Positions 1-52,605 of a stretch of DNA of 52,605 nt are shown here, in pieces. Both the position numbers and the translations under genes were made by a program. How positions within the stretch are numbered: the stretch's first letter is position 1; each line of letters opens with the position of its first letter. The notes beneath the pieces are model-generated. The model saw nothing but the letters and a program-made list of their open reading frames with translations, was not told where the DNA came from and ran no database searches. This stretch comes from Bacteroidaceae bacterium (GTDB lineage Bacteria; Bacteroidota; Bacteroidia; Bacteroidales; Bacteroidaceae). The DNA is taken from positions 1 to 52,605 of the forward strand of contig JAFTEV010000101.1 in the NCBI GenBank assembly GCA_017453465.1. Reading direction: 5' to 3'.

Positions 1-4
1 GTTT

Positions 5-76
5 GATTCTTAAGAATCGCACAATGATTCTTAAGAATCAAACAATGATTTACAAGAATCAAACAATGATTCTTAG
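5..76. repeat. 21-bp-period array of AT-rich palindromes
   Basis: The 14-bp perfect palindrome GATTCTTAAGAATC starts at 5 and 26, a variant (GATTTACAAGAATC) at 47, and a half copy (GATTCTTA) at 68. They are separated by 7-bp linkers (GCACAAT or AAACAAT), giving an exact 21-bp period. The copy at 81-98 of a different motif (ATTGCCTATGCGGGCGCG) follows directly and resembles 7475-7492. The array lies about 95 bp upstream of the promoter of the HAD phosphatase gene and may continue to the left of the window. Its function is unknown. Confidence 0.9.
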
Positions 77-170
77 TTTTATTGCCTATGCGGGCGCGAT
101 GATTCTGAAGTGAAAAAGAAAAATCTCAGCAAAATGGCAGGTTTTATTCTGCTGTGTGAGAGAAAATTCG

Positions 171-178
171 TACCTTTG
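171..178 (+). promoter_or_regulatory. Bacteroidetes-type -7 box for the Cof-type phosphatase
   Basis: TACCTTTG matches the Bacteroidetes -7 consensus TAnnTTTG. It stands 25 bp before the ATG at 204, so transcription should start near 185. Confidence 0.75.
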
Positions 179-203
179 CGGGCAAACTGGAAAGGATTTT
201 TGA

Positions 204-1019
204 ATGATGGCAGACTACAAACTCATAGCACTGGACATTGACGGCACGCTGGCCAGGAACGACCGCACGGTGTCGCAGGTGACGATTGATACACTGGTGG
301 AGGCACAGCGGCGGGGCGTGCGCGTGGTGATCGCTTCGGGACGGCCAACCTATGGCATTGCGCCCGTGGCCGACGCGCTGCGGCTGGCAGAGTTTGGCGG
401 ATTTGTTCTGGCTTTTAACGGAGGCGAAATCTGGAACTGGCAGACACGGGAATGTCTGTACAGCCACACGCTGCCCGACGAGGTCATCCCTATATTATAT
501 AATAGTACACGCGAGGCAGGACTGGAAATCATGACCTACTGCGGTGCACACATCATGACGGAACGGGCCAGCAACCGCTACATCCAGCTGTCTTCGGCTC
601 GCAACGGGATGCAGGTGAGGCAGGTGGAGGACTTCTTGCAGGAGGTGGAGCGACCCCTGTCGAAGTGCATGATTGTAGGCGAACCGACAGAGGTGCAGCG
701 GTTTGAACCTGTGCTGAAAGCGAAGTTGCAGGGCAGGGCAAATGCTTACCGCAGTGAGCCGTTCTATCTGGAAGTGGTGCCACAGGGCATTGACAAGGCG
801 CAGTGTCTGGAGTTCCTGCTGGAGCGGCTGGGACTCGCGGCCAGTCAGCTCATGGCGTGCGGCGACGGCTACAACGATGTCTCCATGATTCGGCTGGCCG
901 GCCTGGGCGTGGCAATGGGCAATGCGCAGGAGAGCATAAAGCAAGCCGCCGACTACATTACGTTGAGTAATGAAGCCGACGGCGTTGCCGATGCGGTGCG
1001 CAGGTTCTGCCTCAGTTAG
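204..1019 (+). CDS. Cof-type HAD-IIB family sugar-phosphate phosphatase
   Basis: This is a 271-aa cytosolic phosphatase of the HAD superfamily, Cof subfamily (IIB cap). Motif I is DIDGT (nucleophile D11, D13). An SGR stretch near residue 46 fits motif II. A conserved Lys sits in DKAQ near residue 197, and motif IV is GDGYNDVSM around residues 219-227, with the Mg-binding acidic residues. Family members dephosphorylate sugar phosphates, FMN or similar small substrates; the substrate cannot be read from sequence. The frame begins with two ATG codons in a row (204 and 207), and either could be used. The gene is monocistronic behind the promoter at 171. Its stop codon overlaps by 4 bp the stop of the convergent gene ending at 1016. 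Confidence 0.92.
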   Translation: MMADYKLIALDIDGTLARNDRTVSQVTIDTLVEAQRRGVRVVIASGRPTYGIAPVADALRLAEFGGFVLAFNGGEIWNWQTRECLYSHTLPDEVIPILYNSTREAGLEIMTYCGAHIMTERASNRYIQLSSARNGMQVRQVEDFLQEVERPLSKCMIVGEPTEVQRFEPVLKAKLQGRANAYRSEPFYLEVVPQGIDKAQCLEFLLERLGLAASQLMACGDGYNDVSMIRLAGLGVAMGNAQESIKQAADYITLSNEADGVADAVRRFCLS

Positions 1020-1558
1020 GCCAGCGCGTTCTTCTTCTGTTTCTTGTGTTTTTTGTGCTTGGCGGCAGTGTTGGCGTCGTCCTTCTTGTGTTCGCCGCGC
1101 TTCTTCCACTTGCCGTCGCCCTTCTTGGGAGCAAAGTTGCGCAGGGCGCGCATATTGAACTTCGTGATGGCCATGCGTGCTTTGTAAATCTTTTCCCACG
1201 TCAGCACCTTGGCGAACTTCTTGTAGTAGGCCACCTCAATCTTTCGGTTTTCCACCTGTAGCTCTGTGGTCTTCGTGACGATTTGCTCAAATTCGGCCTC
1301 CGTCTTGGCGTTCTTGCCCGACCGCATGAGTTCTCGTTCCTGGTCCATCAGCTTGCGTTGCGCGTCCATCATCTCAGTGAGCAGGGGGAAGAACTTCTGT
1401 TGCTCGTTGGCCGTCAAGTTGGCTTCCTTCGTGATGTATTCCTGCATCTTCTGGCGGTACTCTTCTGGTGAAAACTCCTTGCGCCCGTGGTCTTTCTTCT
1501 GTGCAGCCATGCCCAAGGTCATCAACAGGCAGGCCAGTGTGAATAATACCTTTTTCAT
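1016..1558 (-). CDS. Spy/CpxP-like periplasmic protein with Lys/His-rich tail
   Basis: A 180-aa exported protein. Residues 1-20 form a signal peptide ending in GMAAQ. The mature part is helical and charged, with an LTANEQQ segment that resembles the LTxxQ motif of Spy/CpxP-type periplasmic chaperones and heavy-metal-resistance proteins. The last 30 residues are very rich in Lys and His (KHKKHKKQKK), which could bind metal or anionic surfaces. It is the last gene of a minus-strand unit after an ECF sigma factor and its presumed anti-sigma factor. That position suggests an envelope-stress output or co-regulator. The Spy relationship is inferred from size, helix content and motif only. Confidence 0.6.
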   Translation of the reverse strand: MKKVLFTLACLLMTLGMAAQKKDHGRKEFSPEEYRQKMQEYITKEANLTANEQQKFFPLLTEMMDAQRKLMDQERELMRSGKNAKTEAEFEQIVTKTTELQVENRKIEVAYYKKFAKVLTWEKIYKARMAITKFNMRALRNFAPKKGDGKWKKRGEHKKDDANTAAKHKKHKKQKKNALA

Positions 1559-1614
1559 TTTTCTGTAAGTTTTATGGTTAATGGTTAATAGTGAATGGTT
1601 CTGTGTTATGGGGT

Positions 1615-2043
1615 TTAGTATTCGCTGCCTGAGAGATAGTTGTACACGTCGGCTTCGCTCACCATGGAGTAGCTCAACAGTTCTTCGGCATACTCTTCGT
1701 CGTATTCTTCGCTCAGGGCCACATTGCTTTCGCTGCTGGCCAGCAGGGGGTCGTCGCTGCCACCCATGTAGTGCACTCCCACGAAGGCCAGTGCGATGCA
1801 GGCTGCTGCGGCTGCTGCCCAGCGGACGAATGGATGCTTCCGGCTCTTGCCGCCCGTGATGCTGACGACGCGAGCTTTGTTTTCCTCGGCAGCGGTGGGT
1901 TCGCTGGTCTCCTCGGCTGGAATCTGCTGCATGATGCGTGCAGTGAGTTCCTCGAAATATCCCTCTGGCACCTTGAGCGGACTGGCATTTGTGATGCCCA
2001 GCTCTTCAAGCGGTCTGTTCTCGTTGTTCATGTTCGTTTTCAT
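1615..2043 (-). CDS. Probable anti-sigma factor (single-pass membrane protein)
   Basis: A 142-aa protein. The N-terminal 75 residues are acidic and cytoplasmic (PLKVPEGYFEELTARIMQQI). One transmembrane helix of about 20 residues follows around positions 75-95 (RWAAAAAACIALAFVGVHYM), with a short acidic tail of about 45 residues outside. The PEGYFEEL segment is common in Bacteroidales proteins encoded right behind ECF sigma factors. The start codon overlaps the stop of the sigma gene as ATGA (2040-2043), so translation is probably coupled. A second ATG five codons later is an alternative start. No zinc-binding anti-sigma motif is visible; the role is inferred from position and topology. Confidence 0.7.
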   Translation of the reverse strand: MKTNMNNENRPLEELGITNASPLKVPEGYFEELTARIMQQIPAEETSEPTAAEENKARVVSITGGKSRKHPFVRWAAAAAACIALAFVGVHYMGGSDDPLLASSESNVALSEEYDEEYAEELLSYSMVSEADVYNYLSGSEY

Positions 2044-2606
2044 ATTGCTTTGAAAAATTTAGTTATCTTTTCTACTGCGAGGTGGTAGGAAGCCTTGAGT
2101 GCTCCGACCGAAGTGCCCGTCACGCTGGACATATCTTCGTACTTCATCTCGTCGAAATACTTCATGGTGAAGACGGCCTTCTGTTTGGCTGGCAGCAGTG
2201 CGATGGCCTGTTGCAGCAGCAGTTGGGTCTTGTCGCCGTCGATGTACTCATCGCTTTCAATCTGCATGGCGTAGGAGTTTGTTCCGCCCTCGTCGTTATC
2301 GTCTCCGTCAGCGTCCAGCGAGAGGGTTTCCCTTTGCTGCTTCAGGAACGTGATGCTTTCGTTGTAGGCGATTCGGTAGAGCCAGGTGGAGAGTTTGCTG
2401 TCTCCTGCAAAGCCGTCGATGCTTCGCCATGCCTTCAGGAGCGTGTTCTGCAAGATGTCGTCCGCATCGTCGTGGTTCTGCACCATGTGTCGGATTTGCC
2501 AGTAGAGCGTCCTGCTATATTGATTCACCACAGCCTCGAATGCCCGTCGTTTCTCTCGCGGTTCCTTCAGCCTTCGGATGATGTCGTCTTCGTCAAATTT
2601 ACTCAT
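2040..2606 (-). CDS. ECF-type RNA polymerase sigma factor
   Basis: A 188-aa sigma-70 family protein of the ECF group. Region 2 spans about residues 15-90, with DDADDILQNTLLKAW and the core-binding FAGDSKLSTWLYRIAYNE. Region 4 is at about 130-188 (LLLQQAIALLPAKQKAVFTMKYFDEMKYEDMSSVTGTSVGALKASYH), the -35 recognition helix-turn-helix. Between them lies an acidic linker of about 30 residues (DADGDDNDEGG). It heads the unit sigma, anti-sigma, Spy-like protein. Expression appears to pass through a leader with an ORF and a terminator (2655-2782). An autoregulated envelope-stress response is the likely role, by analogy with other ECF/anti-sigma pairs. Confidence 0.93.
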   Translation of the reverse strand: MSKFDEDDIIRRLKEPREKRRAFEAVVNQYSRTLYWQIRHMVQNHDDADDILQNTLLKAWRSIDGFAGDSKLSTWLYRIAYNESITFLKQQRETLSLDADGDDNDEGGTNSYAMQIESDEYIDGDKTQLLLQQAIALLPAKQKAVFTMKYFDEMKYEDMSSVTGTSVGALKASYHLAVEKITKFFKAI

Positions 2607-2654
2607 TGGGTAACACCGTTGTTTGTCCTTGTGACTCCCGTTTCCGGGAAAGGT

Positions 2655-2759
2655 TTAATCGAGCACCAGAAAAAAACGAAAAAGCCCCTCTGAAGTGTGC
2701 ACTTCGGAGGAGCCTGCCTGGGATAAAAGCCTGATGATGATTCCATAGAATTTACTCAT
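2655..2759 (-). CDS. Leader ORF (34 aa) upstream of the ECF sigma gene
   Basis: Reading minus from ATG at 2759: it begins MSKFYGIIIRLLSQ and ends FFLVLD, stop at 2655. The first ATG lies about 9 nt after the predicted transcription start. Its first codons (ATGAGTAAATTC) nearly repeat those of the sigma gene (ATGAGTAAATTT), and the ATCATC...GGCT stretch recurs in both. The ORF reads straight through the terminator hairpin at 2669-2710, so ribosome movement could control read-through. Three consecutive ATC codons (Ile) precede the hairpin. Whether the peptide is made is unknown. Confidence 0.45.
   Translation of the reverse strand: MSKFYGIIIRLLSQAGSSEVHTSEGLFRFFLVLD
2669..2710 (-). terminator. 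Terminator-like hairpin inside the sigma-factor leader
   Basis: On the minus strand CCTCCGAAGT and ACTTCAGAGG form a 10-bp stem (one G-T pair) around a four-base loop at 2687-2710. A U-rich run follows (complement of 2669-2683). It lies between the promoter at 2775 and the sigma gene start at 2606, which is the arrangement of an attenuator. Confidence 0.65.
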
Positions 2760-2774
2760 TTGTAGTTTACAAGG

Positions 2775-2782
2775 CAAAGTTA
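2775..2782 (-). promoter_or_regulatory. -7 box of the ECF sigma operon
   Basis: On the minus strand TAACTTTG, with TTTTG 18 bp further upstream, fits the Bacteroidetes promoter. The start point is expected near 2768, giving a 160-nt leader before the sigma gene. Confidence 0.75.
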
Positions 2783-2894
2783 CTACTTATTCTTGACTTT
2801 CAAAATAAAAAAATCTTTTTTCTTTCAAAAACAACAAATACAACGCAACCCGCCAAAAAAGCCCAGAAAATTTGCGTAAAAACTCTGAAGGCTG

Positions 2895-2902
2895 TATATT
2901 TG
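2895..2902 (+). promoter_or_regulatory. -7 box of the dockerin-like gene
   Basis: TATATTTG with TTTG about 20 bp upstream (near 2869). The predicted start near 2909 excludes the TTG at 2900 as a translation start and supports the ATG at 2921. Confidence 0.75.
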
Positions 2903-2920
2903 CAACAAAAATCCAAAAGA

Positions 2921-3673
2921 ATGAATACAATCAAACACATGCTGCTGCTTGCAGCACCCCTGCTGCCCATGTCCATGAGCGCACAAGCCATTAACGGCGA
3001 CCTGAATCACAATGGCGATTTGGATGTGGAAGACATCACCTTGCTCATTAATGGTTATTTGACAGGTGAGAAAGAGTATTTTAATGGTGACAGTGACAAA
3101 GTCCACGAAGCCGTTGACCTCGGTCTCTCCGTGAAATGGGCAACCATGAACATCGGTGCAAACGCTCCCGAAGAATATGGCGACCACTTTGCCTGGGGCG
3201 AGACCACAGCAAAGACAGACTACAGCTTGGGCACCTACAAATGGACTCAAGGCGACAGTAGGACATTGACCAAGTACAATACCTCATCCAATTACAGCGA
3301 CACAACTCCCGACAACAAAACTCAGCTTGAGCTTGCTGACGATGCAGCCCAGGCTAACTGGGGCGGCGCGTGGCGTATGCCGACCTATGAAGAGATGACA
3401 GAACTTCGCGAAAAGTGTAAATGGACTTGGACAACCGTGAACGGTGTGAACGGAATGAATGTGACAGGACCTTCAGGCAATTCTATATTCATGCCTGCAG
3501 CTGGGTATCGCAGCGACACAAGGCTCTTCGATGCAAACAGCTGCTGCAACTATTGGTCAAGTTCTCTTAATGAGTCCAAACCAACCCGCGCTTGGAGCTT
3601 CTATTCGAACTACGGGAGTTTGGAAGATTTTCATCGTGAACAAGGGCGAAGTGTTCGCGCCGTTTGCCCGTAG
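2921..3673 (+). CDS. Secreted protein with dockerin-like repeat and Fibrobacter major paralogous-type domain
   Basis: A 250-aa exported protein starting at ATG 2921, after the promoter. The signal peptide covers residues 1-22 (ends SMSAQA). One dockerin-like calcium-loop half-repeat follows (NGDLNHNGDLDVEDITLLING, about residues 24-44). The rest, from VDLGLSVKWATMNIGA to WSFYSNYG...RSVRAVCP, resembles the Fibrobacter succinogenes major paralogous domain/DUF1566 group: a W-rich WGGAWRMPTYEEM segment and a C-terminal R-x-V-C-P end. Related Bacteroidales proteins are extracellular and of unknown function. It is monocistronic. The single half-dockerin is unlikely to be a full cohesin-binding module. 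Confidence 0.75.
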   Translation: MNTIKHMLLLAAPLLPMSMSAQAINGDLNHNGDLDVEDITLLINGYLTGEKEYFNGDSDKVHEAVDLGLSVKWATMNIGANAPEEYGDHFAWGETTAKTDYSLGTYKWTQGDSRTLTKYNTSSNYSDTTPDNKTQLELADDAAQANWGGAWRMPTYEEMTELREKCKWTWTTVNGVNGMNVTGPSGNSIFMPAAGYRSDTRLFDANSCCNYWSSSLNESKPTRAWSFYSNYGSLEDFHREQGRSVRAVCP

Positions 3674-3754
3674 TTCACGAACCTTTTAGCTTGGCGTTAG
3701 CCATATTTAGTACAACTGTAGCACAACATGGCTTCGTTGCAGTAGCAATGCTGT

Positions 3755-3810
3755 GCCAGCCCCCCACAAAGTTCTCCCGCTGCAATGGGTGAACTTTGTG
3801 GGGGGCTGGC
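3755..3810. repeat. 20-bp perfect inverted repeat (strong hairpin) with array-like flank
   Basis: Arms 3755-3774 and 3791-3810 are perfectly complementary over 20 bp (GCCAGCCCCCCACAAAGTTC and its reverse complement), with a 16-nt loop. It could terminate transcription of the gene ending at 3673. The sequence just before it (3718-3750) holds two degenerate units (CTGTAG and TTGCAG cores 21 bp apart) resembling the 22-bp arrays at 12164, 37647 and 49377. The AAAGTTCTC stretch recurs beside those arrays. Confidence 0.85.
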
Positions 3811-3868
3811 AATGGACACTAATCAAAAAAGAATCTCTGCAAACTTCTGTTTACAGAGATTCTTGAGG

Positions 3869-3943
3869 GGTGGAGGGTGGGACTCGAACCCACGACATTC
3901 AGAACCACAATCTGACGCTCTAACCAACTGAACTACATCCACC
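3869..3943 (-). tRNA. tRNA-His (anticodon GTG)
   Basis: Minus-strand cloverleaf with the D-arm TAGTTCAGTTGGTTAGAGC, the anticodon loop TTGTGGT carrying GTG, and the T-arm GTGGGTTCGAGTCCCAC. The extra 5' G (G-1) faces a C discriminator, as expected of tRNA-His. CCA is not encoded. One T-C mismatch is seen at acceptor pair 6-67. The promoter box at 3971-3978 lies just upstream. Confidence 0.92.
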
Positions 3944-3970
3944 GTGTAGCTTCCTTGCGGAAAGCGAGTG

Positions 3971-3978
3971 CAAAGGTA
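3971..3978 (-). promoter_or_regulatory. -7 box for tRNA-His
   Basis: TACCTTTG on the minus strand, 28 bp before the tRNA 5' end. Confidence 0.75.
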
Positions 3979-4025
3979 CGATGAATATTTGAATTGACCA
4001 AATTTTTTTCAAAGAAAATGTTAAA

Positions 4026-4907
4026 CTACGAATAGATTTCCTTTTTGCCAGCAAGTAATGTGTTCTTCATCAGAGAGCAAATGGTCATGGGGCCAACGCC
4101 TCCGGGCACGGGGGTAATGAAGGAACACTTGGGCGCAACAGCATCGAAATCGACATCACCACAAAGGCGGAAGCCCGATTTGCGTGTGGGGTCGGGCACG
4201 CGGGTAGTGCCTACGTCAATGATGACTGCGCCGGGCTTCACCATGTCGGCCTTGACGAAATGGGGCGAGCCGAGTGCGGCAATGATGATGTCAGCCTGCA
4301 GACATTCCTCCTTAATGTTCTTGGAGTGGCTGTGCAGGACGGTCACTGTGGCATCGCCCGGTGTGCGCTTCTGCATCATAAGCTGTGCCATGGGCTTGCC
4401 CACGATGTTGGAGCGACCGAGGATGACGCATTTTTTTCCTGACGTTTCAATGCCATAACGTGCCAAGAGGTCTGTGATGCCCAGCGGCGTGGCTGAAATG
4501 TAGCAGGGTAGGCCAATGGCCATGCGTCCCACATTGATGGGGTGGAAGCCGTCCACGTCCTTGCGATAGTCTATGGCCATGGTCACTTTCTGTTCGCTGA
4601 TGTGCTTGGGCAGTGGCAGCTGTACGATGAAGCCGTCAATGTCGGGGTCATTGTTCAGCAGTTCCACTTGGCGCAGGAGGAAGTCCTCGGTGATGTTATC
4701 CTCAAAACGAAGCAGGGTGGATTTGAATCCACAGGCTTCGCAGGCCAGCACCTTGTTCTTCACGTATGTCTCTGAGCCTCCGTCGTGGCCTACAAGGATG
4801 GCTGCAAGATGGGGACGCTTGCCGCCCTTCTTTACGATTTCTTCTACTTCGGCTGCTATTTCCTGCTTGATGGCAGCAGCTGTGGCTTTTCCGTCGATGA
4901 TGGTCAT
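4026..4907 (-). CDS. folD: Bifunctional methylenetetrahydrofolate dehydrogenase/cyclohydrolase
   Basis: A 293-aa FolD, normal length for the family. It interconverts 5,10-methylene-, methenyl- and 10-formyl-tetrahydrofolate with NADP, supplying one-carbon units in the cytosol. I see the Y-x3-K active-site stretch (ETYVKNK), the QLPLPKH segment, the Rossmann motif [14 protein letters not shown] and the C-terminal [10 protein letters not shown]. The start is ATG 4907 (MTIIDGKA); the open frame continues upstream, but only into ffh sequence in another frame. It follows ffh by 23 bp in the same direction and is the last gene of dedA-ffh-folD. The nearby tRNA-His has its own promoter. Confidence 0.96.
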
Positions 4908-4930
4908 AATCGTTCTGTATGTGTTGTTCT

Positions 4931-6274
4931 TTAGATTTTGGGCATTCCAGGCATTCCCTTCATGCGCTGCATCTGTTTCATGGCAGCGGGGTTGGTTATC
5001 ATGTGCATCATCTTGCGCATCTGGTCGAACTGCTTTGTGATGCGGTTGATTTCGTCCAGACTTACGCCCGAACCCTTGGCTATGCGCTGCTTGCGCGACA
5101 TATTGATACATTCGGGGTGAGCACGCTCGTAGGGTGTCATGGAACCAATCATGGCTTCCACGGCTTTGAAGGCATTGTCGTCGATGTCCACGTCTTTCAG
5201 GGCTTTGCCCACACCGGGAATCATGGCAGCCAGATCCTTGATGTTGCCCATCTTCTTGATTTGCCCGATTTGGGTAAGGAAGTCGTTGTAGTCGTATTTG
5301 TTCTTGGCAATCTTCTTCTCCAGTCGGCGTGCCTCTTCTTCGTCGAACTGCTGCTGTGCACGTTCTACGAAGCTGACGATGTCACCCATGCCGAGGATGC
5401 GGTCGGCCATGCGCTCCGGGTGGAACACATCGAGGGTCTCCATCTTTTCGCCCGTGCCGACAAACTTGATAGGCTTGTCCACCACGGTGCGGATGCTGAG
5501 GGCAGCACCGCCGCGTGTGTCGCCGTCGAGCTTGGTGAGGATTACGCCGTCAATCTCCAGCCTTTCGTTGAACACCTTGGCTGTGGTCACAGCTTCCTGG
5601 CCAATCATGGCATCGACCACGAGCAAGGTTTCCTGTGGTTCGATGGCATCCTTGATGCTGCGAATCTGCACCATCAGTTCCTCGTCGATGGACTGCCGTC
5701 CTGCCGTATCGACAATGACCACGTCCTGCCCGTAAGCTTTGGCAGCCTTGATAGCGTTCTGTGCCACCTGCACGGGGTCGGTGGCTCCTTCTTCCAGATA
5801 GCAAGGCACATCTACCTGCTCGGCCAGTACGCGCAGCTGCTCCATGGCTGCGGGGCGGAATGTGTCGCAAGCCGCCAGCAGCGGACGCTTGTGCATCTGC
5901 TTTTTCAGGTACAACGCCAGTTTAGCCGACATTGTGGTCTTACCGGCACCGTTCAGACCTGCCATGAGGATGATGGCGGGATGTCCCTGCACGTTGAGTT
6001 CTGTGCTTTGTCCGCCCATGAGTGCAGCCAGTTCGTCGTGCACAATCTTCACCATCAGCTGGCTGGGCTTCACGGCTGTCAGCACGTTTTGTCCCAGTGC
6101 CTTCTGCTTCACTGTGTCGGTGAAACTCTTGGCCACCTTGTAGTTCACGTCGGCTTCGAGCAGAGCCTTGCGTACATCCTTTAGCGTTTCTGCTACGTTG
6201 ATTTCGGTGATTTTACCTTCACCTTTGAGAATTTTGAACGAGCGTTCAAGTCGTTCAGACAGGTTTTCAAACAT
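4931..6274 (-). CDS. ffh: Signal recognition particle GTPase Ffh (SRP54)
   Basis: A 447-aa SRP54 homologue. It binds the 4.5S RNA and signal sequences of nascent membrane proteins and delivers them to FtsY. The N domain is at residues 1-90. The G domain has the P-loop GLNGAGKTT (106-114), DTAGRQ and [10 protein letters not shown]. The M domain begins near residue 300 and ends in the usual Met-rich tail ([16 protein letters not shown]). It starts 3 bp after the dedA stop, so the two are cotranscribed. The SRP RNA gene itself lies 0.8 kb away (7036-7143) on the opposite strand. Confidence 0.97.
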
Positions 6275-6277
6275 ATC

Positions 6278-6913
6278 TTATGATTTCTTTATTCCTTTAT
6301 AAATAATGCAAGCCATGGCTGCAACGACTGCTGCGATGGCCACCGCACCAATGATGTGGCTGTAGTGCGAAATGGTCTGAATCAGTTGCTCCTTCGGCAT
6401 CACCGAGTGGAAGGCGTAGCCAATGCCCGTGAGAATGCTGTTCCAGAGCGCAGCCCCCAGGCAGGTGTAGAGCACAAACGACCCCAGATTCATCTTGGCC
6501 AGTCCAGCCGGAATCGAAATCAGCTGACGGATGGCGGGAATCATGCGCCCAATCAGCGTTGACACGGCTCCGTGCTGGTCGAAGTAAGCCTCTGCCTGCT
6601 GCACCTTTTCAGCGTCAATCAGACATATATGGCCCAGGCGCGAATTGGCAAAGGCATAGACGATGGTGCGCCCCAGTGTGAGCGAAAGCACATAGTTGAC
6701 CAGTGCACCGATGAGCGCACCCAGGGTTCCACACAGTATAATCAGGGGGTAAGACATTTCGCCTGTCTCCGCAGCCATGTATGCAGCTGGCACCATGACC
6801 ACCTCGGACGGAAAAGGAATGAAACTGGACTCAATGGCCATGAAAAGCACAATCCAGCCATAATTTAGGTTGTCGAGGGCACCGCCCACAAGGTTCAGAA
6901 TAAGTTCTTCCAC
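6278..6913 (-). CDS. DedA family inner-membrane protein
   Basis: A membrane protein of about 211 aa of the DedA/SNARE-associated superfamily, whose members are linked to lipid scrambling or flipping and membrane homeostasis. Seen: the FIPFPSEVVMVPAAY motif near the N-terminus, the G-x3-G-x3-Y helix (LGALIGALVNYVLSL), and the signature F-D-x-H-G...IGRMIPAIRQLISIPAGLAKM with the conserved R and P residues. Hydrophobic segments follow to the C-terminus. The promoter box at 6950-6957 places transcription start near 6944, so I chose GTG 6913 (VEELILN) rather than the more upstream TTG that overlaps the promoter. It heads the dedA-ffh-folD unit. Confidence 0.9.
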   Translation of the reverse strand: MEELILNLVGGALDNLNYGWIVLFMAIESSFIPFPSEVVMVPAAYMAAETGEMSYPLIILCGTLGALIGALVNYVLSLTLGRTIVYAFANSRLGHICLIDAEKVQQAEAYFDQHGAVSTLIGRMIPAIRQLISIPAGLAKMNLGSFVLYTCLGAALWNSILTGIGYAFHSVMPKEQLIQTISHYSHIIGAVAIAAVVAAMACIIYKGIKKS

Positions 6914-6949
6914 GTAATAAAAATAGGTGTAAGTAAATAAAAACTTTTG

Positions 6950-6957
6950 CAAAGGTA
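6950..6957 (-). promoter_or_regulatory. -7 box of the dedA-ffh-folD operon
   Basis: TACCTTTG on the minus strand, 37 bp before the GTG start of dedA. Confidence 0.75.
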
Positions 6958-7019
6958 CGCTTTTTTGCTAATGAGAGCAAAAAAACGCCCGAAATCTTTG
7001 CTATTTCGTTAAAAACACC

Positions 7020-7027
7020 TACCTTTG
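7020..7027 (+). promoter_or_regulatory. -7 box of the ffs-tRNA-Thr transcript
   Basis: TACCTTTG with TTTG about 19 bp upstream (near 6997-7000). Transcription should begin near 7034. Confidence 0.8.
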
Positions 7028-7035
7028 CACCCGCA

Positions 7036-7143
7036 AAACAGACATGGACAAGTCCTGTACGGCCAGCTCCTTGTGAATCCTCCAGGGCTTGACCGCAGCA
7101 AAGGCAACAGGTTGTAGCGGCGCGATGCAGTAAGCTTGTCCAC
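7036..7143 (+). ncRNA. ffs: Signal recognition particle RNA (4.5S, bacterial small SRP RNA)
   Basis: About 105 nt closed by an 8-bp stem TGGACAAG (7045-7052) / CTTGTCCA (7135-7142). The middle carries a GTGAATCC..CCAGGGC...GCAGCAA stretch (7072-7101), which matches the conserved apical domain of small SRP RNAs that binds the Ffh M domain. It is driven from the box at 7020 and followed 3 bp later by tRNA-Thr, so both mature from one transcript. The ends are approximate. The proximity to ffh supports the call. Confidence 0.85.
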
Positions 7144-7145
7144 CC

Positions 7146-7219
7146 GCCTCTTTAGCTCAGTTGGCCAGAGCACGTGATTTGTAATCTCGGGGTCGTTGGT
7201 TCGAATCCGACAAGAGGCT
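7146..7219 (+). tRNA. tRNA-Thr (anticodon TGT)
   Basis: Acceptor arms GCCTCTT / AAGAGGC, D-arm TAGCTCAGTTGGCCAGAGC, anticodon loop TTTGTAA carrying TGT, T-arm GTTGGTTCGAATCCGAC. One T-T mismatch occurs in the middle of the anticodon stem. CCA is not encoded. It is cotranscribed with the SRP RNA. Confidence 0.93.
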
Positions 7220-7227
7220 CAAAAACC

Positions 7228-7268
7228 GCAGAAGGACAGGCACTCGCTTGTCCTTCTGCATTTTAGAT
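7228..7268 (+). terminator. Terminator of ffs-tRNA-Thr
   Basis: GCAGAAGGACA (7228-7238) pairs with TGTCCTTCTGC (7249-7259) around a short loop and is followed by ATTTTA. Confidence 0.9.
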
Positions 7269-7428
7269 GCGCTGTTTATTATAATCTTCATGGCAGCCAC
7301 TTGTTTGTGTTAATTATCGTTTATTGTAGCAACACAACATTCATTTCCCAACAGAACAGACTTGATAATCATGCTGCAATGCGCAGCAGAAACAAACTGA
7401 GAGCCTTACGTATAGAATGCCTCTCGCT

Positions 7429-7492
7429 CGCGTAGGCAATGCTTCGCTCCCGCGTAGGCAATTGTCTGGGGTTGATTGCCTACGCGAGCGCG
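7429..7492. repeat. Short direct and inverted repeats of CGCGTAGGCAAT
   Basis: CGCGTAGGCAAT occurs at 7429-7440 and again exactly 22 bp later at 7451-7462. Its reverse complement ATTGCCTACGCG lies at 7475-7486. The stretch 7475-7492 matches 81-98 at 16 of 18 positions, so the motif is dispersed. The flanks 7262-7428 hold nothing recognisable. Confidence 0.8.
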
Positions 7493-7677
7493 TCCCTTTG
7501 CTAACACCGCTTAAGATTATTCTCTATGCGGAACCATCATACAAGAAAGTCGGAGTGGAAGTGCAATATGGCAAATCGGAAAAGAAAAAGTACAACGAAA
7601 TAGATGATTTTGGGACGAAATGTGGGCTTTACGGCGTTAATCTTCTGAAAACATTCGGTAATTTCGATGATTCTGTG
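7493..7677. other. Gap with a possible decayed coding remnant
   Basis: Plus-strand codons from about 7510 to 7674 read KIILYAEPSYKKVGVEV...EKKKYNEIDDFGTKCGLYGVNLLKTFGNF, a plausible protein-like composition. It has no start codon of its own except inside the repeat at 7417-7470, and its frame runs over the promoter and start of the AraC gene. I regard it as a remnant or chance ORF with no recognisable function. Confidence 0.25.
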
Positions 7678-7685
7678 TACATTTG
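7678..7685 (+). promoter_or_regulatory. -7 box of the AraC-uxaA unit
   Basis: TACATTTG 20 bp upstream of the ATG at 7706. Confidence 0.75.
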
Positions 7686-7705
7686 CAGAAATTTAACCTT
7701 GCTAT

Positions 7706-8623
7706 ATGACCATGAACCAATCGAATGTACTTCGCGTGGACTTTTCCAACTTCCCGGCGGATGAGCGTTTTGCCCAGATTCCTGGTAAATTGTTTTTGGC
7801 TGACAACTTCGACGAGAAGGACTCGGAGGGTTTTCGGCGCGGACGGTCGGTCAATAAGACGGTGCAGGTGAAGATGTGTGTGTGTTTCACTTGTCTGGCT
7901 GGCGAACTGCAAGTAGAGGTGGACCACAAGCTCCTCACTGCCATTGCGGGGCAGACCCTGATGGTGCTGCCCGGCAGTTTTTTGCGCTACGTCGGCCAGT
8001 CGTCCAATGCCAAGGTAGTGTTCATGGCCATTGCGCCAGAGTTTGTGGACTACTCCAAGGACGTGCGTCTGGGCATTGAGTTTGGCGAAGTGGTGAGGAA
8101 CCGGGGCGTGTTTGCGGTGCCGCCTTTCGAGATTGAAGAGTTCCTGTCGCTCTATAAGATGCTGAAGCGGAAGCTCTATGACCCAGACTTTGTGTTTAAG
8201 GAGGAGGTGGCCCGCTGTGTTCTGTCCATTCTGGAGAGCAACGTGTTCAGCGAGTTTTTGCGGTATAAGAAGAGCGATGAACGAAAAGAGCATCAGCTGA
8301 CGCGCAAGGACGAGTTGTTCAAGCTCTATGTGGACGAGGTCAAGAAGCACTTCGTCGAGCAGCGCACGGTGGCGTTCTATGCCAGGCAACTCTGTGTGAC
8401 ACCGAAATACCTCTCCACGGTCATCCACGAGGTGACGGGTCGTCACGCCATCGACTTCATTACGATGTTTGTCATCAACGAATGCAAGGCGTTGCTGCAC
8501 ATCGACGGCATTTCCATCAAGGAGGTGTGCAACCGGATGAACTTCCCCAATCAGTCGTTTTTTGCAAAGTATTTCAAACAGCATACCGGCATGACTCCCA
8601 AGGAGTACAAGCGTATGCTCTGA
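7706..8623 (+). CDS. AraC family transcriptional regulator
   Basis: A 305-aa one-component regulator. Residues 1-190 form a beta-rich sensor region of cupin type with no clear relative. Residues 200-305 form the AraC/XylS double helix-turn-helix, with VAFYARQLCVTPKYLSTVIHEVTG as the first HTH and SIKEVCNRMNFPNQSFFAKYFKQHTGMTPKEYKRM as the second, the family signature. It lies 40 bp upstream of altronate dehydratase on the same strand, with no terminator between. It is therefore the likely regulator of that gene, responding to a hexuronate or its breakdown product (inferred from position). Confidence 0.93.
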   Translation: MTMNQSNVLRVDFSNFPADERFAQIPGKLFLADNFDEKDSEGFRRGRSVNKTVQVKMCVCFTCLAGELQVEVDHKLLTAIAGQTLMVLPGSFLRYVGQSSNAKVVFMAIAPEFVDYSKDVRLGIEFGEVVRNRGVFAVPPFEIEEFLSLYKMLKRKLYDPDFVFKEEVARCVLSILESNVFSEFLRYKKSDERKEHQLTRKDELFKLYVDEVKKHFVEQRTVAFYARQLCVTPKYLSTVIHEVTGRHAIDFITMFVINECKALLHIDGISIKEVCNRMNFPNQSFFAKYFKQHTGMTPKEYKRML

Positions 8624-8663
8624 GTGCGTGATACATATAAAACTTAACTTTTAACCGTACATA

Positions 8664-10178
8664 ATGAAGACCATTAAAATCAATCCTGCGGACAATGTGG
8701 CTGTGGCCATTGAACCGCTGAAAGCTGGCGAAACCCTCACGGTGGAGGGTCAGCAAGTTACGACCACAGGCGATGTGCCTGCCGGACACAAGATTCTGCT
8801 CTACGACCTGCGGGCTGGCGAGAACGTCGTGAAGTATGGCTATCCCATTGGCCATCTGAAGGAAGACCACCAGGCGGGTGACTTCATCTGCGATGCCAAC
8901 ATCAAGACCAACTTGGCTGGGCTGCTCGACTACCAGTACGAGCCTGTGCCGGCGGCGGCTCTGACCAATCCGGCCTACGCCGAATGGTTCCCCAAGGAGC
9001 AGCTCACCTTCAAGGGCTACCGCCGCAAGAATGGCGACGTGGGCATACGCAACGAAGTGTGGATTGTTCCCACAGTGGGCTGTGTCAACGGCATTGTGAA
9101 TCAGCTGAAGAACCAGCTGGAGCGCGAAGTGGGTGTGGGTCCCGACAAACTCCGCATTGTGGCCTATCCGCACAACTACGGCTGTAGCCAGCTGAGTGAA
9201 GACCACGAGAACACGCGGCTCATCCTGCGCGACCTGGTGCTCCATCCCAATGCCGGTGCCGTGCTGGTCGTTGGACTGGGCTGCGAGAACAATCAGCCCG
9301 ACAAGTTTGAGGAACTGCTGGGCGACTATGACCACGAGCGCATCCGCTTCATGGTGGCCCAGAAGGTGCAGGGCGACGAGGTGGAGGAGGGTATGCGCAT
9401 CTTACGCGAACTCTATGCACTGGCCTCGAAGGACGAGCGCACCGATGTTCCGCTGAGCGAACTCCGTGTGGGACTGAAGTGCGGAGGCTCCGACGGCTTC
9501 TCTGGCATTACGGCCAATCCGCTCTTGGGCGTGTTCTCCGACTTCATCGTCAGTCAGGGCGGTACGACCGTGCTCACCGAGGTGCCCGAAATGTTTGGTG
9601 CGGAGACCATCCTGATGAATCGCTGCAAGACTCCCGAACTGTTTGGCCAGACCGTCAAACTGGTCAACGACTTCAAGCAATACTTCCTCAGCCACGGCGA
9701 ACCCGTGGGCGAGAATCCCTCGCCGGGCAACAAGGCAGGCGGCATCTCTACGCTGGAGGAGAAAGCCTTGGGTTGCACCCAGAAGTGTGGCAAGAGTGCC
9801 GTCTGCGGAGTGCTGCCCTACGGCGAGCGGCTCCGTGTGAAGGGGCTCAATCTGCTCTCTGCGCCGGGCAACGACCTTGTGGCCAGCACAGCTTTGGCCT
9901 CGTCGGGCTGCCACATTGTGCTCTTCACCACGGGGCGCGGTACGCCTTTCGGCACCTTTGTGCCCACGATGAAGGTCAGCACCAACAGCACACTGGCCCA
10001 GAACAAACCCACGTGGATTGACTTCAACGCTGGTACCATCGTGGAGGGCGAACCCATGCGCGACGTCTTCCACCGCTTCATGCAGAAGGTCATCGCTGTG
10101 GCCAACGGCGAGCCTACTTGGAACGAAAAGAAGAATTATCAGGAGATTGCCATCTTCAAGACTGGCGTGACATTGTAG
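8664..10178 (+). CDS. uxaA: Altronate dehydratase
   Basis: A 504-aa UxaA/GarD family dehydratase, close to the usual length of about 495. It converts D-altronate to 2-keto-3-deoxygluconate in galacturonate degradation. Residues 1-90 are the SAF-type N-terminal domain (KINPADNVAVAIEPLKAGETL...GHKILLYDL). The catalytic domain carries GYRRKNGDVGIRNEVWIVPTVGCVN, GLGCENNQ, LKCGGSDGFSGITANPLLG and the C-terminal FTTGRGTPFG...P. The conserved Cys and His residues for the metal are present. Other hexuronate genes (uxaB, uxaC, kdgK) are not in the window, so the pathway must be completed elsewhere. Confidence 0.95.
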   Translation: MKTIKINPADNVAVAIEPLKAGETLTVEGQQVTTTGDVPAGHKILLYDLRAGENVVKYGYPIGHLKEDHQAGDFICDANIKTNLAGLLDYQYEPVPAAALTNPAYAEWFPKEQLTFKGYRRKNGDVGIRNEVWIVPTVGCVNGIVNQLKNQLEREVGVGPDKLRIVAYPHNYGCSQLSEDHENTRLILRDLVLHPNAGAVLVVGLGCENNQPDKFEELLGDYDHERIRFMVAQKVQGDEVEEGMRILRELYALASKDERTDVPLSELRVGLKCGGSDGFSGITANPLLGVFSDFIVSQGGTTVLTEVPEMFGAETILMNRCKTPELFGQTVKLVNDFKQYFLSHGEPVGENPSPGNKAGGISTLEEKALGCTQKCGKSAVCGVLPYGERLRVKGLNLLSAPGNDLVASTALASSGCHIVLFTTGRGTPFGTFVPTMKVSTNSTLAQNKPTWIDFNAGTIVEGEPMRDVFHRFMQKVIAVANGEPTWNEKKNYQEIAIFKTGVTL

Positions 10179-10226
10179 TTGAGAGTTTATGGTTGAGAGA
10201 CTTCAAACGGTCACTACATAAACAGC

Positions 10227-10265
10227 GGAAGTGCCTCATTTCACAATGAAGCACTTCCATTTTCT
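10227..10265 (+). terminator. Terminator after uxaA
   Basis: GGAAGTGC (10227-10234) pairs with GCACTTCC (10251-10258), extended inward by TCAT/ATGA, and is followed by ATTTTCTTTC. Confidence 0.8.
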
Positions 10266-10320
10266 TTCAATAGGTATTAGTTTTTTTAAGGTAAAAAGAT
10301 TGTATTCAGGATAACTGCCG

Positions 10321-10328
10321 CAAAGATA
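10321..10328 (-). promoter_or_regulatory. Orphan -7 box facing uxaA antisense
   Basis: TATCTTTG on the minus strand, downstream of the nudC stop and pointing at the 3' end of uxaA. No -33 element is clear. No gene follows except a doubtful 34-codon ORF (ATG near 10259). Confidence 0.35.
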
Positions 10329-10385
10329 CAGCATTTTTCAGTGTGGCAGGTTCGGCTTTTCTATGCTTTATAACATGTTTTGCAG

Positions 10386-11189
10386 TTACACCGCCTTGTC
10401 AATCCAGTCGTCAATCAGCCTCCGTGCAATCGACAGCTTGTCGGGGATGGCGGGCAGACAGTCGCGGCTGAACCATGCAGCGCGGCTCAGTTCTTCCTCC
10501 TGCACCTTCAGTTCGCCTCCGGCATAGTCGGCAGTGAAGCCAATCATGATGCCGCAAGGGTAGGGCCAGGGCTGACTGGCAAAGTAGCGGATGTTCTTGA
10601 TGCGCAGGTGGGTCTCCTCCATCACTTCGCGCTGCACACACTCTTCCAGTGTCTCGCCCGTCTCCACGAATCCCGCCACCAGTCCGTACATTTCGGTGCG
10701 GCGGAAGTTGCGTGCGTGCACCAGCAGAATCTGTTCTCTGCCCTCGCTGTCGGTTCGCCGTATGCGCACGATGACAGCAGGCGAAACCTGTGGCCACACC
10801 TCCTTGCCGCAGTGCGTACAGCGTTTGCTGATGACGGTGGCCCGCTCCATGGGTGCGCCGCACACACCGCAATACTGCGTGCCCTTGTCCCAGTAGAGCA
10901 GTTCGTAGGCTTTGCCCGCCATCAGGTAGTCTGCGCGGCTGAGTCGCTGGTACGATTCGCGCAGTCCCACGAAGCTGCCCTCTGCGTCCGCCGGTGTGTT
11001 GATGCTGTAGGCACGCTGAGGGGTGCCGTCCGCGCCAAGCGGAAGTTCCTGAAACTTAGTCCAGGGTTTAATCTCGGTCGGTGGTTCCGCAGAAACGGGC
11101 AACCTGTGTGGGTCTCCATCCGCTGCGGGGCGTTGCAGCAAGATGCTATCTCCGCAGAACACAAACCACCGAATGTTTTCACTTTCCAT
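10386..11189 (-). CDS. nudC: NAD(+)/NADH pyrophosphatase (NudC-type Nudix hydrolase)
   Basis: A 267-aa Nudix enzyme of the NudC subgroup, which hydrolyses NADH or NAD and can remove NAD caps from RNA. Seen in order: a divergent N-terminal domain, a four-Cys zinc ribbon (CGVC ... CTHC, about residues 107-128), the Nudix box GFVETGETLEECVQREVMEE (usual G before the last hydrophobic residue replaced by H), and then the subgroup signature SQPWPYP (SQPWPFP in the classical enzymes). It is monocistronic behind the box at 11212-11219 and convergent with uxaA. Confidence 0.93.
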   Translation of the reverse strand: MESENIRWFVFCGDSILLQRPAADGDPHRLPVSAEPPTEIKPWTKFQELPLGADGTPQRAYSINTPADAEGSFVGLRESYQRLSRADYLMAGKAYELLYWDKGTQYCGVCGAPMERATVISKRCTHCGKEVWPQVSPAVIVRIRRTDSEGREQILLVHARNFRRTEMYGLVAGFVETGETLEECVQREVMEETHLRIKNIRYFASQPWPYPCGIMIGFTADYAGGELKVQEEELSRAAWFSRDCLPAIPDKLSIARRLIDDWIDKAV

Positions 11190-11211
11190 AGACTATCTGA
11201 GAAATTTTCTG

Positions 11212-11219
11212 CAAAAATA
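11212..11219 (-). promoter_or_regulatory. -7 box of nudC
   Basis: TATTTTTG on the minus strand, 22 bp before the nudC ATG. Confidence 0.65.
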
Positions 11220-11283
11220 GCAATTATTTTCATTAAAAACGTTAATGCAATGATGATAAATTGCTTATTCAATTATAAAAAGC

Positions 11284-11291
11284 TAATTTTG
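11284..11291 (+). promoter_or_regulatory. -7 box of the GH25 gene
   Basis: TAATTTTG with TTG about 20 bp upstream; 28 bp before the ATG at 11320. Confidence 0.7.
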
Positions 11292-11319
11292 CATTCAAAT
11301 AGAAGTCCCAAACTGTCCA

Positions 11320-12117
11320 ATGAGAACACGCATCCTTTTGCTCCTGCTGCTCACCTTCCTGCCAATCCTGTCCAGCGCGAAGGACAAGAAGAAAAAAGAG
11401 AAGGTGACTGAAGTCTATGGCCTGGTGTCCCCAGACCCCATGCCCCAACGTCCACGCCCCGAACATCACAACAAGCCCCTGGACCAGCCGCTAATGATTT
11501 ACGACGACGGCAAGGGCACGTGCGGCTTCGACATGAGCCACTATCAGGGACGTGTGGATTGGGATGCGCTGGCTACCGACCCCAATGCCGGCTTCGTCTA
11601 TCTGAAGGCCAGCGAGGGTTCCAGCCTGAAGGACAACATGTATGCCACCTACTACAGCGAGGCACGCCGCGTGGGACTCAAGGTAGGCAGCTATCACTTC
11701 TTCCGTCCCAACTGCACTGCACGCGAGCAGTTTGAGAACTTCCGCAGCGTGCTCCGTGGCCGTCACCAAGACCTCATCCCCATCATCGACGTGGAGGTGC
11801 AGAGCAAGGGTGTCTCCATGTACCTCTTCCAGGAACGCTTGGCCGAACTGCTCCAACTGGTGGAGCGTGAAGTGGGCCGCAAGCCCATGATTTACACGGG
11901 CCAGAAATTCTACAACCGCCACTTCTCCAACAGCCGTTTCCGTGGCAACTATCCCTTCATGATTGCCTGCTACAGCTTCGAGGAACCCGTGCTCTACAAC
12001 AACGACGACTTCCTCATTTGGCAATTCACCGGCTACGGCAAAGCCAAGGGCGTGCGAGGCCACATCGACATCAGCCGCTTTGTGCGAGGCCACAAACTTC
12101 GCGAAATTATGTTCTGA
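11320..12117 (+). CDS. GH25 family lysozyme (exported)
   Basis: A 265-aa glycoside hydrolase family 25 muramidase, expected to cut peptidoglycan between N-acetylmuramic acid and N-acetylglucosamine. A signal peptide covers residues 1-20, followed by a Lys-rich linker. The catalytic domain runs from CGFDMSHYQGRVDWDAL (D71) through KASEG (E99) to the DxE pair in PIIDVEV (D157, E159), and ends WQFTGYGKAKGVRGHIDISRF. It is monocistronic. Bacteroidales GH25 enzymes are thought to act on the organism's own wall or on competitors; nothing here decides between these. Confidence 0.93.
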   Translation: MRTRILLLLLLTFLPILSSAKDKKKKEKVTEVYGLVSPDPMPQRPRPEHHNKPLDQPLMIYDDGKGTCGFDMSHYQGRVDWDALATDPNAGFVYLKASEGSSLKDNMYATYYSEARRVGLKVGSYHFFRPNCTAREQFENFRSVLRGRHQDLIPIIDVEVQSKGVSMYLFQERLAELLQLVEREVGRKPMIYTGQKFYNRHFSNSRFRGNYPFMIACYSFEEPVLYNNDDFLIWQFTGYGKAKGVRGHIDISRFVRGHKLREIMF

Positions 12118-12163
12118 CCGCCGCACAGTTCTCCCACTATTTTCACACTTCATTCCCATCACA

Positions 12164-12273
12164 GCCACACTGCAGTGCCGTCGTTCCGAGACTGTAGTGT
12201 GGCTGTTCTGGGACTGTAGTGCCACTCTTCTGGGACTGTAGTGCCACTCTTCTGGGACTGCAGTGCCACAGCA
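12164..12273. repeat. Five-unit 22-bp palindromic array
   Basis: Five consecutive 22-bp units, each with a TGCA or TGTA dyad centre at 12171, 12193, 12215, 12237 and 12259. Units three and four are identical. The core is GGGACTGTAGTGCCAC, an imperfect palindrome. The array fills the gap between two convergent genes and is related in sequence to 37647-37844 and 49377-49543. Confidence 0.92.
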
Positions 12274-12285
12274 GTGGCAAAACTA

Positions 12286-12320
12286 TCCCCCGACAGTGAG
12301 AGAACTTTGCTGCCGGGGGA
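12286..12320. terminator. GC hairpin between convergent genes
   Basis: TCCCCCG (12286-12292) and CGGGGGA (12314-12320) form a stem. The loop contains GAGAGAACTTTGCTG, a stretch also seen near the arrays at 3755 and 49377. No U-run is present on either side, so terminator function is uncertain. Confidence 0.45.
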
Positions 12321-12325
12321 GGGAT

Positions 12326-14185
12326 TCAAGCTGTCTGCAGTGACTGAATGTACTCAATCAGTTTTTTGTAAAAAGGGGAATGGGCGAGCGTGGCTTGGTT
12401 GCCCAGGATGATAAGTTTCATGCGGGCACGGGTCATAGCCACGTTCATGCGGCGCAGGTCGCCAAGGAAACCTATTTGCCCTTGCTCGTTGCTGCGCACA
12501 AGGGAAATGATGATGATGTCGCGCTCCTGCCCCTGAAAACCATCCACTGTGTTGACGGTGATGGCCTTGCGGAGTTGCTTCAGGCTGGGGTCGGCCTTGA
12601 TGAGGGAGCGGATGTACTGGGTCTGGACGCGGTAGGGGCTGATGATGCCGATGTCGAGCCGCTCGTCGAGGAAGCGGTGAAGGCCGATTTTCTCAATGTA
12701 TGCCTTCAGCGTAGTGATGAGCAGCTGGGCTTCTTCCTTATTGATGCGTCCGTGGTTTTCGCCGATAAATTCTTCCTGGAAGTCGTTGTCAACCCAAGTG
12801 ATGGGCGTGTCGTAGTCCAGGACACCACGGTGCTGCACGCTGGGGTCGCTCTTGAGCCGTCCGCCGTAGAACCAGTCGCTGGAGAACTGCATGATGGCGT
12901 CGTTCATGCGGTACTGCACTTGCAGCAGACTGACGGCCTTGGGCTGATTCTCCACAATGCGCTCCATCAGTGTCTTGCCCAGTCCGCCGCGCAGGGCTTC
13001 GTAGCACTTGATGGTGGGGGGCAACTGCTGGTGGTCGCCCGCCAGAACAACGCGGCTGGCCCGGCGTATGGCAATCCAGCAGGCAGGCTCCAGTGCCTGG
13101 GCTGCTTCGTCAATGAACAGGGTGGAGTAGTGTTGTCCCACCAGTATCTTGTTGGCACTGCCCACGAGGGTACAACTGATGACGCGAGCCTCGTTGAAGA
13201 GGTCTTCGCGGATGCGCATTTCTATCTCGGTGGCACGTTCCCGCAGTCGGGCAATCTTCTGGTGGGTGCTGTCGCCGCCTTTGTGACTTTCGCGCAACTG
13301 GCGGATGGTGTTGCGAATGGCCCACAACTGGGTATATTCGGGGTGCGACTCAAAGCGGCGCTCGTAGGTGAAGGACAGCATCTTGTCGTTCACACGAGTG
13401 GGGTTGCCAATGCGCAAGACGGGCACACCGTGGTCAACGAGCCGCTCGCTGATCCAATCCACAGCCATGTTGCTCTGTGCGCACACCAGCACCTGGGTTT
13501 CACGGCGCAGGGTTTCGTAGATGGCTTCTACCAGCGTGGTGGTTTTGCCTGTGCCCGGAGGCCCATGCACAATCTGCACGTCCTTGGCTCGCAGCACTTC
13601 GTTGACGGCATCCTGCTGTGTGGCGTTGAGCCACGGAAAAGCCATCGGTGCTAATGCACGCTTTGCCGCCGGCTGCTGTCCGCTGAAGATGTCGCGCAGG
13701 TCTGCCAGACGGTTTTTCTGGGCTTTCATCACGGTGTCGAGGGCGTGGAACATGGTGCGGAAGCTGGTCTCGTCGAAGTAGAGCTGCACACCCAGGTCGG
13801 GGGCATTCTGCAGGTCGATGACTGCCTGTGTGCTGGGCAGCGTGCAGACCATGCGGTCGCCATCGACAAAGCTGATGGTCGAAGTGAAAGGATAGTAGGA
13901 AGCCTCCCTTTGTGCCGTTCTGAAAAACTGCACAGGCCGTCCGTACTCAAACAGCGTGTCGATGTCGCTGTCTTCCTCATAGTCCTTGGTGATTTCCACC
14001 ACCAGCTGGTTCAGCGAGTTGTAGTAGCTGCGCCCCACAGTGACGGGATACCAGCAGATGCCACGCCGCAGTTTGCGCTGAATGCCCATCCGTTCCGACT
14101 GGATGCGAAATTCTTCCTTCTCCGCTTCGTATTCCATCGTGAGCAGCTGGTGGAGCTTCTGTATGTAGAGTGTGGATGACTGCAA
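12326..14185 (-). CDS. Superfamily 1 DNA/RNA helicase (UPF1/SMUBP2-like)
   Basis: A protein of up to 619 aa of the UPF1-like SF1B helicases (AAA_11/AAA_12). Motif I is GPPGTGKTTT (208-217), Ia is VLVCAQSNMAVD, II is FIDEAAQALE (DEAA box), III is GDHQQLPPT. The second RecA-like domain contains QYRMNDAIM, VNTVDGFQGQERDIIIIS and RMNVAMTRARM. An OB-like region of about 130 residues precedes motif I. Such enzymes unwind RNA or DNA; the role in Bacteroidales is not established. The first possible codon is TTG 14185. The first ATG in frame is 14137 and could be the true start. It follows the TPR gene by about 35 bp. Confidence 0.9.
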   Translation of the reverse strand: MQSSTLYIQKLHQLLTMEYEAEKEEFRIQSERMGIQRKLRRGICWYPVTVGRSYYNSLNQLVVEITKDYEEDSDIDTLFEYGRPVQFFRTAQREASYYPFTSTISFVDGDRMVCTLPSTQAVIDLQNAPDLGVQLYFDETSFRTMFHALDTVMKAQKNRLADLRDIFSGQQPAAKRALAPMAFPWLNATQQDAVNEVLRAKDVQIVHGPPGTGKTTTLVEAIYETLRRETQVLVCAQSNMAVDWISERLVDHGVPVLRIGNPTRVNDKMLSFTYERRFESHPEYTQLWAIRNTIRQLRESHKGGDSTHQKIARLRERATEIEMRIREDLFNEARVISCTLVGSANKILVGQHYSTLFIDEAAQALEPACWIAIRRASRVVLAGDHQQLPPTIKCYEALRGGLGKTLMERIVENQPKAVSLLQVQYRMNDAIMQFSSDWFYGGRLKSDPSVQHRGVLDYDTPITWVDNDFQEEFIGENHGRINKEEAQLLITTLKAYIEKIGLHRFLDERLDIGIISPYRVQTQYIRSLIKADPSLKQLRKAITVNTVDGFQGQERDIIIISLVRSNEQGQIGFLGDLRRMNVAMTRARMKLIILGNQATLAHSPFYKKLIEYIQSLQTA

Positions 14186-14219
14186 AATTGAACAGTTTTA
14201 CGATTTATGATTTGATAAA

Positions 14220-16325
14220 TTACACATTGAACAGCACGGCATCGAAGTAAAGCTCTGCCACTTGCGGGGTGAGGATGGCGGCCTTGTAGTATGGCTGAGC
14301 CTCCTCATTGAAGTTCTGGGCAAAGGTGGTGGGGCTGTTTAGTTCGGAGTATGCCTTCTTCAGCTGTGCGTAAGCCTTGGTGGGGTTGCCGCCAATGATG
14401 TAGGCCATGCCTCGTGCCAGTGGGGTGTCGAGGAAACTGAGGCTTTTCTCGTACTCCTTATTTAATATAAGACAGGTGCCCAGCAGTCGGCGCACCTTCT
14501 GGGAGTCTGGCTCCAGGTAGTTGGCTTTGTGCAGAATGTCGATGGCATCGGCTGTCTGCCCCGTCTCCTTCAGACACTCGGCCCAGCGCAACAAGTAGCC
14601 TACGTTCTCTGGCTCCATCTGGCAAATCTGTTCGTAGCAGTCCTGGGCCGTGGCATAGTCGCCCTGCATGATGCACACACGCCCCAGGTGGGAGAGTGTC
14701 CACTTGGAGTCGGCCTTGATGCTGTCCGCCCGCTCGTAGTATTTCTGTGCCTCTGCCCACTGTTCGGTCTTTTGGTAGCAGAAACCAATCTTCTGGAAGA
14801 GTTCAGCTGTGTGCTCCTCGGTCTGCATGTAGAGCAGAAACTCGCTGAGAGCCTGTTCGTAGTAGCCTTTGCGCATGAGGAACTCGGCATGCTCCAGCAG
14901 CAGGGGCTTGTTCTCGGTGAGGCTGGGCAGGGCCGGAATGCTTTCGGGGCTGAAGATGTTCTTCTTGCCGTCGGCAAACGGATTGTAGAACTCCGAGCGG
15001 AAACCATAAATATAGAAGAAGCGGTAGAGGTCGAAGATGAAGTGGCGGCTGTATTCCTTCAGCTTCTTCTTGCGGTTGATGGACTTGCTGAGAGCCTCGT
15101 TCAGTTCGTCCTGGTCCAGGTCGGACATCTGGGCTTCCACCTGTGCGGCGATGGACTCAAAGCCCTGCTGCTCCAGTGTGGAAGTGAGCAGACAGAGCGA
15201 ATACTTGTCGCTGTTGCAGAAGGGCGAACCTGCCAGCAGTGCGCGCATGAAGTCGCCGCTCTTGCTGCCAAAGTTCTGCTGCATGTTTTGCAGGGCAATG
15301 TCATCGTCGGTGAAGGGGTAGAACCAGTGGGCCATTTCGCCGAAGAACCTGTAGCCCTTCATCATGGCAAAGGTGGCCATGTAGATGTCCTCGCCCTCCA
15401 GCTGCATCTCCACCATCTCGCGCACCTTCTCCTCGGCCTTGCTGTCGTCGCTGTCGGTGGTCGGAAGCCATTCGGGATTCTCGCCGTTTTCAGACAGCTT
15501 GTTGCCCAGTTCCACCAGCCCCATGCGCTGCTTCATCATGCGGCTGCCCTTCACGATGTTGGGCATGATGTCCTCACGCATCTTGCTCGTAATCTTGTCG
15601 GTCATGGTGCTTATCTGCAACTGCATCAGGATGGTGTAGATGTACTGCGTGAAGGCTTCGTCATCGCTCAGGATGTTCAGTCGGCTGGTGATTTCTGGGT
15701 AGTAGTTCAGCAGTTCGTGGTCTTTGCGCAGCGAGAGCACAATGCCCACCAGTGCGCGCTGCGACACCTCGTTATCTTCGTTGAGGTAGGCATCGAGCAG
15801 TAGCGTGAGTTTCCTTTCGTCGAAAAACTCCATCAGAGCCAATACCACCGCACTGATGAGCACGGCCTTGGCCTTGGGCGGCACTTGGCCGGAGTCCAGC
15901 ATCTGCATGGCCACCTCGTAGTCGCCGTTTTGCCACTGGTCGCTCGTCCAGATGCGGCGGAAGAGCTTCACCATGCAGTCCTCCAGTTCAGCGGGTTCGC
16001 AAGGCACCTCCAGCCGCATGAGCAGATTGCCCAATTCGCTGTCGGAGCGCAGGGTAAGCAGGGCTATGCTGTATCGGCTGTTGGGTTTTTCCTTCAGGTA
16101 CTTGATGCGCCGGATGCGCTGTCCTGTTGCCTGTGCCTGTGTCCAGAGCTGCTGCCCCAGTTGCTTGGCATTGGGGTCTTCCACGCCCTTGACCAGAAAA
16201 CTCAACATATAATAATAGGTGGAACGCATCTGTTCGATGCTTTCGTTCAGCTCCCAGTTGTCGAGTGTCTGTGCCTGAGTTTGCAGATTGTTGATGAATG
16301 TGGAAAGGCTGGGGTTATTGGGCAT
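14220..16325 (-). CDS. TPR-repeat protein of unknown function
   Basis: A 701-aa cytoplasmic protein with no signal peptide. Residues 1-430 are helical and not recognised. From about 480 to 640 there are tetratricopeptide repeats (for example ELFQKIGFCYQKTEQWAEAQKYYERA and HLGRVCIMQGDYATAQDCYEQI). Such repeats are scaffolds for protein contacts. The start overlaps the end of the upstream lipoprotein gene by 11 bp, and the helicase follows in the same direction, so the three genes are probably one unit. I cannot name a function. Confidence 0.8.
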   Translation of the reverse strand: MPNNPSLSTFINNLQTQAQTLDNWELNESIEQMRSTYYYMLSFLVKGVEDPNAKQLGQQLWTQAQATGQRIRRIKYLKEKPNSRYSIALLTLRSDSELGNLLMRLEVPCEPAELEDCMVKLFRRIWTSDQWQNGDYEVAMQMLDSGQVPPKAKAVLISAVVLALMEFFDERKLTLLLDAYLNEDNEVSQRALVGIVLSLRKDHELLNYYPEITSRLNILSDDEAFTQYIYTILMQLQISTMTDKITSKMREDIMPNIVKGSRMMKQRMGLVELGNKLSENGENPEWLPTTDSDDSKAEEKVREMVEMQLEGEDIYMATFAMMKGYRFFGEMAHWFYPFTDDDIALQNMQQNFGSKSGDFMRALLAGSPFCNSDKYSLCLLTSTLEQQGFESIAAQVEAQMSDLDQDELNEALSKSINRKKKLKEYSRHFIFDLYRFFYIYGFRSEFYNPFADGKKNIFSPESIPALPSLTENKPLLLEHAEFLMRKGYYEQALSEFLLYMQTEEHTAELFQKIGFCYQKTEQWAEAQKYYERADSIKADSKWTLSHLGRVCIMQGDYATAQDCYEQICQMEPENVGYLLRWAECLKETGQTADAIDILHKANYLEPDSQKVRRLLGTCLILNKEYEKSLSFLDTPLARGMAYIIGGNPTKAYAQLKKAYSELNSPTTFAQNFNEEAQPYYKAAILTPQVAELYFDAVLFNV

Positions 16326-17313
16326 ACAAATCCTCCTTCTTGATGTCTTTTTTCAGTAATGTTCTTCCTTGGCACCAGCGTTTGGCCTGCGCAAAAGCCG
16401 AGTCGGTCGGCATCGATGCGTGCAGGAAGGTGGGGTACTTCACCAGTGTGTCGGGAATCTCGATGCTGCGGCTCTGCGGGAAATACCTCATCAGCTGTAG
16501 CTGGAGAGCATCCTCCGCTCCCGTCAGCGTGCTGTCGTTCTGTGCTTCCGCATATTGAGCCACCAGCTGGTTCAGTTGCTCTACAGCTATGTCGTAAGCC
16601 TGTTTCAGCTTAGGAATGTCTTCTTTATGTCGGGCCAGCACGCTGTCCTTCATAATGACAGCACTCAGGTTCAGGCCCAGTTCGGGTGTGCCAATGACGC
16701 GCCGCGCCCCCCGTGCTTCACACTCCGAGGCGTATGGCTCTGGCAGCAGTGCGCCGTCATACTGGTTCTGGTCCACCATGTAGCAGCGCAGCTTGATGTT
16801 ATTGATTTGCGGTTTGTTGAGGTCGGTTGACTGAAACTTCGCACGGCTCAGGATGTAGTCCGCCGTGAGGTCCACCGCCGAATTGCGTGTGATGCCAATG
16901 ATTTTCTCTTTCAGACTACTGATTTGCCTGATGCGTGCACTGAAGGCCGTCATCAGGTAGAGGTCCAGCTGCGTAGCCATGACCACACGCACGCTGTCGC
17001 CCCGTCCCCGCCACACGCACGCCTTCACCATGTCGCTCCAGATGGCATCGGCAGTTGTGCCCATGAAGGCAGTGTCGGCATCCATCGCGGCGCGGTAGGT
17101 CTTCAGCTTCACCTTCACGCCCAGCGAGTCGAACAGCCCTTCCTCCTCGGCATAGTAGAAAGGCAGACAGTCCGCCGTGGACAATACAGCCAAGCGAATC
17201 GTCAGCGAGTCGTAGTCCGGCCCCTTCTGCGTCTGCTTCGCTTGCTCGCCACCACAAGCGCAGAGCAAAGCCACAGCCACGACGAGGCCCATGAGTGGTT
17301 TGAGTGGAAACAT
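16315..17313 (-). CDS. ABC transporter substrate-binding lipoprotein (SsuA/THI5-like)
   Basis: A 332-aa lipoprotein. The signal peptide ends in the lipobox LLCAC, with lipidated Cys near residue 20. The mature part resembles periplasmic binding proteins of the nitrate/sulfonate/taurine or thiamine-precursor type: RLAVLSTADCLPFYYAEEEGLFDSLGVKVKL at the N-terminal lobe, AFMGTTADAIW, and ALLPEPYASECEARGARRV. No permease or ATPase gene is adjacent; a cytoplasmic TPR protein and a helicase follow instead. Transport partners may be elsewhere, or it may act in sensing. The leader contains half of the inverted heptamer array at 17321-17422. Confidence 0.75.
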   Translation of the reverse strand: MFPLKPLMGLVVAVALLCACGGEQAKQTQKGPDYDSLTIRLAVLSTADCLPFYYAEEEGLFDSLGVKVKLKTYRAAMDADTAFMGTTADAIWSDMVKACVWRGRGDSVRVVMATQLDLYLMTAFSARIRQISSLKEKIIGITRNSAVDLTADYILSRAKFQSTDLNKPQINNIKLRCYMVDQNQYDGALLPEPYASECEARGARRVIGTPELGLNLSAVIMKDSVLARHKEDIPKLKQAYDIAVEQLNQLVAQYAEAQNDSTLTGAEDALQLQLMRYFPQSRSIEIPDTLVKYPTFLHASMPTDSAFAQAKRWCQGRTLLKKDIKKEDLYAQ

Positions 17314-17320
17314 AGATGAT

Positions 17321-17422
17321 AAGTTAAAAGTTAAAAGTTAAAAGTTAAAAGTTAAAATGCCATGCGGAGTGTCAGTGTACTGCGCCAGCCCATTTTAACT
17401 TTTAACTTTTAACTTTTAACTT
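17321..17422. repeat. Inverted arrays of the heptamer GTTAAAA
   Basis: The left arm, 17321-17358, consists of five GTTAAAA units. The right arm, 17392-17422, is the exact reverse complement of 17328-17358 over 31 bp. The 33-nt loop is GC-rich. It lies between pgk and the downstream lipoprotein gene in the same transcript direction and would form a very long hairpin in mRNA. Confidence 0.95.
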
Positions 17423-17435
17423 AAAAAAGTCCCGT

Positions 17436-18704
17436 TTATTCGCCCTTCACAGCGGCAACGCCTGGGAGCACCTTACCCTCGATGGCTTCGAGCAGTGCGC
17501 CGCCACCGGTAGAGATGTAAGACACCTTGTCTTCCAAGCCGAACTTGTGTACACAAGCCACTGAGTCGCCACCACCGATGAGTGAGAATGCGCCTTCAGC
17601 AGTAGCCTTGGCCACAGCCTCGCCCACGGCACGTGAGCCGGCAGTGAAGTCGTCGCACTCGAAGCAGCCGGCAGGACCGTTCCAGAGGATAGTCTTTGCA
17701 CCCTCGATGGCCTTGGCAAACTTCTCGCGGCTGACAGGACCAGCGTCCAGTCCGTCCCAGCCAGCTTCGATGGCGTTGGATGGGAACACCTTGATCCGTG
17801 CGCCTGGCTTTACAGAGAAGGTGGAGAAGTCGTAGCCTGTGCAGCAGACAGAGTCTTCGCCCAGCACGAGTTCCACACCATTCTTCTTGGCCATTTCCTC
17901 TACGCCGAGAGCCACGTCCAGCTTGTCCAGCTCAACGATTGACTCGCCGATTTCGCCGCCGTGAGCCTTGGCAAACGTGTAGGTCATGCCACCGCAGAGG
18001 ATGAGCTTGTCCACCTTGCCCAGCAAGTTCTCGATGATACCAATCTTGGTCGATACCTTCGAGCCGCCCATGATAGCCACGAATGGACGCTTGATGTTGC
18101 TCAGCACGTTGTCAACGGCCTGCACTTCCTTCTCCATCAAGAGACCCAGCATACGGTTGTCCTTGTCGAAGTAGTCAGCGATGACAGCCGTAGAGCCATG
18201 CTTGCGGTGAGCCGTGCCGAAAGCATCCATTACCCAGCAGTCTGCATAGCTGGCCAGCTTCTTGGCAAACTCCTTCTGGCTCTGCTTCATGGCCTTCTTA
18301 GCCTCGTCATACTCCGGTGTGCCTTTCTCCACACCCACTGGCTTGCCTTCCTCTTCGGGATAGTAGCGCAGGTTCTCCAGCAGCAACACTTCGCCTGGCT
18401 TCAGCGCAGCAGCCTGAGCATCGGCCTTCTGGCAGTCGTCGGCAAACTGTACGGGCACACCCAGAGCCTCGCTCACGGCGGGCACAATCTGCTTCAGGCT
18501 CAGTTCGGGCTTTACCTTGCCCTTTGGCTTGCCCATGTGGGACATGATGATGAGGGCACCGCCCTTCTCCAGAATGAGCTTCAGTGTGGGCACAGCACCA
18601 CGGATGCGGGTGTCGTCAGTAATCTTGCCGTCCTGAAGAGGCACATTGAAATCTACACGAACAATTGCCTTCTTACCGGCAAAGTCATACTCTTGAATTG
18701 TCAT
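17436..18704 (-). CDS. pgk: Phosphoglycerate kinase
   Basis: A 422-aa glycolytic enzyme that makes ATP from 1,3-bisphosphoglycerate. The N-terminal signature [20 protein letters not shown], the SHMGKPKG segment, the [10 protein letters not shown] substrate site, the [10 protein letters not shown] hinge and the nucleotide-binding [15 protein letters not shown]...STGGGALLE are all present. The length is normal. It has its own promoter box at 18757. The genes downstream in the same direction may receive read-through past the hairpin at 17321-17422. Confidence 0.97.
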
Positions 18705-18756
18705 AGTTCTACTGAGTTTAAAGTTATTTGTTTAGAAAGTTTGTTCAAATCAGCTG

Positions 18757-18764
18757 CAAAAATA
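18757..18764 (-). promoter_or_regulatory. -7 box of pgk
   Basis: TATTTTTG on the minus strand, 52 bp before the pgk ATG. Confidence 0.65.
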
Positions 18765-18895
18765 CGAAAAAGAAATGAAGAATGAAGAATGAACCCAGAA
18801 GAATCTCGCTGTTTTTATCTTTTTTTGCAAATTGGCTGGTTCTCGTAGCTGTTCAGCGAATAATCTTTAGCGATATTTTTTAGAAACAAATGTGA

Positions 18896-19186
18896 ACCAA
18901 TGTTTTTTCTGGCACGTAGGTTATATTTATTGTTTTCAACACGAAAGTTATATTTTTTCAACACGAATGACACGAATTTTCACGAAGTTCTTGCGGCGTG
19001 TTTATTTGGCTACGCCGAAGGTTCACGAAGCACCTCGACGGTGACGAATGTCACGAAGCTTGCCGGATAGTTCGTGCCATTGACTTCGTCGATCTAAAGG
19101 TTCGTAGCACCGCCCAAGGTGCTGTTCGTGCAATATGCATGGTTTGTGAAGTTTCGTGTCATTCGTGTTGAAAAAAAAACATTGGT
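18896..19186. mobile_element. MITE-like element of nested inverted repeats
   Basis: The outer arms ACCAATGTTTTTT (18896-18908) and its complement (19174-19186) enclose a 24-bp perfect inverted repeat at 18953-18976 and 19153-19176 (core CAACACGAATGACACGAA). The interior is studded with CACGAAG or TTCGTG words. There is no ORF and no clear target duplication. It sits in a 1-kb gap without genes between pgk and the antitoxin gene; 19187-19428 shows nothing else. Confidence 0.6.
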
Positions 19187-19428
19187 AGTACGACCTACGG
19201 ATGATTATATAAAATTATTCACATTCGTTTCCCTCTAAATTTACGCTAATTATTCTCGCCCTTACGCCCTGCTTACACATTATATATATTATAGACAAAA
19301 GCCTTGCTCCGTGAAGTCTGCCTCGCCGGGGGAAACTGTGCCGCCCGCCGCCGACAGGGATGCCCCTTCAGCCCGATTGAGAAACTTTTTTGCCCTTTGC
19401 CCTTCCCTTCTTTTTCTGTTAGGCAAGA

Positions 19429-19523
19429 AAAGTTGACGCAACGGCGTTGTTTTTGAAAACATCGCCGTTGTTTCTGAAAACAACGCTCGTTGTTTTTACA
19501 AACAACGCCGTTGCGTCAACTTT
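19429..19523. repeat. 21/22-bp palindromic array with 24-bp terminal inverted repeat
   Basis: AAAGTTGACGCAACGGCG... (19429-19452) is perfectly repeated in reverse at 19500-19523. Between them, units with the core CGTTGTTTnTGAAAACAACG, each a near-palindrome, start at 19446, 19467, 19489 and 19510, that is, with 21-22 bp spacing. The sequence is unrelated to the GC-rich arrays, but the geometry is the same. Confidence 0.9.
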
Positions 19524-19698
19524 CATTGCGGACGTGAGCAGTTTTGCTCCTCAAAAGAGGCAATTTTGTTCTTCTGCGAGGCTTGAAATGGAGCGCAGTC
19601 CCAGTGCTACCGCAATGCAGTCTGCCTTCACCAGCAAAGCCTTGCCCATGCAGTATAATTTTCTTGCTGTTTTGTTTGGATGTTCCGAAATAAGGTTG

Positions 19699-19706
19699 TA
19701 CTTTTG
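19699..19706 (+). promoter_or_regulatory. -7 box of the antitoxin gene
   Basis: TACTTTTG with TTTG 20 bp upstream; 34 bp before the ATG at 19740. Confidence 0.7.
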
Positions 19707-19739
19707 CATTCAATATTAAGGAATAAAACGGCAAAGAAC

Positions 19740-19955
19740 ATGGTAACAACCCAATTGACCCCCGCCCAACTGAACGTGCTGAGTCTGATGTCATATATCA
19801 ACACGGAGCAAGAGCAGCAGGAACTTCAAGACATCCTGCTCCAGTTCTATCGCAAAAAGACCGACAATCTGCTTTTACAGTTCCAGCAGCAGAACAATAT
19901 CACTCAACAGACACTGGACGAATGGGCCAATCAGCACGAAAGGACACCATACTGA
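19740..19955 (+). CDS. Putative antitoxin of a PIN-domain toxin-antitoxin pair
   Basis: A 71-aa soluble, Gln-rich helical protein (MVTTQLTPAQLNVLSLMSYI...QQTLDEWANQHERTPY). I do not recognise a DNA-binding motif. Small proteins of this type precede PIN-domain toxins in Bacteroidales, and here the stop codon overlaps the ATG of a PIN-toxin remnant by one base (TGATG), the usual coupling. Because the toxin is broken, this is an orphan antitoxin. The start ATG 19740 follows the promoter at 19699; the longer frame upstream would begin before the promoter. Confidence 0.6.
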   Translation: MVTTQLTPAQLNVLSLMSYINTEQEQQELQDILLQFYRKKTDNLLLQFQQQNNITQQTLDEWANQHERTPY

Positions 19956-20070
19956 TGAAGATAGTCCTCGACACCAACTGCCTCGTCAACGTCATTATGC
20001 CAGGTACGATTTCCCGAAGGTTGATGTTTGCAAACTTTCCGAATTCCTAAACATCGTAAGAACACTTTAA
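19955..20070 (+). pseudogene. Internally deleted PIN-domain (VapC-like) toxin gene
   Basis: The first 14 codons read MKIVLDTNCLVNVI, the start of a PIN domain with its first catalytic Asp (LDTN). After codon 17 the original frame is lost and stops at 20050. In the next frame the DNA reads YDFPKVDVCKLSEFLNIVRTL and stops at 20068-20070; this resembles the FPKVDV..EFL C-terminal end of the same toxin family. So about 300 bp of the middle, including the other acidic residues, appear deleted. Confidence 0.65.
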
Positions 20071-20139
20071 GCCTCTTGTTATAACCAACCCGCCAACGCA
20101 ATTACCCTTTGGCGAGACGCTGTCAATTACTGATTCCCC

Positions 20140-22545
20140 TTAAAACTCAAACAGCACGCGGGCATTGATGGTGCGGCCCGTGAGGTAGTTGGGCACGGCG
20201 TACTGGTTGTTCGTGATGTCGGTAATCCAGTAGTAGGAATTGACGTTGTTGATGCCGAGGACGTTGAAAGCATCCACGCCCAGCCAGATGTTCTTGAAGG
20301 CATTGCCAAAGGCAGAACGGATGTGGTGGTCTTCATTGCTAAGCAGACGGTAAGACAGGCCAATATCGACACGGCGGTAGGCAGCCATACGGAACACCTG
20401 ACGCTCGCGGCCAGCGTGGGGCGGACCGAAGGGCAGACCGCTGGCATAGTGGCCACGCACGGTAATCTTCCAGCGGTCGGTGTTGGGGAAGTAGTCGGAG
20501 AAGAAGAGAGAGACGTTCAGCCGCTGGTCGGTGGGGCGCGGCACCCACTGCCCGCCGTTGATTTGTTCTGCCGTCTTCATGATGCCCACACTGACCCAAG
20601 AGTCCGTGCCAGGCACAAACTCGCCGTAGAGCTTCAGGTCGAGACCCACGGCATAACCCTTGGCAATGTTTCCGCCATAGTAAATGACGCGCACGTTGTC
20701 GATGTTGTAGGGAATCAGGTTGCTCAGTGCCTTGTAGTACGCTTCAGCCGTAAACTTAAAAGGACGTTTTGCCACGCGGAACTTGTATTCTCCGCCCAGG
20801 AGGAAGTGAATACTGCGCTGCGACTTGATGTCCTCCTTTAGGTAGGCAAAAGTATTGCCGTTCACGGTGACGGTGTCGCGCATTTCTTTATAGAAAGGTG
20901 TCTGGTAGTAGAGACCCGTGGAGAACCGCAGTACCAGGTTCTCGTTGCTGGCAGGAATGAAGGCTACCGTGGCACGCGGACTGAAGAGCCATTCCTTGTT
21001 CCAGCTCCAGTGGGTCAGACGGGCACCGTAGTTGAGTACCAGTTCGCCGCTGTTGAACTCGTGCCGCCATGTGTCCTGTGCGTAAAGCTCCAGGTGGCGG
21101 CTCTTCTCTTCGTTCCTTGATGCCATGTTGAAGATGAGGTCGAGCCGCTGGTCGGAGTGGGGCAGGCTGTAGCCCGCCGAGTCGCGAAACTCCCATTCGC
21201 GCATGGTCTCCTTCACGTTCTCAAACTTCATCAGTGCGCCATATCGGATGTCGTGGCCCGTCAGTCGGCTGCGCCCCGCCAAGCCCACGTTCACCATCGA
21301 GGCGTTCAGTCGGTTGCGGGCGTGCTCCATGTAGGTACCGATGCCCAGTCCGCCCTCCTGCTCGCCGTCCTGCGTGAGCCAGTACTGTCCGCTGATGTCG
21401 TATGCTTCGCGCTCGGTGGTCTTGAAGGCCGAGAGGTTGAAGGTCAGCGAATTGTTGCGGTTGAAGTTGTAGGTAGTGGAGAATGCGCCAAAATAGGTGT
21501 GGAACTTATCCTTCTCCTGTCCGTCGAAATACACCTTGAAGTCCTTGACGTTCTCCATGGTGCCAAATCGCGTCTCGCGGTCGGACGGCTTGAAGTTGTA
21601 GTCGTTGAGCGAAATCACGCCCATCAGGTCCACGGTCCAGCGTTGGTTGGGACTCCAGCTGATGTAGGTCTGGTAGTCGAAGTCGCGTGGGTCGTACTCA
21701 CCCTTGGTCTGCATGGTGCCCAGCAGGTTCTTCATGGTCTTGTAGCGTATGCCGTGAATCATGGAGAAACGCTCTGTGCCGTAGCCCACGTAGCCGCTGG
21801 CTCCCAGCAGACTGGCCGAGAGGCTGGCCTCGAAGCCCTTCACCTTCTTGTAGTTGATGTCGAGCACGGACGACATCTTTTCGCCGTACTTTGCATCGAA
21901 TCCGCCCGCCGAGAACTGTATGCGCTCCACCATGTCGGGATTGATGATGGAGAGTCCCTCCTGCTGTCCGCTACGGATGAGCAAAGGGCGATAGACCTCG
22001 ATGCCATTCATATAGACCGAGTTCTCGTCGAAAGAACCACCGCGCACGTTGTACTGGTTGCTCAGTTCGCTGTGGGTGCTCACGCCCGCCTGTGTAGCAA
22101 TCACTTGCTCCACACCGCCGCCGCTCGCGTTGCCCATGTGCTTCAGGTCCTTGATGCTCACGTCCGCCATGTTGTTCGTCTGGCGGCGCACCTCTTTCAC
22201 TTCCACCTCGCCCAGCTCGTAGCCCAGTTCGGGCAACATCAGGTTCAGCGTCACCGAGTCAGTGGGAGCCTTCAGCACGCGCTTGCGTGTTTCGTAGCCC
22301 ACCATCGAAGCCACAATCACCATAGAGTCCGTGGCCTCAGCCACAAAACGGTAGCGTCCCTTCAGGTCGCAGACCGCACCGAAGATAGTGCCCTCCACGC
22401 GCACCTGCGCCAGTTCGATGGGTTGCTTCTTGTCGTCAATCACGGTGCCTTTGATGACCACCGTCTGTGCCAGCACGTATGCACACAGGCTCCACATCAA
22501 GAGCACCGTCAGTATTCTGTTCCAAGTGTGTCTATTTCGTTCCAT
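20140..22545 (-). CDS. TonB-dependent receptor with carboxypeptidase-like N-terminal domain
   Basis: An 801-aa outer-membrane protein. The signal peptide covers residues 1-27. A CarboxypepD_reg-like beta-sandwich follows at about 28-110 (VIKGTVIDDKKQPIELAQVRVEGTIFGAVCDLKGRYRFV). The plug domain, about 115-215, includes VRGGSFDENSVYMNGIEVYRP and FSAGGFDAKYGEKMSSVLDI. The 22-strand barrel runs to a C-terminal Phe. It imports a ligand using TonB energy; no SusD partner is encoded nearby, so a small ligand such as a siderophore, cofactor or peptide is more likely than a glycan. It is monocistronic and divergent from the ECF operon that follows. Confidence 0.92.
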   Translation of the reverse strand: MERNRHTWNRILTVLLMWSLCAYVLAQTVVIKGTVIDDKKQPIELAQVRVEGTIFGAVCDLKGRYRFVAEATDSMVIVASMVGYETRKRVLKAPTDSVTLNLMLPELGYELGEVEVKEVRRQTNNMADVSIKDLKHMGNASGGGVEQVIATQAGVSTHSELSNQYNVRGGSFDENSVYMNGIEVYRPLLIRSGQQEGLSIINPDMVERIQFSAGGFDAKYGEKMSSVLDINYKKVKGFEASLSASLLGASGYVGYGTERFSMIHGIRYKTMKNLLGTMQTKGEYDPRDFDYQTYISWSPNQRWTVDLMGVISLNDYNFKPSDRETRFGTMENVKDFKVYFDGQEKDKFHTYFGAFSTTYNFNRNNSLTFNLSAFKTTEREAYDISGQYWLTQDGEQEGGLGIGTYMEHARNRLNASMVNVGLAGRSRLTGHDIRYGALMKFENVKETMREWEFRDSAGYSLPHSDQRLDLIFNMASRNEEKSRHLELYAQDTWRHEFNSGELVLNYGARLTHWSWNKEWLFSPRATVAFIPASNENLVLRFSTGLYYQTPFYKEMRDTVTVNGNTFAYLKEDIKSQRSIHFLLGGEYKFRVAKRPFKFTAEAYYKALSNLIPYNIDNVRVIYYGGNIAKGYAVGLDLKLYGEFVPGTDSWVSVGIMKTAEQINGGQWVPRPTDQRLNVSLFFSDYFPNTDRWKITVRGHYASGLPFGPPHAGRERQVFRMAAYRRVDIGLSYRLLSNEDHHIRSAFGNAFKNIWLGVDAFNVLGINNVNSYYWITDITNNQYAVPNYLTGRTINARVLFEF

Positions 22546-22664
22546 ATAACTAATATAACGATGAAGCGCGTATTTTATTTTGTTTCGTTAACAGAAACAC
22601 GCCGTGAAGGAGCCTTTGCTGGACGTTTTTTGCGAAAAAACTTCCTTGCAAGTGTAATGATTTG

Positions 22665-22672
22665 TAAATTTG
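22665..22672 (+). promoter_or_regulatory. -7 box of the ECF sigma / receptor operon
   Basis: TAAATTTG. Transcription is expected to start near 22679, only a few bases before ATG 22682 and about 24 before ATG 22703. Confidence 0.7.
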
Positions 22673-22702
22673 CGCCAATATATGAGTAGAAACACTTCGG
22701 GC

Positions 22703-23284
22703 ATGAACAGTCATCATCAGAAAATAGAACAAGAGGACATACGCCTGATAGCACGCATACTGGCTGGCCACACCGACGACTATCGCCACCTGATGCGCCG
22801 ACACCGAGCGGCGATGGTCAGTTTTGTGGGACGGATGTTGGCTCACCCTGCTGACGTGGAAGATGTGGTGCAGGATGTCTTTGTGGCGGCATACCAGAGT
22901 TTGCACACCTACGACGCAGGGAAGGCGGCGTTTCGGACGTGGCTCAGCAGGGTGGCATACTACACCGTGGTGCACCACCTGCGGCAATCGTCCCTGCCCA
23001 TGAGTTCGCTTGACGAGGACGACACGCTGCTGGAGACGGTGAGCGATGAAGCGGCAGACGGCCTGTGGCAAAGTGCGGGAGAAGAGGACGTGGACCGCAT
23101 TGGGCTGGCTCTCGACATGTTGCAGCCAGCAGACAGGATGCTGGTCGATATGTTCTACTATGAAGGCCAGTCGCTCACGGAGATTGCCTACATCCTGGAC
23201 TGCAAGGCCGGCACACTGGCAACGAGGCTTTGTCGCATCAGAAAGAAACTTTATGTCATACTGAAAAATATGGAAAGGAGATGA
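22703..23284 (+). CDS. ECF-type RNA polymerase sigma factor (cell-surface signalling type)
   Basis: A 193-aa ECF sigma factor. Region 2 at about residues 25-85 has DVEDVVQDVFVAAYQSL and AFRTWLSRVAYYTVVHHL. Region 4 at about 130-190 has ALDMLQPADRMLVDMFYYEGQSLTEIAYILDCKAGTLATRLCRIRKKL. I chose ATG 22703 because ATG 22682 would leave a leader of about 3 nt; the latter would add seven residues. The stop overlaps the anti-sigma start (ATGA at 23281-23284). With the next two genes it forms a sigma, anti-sigma, outer-membrane receptor operon of the Fec type. Confidence 0.92.
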   Translation: MNSHHQKIEQEDIRLIARILAGHTDDYRHLMRRHRAAMVSFVGRMLAHPADVEDVVQDVFVAAYQSLHTYDAGKAAFRTWLSRVAYYTVVHHLRQSSLPMSSLDEDDTLLETVSDEAADGLWQSAGEEDVDRIGLALDMLQPADRMLVDMFYYEGQSLTEIAYILDCKAGTLATRLCRIRKKLYVILKNMERR

Positions 23285-23850
23285 AAATGGACTCAAGAAT
23301 CAGACAATCGCAGCCGTCCGCAGGGCCAGGCATCAGCGAGGCTTTGCGCCGACTGCATGAACGTGCGGAGAGCACTGTGCTTTCAGCCGATTTTGAAGAC
23401 AAGGTGATGGCACGAATTGAACTGACACCCCGCCGCCGCAGTGGTTTTGCTGTGCTTCGCGGATTCAGGAAGGTGGCTGCCATTTGGCTGCTTCTCTGCC
23501 TGATGGGTGGACTGAGCTACGCGGCATTCCGTGTGGTGAAAGGCCGTCCCAACCAGACTGCAGCTGTGGACACGTTAGCCCCTGCGCCCATTGTTCAACA
23601 GAAAGTCGTGCGCTTTGCTGGCCAGCCGCTCGACAGCATCCTGACGGTGGTGGCTGCACATTATCGGCGCGCCGTGTGTTTCCGCGACGAAGCACCACGC
23701 CAACTGCGTCTGCTCATCAGCTGGGACACAGGGGCACCGCTGGCTGACTTCGTGGAGAACCTGAACGAACTGGAGGGTGTGCTCATCGCTGACGAGCGCG
23801 ACACGCTGTTTGTTTCATATAGAGAAGGGGAGGGCGACGGCGATGAATAA
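23281..23850 (+). CDS. Anti-sigma factor with DUF4974-like (FecR C-terminal) domain
   Basis: A 189-aa single-pass membrane protein. The cytoplasmic part (1-60) includes SADFEDKVMARIELTPRRR. One transmembrane helix follows at about 65-85 (VAAIWLLLCLMGGLSYAAF). The periplasmic domain, about 105-189 (VRFAGQPLDSILTVVAAHYRRAVCF...LLISWDTGAPLADFVENLNEL), resembles DUF4974, the C-terminal part of Bacteroidetes FecR proteins. It should hold the sigma factor and release it when the receptor's STN domain signals. It overlaps the sigma gene by 4 bp and the receptor gene by 8 bp. It is much shorter than a full FecR, which has about 330 aa. Confidence 0.8.
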   Translation: MKMDSRIRQSQPSAGPGISEALRRLHERAESTVLSADFEDKVMARIELTPRRRSGFAVLRGFRKVAAIWLLLCLMGGLSYAAFRVVKGRPNQTAAVDTLAPAPIVQQKVVRFAGQPLDSILTVVAAHYRRAVCFRDEAPRQLRLLISWDTGAPLADFVENLNELEGVLIADERDTLFVSYREGEGDGDE

Positions 23851-26800
23851 TGTGTGGTGTTTTCTCCTGTGCTTCTGTTGTTTGGTGCTTAAAATTTCGG
23901 CACAGAGCCTGACCTTCGATTTCCACCAAGTGCCACTCTCCGAGGCCCTGTCTGCCATTGACCATGCTGCCGAGGACTACACGCTGACCTGCGTGCTGAG
24001 CGACCTGGAGCACCTGCGTGTATCGGCTCGCATCAAAGGGCTTACTGCCCCCGAAGCTGTGGAACGCCTCTGCAAGGGACAGCCCGTGAAGGTGAAGACG
24101 AAGGGCAACCAAATCTTCATTCAATACAGGAAAAAGAAAGACCGCACCATTGCCCTTTGGGGACACGTGCGCGACTCGTTCACCAAGCGCGGCATTCTGA
24201 ACGCCAAGATTACACTGACGACCGAAGAGGGCTTTGTGCTCGACACCATGCGCACGTGGAAACCCAACAACGACTTTGCAGATGCCGTCTATCGTTTCGA
24301 CGTGCCCGTTGCGCCGCAGAAGTATGTCATCATGGCCGAACATCCTGACTACGAGACCACCACTGTGGAGTACGACCTGCGCTACGTGGCTCGCAACACC
24401 TTCTTCGACGTGCCCCACCACTTCATGCCCCGTCGCAGCAGGAACTCGCTCCTGGGCGGGCAGTTGCAGGAAGTGGTTGTCAAGGCCACGAAGGTGCAGA
24501 TGGTCTATCGGGGCGACACCATCATCTACAACGCCGATGCCTTCAATGTGCCGGAGGGCAGTATGCTGGATGCCCTCATTCGCCAGATGCCAGGCACGGA
24601 ACTGAAAGAGAACGGCGAAATCTATGTGCATGGGCGCAAGATTGACTACCTCACGCTGAACGGCGAGGACTTCTTCAAGGGCAAGAACAAGGTGATGCTG
24701 GAGAATCTGCCCTACTATGTGGTGCAGAACATCAAGGTCTATGACCGCCAGACGGAGAAGAGCGAATGGCTGGGCACAAGCGATGGGCCGAAGGACTACG
24801 TGATGGATGTCACACTGAAGCGGGAGTACAACCGTGGCTACATGGCCAATGCCGATGCTGGCTGGGGCACACACGACCGCTACATGGGGAAACTCTTCGG
24901 CGCACGCTTCACCGACCACTCGCGCATAGTTGCCTTTGTCAATGCGAACAACACCAACGAGACGCGACAGCCAGGCATGGAGGGCGACTGGAATCCGGCC
25001 AAGGACATGGGGAACGGTGTGAGGAAATACACCGACGCTGGTGCCCTGTTGGAAATCAACGACAAGGAAAAGCGGTGGAAGGAGAGGGCTGGTGCTGAGC
25101 TTCAGTGGAGCAACAGCCAGGCAGATGTGCAAAGAGCCAGAAAGTATTTCCAGTCCGCCACGGGCAACTACACACGTCAGCACGTCAGAAACGACGGTCG
25201 CGACTTTCGGCTTGGTGCCCAGAATGTCTTCACTCTGCGGAAGCCTTTCTGGTGGAACAACACCCTGTACGGAAAGTATTTCCGCAACACCGTGGATGCC
25301 AGAAACCGCACAGCCCGTTTCCTGTCCGACCCCTCGCGTTTTGGTAACACGGTGCAGGTGCTCGACTCGCTGCTGGCCGACCAAAGCGGCAGCCAGCTGT
25401 TGCCCTTAGTGGTTAACTTTTCCGACATCGACGCACGCTTGCACTACAGCAGTTGGGAATTGCAATACGACTTCAACCTGGACTACAAATTTCCTTGGGG
25501 CGATGACTTCGAGCTGGCTGGCAACATAGATTACACACGCGACAAGACAGAAGAGGCCGAGCGGCAAATGGCCAGTGGTGCTACCTCGGACAACCGACAT
25601 TCCCACCTGTGGCAACGGGAAAGCGACTTCGACTGGTGGGTGCGGGCGAAATATACCATCCACACACTGGCCCGCTGGCATTACCGTGCTTTCTTGGCAT
25701 ATCAGCGACAGAACTTGCAGAACGACTATGACCGCTACCGCCTGGACCAGCTTCCGCACTGGTTTGAAGAGGCATACACACTGGAGGCTTTGCCCTCCAC
25801 CCGCGAGGCCATGCAGCAGGCACTCGACCAGACCAATGCCTTCAATCAGCACACCCAGAAACAGCACTGGACACCGGGCCTGTTTGTCTATTACGAAAAG
25901 GAAGGGAAGGAGGGCAGCACCCGATTTACCGTTGAACTGCCCCTGCACCTGGAGCGTGTCCACACAGACTATCGTTCAGCCCTGCTCGATACTGTCTCCA
26001 CCCGCCACTTCACTGTGCCCACGCCGCAAGTAGAATTGACGCTGAAATGGCACAACTTCGACCGCTACCTGTGGCTGAAGTACGGAACATCTTACAGCTT
26101 CCCCAACGACCTGACATGGATGGTGGCTTCGCGCAGGAGCACCAATCCGCTCTACGTCAGCCTGGGCAATCCCGACCTGAAACACACGTTCACGCACAAG
26201 TTTGTAGTGAACCTCTCCGACCGCGTGCGTGCCATCAATCAGACCACAACCTTCTCTGGCGGCCTCGACATTGTGCAGAACGCTGCGGCCAACGGGCGCA
26301 CTTACGACCCGCAGACGGGCATCACCACCAACCAGTATGAGAATGTCAGCGGCAACTGGTCGGCCTGGGCGCAGGTGCAGTGGGGACGCAACCTCGACAA
26401 GGCCAATCATTTCTACGTGGAGGTCTTCCCCGTGGCCAGCTTTGACCACAGTGTGGATATCTCCGCAGTCACGTCGGAAGCAGACCGTCTCAGCAAGGTA
26501 AACACCTGGACACTCAAGAACACGGCGAGACTGCGCTACCAGTACGACCAGTTTTCTGTGGGGATAAACTGCGCCGTCAAGTATCTTGCCTCACGTTCTG
26601 AGCGAGCACACTTTCAGCCACTGAACACGTGGGAATACAACTATGGCCTGACGGCACAATACACCTTTCCGTGGCGGTTGCAAGTGGCTACCGACCTAAA
26701 GATGTACAGTCGCCGAGGCTACACGGACAGCAGCATGAACGCAGACGAACTGGTGTGGAATGCCAGCCTGTCCTATCCCTTCTGGAAGAACCGCTTTGTC

Positions 26801-26956
26801 CTGCGCCTCGAAGGGTTCGACCTGCTCTCCAAGCTCTCCAATGTCTATTACAGCGTCAACGCACAGGGACAGACCGAGACGTGGCGCAACTGCGTGCCCT
26901 CCTACGTGATGCTCCACCTGCAATGGAAGTTCAACCATATACCAAAGAAAAAGTAG
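23843..26956 (+). CDS. Outer-membrane beta-barrel receptor with STN signalling domain
   Basis: A 1037-aa receptor starting at ATG 23843, which overlaps the anti-sigma stop. Signal peptide 1-20. The STN (secretin/TonB short N-terminal) domain at about 21-92 begins LTFDFHQVPLSEALSAIDHAAEDY. A carboxypeptidase-like beta domain lies at about 100-200. A plug-like region at about 208-310 includes QEVVVKATKVQMVYRGDTIIYNADAF and MLDALIRQMPGTELKENGEIYVHGRKI. The barrel follows. In Fec-type systems the STN domain contacts the anti-sigma factor when ligand binds. The ligand is unknown. A terminator follows at 27009. Confidence 0.88.
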   Translation: MNNVWCFLLCFCCLVLKISAQSLTFDFHQVPLSEALSAIDHAAEDYTLTCVLSDLEHLRVSARIKGLTAPEAVERLCKGQPVKVKTKGNQIFIQYRKKKDRTIALWGHVRDSFTKRGILNAKITLTTEEGFVLDTMRTWKPNNDFADAVYRFDVPVAPQKYVIMAEHPDYETTTVEYDLRYVARNTFFDVPHHFMPRRSRNSLLGGQLQEVVVKATKVQMVYRGDTIIYNADAFNVPEGSMLDALIRQMPGTELKENGEIYVHGRKIDYLTLNGEDFFKGKNKVMLENLPYYVVQNIKVYDRQTEKSEWLGTSDGPKDYVMDVTLKREYNRGYMANADAGWGTHDRYMGKLFGARFTDHSRIVAFVNANNTNETRQPGMEGDWNPAKDMGNGVRKYTDAGALLEINDKEKRWKERAGAELQWSNSQADVQRARKYFQSATGNYTRQHVRNDGRDFRLGAQNVFTLRKPFWWNNTLYGKYFRNTVDARNRTARFLSDPSRFGNTVQVLDSLLADQSGSQLLPLVVNFSDIDARLHYSSWELQYDFNLDYKFPWGDDFELAGNIDYTRDKTEEAERQMASGATSDNRHSHLWQRESDFDWWVRAKYTIHTLARWHYRAFLAYQRQNLQNDYDRYRLDQLPHWFEEAYTLEALPSTREAMQQALDQTNAFNQHTQKQHWTPGLFVYYEKEGKEGSTRFTVELPLHLERVHTDYRSALLDTVSTRHFTVPTPQVELTLKWHNFDRYLWLKYGTSYSFPNDLTWMVASRRSTNPLYVSLGNPDLKHTFTHKFVVNLSDRVRAINQTTTFSGGLDIVQNAAANGRTYDPQTGITTNQYENVSGNWSAWAQVQWGRNLDKANHFYVEVFPVASFDHSVDISAVTSEADRLSKVNTWTLKNTARLRYQYDQFSVGINCAVKYLASRSERAHFQPLNTWEYNYGLTAQYTFPWRLQVATDLKMYSRRGYTDSSMNADELVWNASLSYPFWKNRFVLRLEGFDLLSKLSNVYYSVNAQGQTETWRNCVPSYVMLHLQWKFNHIPKKK

Positions 26957-27008
26957 CAAGACGCAAATGTCTCGCTACCAGAATGGAAAGATTAGTTAAG
27001 CAAGCGGG

Positions 27009-27043
27009 CTCACGCTGTCGAGATGACAGCGTGAGTCTTTTCT
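27009..27043. terminator. Terminator after the receptor operon
   Basis: CTCACGCTGTC (27009-27019) pairs with GACAGCGTGAG (27025-27035) and is followed by TCTTTTCTT. It is probably used by the plus-strand operon. The 3' end of the convergent GH97 gene lies within its T-run. Confidence 0.9.
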
Positions 27044-29058
27044 TATTCCTTGATGAGCTTCATGGCCAATCCGCCGCCGCTGGCGAGGTGAATGGTCTGC
27101 GGAGCTGAAGGGGCGTGGAGTGTGGTCTGCTGTTGCCGGTAGTCGGTGGCTGTGTGGTCGGCGTTGGGGCCGTCGGCAAAGGTGGTGACGCGGTAGTTGC
27201 CGGCGGGCAGGAAACTAAGGTCCAGCTGGATGTCGTGTGCGTCCCAGTTGGTCTGTGCGCCGATGTACCAGTCATTGCCCTGGCGACGGGCAATGACGAT
27301 GTATTGTCCCATCTTGCCGTCGATGCAGCACATTTCGTCGTAGGTGGTTGGCAGCGAAGCAATGAAGTCGGTGCAGGGCTGCTCCTGCATGTAGGCAGTG
27401 GGATTGTCGGCCAGCATGGTGAGCGGACTTTCGTGGACGATGTAGCAAGCCAGCTGGTGGCAGCGTGTGCCCATCGTCAGGGGATTGTTGTAGATGGGCT
27501 GGAAGTCGGCTCGTGTGGCGTTGCGCATTCCGCCGGGGGTGAAATCCACTGGGCCAACCATGCCACGGATGTAGGGGAAGGTAACGTCATACTGCGGCAT
27601 GTCCTTGCTGGGCACATTGGCAGCCTTGTCGCGCTCGGTCCATTTCACTTCTTCCATGCCAAAGACAGCCTCGAAGTTGATGACGTTGGGCCATGTGCGG
27701 GTGATGCCCTGTGGGGCAAAGATGCCGTGATAGTCGAGCACCAGGTGGCTCTCGGCGCAGCGGCGTGCTATGCGGTAAATCATGTCGGTGGCCTCCTGGT
27801 CGTAGCGGTCCATGAAATCTACTTTGAAGCCCTTGATGCCCATGGCTGCATATCGGCTGCAAGCCTCGTCCAGCTGTGCGTCGAGCACATTGAAGACTGT
27901 CCAGAGGATGATGCCCACACCGCGCTGCTGACCATACTGCACCAGTTCGGGCAGGTTGAGCGCAGGAATCACGCTGAGCATGTCGCCGCTCTTGGGATTG
28001 TACCAGCCCTCGTCCAGAATGATGTACTGCAAGTGGTTCTTGGCTGCGAAGTCGATGTAATACTTATAGGTGTCTTGATTGATGCCAGCCTTGAAGGAGA
28101 CACCCGCAATGCCCCAGTCGTTCCACCAGTCCCAAGCCACCTTGCCGGGCCGAATCCAGCTCTGGTCGCCCTTAATGCGGCTGGGGGAAGCCAGCTGATA
28201 GGCCAGTGTGTGGGTGGGCATTTCGGTGTCGCTGTGGGTGATGGCCACCACACGCCAAGGGAAGGTGCGATTGCCGCGCCCCTGTGCTATGTACTTTTCG
28301 GTTTCCTTCACGTACTTCTGCACACGCCAGGGGTAGTAGTCGAAAGTCTTGGGGTAGGGGGCAAAGCAGCCTTGCAGACCGTATGTGCCCTTGCCGTTTG
28401 CTGGCAGCAGAAACATGCCAGGGTAGCTTTCCACATCGGTCTCGAAGAGGGTCACCTTGGCCGTGCCGCAGTCAACCGTTGCTGGCAAGAAGGCTTCGAG
28501 ATGTTGGGTCTGCGAGAGTGGAGCCACATCGTAGGTTGCCTGAAAAGCCATCGCCTTGGGATTCTTTGGGTTGGTGGAGTAGGGCAGGTAGGCAGTGTGG
28601 TCGGCACTGAAGTTGAATTGCGCCACCTCGTTCAGCACCTTCCAGTCTTTCTTTGTGGCGGTGGTGAAAAATCGGTAGGCCACGCCGCTGTTGTAGGCAC
28701 GGAACTCCACGTTCACGCCGTTTCGGTTCTTCACAACGACTTGGTTGTATTCGTCGTCGAAGGTGGTGAACTTGTAGTTCGTTGCATTAAAATGTTCCTT
28801 CACCCGTTTCGGGGCGGAGACTGCGGTGTATTTCCCTTCGGCCACGCCCTCGAACTGCAGGGCAATGGCGTTATCTTTAGCGTAGATGGTGCCTGCTTCC
28901 GTAATGCTGTAAGTCAGCAGTCCGTTGCTGGCCTGGATGCTGATGTTCAGTCTGCCGTCGGGCGAGGTGAAAGTTCTCTCCAAGCCTTCCCCCTTTGGGG
29001 TGGCTTTCAGTGACAAAGTGGTTGCCAGCAAGAAGAGGATGGTAGATAGATGTTTCAT
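27043..29058 (-). CDS. GH97 glycoside hydrolase, retaining type (probable alpha-galactosidase)
   Basis: A 671-aa exported GH97 enzyme. Signal peptide 1-19, N-terminal beta-sandwich to about 270, (beta/alpha)8 barrel 270-560, C-terminal beta domain. Barrel motifs include GKVAWDWWNDWGIAGVSFKAG, YIILDEGWY, GFKVDFMDRYDQ and INFEAVFGMEEVKW. In the family, retaining members (as in BtGH97b, nucleophile Asp415) have Asp in the KVDFMD strand, whereas the inverting SusB type lacks it; here this Asp is residue 414. That favours a retaining alpha-galactosidase over an alpha-glucosidase. It is not in a Sus-like locus; its neighbours are a metalloprotease-like gene upstream and the receptor operon. Confidence 0.88.
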   Translation of the reverse strand: MKHLSTILFLLATTLSLKATPKGEGLERTFTSPDGRLNISIQASNGLLTYSITEAGTIYAKDNAIALQFEGVAEGKYTAVSAPKRVKEHFNATNYKFTTFDDEYNQVVVKNRNGVNVEFRAYNSGVAYRFFTTATKKDWKVLNEVAQFNFSADHTAYLPYSTNPKNPKAMAFQATYDVAPLSQTQHLEAFLPATVDCGTAKVTLFETDVESYPGMFLLPANGKGTYGLQGCFAPYPKTFDYYPWRVQKYVKETEKYIAQGRGNRTFPWRVVAITHSDTEMPTHTLAYQLASPSRIKGDQSWIRPGKVAWDWWNDWGIAGVSFKAGINQDTYKYYIDFAAKNHLQYIILDEGWYNPKSGDMLSVIPALNLPELVQYGQQRGVGIILWTVFNVLDAQLDEACSRYAAMGIKGFKVDFMDRYDQEATDMIYRIARRCAESHLVLDYHGIFAPQGITRTWPNVINFEAVFGMEEVKWTERDKAANVPSKDMPQYDVTFPYIRGMVGPVDFTPGGMRNATRADFQPIYNNPLTMGTRCHQLACYIVHESPLTMLADNPTAYMQEQPCTDFIASLPTTYDEMCCIDGKMGQYIVIARRQGNDWYIGAQTNWDAHDIQLDLSFLPAGNYRVTTFADGPNADHTATDYRQQQTTLHAPSAPQTIHLASGGGLAMKLIKE

Positions 29059-29059
29059 G

Positions 29060-29165
29060 GAATTAGGAATTAGGAATGTGGAATTAGGAATGTGGAATTA
29101 GGAATGGCTACTGTGTGTTTTTCAGTATCAATTCCTCATTCCTAATTCCTCATTCCTAATTGATT
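29060..29165. repeat. Inverted tandem array of GGAATTAGGAATGTG
   Basis: The left arm 29060-29105 contains repeated AATTAGGAAT words with about 15-bp spacing. The right arm 29131-29165 contains the reverse complement (ATTCCTAATTCCTCATTCCT). The loop is about 25 nt. It fills the gap just upstream of the GH97 start and resembles in design the elements at 17321-17422 and 30486-30597. Confidence 0.9.
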
Positions 29166-29173
29166 GTGAGTTG

Positions 29174-30400
29174 TCATTTGATTTTATACTTGTAAACACG
29201 GCGGGCTTCTTCTTTGTGTTCGTAGGGATTGCCCACAATGGGTTTGTAACCGTCCTTCGGGTAAGCCACGATGACACGGTACAGTTTTTCCGTGTCTTCG
29301 GGCACCTTGAACTGTGTCTTGCCGCTGGTCACAATGCCTGAGTAGGTGGCCTGGGCGTTCTTGCGGGCTGCAACCAGCTGGTAGGCAAAGCCGTCGTTCT
29401 CCGTTTCTGGCTTAATGCTCATTGTGGCTTTCTTGCCTTTGATTTCCATGGGAATGACGTTCACGCCGTAGGTCATCAGTGGCCCGTCGTTCACCAGCTG
29501 GTTGGCGTACTTCTTGCACACCTCATGCACACGCGGATAGTCGAAGGTGATGAGTCGGCTGTAGGCATCGCAGATTTCCTTGGCAAACTGCTCCTCGTCC
29601 AGCCCGAACTTGCGCATGTAGGTCTGTGCTGGGTCTTCGCCCCGTTTGCCTTCGCGGAAGAGGTCGGCAATCACGGTTTTGCCGTGCTTCTCGCTCCAGT
29701 ATTCCAGCACGTAGGGCGAATGGTAGATGTTTTCGCCAGCCAGGAATGGCAGGTTTGCCCCTTCGATGAAGCCCTTCCAGTGGAAATACTCGTCGTCAAT
29801 CCAGTGCGGATTCACCTGCCAGAGCATCCACTGGCTGGTCATCTCGAAGATGCCGCCTCCGCCCCAGCTCTGCCCCGTGCCGTCGCTGCCAATCTGACTT
29901 TGGAACGAATGGCCTATTTCGTGGGCGATGGCATTCAGGTTTTTGTCCTTCACGCGGTTGGGCGCAATCCACAGCGCGCCAATGGTCTCGTCGTAGTCGC
30001 CGCCGTATGCCGTGCCCTCCAGCGAGTAGTTCAGCATGGCCATCATGCGATATTTCTCCGACTTGCTGCCTGGCAAGACGAAACGCAGACTATCCTTGTA
30101 GAAGCTGTAGAACTGCTCCAGCTTGGTGGTCAGGTTCTGCAGGTCCACCGTCATGTCAGTGCCCTCCAGCTGTGGAGCCTTGCTTAGGTCGCGGCCAAAG
30201 CCCTTCTCCCAGAACACCACGAAGTTGGGCGTTGTGGCCATGCGGTAATAGCTCCACTGCGAATCCTCCTTTGTGAAGTCATTCTCCCTTAAATCCTTCG
30301 GAATGTAAATCTCTTTTCCCGTCGGCAACTGATAGTCCTGTGCCGACACACTTAGGCAGAAAGCTGCACACAGCACACTGCCCAGCAGATGTTTTCTCAT
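29174..30400 (-). CDS. Secreted zinc-metallopeptidase-like protein (DUF6055-type)
   Basis: A 408-aa exported protein. Signal peptide 1-20 (ends SVSAQ). The zincin motif HEIGH (residues 160-164) lies in NAIAHEIGHSFQSQIG, preceded by GGDYDETIGALWIAPNRV and followed by GGGGIFEMTSQWMLWQ, with Glu as a possible third ligand. The C-terminal part (about 300-408) is beta-rich. The order of motifs fits the DUF6055 group of secreted, probably proteolytic proteins in Bacteroidales. It has its own promoter box at 30450. Activity and substrate are unknown. Confidence 0.75.
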   Translation of the reverse strand: MRKHLLGSVLCAAFCLSVSAQDYQLPTGKEIYIPKDLRENDFTKEDSQWSYYRMATTPNFVVFWEKGFGRDLSKAPQLEGTDMTVDLQNLTTKLEQFYSFYKDSLRFVLPGSKSEKYRMMAMLNYSLEGTAYGGDYDETIGALWIAPNRVKDKNLNAIAHEIGHSFQSQIGSDGTGQSWGGGGIFEMTSQWMLWQVNPHWIDDEYFHWKGFIEGANLPFLAGENIYHSPYVLEYWSEKHGKTVIADLFREGKRGEDPAQTYMRKFGLDEEQFAKEICDAYSRLITFDYPRVHEVCKKYANQLVNDGPLMTYGVNVIPMEIKGKKATMSIKPETENDGFAYQLVAARKNAQATYSGIVTSGKTQFKVPEDTEKLYRVIVAYPKDGYKPIVGNPYEHKEEARRVYKYKIK

Positions 30401-30449
30401 ACTGTAAACGCAATCAAAAATTATTTTATTTTAAAATTGATTTTGTGCG

Positions 30450-30457
30450 CAAATGTA
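30450..30457 (-). promoter_or_regulatory. -7 box of the zincin gene
   Basis: TACATTTG on the minus strand, 50 bp before the ATG at 30400. Confidence 0.65.
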
Positions 30458-30485
30458 ATAAGAATAATTGAACTCCACAACTTTT

Positions 30486-30597
30486 AATTAACAATTAACA
30501 ATTAAACAATTCACGATTAACAATTCACAATTTGAGTATGGACAAGCAAGCCACAGATACTCAATTGTGAATTGTGAATTGATTAATTGGTAATTAG
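30486..30597. repeat. Inverted array of AATTAACAATTCAC-type words
   Basis: The left side (30486-30540) repeats AATTAACAATTAACAATT and ends ACAATTCACAATTTGAGTAT. The right side (30557-30597) reads ATACTCAATTGTGAATTGT and continues with AATTGATTAATT, giving a near-perfect hairpin of about 20 bp with further matches. It lies just after the stop of the ccsBA-like gene and may act as a terminator for that operon. Confidence 0.85.
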
Positions 30598-30600
30598 AGT

Positions 30601-32751
30601 TTAAGCGTAGCTGTGCATTCCGCCGAGGAAGAAGTTTACGCCGAAGTAGGTCATGAGGATGGTGAGGAAGGAGAAGAGTAGGTAGAGGTGGTAGTGGCGC
30701 GGACTGCGGAACCAGGTGAAGGAAGTGCTGTGGAGGGGCACTGCATAGACCATCATGGTGATGAGAGCCCAGACTTCCTTGGGGTCCCAGCCCCAGTAGC
30801 GACCCCATGAGACGTTGGCCCAGATTGCTCCGATGAAGATGCCGGCGGAGAGCAGGGCGAGGGCGGGGTAGAGCAAGAGGAGGCTGAGCTGGTGCATTTC
30901 GTCGGCTTTGCTGGAAACCAATAGGCCGTAGGCAGCACAGGCTGCGGTGATGGCGAGCAAGGCGTAGGCCATCATGACGGCACTGACGTGGATGCTGAGC
31001 AATGGGGATGAGAGGACGGGCATGATGTTGCTAATCTTCGGGTCCATTTGTCCCAGATGGCTGACAAGCAAGAGGAAGCCCGCCAGCAAAAGGCCAAAAC
31101 TGAGCACAACAGGGAAGCGGCGATAGGACAACAGGGATGCGAGCATGACGGCCCAGGCCATCACCAGCATGGTTTCGTAGCCGTTTGACATGGGGACTGT
31201 GCCGCTCACCATCCAGCGCAGGGCGAGGCAGAGCGTGAGCATGAGGAACGAAAGACGAATGACGAATGACGAAATCCGAAAGACCCAACGGTGGCGCAGG
31301 AAGGAGAGCAGTCCCACCGTGAGGCACAGCATGAAGAGCACCGTGGCAAAGGGCACGGCGTTGTAGAGGCGTTCTGCCTGGAGCCGCACAGATGACGGTA
31401 TGTCGGCGGCACCGTAGGTTTGCTGGTATTTCAGCATCTTGGCGAGCATTTCCTCGGCTGTGTCGGTCTGGCCGTCGCGATAATAGGAACCGAGCAGCGA
31501 AAGGGCATTGGCAAAGTATGCACTGCGGTCTGGCTCAATGCCGCTGGGCAGCGGGTCGGCTGGGGCATACCAGTTGCCTCGGTAGGGAAAGATTTTCAGC
31601 AGACGGCCATGGGTGAGCTGCATGATGAGCATGAGCTTCTCGTCCAGCTTCATCACGTCCTGGTGCAGTTTGTCGCTGTTGCCCATGAAGTATTCCTGAA
31701 TGGCAGGGCCAAGGATGTACTGGTGGGAATCGCTGCTGAAAAGCATTGCCACCGAGACGTATGCGGGCAGACCGAAGTGCTGCTGAACGGCTTTCGACTT
31801 GACACGAATCACGGGTTCGCGTTCCCATTCATCTTTATAAAAAAGGAAACCTGCCAAGACCTGTTCGGCAGTGTAGTCCTGGTAGTGCCGCTTACCATAA
31901 AGCTTGCGCGTGAAGTCCAGTGCCTGGGTTTGCAGGGGGCAGATGCGGTCGGCGTAGAGCACATTGAGACGGCCCAGCTGGTCGGCTTGTTCAGCGGAAA
32001 GGCTCGTCTGCGCCGTGGTGCTTCCACAGCCCATGCCCCACAGGAGCACAGCCAGAAGTGCCGACTGCTTCAGTGACGGAGCGGAGAGAATGTGGCGGAA
32101 ACGTCCCTTGGGGTCAATGAGCATCCAGAGCCAACTAATGAAGAGCAGGGCGTAACCCAAGTAGGTGACGGGTATGCCCCAAGGGTCGCAATTGACAGAG
32201 AGAGTTGTGCCCTGCATGTCATCGTCGTAACTGCTCTGGTAGAGCCGCATATTGCCAGCGGTGTATATGTTGTTCATCGATACTTGCCCCTTGCGGCTAC
32301 CGTCTTTGTCCTTGATGGTGAAGTGGGAAATGTAGTCGGCGGCAGCCTGTGTGCCGTTGTAGTATCTGATGGAAAAGGTGTCGAGTTGGATGGTGAACGG
32401 CAGTGACTTCGCTTCGTGAAGGCCGTCGGGAGATTCTATTACGCAAGCAGATTGAATTTCACCCTTGCGTAGGTGAATGTAGCCTTGCCAGGCAGTGAGG
32501 TGGGTAAGCAGTGCGCCCAGCAGGATGATGAGCAGCGAGGCGTGCAGGGCCAGTGTGTTCAGCCGCCGAATCTTGCGCCTGAGGATGTAGGCAATGGCTG
32601 ACACTGCCATCAGCATCCACAGCAGACAGAACCACCATGAGCCGTAGATGCTCTGCTGTACAAAGCCAGTGCCTCGGTACTTTTCTATGAAAGTAGCCAT
32701 AGCCATCACAAGGATGACTATGGCATAGAGAGAAAATGTTATACGCTTCAT
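30601..32751 (-). CDS. Cytochrome c biogenesis protein, fused ResB/CcsA (CcsBA) type
   Basis: A 716-aa inner-membrane protein of System II cytochrome c maturation, which exports heme and attaches it to CxxCH motifs. The ResB/CcsB-like half has transmembrane segments at about 5-25, 35-58, 65-85 and near 205, with a periplasmic domain. The CcsA half carries its WWD heme-handling motif WGRYWGWDPKEVWAL at about residues 648-662, and several membrane helices with conserved His. A long periplasmic insert (about 235-455) lies between the halves. It is the last gene of an operon with the di-heme cytochrome upstream, which is its obvious client. Confidence 0.9.
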   Translation of the reverse strand: MKRITFSLYAIVILVMAMATFIEKYRGTGFVQQSIYGSWWFCLLWMLMAVSAIAYILRRKIRRLNTLALHASLLIILLGALLTHLTAWQGYIHLRKGEIQSACVIESPDGLHEAKSLPFTIQLDTFSIRYYNGTQAAADYISHFTIKDKDGSRKGQVSMNNIYTAGNMRLYQSSYDDDMQGTTLSVNCDPWGIPVTYLGYALLFISWLWMLIDPKGRFRHILSAPSLKQSALLAVLLWGMGCGSTTAQTSLSAEQADQLGRLNVLYADRICPLQTQALDFTRKLYGKRHYQDYTAEQVLAGFLFYKDEWEREPVIRVKSKAVQQHFGLPAYVSVAMLFSSDSHQYILGPAIQEYFMGNSDKLHQDVMKLDEKLMLIMQLTHGRLLKIFPYRGNWYAPADPLPSGIEPDRSAYFANALSLLGSYYRDGQTDTAEEMLAKMLKYQQTYGAADIPSSVRLQAERLYNAVPFATVLFMLCLTVGLLSFLRHRWVFRISSFVIRLSFLMLTLCLALRWMVSGTVPMSNGYETMLVMAWAVMLASLLSYRRFPVVLSFGLLLAGFLLLVSHLGQMDPKISNIMPVLSSPLLSIHVSAVMMAYALLAITAACAAYGLLVSSKADEMHQLSLLLLYPALALLSAGIFIGAIWANVSWGRYWGWDPKEVWALITMMVYAVPLHSTSFTWFRSPRHYHLYLLFSFLTILMTYFGVNFFLGGMHSYA

Positions 32752-32784
32752 GATTAGCTAAACGCTAAACGCTTATTCTTTATT

Positions 32785-34566
32785 TTATATGGATTGCAAG
32801 AATTTCACGACTGCGTCGCGTTCTTCCTTCGTAAGGTTGTAGAACTTCAGTGCACTTTCGTAAGCATCGGAGTCCTTGCTGTATGCGTGCCACATGATAG
32901 CCTCAATCTCGTTGCGGGCACGGCAGTCGTGCAGACGGTCCTGTGCACCTGTCAACATGAGCGAGAGGCCACGGCCCCAGAGCGGTGTGGTGCGACACCA
33001 GCCTGTGCGAATGTCGTTCTCCATGAAGAGTCGGTGCTGCACCATGTCGGTATAGGGATAGATGGTCTGGTAGGGGAATCGGGGCAAGATGTTGTTCGCA
33101 TCCTTGCCGACTGAGGCTGCATACGCCTTGATGCTGTTGTCCACCCAGTAGTTGTCGGCACCCGTTGTCCACGACGGACGGTGACAAGCCTCGCAGCCCA
33201 TTTGCTTGAAGAGCTTCTTGCCTTGCTTCACTGTGGCATCGTCCAAGTCGCGTGCGGCTGGAACGGCAAGGCCACGGTGCCAAACCATGAAGTCGTAGTA
33301 GTCTTTGTCCGACATTTCGGGAGCACCAAAAGCCTCAGTGTAGTTGTCGCCGCCCTTAGCTGCCGTGTTCATGCCCAGCAGTGTCTCCACCTTGGCAGCA
33401 ATCTCTGCATCGGTCTCGGCATAGTAGGGATGGAGCAGGGAAGAAGTCGAAGCACCGTGCTGCTTGATGTAGCTGATGACTTCAGGGTCTTCTGCCTGAG
33501 CCTTAGCCCATGCGGGCGTGCTGTAGAGGTAGCGGCGGTCGGAGCGGGTCACATTGGTGATGTTCCAAATGGCGTTGGCACCAGCACCGTCTTGCAGTGA
33601 GGCACGGGTCATAGCGTAGGTAAACTTCTTCACGGCCTTTGTTCCGTCGGCCAGGGTGTACCATGCGCCGGCTGCCCAGTCGTTGGCGTTTGCGTCCCAC
33701 ATGTTTGGATTCAGTTTGTCAGTCTTTCCAATGCTCTTGAAGTAATTGCTCTCGGCTGCGTACTGAGCCTTCATGTCTTCCTGGCTGATGGCATCGAGCA
33801 AGCCTGTGCCATAAACGCCGATGGTGCTTTCAAGGCGCACTTCGTAGTCTGTAGGGCGTGGGTTGGTGTTGAAAGCCATCTGGTCGATGGTGATGACTGG
33901 ATAAATCAGCTCGTAGGCTTCGCCGTCGGGAAAGTGGAGAGGCAGTCCGCTGGGCATCTGAGTGACTTTAGGCCAGCTGATGTGTATGCCGTCCTCGTTG
34001 ATAGGAGCCTTAAAGGGAGCCATGGCCTTGGTCTGCGGCATACCTGTCACTTCGCTGATGTAGGGCGAAGCCAGGGTTGTGTAGCGCACGCCATCGGAGG
34101 TGTAGGCTTCTGTGGGATGATAGACAACGAGCAGATAGCCATTGCCGATGGTGTTGGCCTTGTACTCGTCCTGACGTTTGCCATGGCCATAGGACGGATG
34201 GCAGTGGATGCAGCTGGAGCGCACCCAGGCTGGACCTAGACCTTTGCGTGGTTCCTGCGAGTAGGTGTAGAGGTGTTCAAAGAAGTCCTCACCGTGCTTG
34301 AACAGGGCCTGTCCGTTGCTGATGACATCTACGGCTGGAACGGGGTCGGAGTAGCTCTTCAGCTCTGTTGTGCCGAGCTGCCCTCCGGGGTACCACTCGG
34401 CTGCGGAGAAGACATCGTTGGCCACGCCAAACTTCGAGTCTCCGTTCACCAATCGGCCCAGCTCATTGTTGTTCTCCTCTTCACACTCTTCACTGCTACA
34501 CGATGCGAGGAACAGCGAGCTGCTTAGTGCTGATAAGCACAGCATGAAACTGATTTCTTTCTTCAT
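32785..34566 (-). CDS. Di-heme c-type cytochrome lipoprotein (thiol oxidoreductase-like)
   Basis: A 593-aa lipoprotein with lipobox LASC near residue 23. There are two CxxCH heme-binding motifs, CIHCH at about 118-122 and CEACH at about 457-461, widely spaced as in the putative di-heme oxidoreductase (DHOR) family. TPLWGRGLSLMLTGAQDRLHDCRARNEIEAIMWH near the C-terminus is the typical end, with a Gly-rich, H-containing stretch. It is probably periplasmic-facing and exchanges electrons with an unknown partner. It lies between imelysin (upstream) and ccsBA (downstream); this pairing with imelysin is known from iron-regulated operons of other bacteria. Confidence 0.9.
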   Translation of the reverse strand: MKKEISFMLCLSALSSSLFLASCSSEECEEENNNELGRLVNGDSKFGVANDVFSAAEWYPGGQLGTTELKSYSDPVPAVDVISNGQALFKHGEDFFEHLYTYSQEPRKGLGPAWVRSSCIHCHPSYGHGKRQDEYKANTIGNGYLLVVYHPTEAYTSDGVRYTTLASPYISEVTGMPQTKAMAPFKAPINEDGIHISWPKVTQMPSGLPLHFPDGEAYELIYPVITIDQMAFNTNPRPTDYEVRLESTIGVYGTGLLDAISQEDMKAQYAAESNYFKSIGKTDKLNPNMWDANANDWAAGAWYTLADGTKAVKKFTYAMTRASLQDGAGANAIWNITNVTRSDRRYLYSTPAWAKAQAEDPEVISYIKQHGASTSSLLHPYYAETDAEIAAKVETLLGMNTAAKGGDNYTEAFGAPEMSDKDYYDFMVWHRGLAVPAARDLDDATVKQGKKLFKQMGCEACHRPSWTTGADNYWVDNSIKAYAASVGKDANNILPRFPYQTIYPYTDMVQHRLFMENDIRTGWCRTTPLWGRGLSLMLTGAQDRLHDCRARNEIEAIMWHAYSKDSDAYESALKFYNLTKEERDAVVKFLQSI

Positions 34567-34665
34567 GATAAGTTGGTTTTTTTTAGCCTCGCAGAGCGTT
34601 CACCCGTCTGCTGAGAGACAGGTGGACGCTCCATGGGGGAAGTTTATAATATGTTTATGAATGTC

Positions 34666-36063
34666 TTATTCGGGAATTTCAACAACTTCGTCATCCTCGA
34701 ACTTCTTGCCTGAGAGTGTTTCCACATACTTTACGAAGGGGTAGGGCATACCAGCGATGTTGCTGATAGCATCGGTGATGGCCTGCTCCATAGACTTGGC
34801 AGTTTCGGGTGCCACCTGTGTAAAGAAGTTGTGGAAGCTGTGCTCGGCTGTGCCGGCAGCACCCTGTGGGTTGCCGTACCAAATGTTCTCGATGGAACGG
34901 ATGTTGTTGCGGAAGTCAACGATAGAGTTGTAGCTGTAGGGTGACTCTACATAGAAGATGTAGCCGTCAGCAAACGGGTGACCGATTTTGCCCGATCCTA
35001 CTTCGTCGGCAATGGCTACACAGCTGCCTTCCGATGTGTTGAGCAACTGCTGCAGTGCATCGGTGAGGTTGGCGAATGTGGTTCCGCTTCCGCTTACACC
35101 TGCGTTAATCATGTTCCAACCAAAGGAAAGTTTGTTCTTGGTCTGGTAGTCCAGTCCGGCAGCCTTCACTACAGCCAGGCGGTCAGCCGTGGGAGTGAGT
35201 TCCCATGACACTTGCAGCTGGTAGCAACGGTTCACCAGTTGCTTGGCCACAGCCTGTGCATACTTCAGCTCTTCGGCTGCGGGCACGCTTTCAAAACCTT
35301 TGTAGGTGTCGTTAGCCTGAAATTCTGCCACCTGGCGGTTCTGTCCGTTACGGAAGAGAACGAACTCCAGCGCGTGGAAACCAAGGATGCTGGCGTCCTC
35401 CAGAGCCTCATCGCTGTACTTGCCAGTGGTGAAATAGCTGAGCAGGAGGTCACGGTCGAGTGGCCAAGAGTCAATTGTGGGGTCAATGTCGAACTCGCTG
35501 GCTGCACCGCCAAGGAAGGCTTCGCTCTTTTCCCACCAAGCGCGGGCTACCTTGAAAGCGTCACAAGCGTCATCGATGTTGCTCTGCTTGATTTCGCTGG
35601 CTGAGAGGTCGCCCAGGGCCTGCTGGAGTTTCTGAGCAGCGTTAGCCAGTTGTGTGTAAGTAGGAATGATGACGTGGCAGACGGTGGCTGCGATGGTGGT
35701 CTGGAGTTCATCCTTCTGTGCCTGAGTCAGGTTGCTCTTCAGCACGGCCTTGGTAGCTTCGTTCAGCTGGTTGATGAGTTCGTCGCAACCGTTCATGGCC
35801 GCTTCACCGAAAGCGTGGTTTGAGTAGTCGGCAGAGACCCAGGTCTTTGCAGCGATGTCCTTGTCCATATCCAGCGTGTAGTTGGGTGCAGAGGCATCGC
35901 CAATCTTCTCTTCCAGAATCTCCTCGGCAGTCTTTGTTGTTTCGGCAGGAGTGGGGTCTGGACCGTTGTTGTCATCATCGTCCTTACTGCTGCAAGCAGT
36001 GAAGCTCAGTGTCATGGTGCTTACGGCTGCAAGCGCCAGTGCATAGTTGAAAATCTTTTTCAT
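34666..36063 (-). CDS. Imelysin family lipoprotein
   Basis: A 465-aa lipoprotein. Lipobox TACSS near residue 24, then an Asp-rich linker (KDDDDNNGPDP). The imelysin (peptidase M75) fold is two four-helix bundles. The GxHxxE motif is seen as GFHALE near residue 230, and the C-terminal half includes FADGYIFYVESPYSYNSIVDFRNNIRSIENIWYG. Imelysin-like proteins are linked to iron acquisition and are often iron-regulated; peptidase activity is doubtful. It is the second gene of the operon porin, imelysin, di-heme cytochrome, ccsBA. Confidence 0.9.
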   Translation of the reverse strand: MKKIFNYALALAAVSTMTLSFTACSSKDDDDNNGPDPTPAETTKTAEEILEEKIGDASAPNYTLDMDKDIAAKTWVSADYSNHAFGEAAMNGCDELINQLNEATKAVLKSNLTQAQKDELQTTIAATVCHVIIPTYTQLANAAQKLQQALGDLSASEIKQSNIDDACDAFKVARAWWEKSEAFLGGAASEFDIDPTIDSWPLDRDLLLSYFTTGKYSDEALEDASILGFHALEFVLFRNGQNRQVAEFQANDTYKGFESVPAAEELKYAQAVAKQLVNRCYQLQVSWELTPTADRLAVVKAAGLDYQTKNKLSFGWNMINAGVSGSGTTFANLTDALQQLLNTSEGSCVAIADEVGSGKIGHPFADGYIFYVESPYSYNSIVDFRNNIRSIENIWYGNPQGAAGTAEHSFHNFFTQVAPETAKSMEQAITDAISNIAGMPYPFVKYVETLSGKKFEDDEVVEIPE

Positions 36064-36125
36064 TACGTTTGTGTAGTTTTTAATTAGTAGTTATTGGTGT
36101 TTAAGTGAAATGTCAATCCTGTGGA

Positions 36126-37439
36126 TTAGAGGAACCATCCGGCGTAGGCCACACCGATGTTGACGGAAGGTTCATTGTTGTACTTGCTCTTGAGGAATCG
36201 CTGCGAGTATTCGGCCTTGACGCAGACCTGCGGCAGTGGGTAGTAGTTGAGGCCGACAGCCATGCGCTTCACGTCGGTATAGTCGTAAGAGGCGTTGAGC
36301 ACCTTTTCGGCGTAGGGATTGTACTGCTCGTAGCGGCCAAAGACATAGAGCTTCTGTTTGCTGTTGCGCGTCTTGTGAATCTGCGAGAACACATCGTAGC
36401 CGGCCTCGATGCCTATGGCGTATGCCTTGCTGCTCACGATGCGTGTGCTGTGGTGGTAGGGCGACTGCTTGTTGATGCGGTTGTACATGCTGTTCAGCTG
36501 CTCTGCATCGCCCAGGTGTCCGTAGTCGGCCTGTCCGCGCACAATCCAGTTGTGGTCGTTGTATGTGAAGTCAAAGGAGCCTATAAACACTGCGCCCTTG
36601 TTGGTGGCCGTGATGCCCGAAGCCTCGCGTGGGGCGGAGTTGCCGATGCTGTGACCATAGTAGGCACTAAGTCCCAATCGCAGACCGGGCACACTGAAGT
36701 TATCTACGCGCACGGCTGTGCCAAACTTGTTAGCTATTTCGTATTCCAGCGGCGAGGCTGCACCCTTGTGAATCCAGCCCACGTTGGTAAACTGGTCGGC
36801 ATTGAGTCCGCCCAGCAGCTGGGCTTCGTAACGCCACTGACCTGCACGGCCCCAGAAGCTGATGCCCGTCTGGTGCCACGTGGAGGGCAAAATGTTGTTC
36901 TCGCCCTCAGGACGATATACGGTAAAGAAATTAAGGGGTTCGTGGTGCGCGTTGTTCAGTCCCACGGGCACGACGATGTGGCCCACGCGCAGGTTGGCAA
37001 AGGGTGCGAATGACTTCTGAATCCAGAACTGCTCTATTTCCACTTCGCCGCCTTTCTCTGTTTCCTGTTCCCATTCGCCAAACTCATCGTACTCCAGTTC
37101 GTAGGCCGTACCTGTGCCGCCGTGTTCAAACTCAATCTCGCTGCCCATTGTCCAGCCCTTGCCGAAGTCGTAGCCGATGTTGATGACAACATGAGGAATG
37201 TCGAAGCGGCCATGACTGGGGTCGTTCTTGTGTTCGTCTGCATTGACGTAACGCTTGGAGTTGTCGCTGTAGAAGTTGCGGCTCAGTGCCACCTCACCAT
37301 AACCTCCGAGCGAGAGTCGCGAGAGTGCTTTTGTCAGTTTCGACACTTTCTCTGTTTCCGTGTTTTGCGCTGTGGCTGTGAGTGTGCACACAGTAGCGGC
37401 CAGGACCGCAGTGCCTTTTAATACCTTGTTCAATTTCAT
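36126..37439 (-). CDS. Outer-membrane porin-like beta-barrel protein
   Basis: A 437-aa exported protein starting at ATG 37439 (MKLNKVLKGTAVLAA); the open frame extends upstream only into the promoter and repeats. Signal peptide 1-24 (ends TATAQ). The rest has alternating hydrophobic residues typical of a barrel: LGGYGEVALSRNFY at the start, NLRVGHIVVPVGLNNAHHEPLNF, and a terminal strand ending AYAGWFL. It resembles phosphate-selective porin O/P-like proteins of Bacteroidales. It is the first gene of the imelysin/cytochrome operon and may let the iron or redox substrate into the periplasm (inferred). Confidence 0.85.
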   Translation of the reverse strand: MKLNKVLKGTAVLAATVCTLTATAQNTETEKVSKLTKALSRLSLGGYGEVALSRNFYSDNSKRYVNADEHKNDPSHGRFDIPHVVINIGYDFGKGWTMGSEIEFEHGGTGTAYELEYDEFGEWEQETEKGGEVEIEQFWIQKSFAPFANLRVGHIVVPVGLNNAHHEPLNFFTVYRPEGENNILPSTWHQTGISFWGRAGQWRYEAQLLGGLNADQFTNVGWIHKGAASPLEYEIANKFGTAVRVDNFSVPGLRLGLSAYYGHSIGNSAPREASGITATNKGAVFIGSFDFTYNDHNWIVRGQADYGHLGDAEQLNSMYNRINKQSPYHHSTRIVSSKAYAIGIEAGYDVFSQIHKTRNSKQKLYVFGRYEQYNPYAEKVLNASYDYTDVKRMAVGLNYYPLPQVCVKAEYSQRFLKSKYNNEPSVNIGVAYAGWFL

Positions 37440-37482
37440 TTTTACCTTGTTGACAAATCTGTCTGTTTTTGTTAAATATTTG

Positions 37483-37490
37483 CAAATATA
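37483..37490 (-). promoter_or_regulatory. -7 box of the porin-imelysin-cytochrome operon
   Basis: TATATTTG on the minus strand, 43 bp before the porin ATG. A -33 element is not obvious, which would suit an activator-dependent promoter. Confidence 0.65.
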
Positions 37491-37646
37491 AGTTTTCGAC
37501 TGCAAAATTACTGCCAAATCAACACAGCCGCAATACTCTATTTGCGTTATTGCAGACCCCGCCATTGAGTATTTGGCTGGGGGGCGATACTCACTTTTTG
37601 TGCCCGATACCCACTCCGACGGGCGTGATACCCAATTTTGGGTACA

Positions 37647-37844
37647 GTGGCACTGCACTCCCGTTGCCGTGGCACTGCACTCCCACTTTCGTCCCACTGC
37701 ACTCCCACTGCCGTGGCAATGCAGTGCCGCCGCAGTCCCACTGTAGTGTGCCAGAAGTCCCACTGCATTGTGCCAGAAGTCCCACTGCATTGTGACGGAA
37801 GTCCCATTGTGTTGTGACGGGAATCACACCGCAGTGGGAGAGAA
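37647..37844. repeat. Nine-unit 22-bp palindromic array
   Basis: Nine consecutive units of exactly 22 bp start at 37647 and then every 22 bp to 37823. Each has a near-palindromic core such as GTGGCACTGCACTCCC or GTGGCAATGCAGTGCC, with the dyad TGCA (or TGTA, TGTG, CGCA) at offset 7. Units six and seven differ at one or two bases. The array occupies the divergent gap between the porin operon and the sensor kinase gene, ending 38 bp upstream of the kinase promoter box. Confidence 0.95.
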
Positions 37845-37882
37845 ATTTCAGTGCAGTGTTGGTAGATATGGACTGAATTTTG

Positions 37883-37890
37883 TATCTTTG
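37883..37890 (+). promoter_or_regulatory. -7 box of the sensor kinase operon
   Basis: TATCTTTG, 29 bp before the ATG at 37920. Confidence 0.75.
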
Positions 37891-37919
37891 CACGCAGTTT
37901 TCAAACACAACCCACACAG

Positions 37920-40900
37920 ATGTCCCGTCTCTACAACACCATCATGCTCTTGCTATGCCTCCTCATGGGGGGGCTGCTGACGCTGTGCACCACCGAGGGC
38001 GAGAGCCGCCTGGAGGAGGCCCAGCTCGACAGTGCGCGCACGGCCATGCTTCAGCGCATGGACTACGGCAAGGCTGAGGACATCTACCGCCAGTTGCGTG
38101 GCAAGACGCGCAACAAGCTCACCCGTCTGCGTGCCGATGAGGGGCTGATGAAGTTGTGTCAAATCTGTTCGCGCAGTAAGGAGTTCTACGACTACCGCTC
38201 GGATGCGGAGCGGCTCATGGCCGAACTGCGCACGGCGGAGCAGCACATGGACGCACGGAACGACTCGATTTGGCTGGCAGCCCAGCAGGAGTTCAGAGAG
38301 GTGTCGGCGGTGTACTACTACAACCTGCGCGACTTCGACCGCGCACGCGAGATTCTGGGCATTCCCCGCGAGCAGATGATGGGGCTGAAACCCTTCATGG
38401 CCCAATACATCGGGGCCGGCACCTACTATTACCGCTCGATGCAGAAGAAGTGGGCTGCCGACGCGCTCACAGACCAGGGCCGCTACGACGAGGCTCTGGA
38501 CTCGCTGGCTGCGGCTCTCTACCTCGTCAACGAACATCACCGGAAGTACAGTTTCACGGGACTGGCTGACACATTATATATATATAATAGCGCCCCCGAC
38601 ACAATCTCCACCGAAATGCGCTGGATTCAAACCCCAGGGCTGATGTGTGTGCCGGAGTGGATGGCCTCGGTGCGCGACCAGCTGAGCATCACCCTCGGCG
38701 CAATGGGACGCAAGGCGGAGTCGGACTATAACCATAACATCTACTTCGACATCCTCGATGCCACCCGTCAGGATATGCTCATGGAGCAGCAGCTGGATGC
38801 ACTGGAACGGCACGAGCAGTTCTTCCACATCCTGCTGGTAATCATTGCTGCCTTTGCCCTGCTACTGGTGTCGCTCGCAGTCAGCCTGTATCGACGACGC
38901 ACGCGAACCGCTCAGCAACGGGTGGCACAACTGCGCAGCGACATCGAGCACGAATTGCAGGCCCTGCCAGCGCGGTGGCTGGAGCAGAGCGGAACCACTG
39001 TTGGCGAGATTGAAGACCAGATGGAGTATGCCGACGATGAACGCCGCGCCGCCGAAATGGAGATTGAGCAGAACAAGCGAGGCTATGTGGACAAGGCTAC
39101 AAGCGTGGCCATCGCCAACGGCATTGTGCCCTTCCTGGACCGCGCCTTGCACGTGGCCGACAGGTCGTTTGACCGCGACTACCTGCTGGAACTGATTGAC
39201 AAGATAAATGACTACAACGAGGTGCTGGGACACTGGGTCAAGATTCGTCAGGGAAGCGTGTCGCTCAGCATCGAGAGTTTTTCGCTGGAAGACCTCTTTG
39301 CGGTGGTCAGGAAAGCCACACGCCTATATGAAAGCAGCGGTTTAACTTTGTCTGTGCAACAGACTGATTCCGTAGTGAAAGCAGACAAGGCTCTCACGCT
39401 CTTCATGATTAACACGCTGATGGACAACGCACGGAAGTTCACGCCGCAGGGAGGCCGTGTCAGCGTGGCGGCAACGGAGACGGAAGACTACGTGGAAGTA
39501 TCGGTAGAGGACACGGGCTATGGCATGACGGAGCAGGACACACGTGAGGTGGTGACGGCAAAGAAGGGCCACGGTTTCGGACTGATGAACTGCCGTGGCA
39601 TCATTGAGAAGTACAAGAAGACCAACCGACTCTTCAGCGTGTGCACATTCGGTGTAGAGAGCCAACTGAACAAGGGGAGCCGCTTCTACTTCCGACTGCC
39701 CAAGGGACTGAAACGGACTCTCATGCTGATTGCCGTGCTGACACTCTCTTGCAGGGGCTATGCCTTCCAGCCCGAAGACCCCAATCTGACCAAGGCACGG
39801 ATGTATGCCGACAGCGTGTTCTATGCCAACACGCAGGGGCAGTATGGGCGCGCCATCGACTACGGAGACTCTGTGCTCACGGCCCTGAACTATTTCTACA
39901 TGGAGCAGACTGGACGCACCGACCACTTGCTGCTCATCGAGGGCGAAAGCAGCGATATGCCGGAGGTCAGGCTGTGGCAAGAGCGGTTCGACACAGACTA
40001 TGGCATCATCGTGGATGTGCGCAACGAAATGGCCATTGCAGCCCTTTCGCTCAACCGCAAGCACCTGTATCGCTACAACAGTGATGTGTTCACACGGATG
40101 TATCAATTGCTTTCGCAGGACGAAAGCCTCTCTGAGCGCATTGCCCGGCTGGAGCGTACCAACGCCAACAAGGGGCTGGTGGTCAACATGAGCGTGTTGC
40201 TGCTGCTGCTGTTTGTGCCGCTGCTCTTCATGTACTACTATCACAAACACCTGCTGCCCCTGTTCAACCTGCGGCAGGTAAAGGGGCTGATGGAGACACT
40301 GTTCACTACGCCACGCGAACAGTTCATGCCCACCCTGCAAAGAGGCGTTAACGACCTGGTGCCAGTGGATGATGTCTGCCTGGGAATCTATGACAAAGAC
40401 CAGCGCGGACTACTTTTCCACCACGCCCGCCACAATGCCGACGAGAGCCTGCAGCAGTTCATGAACTACGCCTATTTGGACGGCAAGGAGATTAAAGACC
40501 AGAAACTGGGCGTGGCAGCCTTTCCGCTCAGCGCGAGGGTGGGGGACGACGTGCAGACGGTGGGTGTGATGGGACTCAAACTGCACTCCAACCGCCTGAC
40601 GAACACAGAGGCAGAACTGATGGAGTGGGTTGCCCAAAGTGTGGCACAGTATGTGTACAGCACCGACACCCGCATCGAAGAACTCCAGCACGACTTGGAA
40701 CTGCGGCAAGACGAGGTTCGGCGTGCCGATGCGGAACTGAGCCGCATCCATGTGCAAAACATGATTCTCGACAATTGCTTGAGCACCATCAAGCACGAGA
40801 CCATGTATTACCCCAATCGCATCAAAGACCTCCTGCTCCGCAACCTCACTGCCGAGGACAACTCGGCCCAGCAAGAGGTATCGGAGCTTATACATTATTA

Positions 40901-41486
40901 TAAAGAAGTGTTCACTGTGCTCAGCCAGTGTGCCATGAAGCAGCTGGAGCGCACCGTGTTCCGCCGCCGCCAGATTCCTGTGCGCCAGCTGACGGACTAC
41001 GCCGCAGAGCGGGCCCGCCACTACCAGGAACGCCAGTTCACTGGGCTGCGCTTCGCAGCAGACAGCCCGGAAAAACCGGGAAAACCGGATATTTCGGTCA
41101 TTCCGGAAAGCCCGCCGCCTCCCGCCCAGCCCACCATCCTGGGCGACCCCGTAATGTTGCAATACATGCTCGACACACTGCTGCAAGCCGCCTACAGCGT
41201 TAAAGAATGTGGAGAATTGAAGCTGGATTTTGCCGTTTCCGAGCAATTCTGTACCTTTGCACTGACTGACAGCCGCCGCCACTGGACTGCGGACGAAATG
41301 CGCACCCTCTTCTATGCCGACACACTGCGCTACGACTCGCAGGAGGACCGTCTCATCGGCTCGGAATACTTGCTCTGCAAACAAATCATACGCGAGCACG
41401 ACGAGCACTGCGGCATTCGCGGCTGCCGCATTTATGCCACTGACGGCAACACCGTAGTGTTTACTTTACCAATGAAAACTAAATAG
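37920..41486 (+). CDS. Double sensor histidine kinase (DUF5112/DUF5113-type architecture)
   Basis: An 1188-aa protein with two sensor-kinase units in one chain. Unit 1: signal/TM 5-25, periplasmic helical TPR-like domain to about 295, TM about 300-325, coiled coil, a dimerisation region without phosphoacceptor His (VAIANGIVPFLDRA), and an intact HATPase with N-box NTLMDNARKFTPQGG (about 495-510), EDTGYGM and GHGFGLMNC. Unit 2: signal-like TM near 602, second sensor region, TM near 755, GAF-like domain about 804-905, His box STIKHETMYYP near 955, and a degenerate HATPase that has lost the Asn and the DxGxG residues. The response regulator follows 6 bp later. Confidence 0.8.
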   Translation: MSRLYNTIMLLLCLLMGGLLTLCTTEGESRLEEAQLDSARTAMLQRMDYGKAEDIYRQLRGKTRNKLTRLRADEGLMKLCQICSRSKEFYDYRSDAERLMAELRTAEQHMDARNDSIWLAAQQEFREVSAVYYYNLRDFDRAREILGIPREQMMGLKPFMAQYIGAGTYYYRSMQKKWAADALTDQGRYDEALDSLAAALYLVNEHHRKYSFTGLADTLYIYNSAPDTISTEMRWIQTPGLMCVPEWMASVRDQLSITLGAMGRKAESDYNHNIYFDILDATRQDMLMEQQLDALERHEQFFHILLVIIAAFALLLVSLAVSLYRRRTRTAQQRVAQLRSDIEHELQALPARWLEQSGTTVGEIEDQMEYADDERRAAEMEIEQNKRGYVDKATSVAIANGIVPFLDRALHVADRSFDRDYLLELIDKINDYNEVLGHWVKIRQGSVSLSIESFSLEDLFAVVRKATRLYESSGLTLSVQQTDSVVKADKALTLFMINTLMDNARKFTPQGGRVSVAATETEDYVEVSVEDTGYGMTEQDTREVVTAKKGHGFGLMNCRGIIEKYKKTNRLFSVCTFGVESQLNKGSRFYFRLPKGLKRTLMLIAVLTLSCRGYAFQPEDPNLTKARMYADSVFYANTQGQYGRAIDYGDSVLTALNYFYMEQTGRTDHLLLIEGESSDMPEVRLWQERFDTDYGIIVDVRNEMAIAALSLNRKHLYRYNSDVFTRMYQLLSQDESLSERIARLERTNANKGLVVNMSVLLLLLFVPLLFMYYYHKHLLPLFNLRQVKGLMETLFTTPREQFMPTLQRGVNDLVPVDDVCLGIYDKDQRGLLFHHARHNADESLQQFMNYAYLDGKEIKDQKLGVAAFPLSARVGDDVQTVGVMGLKLHSNRLTNTEAELMEWVAQSVAQYVYSTDTRIEELQHDLELRQDEVRRADAELSRIHVQNMILDNCLSTIKHETMYYPNRIKDLLLRNLTAEDNSAQQEVSELIHYYKEVFTVLSQCAMKQLERTVFRRRQIPVRQLTDYAAERARHYQERQFTGLRFAADSPEKPGKPDISVIPESPPPPAQPTILGDPVMLQYMLDTLLQAAYSVKECGELKLDFAVSEQFCTFALTDSRRHWTADEMRTLFYADTLRYDSQEDRLIGSEYLLCKQIIREHDEHCGIRGCRIYATDGNTVVFTLPMKTK

Positions 41487-41492
41487 CGAGAT

Positions 41493-42209
41493 ATGGAGAA
41501 GTTCAAAGTAATTATTGTAGAAGACGTAAAACTGGAGCTGAAGGGTACGGAGCAAATCTTCCGTGCCGACATTCCGCTGGCAGAAGTGGTGGGCACAGCC
41601 ATGACCGAGACTGAGCTGTGGCCGCTGATGAACAGCAATACGCCCGACCTGGTACTGCTCGACCTGGGACTGGGGGGCAGTACGACGGTGGGAGTGGACA
41701 TCTGTAAGCAACTCAGGCGAAGGTATCCGCAGGTACACGTGCTCATATTCACGGGTGAGGTGCTCAACGAGCGGCTTTGGGTGGATGTGCTCGATGCAGG
41801 AGCCGACGGCATTGTGCTGAAGAGCGGCGAACTGCTCACGCCCGACCTTGTCTATAGTGTGATGGAGGGCAAAAAGTTTGTGTTCAACCGCCCGATACTG
41901 GAGAAAATTGTGCAGCGGTTCCGCCAGTCGGTGCTCACAGAGAGCCGCCGCAGCGAGGCCCTTTTGGACTACGACATCGACGAATACGATGAGCGGCTGC
42001 TCCGCCACCTTGCGCTGGGCTATACGAAGGACATGATAGCCAACCTGCGCACCATGCCTTTCGGCGTGAAAAGCCTGGAAAAGCGGCAGGTGGACCTTGT
42101 GTCGCGCCTCTTTGGTGAGGGGCAGACGGGCGTGAACGCCACGCGGCTGGTGACGAAAGCCCTGCAACTGGGCATCATCAATCTTGACAACCTGACCCCC
42201 GATGACTAA
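41493..42209 (+). CDS. Response regulator with receiver and LuxR-like HTH domain
   Basis: A 238-aa response regulator. The receiver domain at 1-125 has the acidic pair E10/D11, phosphoacceptor D57 (LVLLDLGL), Thr in LIFTGE and Lys in GIVLKSGE. A linker of about 40 residues leads to a C-terminal helix-turn-helix at about 165-235 (DERLLRHLALGYTKDMIANLRTMPFGVKSLEKRQVDLVSRLF...ATRLVTKALQLGII). This fits the LuxR/GerE group, though it is longer and more diverged. It is cotranscribed with the double kinase upstream and overlaps the small membrane protein downstream by 8 bp. It is the presumed output of the kinase. Confidence 0.88.
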   Translation: MEKFKVIIVEDVKLELKGTEQIFRADIPLAEVVGTAMTETELWPLMNSNTPDLVLLDLGLGGSTTVGVDICKQLRRRYPQVHVLIFTGEVLNERLWVDVLDAGADGIVLKSGELLTPDLVYSVMEGKKFVFNRPILEKIVQRFRQSVLTESRRSEALLDYDIDEYDERLLRHLALGYTKDMIANLRTMPFGVKSLEKRQVDLVSRLFGEGQTGVNATRLVTKALQLGIINLDNLTPDD

Positions 42210-42792
42210 GCTACTGCTGAAATGGTTGCTTCTGCTTGAGCTGTTGGCCTTTCCGCTCATTGCCATCTCTTCGTGGGTGGTGAGCATATACAACAGCGGA
42301 GCCAACAATTTGCTGGCTCCCAATGGGCTGCGCTGGCTGTTGACGAGCTTCGTGAGCAACTTTGCCCGTCTGCCGTGGGCCGAGATTCTGCTGGGGCTGA
42401 TAGCACTGTCGGTGTTGCAGTTTTCGGGCATTGCCGACTGCGTAGTGCATCGCCCCACACAGAAGCAACAACGCGCACTGCTGTTTGCCTTGGCTGCCCT
42501 GGTCAGCATGGTGGTGGCTGTGGGGGCACTGACTGTATTGCCGCCCTACATTCTGCTCAATTTCTTTGGCGGCACGGCGCAGTCGCCCTTGACAGACAGC
42601 CTGCCGGGGCTGCTTTTCATCACAGCCGAAGTGGTGGCTTGCGTCTATGGCTACACGTCGGGAAAGATGGTTACTATCGAGGACTTTTCGGTGGCACACT
42701 CGCAACTCATCGTGCAACTTTCACCCTTATTTATCCACGCCTTTTTGCTGTCACAAGTCTTTGAGTGGATTAAATATTCTTATTTTTTATGA
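42202..42792 (+). CDS. Small multi-pass membrane protein resembling the N-terminal part of AbgT transporters
   Basis: A 196-aa protein with about five hydrophobic helices and no signal peptide. The segment SSWVVSIYNSGANNLLAPNGLRWLLTSFVSNFARLPWAEILLGLIALSVLQFSGI resembles the start of AbgT (p-aminobenzoyl-glutamate/drug efflux) transporters, where GIRW..T..V.NF..F.PLG is conserved. A full AbgT has about 500 aa, so this is a mini or truncated relative and may not transport by itself. It overlaps the response regulator by 8 bp and is therefore part of the two-component operon. It could be a sensor partner or a target. Confidence 0.6.
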   Translation: MTKLLLKWLLLLELLAFPLIAISSWVVSIYNSGANNLLAPNGLRWLLTSFVSNFARLPWAEILLGLIALSVLQFSGIADCVVHRPTQKQQRALLFALAALVSMVVAVGALTVLPPYILLNFFGGTAQSPLTDSLPGLLFITAEVVACVYGYTSGKMVTIEDFSVAHSQLIVQLSPLFIHAFLLSQVFEWIKYSYFL

Positions 42793-42822
42793 ATAATGTG
42801 CCGCAGTTGCACTGAAAAATCG

Positions 42823-42830
42823 TACATTTG
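42823..42830 (+). promoter_or_regulatory. -7 box of the hemerythrin-LuxR gene
   Basis: TACATTTG, 71 bp before ATG 42901 and 98 bp before ATG 42928. Confidence 0.65.
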
Positions 42831-42927
42831 CAGCAAAAATAATTGGTTTACGTAGTTCTCACAGTTGTTTAATATGGTCACAACATAACACTTGAGAATT
42901 ATGATTAGTATTAAAGGACGAAGAATT

Positions 42928-43884
42928 ATGGCTGGACAGTACAAGCCTACAGATAAGTTGAGCTTCGTGATAGCCAATGACTATCGACTCTTGCAGATTA
43001 TGAGTCGATTTGGCATTTCGTTGGGATTCGGCGAAAAGACTATCATGGAGGTGTGCCGACAATGTGGAGTGGATGCCGACACGTTTATTACGGTTATCAA
43101 TTATGTGAAGGACGGTGCAGAGGATCATCCCCAGCACGTGGAGCACGTCAATGTGTCGGCAGTTTTGAATTATCTGAAGCAGACGCACCGCTATTTCCTG
43201 GACTACTTGCTGCCCACTATACGCTTCAATCTGCTTAACAGCATCGACTGTTCGGTGCAGAACGAGATTGCCTTCCTTGTACTGAAATTCTTCGATGAAT
43301 ACGTGGAGGAAGTGCGCAAGCACATGGAGTACGAAGAGAACACCGTGTTCAGCTATGTGCAACAACTCATCGACGGCGAGGTGGTGGACATTGAGGGCGG
43401 ACATTTGCTTTCGCGCCATCACAGCAGCATCGAAAGCAAACTGAAGGAACTCAAAAAGCTTTTCATTCAGTACTACCCTCAGCAGGAGAACAACGAGAAG
43501 TTGAACTCGGTCATCATCTCAATCTATCAGGCCGAGGAAGAGCTTAGCATCCACTGTCTGGTGGAGGACAACATCTTTTCGCCCGCAGTGCGCCGGCTGG
43601 AGCACCACAACAAGCAGAACCGTAGCACACAGTCGGACAAAAGCAGCGATGAGACTCCGACGGCTGCCGACGAACAGCTGTCGGAACGAGAAAAGGAAAT
43701 CGTGGTGTGCGTAGCGAAGGGAATGGCCAACAAGGAAATTGCCGACAAACTCTTCCTGAGCATCAACACCGTGACGACACACCGCCGCAACATCGCCCGC
43801 AAACTGCACATCCACTCCTCAGCTGGCATTACCATCTATGCCATTGTCAACAAACTGGTGACGCTGGAGGAAGTGAACATGTAG
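42928..43884 (+). CDS. Hemerythrin-like (YtfE/RIC-type) sensor fused to LuxR DNA-binding domain
   Basis: A 318-aa one-component regulator. Residues 20-60 resemble the ScdA_N/DUF542 segment (IMSRFGISLGFGEKTIMEVCRQCGVDAD), but the CC pair of YtfE is absent. Residues 65-230 form a hemerythrin-like four-helix bundle with H87, H132-x3-E136, H164/H165 and H209-x3-E213. These match the spacing of the di-iron ligands H84, H129/E133, H160 and H204/E208 of E. coli YtfE; the counterpart of H105 is not visible. Residues 250-312 are a LuxR/GerE HTH (LSEREKEIVVCVAKGMANKEIADKL). It probably senses nitric oxide, oxygen or iron. ATG 42901 would add nine residues. Confidence 0.85.
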   Translation: MAGQYKPTDKLSFVIANDYRLLQIMSRFGISLGFGEKTIMEVCRQCGVDADTFITVINYVKDGAEDHPQHVEHVNVSAVLNYLKQTHRYFLDYLLPTIRFNLLNSIDCSVQNEIAFLVLKFFDEYVEEVRKHMEYEENTVFSYVQQLIDGEVVDIEGGHLLSRHHSSIESKLKELKKLFIQYYPQQENNEKLNSVIISIYQAEEELSIHCLVEDNIFSPAVRRLEHHNKQNRSTQSDKSSDETPTAADEQLSEREKEIVVCVAKGMANKEIADKLFLSINTVTTHRRNIARKLHIHSSAGITIYAIVNKLVTLEEVNM

Positions 43885-43926
43885 TGGCATTTTATAAACA
43901 GACAAATTACAATTCAATCATTGAAT

Positions 43927-44451
43927 ATGGACTTCAAAGAACTCGTACAGAAGCGCCGCAGTGTGCGCAAATTCACAGACCAAGAGATTAGCCCCGAAGC
44001 CTTGCAGACCATCCTGCGCAGTGCACTGATGGCTCCCACCAGCAAGGGCACACGGGCATGGCACTTCATCGTGGTGGACGACAAGCCGATGCTGGAGAAA
44101 ATCTCGATGTGTCGCGAACTGGGCAGCCAATTTGTGGCAGGCGCAGCTGTAGCCATTGTGGTGCTGGGCGACCGTGAAGTGACCGACGCATGGACCGAGG
44201 ATGCCGCCATAGCAGCCGTTACTATGCAATATCAGGCCGCAGATTTGGGACTGGGAAGCTGTTGGTGCCACATCCGCAACCGTTTCATGGAGAACGGCGA
44301 GCCTTCAGACAACATCCTGCGCTTCCTTCTGGGCTATCCCGAAAACCTTACTGCCGAATGTGTCATTGGCCTGGGCTATCCTGCCATTGAACGCAAACCG
44401 CAGGATGAAGACAAGCTGAAATGGGAAAATGTCAGCATCTATAAACCGTAA
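43927..44451 (+). CDS. Nitroreductase family FMN oxidoreductase
   Basis: A 174-aa NADH/FMN-dependent nitroreductase-like enzyme. The FMN-phosphate contact RRSVRKFTD is near the N-terminus, followed by [32 protein letters not shown] is the usual dimer/FMN segment, and the C-terminal [14 protein letters not shown] is typical. Such enzymes reduce nitro compounds, quinones or flavins; the physiological substrate is unknown. The start is ATG 43927 (MDFKELVQ), six bases after the more upstream TTG. It is 42 bp after the hemerythrin-LuxR gene and 8 bp before kdsC, so it may be controlled by that regulator. Confidence 0.92.
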
Positions 44452-44459
44452 TAGAACGC

Positions 44460-44978
44460 ATGATAAACTACGACCTCACCAAGATACGCGCACTCTTCTT
44501 TGACGTGGATGGGGTGCTCTCTGCGGAAACCATCCCACAGCATCCCGACGGCGAGCCAATGCGCACAGTGAACATCAAGGACGGCTATGCCTTGCAGCAC
44601 GCTGTGAAGCAGGGACTGATTATAGCCATCATCAGCGGCGGGCGAACCAAGAGTGTGCGCAAGCGATACGAAGGTCTCGGCGTGAAGGAAGTTCACCTTG
44701 GTGTGGCTGTCAAGATTGAGAAGTATCGCGAACTAAAAGAACGTCTCGGATTGGCCGATGAAGAGATACTCTACATGGGTGACGACATTCCCGACTATGA
44801 GGTGATGCAGCAATGCGGCTTGCCTTGCTGCCCGGCTGATGCCGCTCCCGAAATCAAGGAAATCTCACGCTACATTTCCCAAAAGAAAGGCGGAATGGGT
44901 TGCGGACGCGATGTGCTGGAACAAGTGCTCAAGGCCCAGGGACTCTGGATGCACAATGCGCAGGCTTTTGGCTGGTAA
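44460..44978 (+). CDS. kdsC: 3-deoxy-D-manno-octulosonate 8-phosphate phosphatase (HAD-III)
   Basis: A 172-aa cap-less HAD phosphatase of the KdsC type. It releases phosphate from Kdo-8-phosphate for lipid A/LPS core synthesis. Motif I is FFDVDGVL (D15, D17), motif II ISGGRT, the Lys is in [11 protein letters not shown], and motif IV is [11 protein letters not shown]. The C-terminal [18 protein letters not shown] matches the family's GG.GA.RE tail. It forms a cluster with nitroreductase and maf. The other kds genes are not in this window. Confidence 0.92.
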
Positions 44979-45018
44979 TTGGGCGCAGAGACTTTTCTCC
45001 TCCACAACAAACAGAACT

Positions 45019-45600
45019 ATGCTCGAAAATCTACAGAATTACAACATCATATTAGCATCAAACTCGCCACGCCGCAAGGAACTGCTCAAGGGATTGGGTG
45101 TGCCCTTCCAGGTGCGTGTGTTGCAGGACATTGACGAGACTTATCCCGCAGACCTCCATGGCGAGGACATCGCCCTATATATTTCGCGAAAGAAGGCCGA
45201 GGCTTATCGGAGCACAATGGCCGACAACGAACTCATTATCACAGCCGACACAATAGTCTGTGTGAATCGCGAAGTGCTGGGCAAACCAGTGGACAAGGCC
45301 GATGCCGCCCGCATGTTTCACATGATGAGCGAACGCGAACACCAAGTCATTACGGGCGTGTGCATCGTTACGAAAGAAAAGACGGTGCAGTTTGCATCCA
45401 CAACGGACGTGACTTTTGCTCAGCTCACTGAGGAGGAAATCGACCACTACATTGATTGTTACCATCCCTTCGACAAAGCTGGTGCCTATGGCATACAGGA
45501 ATGGATTGGGTATATCGGCATTACTGGCATAAGGGGATCGTTTTTCAACGTTGTCGGACTTCCCGTGCAACGTCTTTACACTGCACTGAAACAGTTTTAA
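45019..45600 (+). CDS. maf: Maf family nucleotide pyrophosphatase
   Basis: A 193-aa Maf/Ham1-like protein that hydrolyses dTTP, UTP or modified nucleotides (house-cleaning, septum-related). SNSPRRKELL is the substrate-binding signature, ADTIV carries the catalytic Asp, and GKPVDKADAARMFHMMS and AGAYGIQEW are the other conserved segments. ATG 45019 is chosen; the frame is open further upstream only within kdsC. It lies 40 bp after kdsC on the same strand. Confidence 0.94.
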   Translation: MLENLQNYNIILASNSPRRKELLKGLGVPFQVRVLQDIDETYPADLHGEDIALYISRKKAEAYRSTMADNELIITADTIVCVNREVLGKPVDKADAARMFHMMSEREHQVITGVCIVTKEKTVQFASTTDVTFAQLTEEEIDHYIDCYHPFDKAGAYGIQEWIGYIGITGIRGSFFNVVGLPVQRLYTALKQF

Positions 45601-45650
45601 GTATTAACTGACTTTTTCCTAAACATAAAGATTTTTTCATTCTATATTCT

Positions 45651-46127
45651 ATGCCTATGACTACCGTACACGAACTCGATGAAACCGACATACAGATATT
45701 GCGCCTTCTGCAAGAAGACTGCCGACTCACAACCAAGGAACTTGCCTTGAAAATACACCTTTCCGTTTCGCCCACATATGAACGTCAGCGCAGGCTGGAA
45801 CGGCAAGGATTCATCAAGAAATATGTGGCCATTCTGGATGCAGACCATTTGGAACGCGCATTCTTGGTTTATTGCACTGTGAGCATGAAGCAAATCAATC
45901 ACGACATTGCAGTGAACTTTGCCGAGACTGTGGCAGAGTGGGGCGAAGTGACCGAATGCTACAACATTTCGGGCGATGGTGACTACATGCTCAAAGTATG
46001 CGTGGGCAGTATGCACCAGTATCAACAATTCATACTTAATAAGCTGGGCACGCTGGGCTATGTGGGCCACATTCGCTCAGTCTTTGTTATGGACACTTTA
46101 AAACTCAGTTATGGACTACCGCTTTAA
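45651..46127 (+). CDS. Lrp/AsnC family transcriptional regulator
   Basis: A 158-aa feast/famine regulator. The N-terminal winged HTH, about 9-60, is LDETDIQILRLLQEDCRLTTKELALKIHLSVSPTYERQRRLERQGFIKKY. The C-terminal RAM ligand-binding domain, about 65-150, has EVTECYNISGDGDYMLKVCV. It binds amino acids or similar small molecules as an oligomer. MPM provides ATG codons at 45651 and 45657; either fits. The end overlaps the TPR gene by 17 bp, suggesting cotranscription. No -7 box is obvious in the 50 bp after maf. Confidence 0.93.
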   Translation: MPMTTVHELDETDIQILRLLQEDCRLTTKELALKIHLSVSPTYERQRRLERQGFIKKYVAILDADHLERAFLVYCTVSMKQINHDIAVNFAETVAEWGEVTECYNISGDGDYMLKVCVGSMHQYQQFILNKLGTLGYVGHIRSVFVMDTLKLSYGLPL

Positions 46128-47361
46128 TTACAAAACGGGGCGTTACAAAGCCCTTGCCTTTGTCTGTCTTTGCTTCTTCACGCCGACAGCTTATGCGCAG
46201 GATACGTATAAAAAGTCTGCCTTCATCAAGGAAATCAAATCGAACATGAAGAACAAGGCTTACGCACGTGTCACCGACAATGTGCGCAGTGCCTTGCAGA
46301 AGTTTCCCGATGTCGTCAGCATAGACCCCGAATACTACTATTACAACATACAGGCTTGCCATGCACTGGCACTTGAAGAGGAGAAAAAGATGTACCTCGG
46401 CCAGAAAGCCGATACGGTCAAATACTTTGACTACGTCTATACCGTTTTCACTGATGGCACACGTTGCGACAGCTTAGCTAACATACCGAACCAAAAGGGC
46501 AGGGTAGTCAACAGCTACTATAAGCATATTCTCTCGCTCATTTCTGACAACATGGCGAAACTGCCTGCGGGAGCCAGATTTTCCTTTCAGAAAAAGAATT
46601 ATCAGCGTGCCTACGACTATGCCACCATGTTTCTCCGCATCGCTGAAGATTCGCTCAGGTTTCAGCAGTGTAAAGCTCCAGCTGCCGAAGTTCACTCCAC
46701 ATCGGCCATTGCAGTACTGTCTGCCTACGCACAAGGAAAGTATCGGGATGCCCTTCCACATTTGCCCATGGCTTTGAATGAAAACACACGCCACCGCCAA
46801 ATTCTGGAAATTGCCTGCCGATGCTACGAGGGAGTCGGCGACACCCTTCATTTCGAGCACTCACTGAGCGACGGAGTCAGCCGATACCCTTCCGACTCCT
46901 ACTTCTTCCTATCCCTGGTCAAACTTTATAATGACCAGCATCGCTATGCAGATGTGTTGGAGCAGACGAAAAGAATGCTCCAGATAGATTCGCAGAACCG
47001 TGACCTTTGGTACATACGAGGCAAAGAGGAAACTTATCTCAGTCGCGACGATGAAGCACTGCAGTCCTTTGTCACGGCGACAGAAATCAAGACTGACGAT
47101 GCCGAATCGTACTCGGCCATCGGCAACATCTATCTCAATATGTCGCGCAAGGCATACGAACAGCAGAGTGGACTCACGGGAAAAAATCTGCAAAATAAGA
47201 AAAACGAATTACATAATCTGTACCTCAAGTCAAAAGCTGCATTTGAAAGTGCACGCCAGTACAAGCCGCAAGACACAGCCCTTTGGCTATCCGGACTTAA
47301 AGAAATCTACTTCAAACTAAACATGGGCAAAGAGCTTAAAGCCATAGAAAAAATGAGGTGA
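46111..47361 (+). CDS. Exported TPR-repeat protein of unknown function
   Basis: A 416-aa protein with an N-terminal signal sequence (KALAFVCLCFFTPTAYAQ, about residues 13-30). The rest is helical with TPR-like repeats, most clearly at about 250-345 (YFFLSLVKLYNDQHRYADVLEQTKRMLQID and LWYIRGKEETYLSRDDEALQSFVTATEI). Bacteroidales carry many such periplasmic scaffolds; this one is not recognised further. It begins inside the Lrp gene (17-bp overlap) and is followed 46 bp later by ispE. Confidence 0.8.
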   Translation: MDYRFNYKTGRYKALAFVCLCFFTPTAYAQDTYKKSAFIKEIKSNMKNKAYARVTDNVRSALQKFPDVVSIDPEYYYYNIQACHALALEEEKKMYLGQKADTVKYFDYVYTVFTDGTRCDSLANIPNQKGRVVNSYYKHILSLISDNMAKLPAGARFSFQKKNYQRAYDYATMFLRIAEDSLRFQQCKAPAAEVHSTSAIAVLSAYAQGKYRDALPHLPMALNENTRHRQILEIACRCYEGVGDTLHFEHSLSDGVSRYPSDSYFFLSLVKLYNDQHRYADVLEQTKRMLQIDSQNRDLWYIRGKEETYLSRDDEALQSFVTATEIKTDDAESYSAIGNIYLNMSRKAYEQQSGLTGKNLQNKKNELHNLYLKSKAAFESARQYKPQDTALWLSGLKEIYFKLNMGKELKAIEKMR

Positions 47362-47407
47362 AAACAAACTCTTTTATTAACGCTACATCATCCAAATCAA
47401 AATCCAC

Positions 47408-48241
47408 ATGGTTTTATTTCCAAACGCAAAAATCAATATCGGGCTTAACATCACAGAGCGACGCAACGATGGCTACCATAATCTTGAAAGCATATTTTAT
47501 CCCGTCAACATCTACGACCGTTTGCAGGTCGATATCAATACAGAGGAACACGCCTTTGGATGTACGATTACACTCGACGGAATTGAAATAGAAGGCCGTC
47601 CAGAAGACAATCTGGTAGTGCGAGCCTACACACTCCTGGCCGAGAAGTACAATCTGAAACCAGTGCGAGTGAAGTTGCAGAAACTCATACCAATGGGAGC
47701 GGGACTTGGCGGAGGTTCGAGCGATGCCGCCTTCATGTTGAAAGCACTCAATGAGCTTTTTCAGCTTGAACTCAGCGACCAACAACTCGAAACCTTTGCT
47801 ACACGCCTGGGCGCAGACTGTGCCTTCTTCATCAAAAACCAGCCTGTGTATGCCACTGGCATTGGCAATGTGTTCCACTACGATATGCCTATTCCCTCAT
47901 TGTCGGGCAACACGCTCCTGCTGGTCAAGCCCGATGTGTTTGTTTCCACACGCGATGCCTATTCACTCGTAAAACCTGCCAAACCCAGCCACCCACTCAT
48001 TGAATGTGTCAATGCACCCTTAAGCCAGTGGAAAGGACTGATAACAAACGATTTCGAGGCAAGTGTGTTCCCTAAATTTCCCATTATTCAGGCAGTAAAA
48101 GAAAAACTCTACCTAATGGGTGCAACTTATGCCAGCATGTCGGGCAGCGGTTCCAGCGTCTTTGGACTCTTCAGCCATCGCCCCCAAATAGAACTTGACA
48201 ATCTTTTCCCCGATATGTTCTCGGTTACATTAAACTTATAA
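47408..48241 (+). CDS. ispE: 4-diphosphocytidyl-2-C-methyl-D-erythritol kinase
   Basis: A 277-aa GHMP kinase of the MEP isoprenoid pathway, phosphorylating CDP-methylerythritol. The start MVLFPNAKINIGLNI, the ATP loop IPMGAGLGGGSSDAA (about 98-112), DCAFFI and the C-terminal MSGSGSSVFGLF are the family's three motifs. The length is normal. It has the same direction as the TPR gene before and the aminotransferase after (19 bp). Confidence 0.96.
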   Translation: MVLFPNAKINIGLNITERRNDGYHNLESIFYPVNIYDRLQVDINTEEHAFGCTITLDGIEIEGRPEDNLVVRAYTLLAEKYNLKPVRVKLQKLIPMGAGLGGGSSDAAFMLKALNELFQLELSDQQLETFATRLGADCAFFIKNQPVYATGIGNVFHYDMPIPSLSGNTLLLVKPDVFVSTRDAYSLVKPAKPSHPLIECVNAPLSQWKGLITNDFEASVFPKFPIIQAVKEKLYLMGATYASMSGSGSSVFGLFSHRPQIELDNLFPDMFSVTLNL

Positions 48242-48260
48242 CCTCACAATCTTCCACTTC

Positions 48261-49352
48261 ATGATTCCATTTCTCGACCTTCAGGCCATCAACCATTCCT
48301 TTGGGCAGCCGCTCATTGATGCAGCCACTCAGACCATCCGCTCAGGCTGGTATCTGCATGGTAACGAGACTGCTGCATTCGAAGCAGAGTGGGGCGAATA
48401 CTGTGGGGCACCTTATGTCATTGGCGTTGGCAATGGATTGGATGCCCTGCGACTCACGTTGCAAGCCTGGAAGATTATGTTAAATTGGGAGGATGGCGAC
48501 GAAGTCATAGTTCCCGCAAACACCTTCATCGCCACGCCATTAGCCGTTTCGCAAGTAGGGCTGAAGCCTGTCTTCTGTGAAGTAAACTTCAGTAACGCGC
48601 TCATCCGCACAGATTCGTCCTATCTGAAGACACTGCTGACACCGCGCACCCGCTGCATCATTCCTGTTCACTTATACGGACAACTGGCCAATCTGACTGA
48701 AATCTACCGCTTTGCGCAACGCCATCTGCTGCAAGTGCTGGAGGATGCTTGTCAGGCCCACGGTGCACGCTCTATATATAATAATAATGTACGCACGTGC
48801 GCGTACAGTTTTTATCCAGGCAAGAATCTGGGTGCACTGGGCGACGGCGGCTGTGTGACGACCCACGACGGAGAGCTTGCCGCGCTGGTGCGCAACCTTG
48901 CCAACTATGGGCAGACTGAGAAATACATCCACGACTACAAAGGCATCAATTCGCGCCTGGACGAACTTCAGGCAGCCATCCTCCGTGTGAAACTGCGTCG
49001 GCTCGACGCTGACAATCGGCGCAGACAGCAGATAGCCCAATTCTACGCAGAACAATTTGCCGCCGAACAGCCAGCTGCTGTGCAGGACGGAACCCATGTT
49101 TACCACGTTTATCCGTATCTGGCAAAAGACCGCACACGGTTGCAGCAGCATCTGCAAACCTGCGGAGTCCAGACGCAGATACATTATCCCGTGCCGTGTC
49201 ACCAACAGAAAGCCTACGCCGACGCGGAGTCCGTTTCATTGCCAGCGGTTGAATATTGGTGCAGCCACGAATTGTCCTTGCCAATCTCACCAGTCCTGAC
49301 CGACGAGCAAGCCGAACACGTGGTCAAATCTGTGCAGTCCTTTCAAATTTGA
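48261..49352 (+). CDS. DegT/DnrJ/EryC1/StrS family sugar aminotransferase
   Basis: A 363-aa PLP-dependent aminotransferase acting on nucleotide-linked keto sugars for LPS or other glycans. IPFLDLQ at the N-terminus, GVGNGLDALRLTLQAW (phosphate binding), VPANTFIATPLAVSQVGLKPVFCEV, VLEDACQAHGA (Asp to pyridine N) and SFYPGKNLGALGDGG (Schiff-base Lys near 190) are present. The overall pattern resembles the FdtB/QdtB type, which makes 3-amino sugars, but the exact substrate is not decided. No other sugar-nucleotide genes are adjacent. Confidence 0.92.
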   Translation: MIPFLDLQAINHSFGQPLIDAATQTIRSGWYLHGNETAAFEAEWGEYCGAPYVIGVGNGLDALRLTLQAWKIMLNWEDGDEVIVPANTFIATPLAVSQVGLKPVFCEVNFSNALIRTDSSYLKTLLTPRTRCIIPVHLYGQLANLTEIYRFAQRHLLQVLEDACQAHGARSIYNNNVRTCAYSFYPGKNLGALGDGGCVTTHDGELAALVRNLANYGQTEKYIHDYKGINSRLDELQAAILRVKLRRLDADNRRRQQIAQFYAEQFAAEQPAAVQDGTHVYHVYPYLAKDRTRLQQHLQTCGVQTQIHYPVPCHQQKAYADAESVSLPAVEYWCSHELSLPISPVLTDEQAEHVVKSVQSFQI

Positions 49353-49376
49353 ATGGAGATTATGTTAAATCGAGAA

Positions 49377-49543
49377 TGCAGTGCCACAGCTGTGGGAGAA
49401 CTTTCCTACCTGCGTGGCACTGCATTCTCTTTTCTGTGGCAATGCAGTGGGACTTCAGTGGCAATGCACTCCCGCTGCGGTAGCAATGCAGTTTCACTGC
49501 GGTGGCAATGCAGTGCTACTGCAACGAGACTGCATTGCTACTG
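49377..49543. repeat. 22-bp palindromic array (seven recognisable units)
   Basis: TGCA dyads occur at 49377, 49421, 49443, 49465, 49487, 49509 and 49531. All are spaced by 22 bp, except the first gap of 44, where the middle unit has decayed to GAGAACTTTCC. The core is GTGGCAATGCAGTG. A small palindrome CGAGAAAGTTCTCTCG follows at 49571-49586. The array lies between the aminotransferase gene and the promoter at 49652, and belongs to the same sequence family as 37647-37844 and 12164-12273. Confidence 0.94.
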
Positions 49544-49651
49544 AAGTCCCACAGTTTTCCCGTTTGGCCGAGAAAGTTCTCTCGCTGCAACAACAAACCT
49601 ATGTGGTAAAAGTTTTTTCGCACTTCAAATGAGTATTTCAGTTTTTTTCCG

Positions 49652-49659
49652 TAACTTTG
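49652..49659 (+). promoter_or_regulatory. -7 box of the Rid-like gene
   Basis: TAACTTTG. Transcription should start near 49666, only a few bases before the ATG at 49669, so the mRNA may be almost leaderless. Confidence 0.7.
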
Positions 49660-49668
49660 CAGCCGTTT

Positions 49669-50835
49669 ATGGAATATCGGAGATTATATAATGAGGAGAC
49701 CGGAGCTCAGCTTCAGTTTTCTGTCTTTAGGCCAACAGACGGATTGGCAGAGTATCATGCCATGATACAGATTGAGCCTCGTGGCGACAACTTCCAAGCC
49801 CAACTGGAGCGGATTCAGTTGGCCGAGGCAACCTTGATGGGACAACCCGAACTGAGGGGTGCAGTCCCAGTGTTTATGCGCTACTTTCTTTCCGATTCCA
49901 CAAACCAGCAGACCCTCGTCAAGAACAAATTGCAAGCGGACGGCCAGCCGCATTGCACGATTTCGTTCATCCAGCAATCTCCGCTCAACGGTTCGAAGAT
50001 TGCCCTCTGGGTGTACCTTGTAGGCGCAGAGGCAGAGGTCAGGAACGAGGCTGACGACCTGCATTCCACGCTGATGATTCATAACGGATACCAACACGTG
50101 TGGACCATGGGCTTGTCGAGCAACGAGGGAACTTCGGGCGAACAAACAACGACACTGCTGAATCGCTATGAGCAGCTGCTGGCTGACTACGGCGGCACAT
50201 TGGCCGAAAACTGCATCCGCACGTGGTTCTTTGTGCGCGATGTCGATACACAATACCACGGGCTGGTCGTTGCACGCCGCGAAAACTTTGCGCAGCAAGG
50301 GCTGACCGCTCAGACCCACTACATTGCCTCGACAGGCATAGGCGGTAATCCTGCCGACCCAAAGGCTATTATTCAGCTGGGCTGCTATGCCCTACTCGGT
50401 TTTCAGCCAGCGCAGCAACGCTATCTGTACGCTCCCACCCACCTGAACCGAACTTACGAATACGGCGTGACCTTTGAACGCGGCACGCTGATGGAGTATG
50501 GCGACCGTGGACACATCTACATTTCGGGCACGGCTTCTATCAACAACAAGGGCGAAGTGATGCACGTGGGCGACGTAGCATTGCAGACGCGCCGAATGTG
50601 GGAGAACGTGGAGCAGTTGCTGGCCGAAGGCGGGATGACTTACGACAATGTGATGCAAATCATCGTGTATTTGCGCGACATAGCAGACTATCAACTGGTT
50701 GACCGTATGTTTAAAGAACGTTTTCCGCAGATTCCCCGTGTCATTACGCTGGCTCCCGTGTGCCGCCCGACATGGCTCATCGAGATGGAGTGCATAGCCG
50801 TAGATGCTCGGCAGACCGATTTCCCGCGCTTCTGA
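49669..50835 (+). CDS. Rid/YjgF-fold protein related to the chorismatase (FkbO/Hyg5) group
   Basis: A 388-aa cytosolic protein. The C-terminal half (about 255-388) has the YjgF/Rid fold: ISGTASINNKGEVMHVGDVALQTRRMWENVEQLLAEGGMTYDNVMQIIVYLRDIADYQLV and a terminal EMECIAV strand. The N-terminal half (about 15-220) looks like a divergent second copy ending in NCIRTWFFVRDVDTQYHGLV. Two-domain proteins of this kind include chorismate-hydrolysing enzymes of secondary metabolism; the substrate here is unknown. I start at ATG 49669 because the earlier TTG is inside the promoter. It is monocistronic. Confidence 0.75.
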   Translation: MEYRRLYNEETGAQLQFSVFRPTDGLAEYHAMIQIEPRGDNFQAQLERIQLAEATLMGQPELRGAVPVFMRYFLSDSTNQQTLVKNKLQADGQPHCTISFIQQSPLNGSKIALWVYLVGAEAEVRNEADDLHSTLMIHNGYQHVWTMGLSSNEGTSGEQTTTLLNRYEQLLADYGGTLAENCIRTWFFVRDVDTQYHGLVVARRENFAQQGLTAQTHYIASTGIGGNPADPKAIIQLGCYALLGFQPAQQRYLYAPTHLNRTYEYGVTFERGTLMEYGDRGHIYISGTASINNKGEVMHVGDVALQTRRMWENVEQLLAEGGMTYDNVMQIIVYLRDIADYQLVDRMFKERFPQIPRVITLAPVCRPTWLIEMECIAVDARQTDFPRF

Positions 50836-50902
50836 CTCCAAATACCTACTCGGCAGCCACCTTTCACAAAATCTGAGTATTGCACAGTTGGAAAAGTTGC
50901 CG

Positions 50903-50910
50903 TACCTTTG
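50903..50910 (+). promoter_or_regulatory. -7 box of the candidate small RNA
   Basis: TACCTTTG; the start is expected near 50917. Confidence 0.7.
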
Positions 50911-50916
50911 CAGCGT

Positions 50917-51075
50917 AAAAAAACGAATCTTTACTCATAATGATATTAAGTCCGTGCCGTGAGGCACCATATCTTAGCGGAAGCTAAGTTCTTTAGAATT
51001 ACGTAAACCATAAAATGTTAGAGAAACAATGGCCGTTCATCTCTTCGTGACGAAAAGACGAAACGGCCACTCTTT
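50917..51075 (+). ncRNA. Candidate free-standing small RNA upstream of nagB
   Basis: About 155 nt between its own promoter and terminator. Two hairpins with GNRA loops: GTGCC-GTGA-GGCAC (50954-50967) and CTTAGC-GGAA-GCTAAG (50973-50988). An A-rich single-stranded stretch follows, then the terminator stem GGCCGTT (51031-51037) / AACGGCC (51062-51068) before ACTCTTTTT. A 15-codon ORF (MILSPCREAPYLSGS, 50940-50987) overlaps both hairpins, so a leader peptide is an alternative. nagB has a separate promoter at 51144, so this RNA need not be a leader of nagB. Confidence 0.5.
51031..51075 (+). terminator. Terminator of the candidate small RNA
   Basis: GGCCGTT/AACGGCC stem with an inner TTCG/CGAA helix, followed by ACTCTTTTT. 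A second hairpin, CTCTTTTTGT/ACAAAAAGAG (51070-51090), follows at once. Confidence 0.75.
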
Positions 51076-51143
51076 TTGTGACAAAAAGAGCGGAAAACTC
51101 AAAAAAAAGCGAGCAAATTCTTTGTGGAATCAGAGAAACAATG

Positions 51144-51151
51144 TATTTTTG
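51144..51151 (+). promoter_or_regulatory. -7 box of nagB
   Basis: TATTTTTG with TTG about 19 bp upstream (51122); 81 bp before the nagB ATG. Confidence 0.7.
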
Positions 51152-51232
51152 CAATAGTTTTAATTCATGCAGACCATTTTCAGAATGCACACACAAAGAA
51201 GAACTATTTAACCCTATAAAAAGTAATACTAT

Positions 51233-52024
51233 ATGCGAGTTATCATTGAACCTAACTACGAAGCCCTGTCAAAGTGGGCTGCCACCTATGTGGCAAACCG
51301 AATCATCGAGTCGAACCCCACTCCCGAAAAGCCCTTTGTGCTGGGCTGCCCCACAGGGTCTTCACCGCTGGGACTCTACAAGGAATTGATTCGGATGTAT
51401 GAGGAAGGCAAATTGTCGTTCCAGAACGTTGTCACCTTCAACATGGACGAATATGTGAAACTGCCAGAAGACCACCCGGAGTCTTACCACAGCTTCATGT
51501 GGAAAAATTTCTTCAGTCACATCGACATCAAACCCGAAAATGTGCACATCCTGAACGGCAATGCGCCCGACCTGATTGCAGAGTGCGAACACTACGAAAG
51601 GATGATTGCCGAGGCTGGAGGCATTGACCTCTTCATGGGAGGCATTGGTCCCGACGGCCACTTGGCATTCAACGAGCCTGGCTCTTCACTCTCGTCGCGC
51701 ACACGCATCAAGACGCTGACCACAGACACCATTCACGCCAACAGCCGATTCTTTGACGGCGACCTCAGCCTTGTTCCCAAGCAGGCTCTGACTGTGGGCA
51801 TCGGCACCGTGATGGACGCTAAGGAAGTGCTCATCGTGGTGAATGGCCACAACAAGGCACGTGCGTTGCAGCACGTGATTGATGGCGAAGTTTCCCACAA
51901 ATGGACTGCCTCCATGCTCCAGATGCACCCCCATGCCATCGTAGTGTGTGACGAGGCCGCTTGCGATGAACTGACCGTGGGCACCTACAAGTATTATCTT
52001 GACAAAGAGCGTGGTAATCTGTAA
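51233..52024 (+). CDS. nagB: Glucosamine-6-phosphate deaminase
   Basis: A 263-aa NagB that converts glucosamine-6-phosphate to fructose-6-phosphate and ammonia, linking amino-sugar use to glycolysis. [15 protein letters not shown] binds the phosphate. [21 protein letters not shown] contains the catalytic Asp. [19 protein letters not shown] holds the active-site Asp-x-His and Glu. [24 protein letters not shown] is also typical. The length fits the hexameric family. It is monocistronic with the terminator at 52049; a candidate sRNA lies upstream. Confidence 0.97.
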
Positions 52025-52048
52025 ACAGAAACGAACTGAAACGTCGAT

Positions 52049-52098
52049 AATAAAGAATCCGTGCGGCGGGAACATCCCTGTCGCACGGATTCTTTATT
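52049..52098. terminator. Bidirectional terminator between nagB and clpB
   Basis: AATAAAGAATCCGTGCG (52049-52065) pairs with CGCACGGATTCTTTATT (52082-52098). It is flanked by A on one side and T on the other, and so can serve both convergent genes. Confidence 0.93.
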
Positions 52099-52139
52099 TA
52101 TGTAAACGTCAAGTCTGAGTTCATGGCTGACCGTCGCGC

Positions 52140-52605
52140 TTAACTGAATAGCAGTTCGTCGGCTGTGGCACTGACCTCGATAGGCTTCTCTCGGCTGACT
52201 TCGCCACTGAGCATTTTCTTCGACAACTCGTTGAGCAACTTGTCCTGGATAGCACGCTTGACCGGACGTGCACCGAATTGCGGGTCGAAACCAGCCTTTG
52301 CGATGTAATCTACAGCCTTGTCGTCCACGTGGAGCGTTACACCGTTCTGGGCTACCATCTGTGTGACCTTGTCGATTTGCAGTTTCACAATCTGGCGGAT
52401 TTCACTCTCGCCCAGCGGTGTGAACTCAATGATTTCATCGACACGATTCAGAAATTCCGGGCGGAAAATGCTGAAGAGTGAGTCGCGTGGTGCATTGCTG
52501 GTCATGATGATGATGGTGTTCTTGAAGTTCACGGTTCTGCCCTTGTTGTCGGTCAGACGGCCATCGTCGAGCACTTGCAGCAGTACGTTGAAGACATCAG
52601 GGTGT
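52140..52605 (-). CDS. clpB: ATP-dependent chaperone ClpB, C-terminal part (runs off the window)
   Basis: The last 154 residues of ClpB, the Hsp100 disaggregase. The visible part begins in the second AAA+ domain (HPDVFNVLLQVLDDGRLTD), goes through GRTVNFKNTIIIMTSN (sensor 1) and RPEFLNRVDEIIEF (Arg finger region) to FGARPVKRAIQ (sensor 2) and the D2-small domain. Between TSN and RPEF there are only 10 residues, while E. coli ClpB has about 30; the frame is intact. The start lies beyond the right edge. Confidence 0.9.
   Translation of the reverse strand, partial: HPDVFNVLLQVLDDGRLTDNKGRTVNFKNTIIIMTSNAPRDSLFSIFRPEFLNRVDEIIEFTPLGESEIRQIVKLQIDKVTQMVAQNGVTLHVDDKAVDYIAKAGFDPQFGARPVKRAIQDKLLNELSKKMLSGEVSREKPIEVSATADELLFS

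Follow-up and report, generated by a model that had tools for sequence, protein, structure and literature searches.

Intergenic arrays of 22-bp units in a Bacteroidaceae genome bin and its sister species

An intergenic gap in the window (the whole stretch of 52,605 nucleotides analysed here) holds a row of short units that keep a length of exactly 22 bp while their letters change. What kind of element do these units form, and what holds their spacing? The window is contig C81 of G000, a 3.16-Mb genome bin that is 85% complete, and we compare it with G004, a sister species represented by the rumen bin RUG14757.

The arrays of the window and the design of their units

The initial annotation described nine contiguous 22-bp units starting at position 37647, and this array (A2 in Table 1) is borne out. 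The two kin arrays to which it pointed share the A2 unit: A1, noted as five units at 12164-12273, and A3, noted at 49377-49543 and found here at 49370-49545. Degenerate units had also been placed at 3718-3750. Two such units are present (3742 and 3763), but they are weak and lie out of register. A long hairpin (CCAGCCCCCCACAAAGTTC / GAACTTTGTGGGGGGCTGG) is found near tRNA-His, at window positions 3756-3809.

Table 1. Repeat arrays of the window and the genes that flank them.
Feature	Position	Strand	Description
Two degenerate units	3742..3784	.	21 bp apart, out of register; adjoin hairpin with AAAGTTC/GAACTTT
Gene left of A1	11320..12117	+	glycosyl hydrolase family 25, Pfam PF01183
Array A1	12120..12317, core 12164-12273	.	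9 register slots; convergent genes either side; starts 2 bp past stop codon
Gene right of A1	12326..14185	-	helicase-like (AAA_11/AAA_12)
Gene left of A2	36126..37439	-	without Pfam match
Array A2	37647..37866	.	nine 22-bp units and one weak slot; divergent gene pair
Gene right of A2	37920..41486	+	sensor-kinase-like (HATPase_c, DUF5112/DUF5113)
Gene left of A3	48261..49352	+	DegT/DnrJ aminotransferase
Array A3	49370..49589	.	10 register slots; centres TGCA and AGTT/AACT
Gene right of A3	49657..50835	+	L-PSP endoribonuclease-like

Lag 22 gives the highest self-identity in all three window arrays (0.73, 0.72 and 0.57). Allowing up to two mismatches, 84 of 89 pairs of the core 10-mer CACTGCAGTG within 120 bp of each other sit at multiples of 11 bp. 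The 21-mer CACTGCAGTG-N-CACTGCAGTG, with up to three mismatches, has 25 matches per strand in G000 when duplicated contigs are counted, and its reversed control has none. CRISPR arrays consist of near-identical repeats separated by spacers of at least 20 bp; the units here abut, with 6 bp between arms and 4 bp between units, which upholds the earlier exclusion of CRISPR.

The units had been read as near-palindromes centred on TGCA. TGCA centres do occur, but most centres form no full palindrome, with CTGCAT/ATGCAG and GAACTN/NAGTTC dominating, and unit positions 7 and 12 are complementary in 19 of 108 units, rarer than the 37 expected from shuffles. From 153 distinct units we derived a weight matrix that reads GYGGSA-n-[TGCA, AACT or AGTT]-n-TSCCRC-nGCn, with A6 and T13 at 89%. 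Units of G004 have a plainer grammar. Most start either with GTGGCA, which precedes CTGCAT, ATGCAG or AAGTTC, or with GTGGGA, which precedes GAACTT; TGCCAC or TCCCAC comes next, and four bases close the unit. The stretch AGAACTTT or its complement AAAGTTCT, taken earlier for an element boundary, sits within units in the TGCA register, as GGGA-GAACTT/G or AAGTTC-TCCC. It is thus an alternative unit centre and no edge.

A2 lies upstream of TATCTTTG, a promoter-like motif of the right-hand gene. A longer ORF call of the left-hand gene reaches 37790 and overlaps the array. Strong protein-level similarity of this gene to G004 stops at about 37367-37439 and DNA similarity at about 37610; the overlapping call is probably a false long ORF.

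Spacing, order and placement across two genomes

Using R1, a 66-position sequence model of the arrays, we find at least 44 separate array places in G000 (duplicated contigs removed) and at least 45 in G004. Three contig pairs of the G000 bin (C81/C106, C12/C92 and C4/C85) match at 99.99-100% identity over the parts compared, which is what a merged assembly would give; the compared duplicates are identical or one base apart. The predicted sharing of the 22-bp phase by many arrays holds genome-wide and in relatives. Instead of isolated low-complexity sequence, we find a family of dozens of places with a period that is conserved elsewhere.

Neighbouring strong units lie at multiples of 11 bp in 291 of 292 pairs and at multiples of 22 bp in 272, a regularity that is partly pre-selected because the loci were chosen with the 66-bp model or by an A2 DNA match, both of which already hold the 22-bp spacing. 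In G000 (42 loci, 329,967 bases), 205 strong units give 155 pairs, of which 141 are spaced at multiples of 22, 13 at odd multiples of 11 and 1 otherwise. In 28 loci among the at least 45 places of G004, 166 strong units give 137 pairs (131, 6 and 0, respectively). The reversed matrix yields 4 matches in G000 and 1 in G004, against 205 and 166. That spacing is kept while letters drift, as had been proposed, is also seen in 59 internal degenerate units that sit in exact register, a comparison in which the arrays were cut in register, which by itself makes their total length differences multiples of 22. Over 36 pairs, nine copies of F1, a MITE-like repeat of G000 and G004, have 147 gap openings and 1404 substitutions, or 0.105 openings per substitution.

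A second flavour, TTACCA-n6-TGGTAA, was searched with a single 18-mer, free of spacing pre-selection. This flavour has 20 matches in G000, 46 in G004 and 0-3 in each of the other 43 genus genomes, similar to what the reversed control gives. The 42 spacings between neighbours no more than 100 bp apart are all multiples of 22, as are 51 of the 52 spacings measured around the matches in 18 arrays.

The arrays are also polar. We classed 522 units from 72 arrays, with 150 units left in no class. Of 37 informative arrays, 35 show a tendency for AGTT-type units to stand before AACT-type ones (p = 1e-8; 16 to 2 in G000, 19 to 0 in G004). Counted by unit pairs, AGTT comes before AACT 125 times and after it 12 times, where 2000 shuffles of unit order have a mean of 68.6, a standard deviation of 7.9 and a maximum of 94. 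CTGCAT/C likewise precedes ATGCAG/GTGCAG 46 to 10 (shuffle mean 28.1, maximum 43).

Whether arrays avoid coding sequence was a check proposed in the initial annotation, and they are mostly intergenic: 67 of the 72 arrays in G000 and G004 have no overlap with a gene call. By codon-usage gene calls, the gaps that hold the arrays are convergent in 19 cases, same-direction in 32 and divergent in 6, with 10 at a contig or locus end and 5 ORF overlaps (including A2) taken as called. Convergent gaps thus outnumber divergent gaps (p = 0.015), and arrays lie closer to 3' ends (median 78 bp) than to 5' ends (median 241 bp; p = 9e-5). Ordinary genes flank A1-A3. The 20 neighbours scanned at 12 other arrays are likewise ordinary, apart from three with no Pfam match. 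A Pfam scan of 27 array-neighbouring proteins, 4 of them without any Pfam match, detected no transposase family. A many-copy, secreted-looking protein family is encoded near several arrays (L016, L032, L038, L059, L065, L066, L068 and L082); its copy in the window (2900-3673) has an Lcl_C-like end.

Array history and distribution

A1 is absent in G004, and the matching flanks lie 35 bp apart there, compared with 217 bp in the window. At the empty site there is no clear target duplication, and a short hairpin of its own, AACTTCCC/GGGAAGTT, is present. In G004 the gap of A2 is occupied by a TTACCA-type 22-bp array instead, and the genes flanking A3 are about 58 kb apart. One G004 array, L072, joins flanks that adjoin two different G000 arrays (L018 and L034), as expected if arrays recombine. 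At one shared place (L016/L065), the first units are identical and later units differ by whole words. The initial annotation argued against recent copying. However, units can be locally alike inside arrays (the second half of A2, the middle of A1), and several arrays have the same leader and similar first units, which shows copying of arrays as blocks. No outer ends are common to all G000 and G004 arrays.

MITE-like F1 elements with a body of 156-175 bp adjoin some arrays (L070, L076, L061 and L066 in G004; L034, L037, L022, L050 and L020 in G000). They have inverted ends like AAAAAYCTGTCAT / ATGACAGRTTTTT, and in most copies the two ends agree, with T at both in G004 and C at both in G000, so that the change is matched between them. 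F3 elements beside arrays L065, L069, L059 and L064 contain 11-bp tandem repeats that differ per copy (GTGACTAAGCG, GTTCCACAGCG, GTGACAGGCCT and GTGCCTAAGCT); their non-repeat parts are conserved.

Within the genus, R1 matches 3 of 45 genomes at E <= 1e-5, namely G000, G004 and one weak match in G015, and array-rich genomes number 2 of 45. Weak R1 matches amount to 1-2 in G015 and 1 in G035. Near A1, DNA identity over seven genus genomes is highest with G004 (84%), followed by G015 (77%) and four others (71-74%), with a short match only in G035. In the order (393 genomes, 13 candidates scored per genome), R1 matched two genomes of another family, and a mixed model, R2, matched these and one more. 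Within that second family R2 matches 9 of 38 genomes, of which three have 1-3 matches, all weak.

With other letters, this second family of Bacteroidales has the same skeleton, GTGGnAAAnnTTTnCCAC-N4. G249 has the units TTGGCA-AAGTTT-TGCCAC-CGCC and GTnGTA-AACCTT-TACnAC-CCCG, G451 and G457 have units like GTGGAA-AAACTT-TTCCAC-AGAT, and G443 has GTGAAA-AAGCTT-TTTGAC-TCCT. Averaged over eight unit sets, A6 and T13 reach 0.99, T2 0.91 and A17 0.88, an agreement that is partly selected because the sets were found with models of the skeleton. The congeners G451 and G457 carry mostly 90-bp, three-unit elements, with three full units at each of 13 and 14 loci, respectively, a number that R2 itself fixes. 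End 9-mers like CTTTTTCCA and TGGAAAAAG (up to two mismatches each) stand 90 bp apart at 22 of these 27 loci (9/13 in G451, 13/14 in G457); other distances also occur, as the 9-mers match inside units too. At one orthologous place in G451 and G457, 108 bp of the element hold 32 substitutions and no gaps, and the flank holds 54 substitutions and 5 gaps. In the second family there is no convergent bias: 12 of 41 gaps are divergent and 10 convergent. A viral origin was considered and rejected: two exact-pattern scans of viral contigs returned 7 loci, each of one isolated unit.

Intergenic tandem arrays with a period of 16-30 bp number 34 in 615,991 bases from 23 genus genomes. The commonest period is 23 bp (15 arrays), followed by 22 bp (5), 21 bp (4) and 24 bp (1), with 9 arrays at 16-20 bp and none at 25-30 bp. 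The peak at 22-23 bp, 2 of 15 values, has p = 7e-10, or 1e-5 without G014, for a range set after seeing the data and a sample that was not random and partly seen before (parts of G014, G015 and G035 and one G064 array; five short G026 contigs of 19,936 bases were left out). Periods of 7 and 14 bp are commoner still, with 25 and 19 of 132 genus intergenic arrays. Several 23-bp units look palindrome-like with other sequence, as judged without a null. Arrays of two to three such units occur between genes in the congeners G014, G035, G010 and G064 (L126, L127, L136-L140, L256, L264), with letters that differ between genomes; a 60-kb sample of G014 holds seven.

What the arrays may be

We propose that the arrays are a non-autonomous intergenic repeat of 22-bp sites for a DNA-binding protein that reads two half-sites, one every 11 bp, a proposal that we judge evenly balanced between right and wrong. 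A predicted trans-acting protein, be it a transposase, a recombinase or an architectural protein, would bind neighbouring units together, and spacing would then matter more than letters. The protein or its element may spread arrays into new intergenic places, where they would do little harm. Unit number would then shift by recombination between units, and the flavours may be a record of protein and sites changing together. We favour a protein that reads sites because it fits the exact length despite free letters, the independence of the two halves, the polarity and the concerted flavours. It is supported by the 11/22-bp spacing, the skeleton of two families, polarity, amplification in two sister species, the presence or absence of A1, and placement. 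Several observations count against it: there is no transposase among the 27 neighbours and no Y1 transposase in G000; the empty A1 site lacks a clear target duplication and has its own hairpin; positions 5 and 14 change together between flavours, which structure would also predict; part of the spacing regularity is selected, as is the three-unit make-up of the second-family loci, picked with R2; and the convergent bias is absent in the second family.

The arrays could instead act as RNA, as multi-hairpin 3' ends or two-way terminators in which 22 bp would be two turns of an A-form stem. The arrays fold far better than letter shuffles (mean z -6.7 over the 68 of 72 arrays with at least five units), and the convergent excess and nearness to 3' ends in G000 and G004 would suit this reading, as would the hairpin that replaces A1 in G004 and the two terminator-like sites of the A1 region (12083-12103 on the + strand and 12286-12303 on the - strand; shuffle mean 0.4). 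However, A2 and A3 have no terminator-like sites, and in the second family divergent and convergent gaps are about equally frequent. Selection on hairpins of RNA or DNA, among the initial suggestions, is not supported within flavours. Pairing across centre and linker in eight unit sets is about the shuffle level or less (z -3.5 to 1.5), in sets that cover 7 G451 and 6 G457 loci (13 and 14 finally known), 6/7 for G443 and 13/17 for G249, other phases or flavours being excluded. Among 108 distinct G000 units scoring at least 9, positions 1-18 to 5-14 do not pair above shuffles, 8-11 do and 7-12 avoid pairing; positions 5-7 and 12-14 are coupled within each half-site. Folding is slightly better than that of unit-order shuffles (mean z -0.46, p = 0.02), but random unit flips fold as well as or better than the arrays (mean z +0.47), and exact mirror pairing of units is at the null level (55 vs 55.9). 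In a mixed alignment of three flavours, 84.7% of cells pair, compared with 81.5% when shuffled. Both-side changes between flavours number 39 against 19.5 in shuffles, nearly all at position 5/14 (C-G, T-A, G-C), a point in favour of RNA; counts of pairs and pair types are not above shuffles. Rfam 15 gave no match over the arrays of the window and 19 loci at gathering scores, nor at E up to 1 over window positions 37500-37950. Since the arms show no covariation within a flavour and unit order is not accounted for by folding, RNA structure is a poor reading, and we consider it quite improbable. The pattern within flavours, in which length is kept, letters drift, halves are independent and units are polar, argues against hairpins and for spacing.

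A plain minisatellite is possible but rather unlikely. Slippage and unequal recombination would make the arrays grow and shrink and gene conversion would spread them, with no bound protein or function, and exact length would be the footprint of recent duplication. The locally alike units of A1 and A2, the whole-word differences that follow identical first units in L016/L065 and the occupation of insertion-tolerant gaps all agree with this. Yet diverged units hold their exact length (the 59 degenerate slots, with 1 of 292 spacings out of register), the 22-bp skeleton recurs in the second family and orientation is polar. We find it very unlikely that the arrays are fused transposon ends, each with several 22-bp sites for a transposase, which another element of the genome would move. 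Tn7 has several 22-bp transposase sites at each end, left-half and right-half units here are opposite in sense, and leaders and recurring ends exist. On the other side stand the 27 scanned neighbours without a transposase family, the lack of outer ends common to the G000 and G004 arrays and the unclear target duplication at A1.

Known systems resemble the arrays in part. Plasmid iterons, such as those of R6K, are tandem protein sites about two helical turns apart. They share the two-turn tandem spacing with our arrays, but they are direct repeats at an origin, whereas the arrays are pseudo-palindromes at dozens of chromosomal places. ERIC/IRU-type repeats are discrete intergenic palindromes, as are the 90-bp-class elements of G451 and G457, which differ in being built of 22-bp modules with a shared skeleton. 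Porphyromonas gingivalis belongs to the same bacterial order as the array carriers. Its BrickBuilt MITE minisatellite, in the available part of its description, has 19 intergenic copies of 23-nt tandem units without spacers, with a leader and a tail, in one lineage; terminal repeats are IS5-like, such as GAGACCTTTGCA, and indels within arrays amount to 0-6% (PMC4596501). Intergenic copies, spacerless tandem units, leaders and restriction to a lineage are common to both, and the unit length differs (23 nt vs 22 bp), by a comparison of descriptions in which unit sequences were not aligned (PMC4596501). The BrickBuilt terminal repeat has no match in the window at up to one mismatch.

REP elements and BIMEs, which have RAYT transposases, are dispersed intergenic short palindromes in mosaic clusters of ordered orientation, as far as the available parts of the sources describe them (PMC2817692, PMC3733652). 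Against the same parts, the arrays are alike in being many-copy intergenic short palindromes that form mosaic clusters of ordered orientation, in having at least two flavours per genome and an uneven distribution between relatives, and in their convergent and same-direction gaps near 3' ends (19 + 32 of 72 in G000 and G004), a bias that the second family lacks (PMC2817692, PMC3733652). They differ as follows: of the tags GTAG and CGTC that mark one end of REP units, GTAG starts 51 of 353 strong units (98 with either end counted); units abut at 22 bp without variable spacers; and compensatory stem changes are absent within a flavour, with 5/14 changing on both sides between flavours (PMC2817692, PMC3733652). 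RAYT (Y1_Tnp) has no match in the 85%-complete G000 and two in G004, one of them strong. A link of RAYT with the arrays was discarded, as the two do not correlate and Y1_Tnp matches also occur in array-free genomes. The arrays work like a REP/BIME cluster, yet we do not file them as REP/BIME, because three tested marks fail: the tag (as GTAG), RAYT in G000 and stem compensation within flavours. In the open-licence literature, subscription journals being outside our scope, we found no description of a 22-bp family of this kind.

The usual explanation for dispersed palindromic repeats is a hairpin recognised by RAYT transposases, and the within-flavour pattern here argues otherwise. If a protein reads the units, they would form a natural series of binding sites in which one geometry has outlasted several changes of the letters, and carrier and non-carrier species would be open to direct comparison within a genus. 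A broader idea, which we hold to be unlikely, is that Bacteroidales share a chromosome-wide class of nucleoprotein arrays in which a predicted protein family sits on pseudo-palindromes that always lie two helical turns apart (22 or 23 bp), with lineage-specific letters. The pitch would be inherited while the code is rewritten, and the arrays would serve as marks at dozens of intergenic sites, either to organise the chromosome or to spread.

The window contains further tandem repeats. Repeats of 7 bp lie at 17321-17422, 29059-29161 and 30486-30532, the first two places holding inverted pairs (AAGTTAA/TTTTAAC and GGAATTA/AATTCCT). Two 21-bp tandem repeats with a palindromic part are found at 4-75 (TGATTCTTAAGAATCAAACAA) and 19439-19513 (CAACGCCGTTGTTTTTGAAAA).
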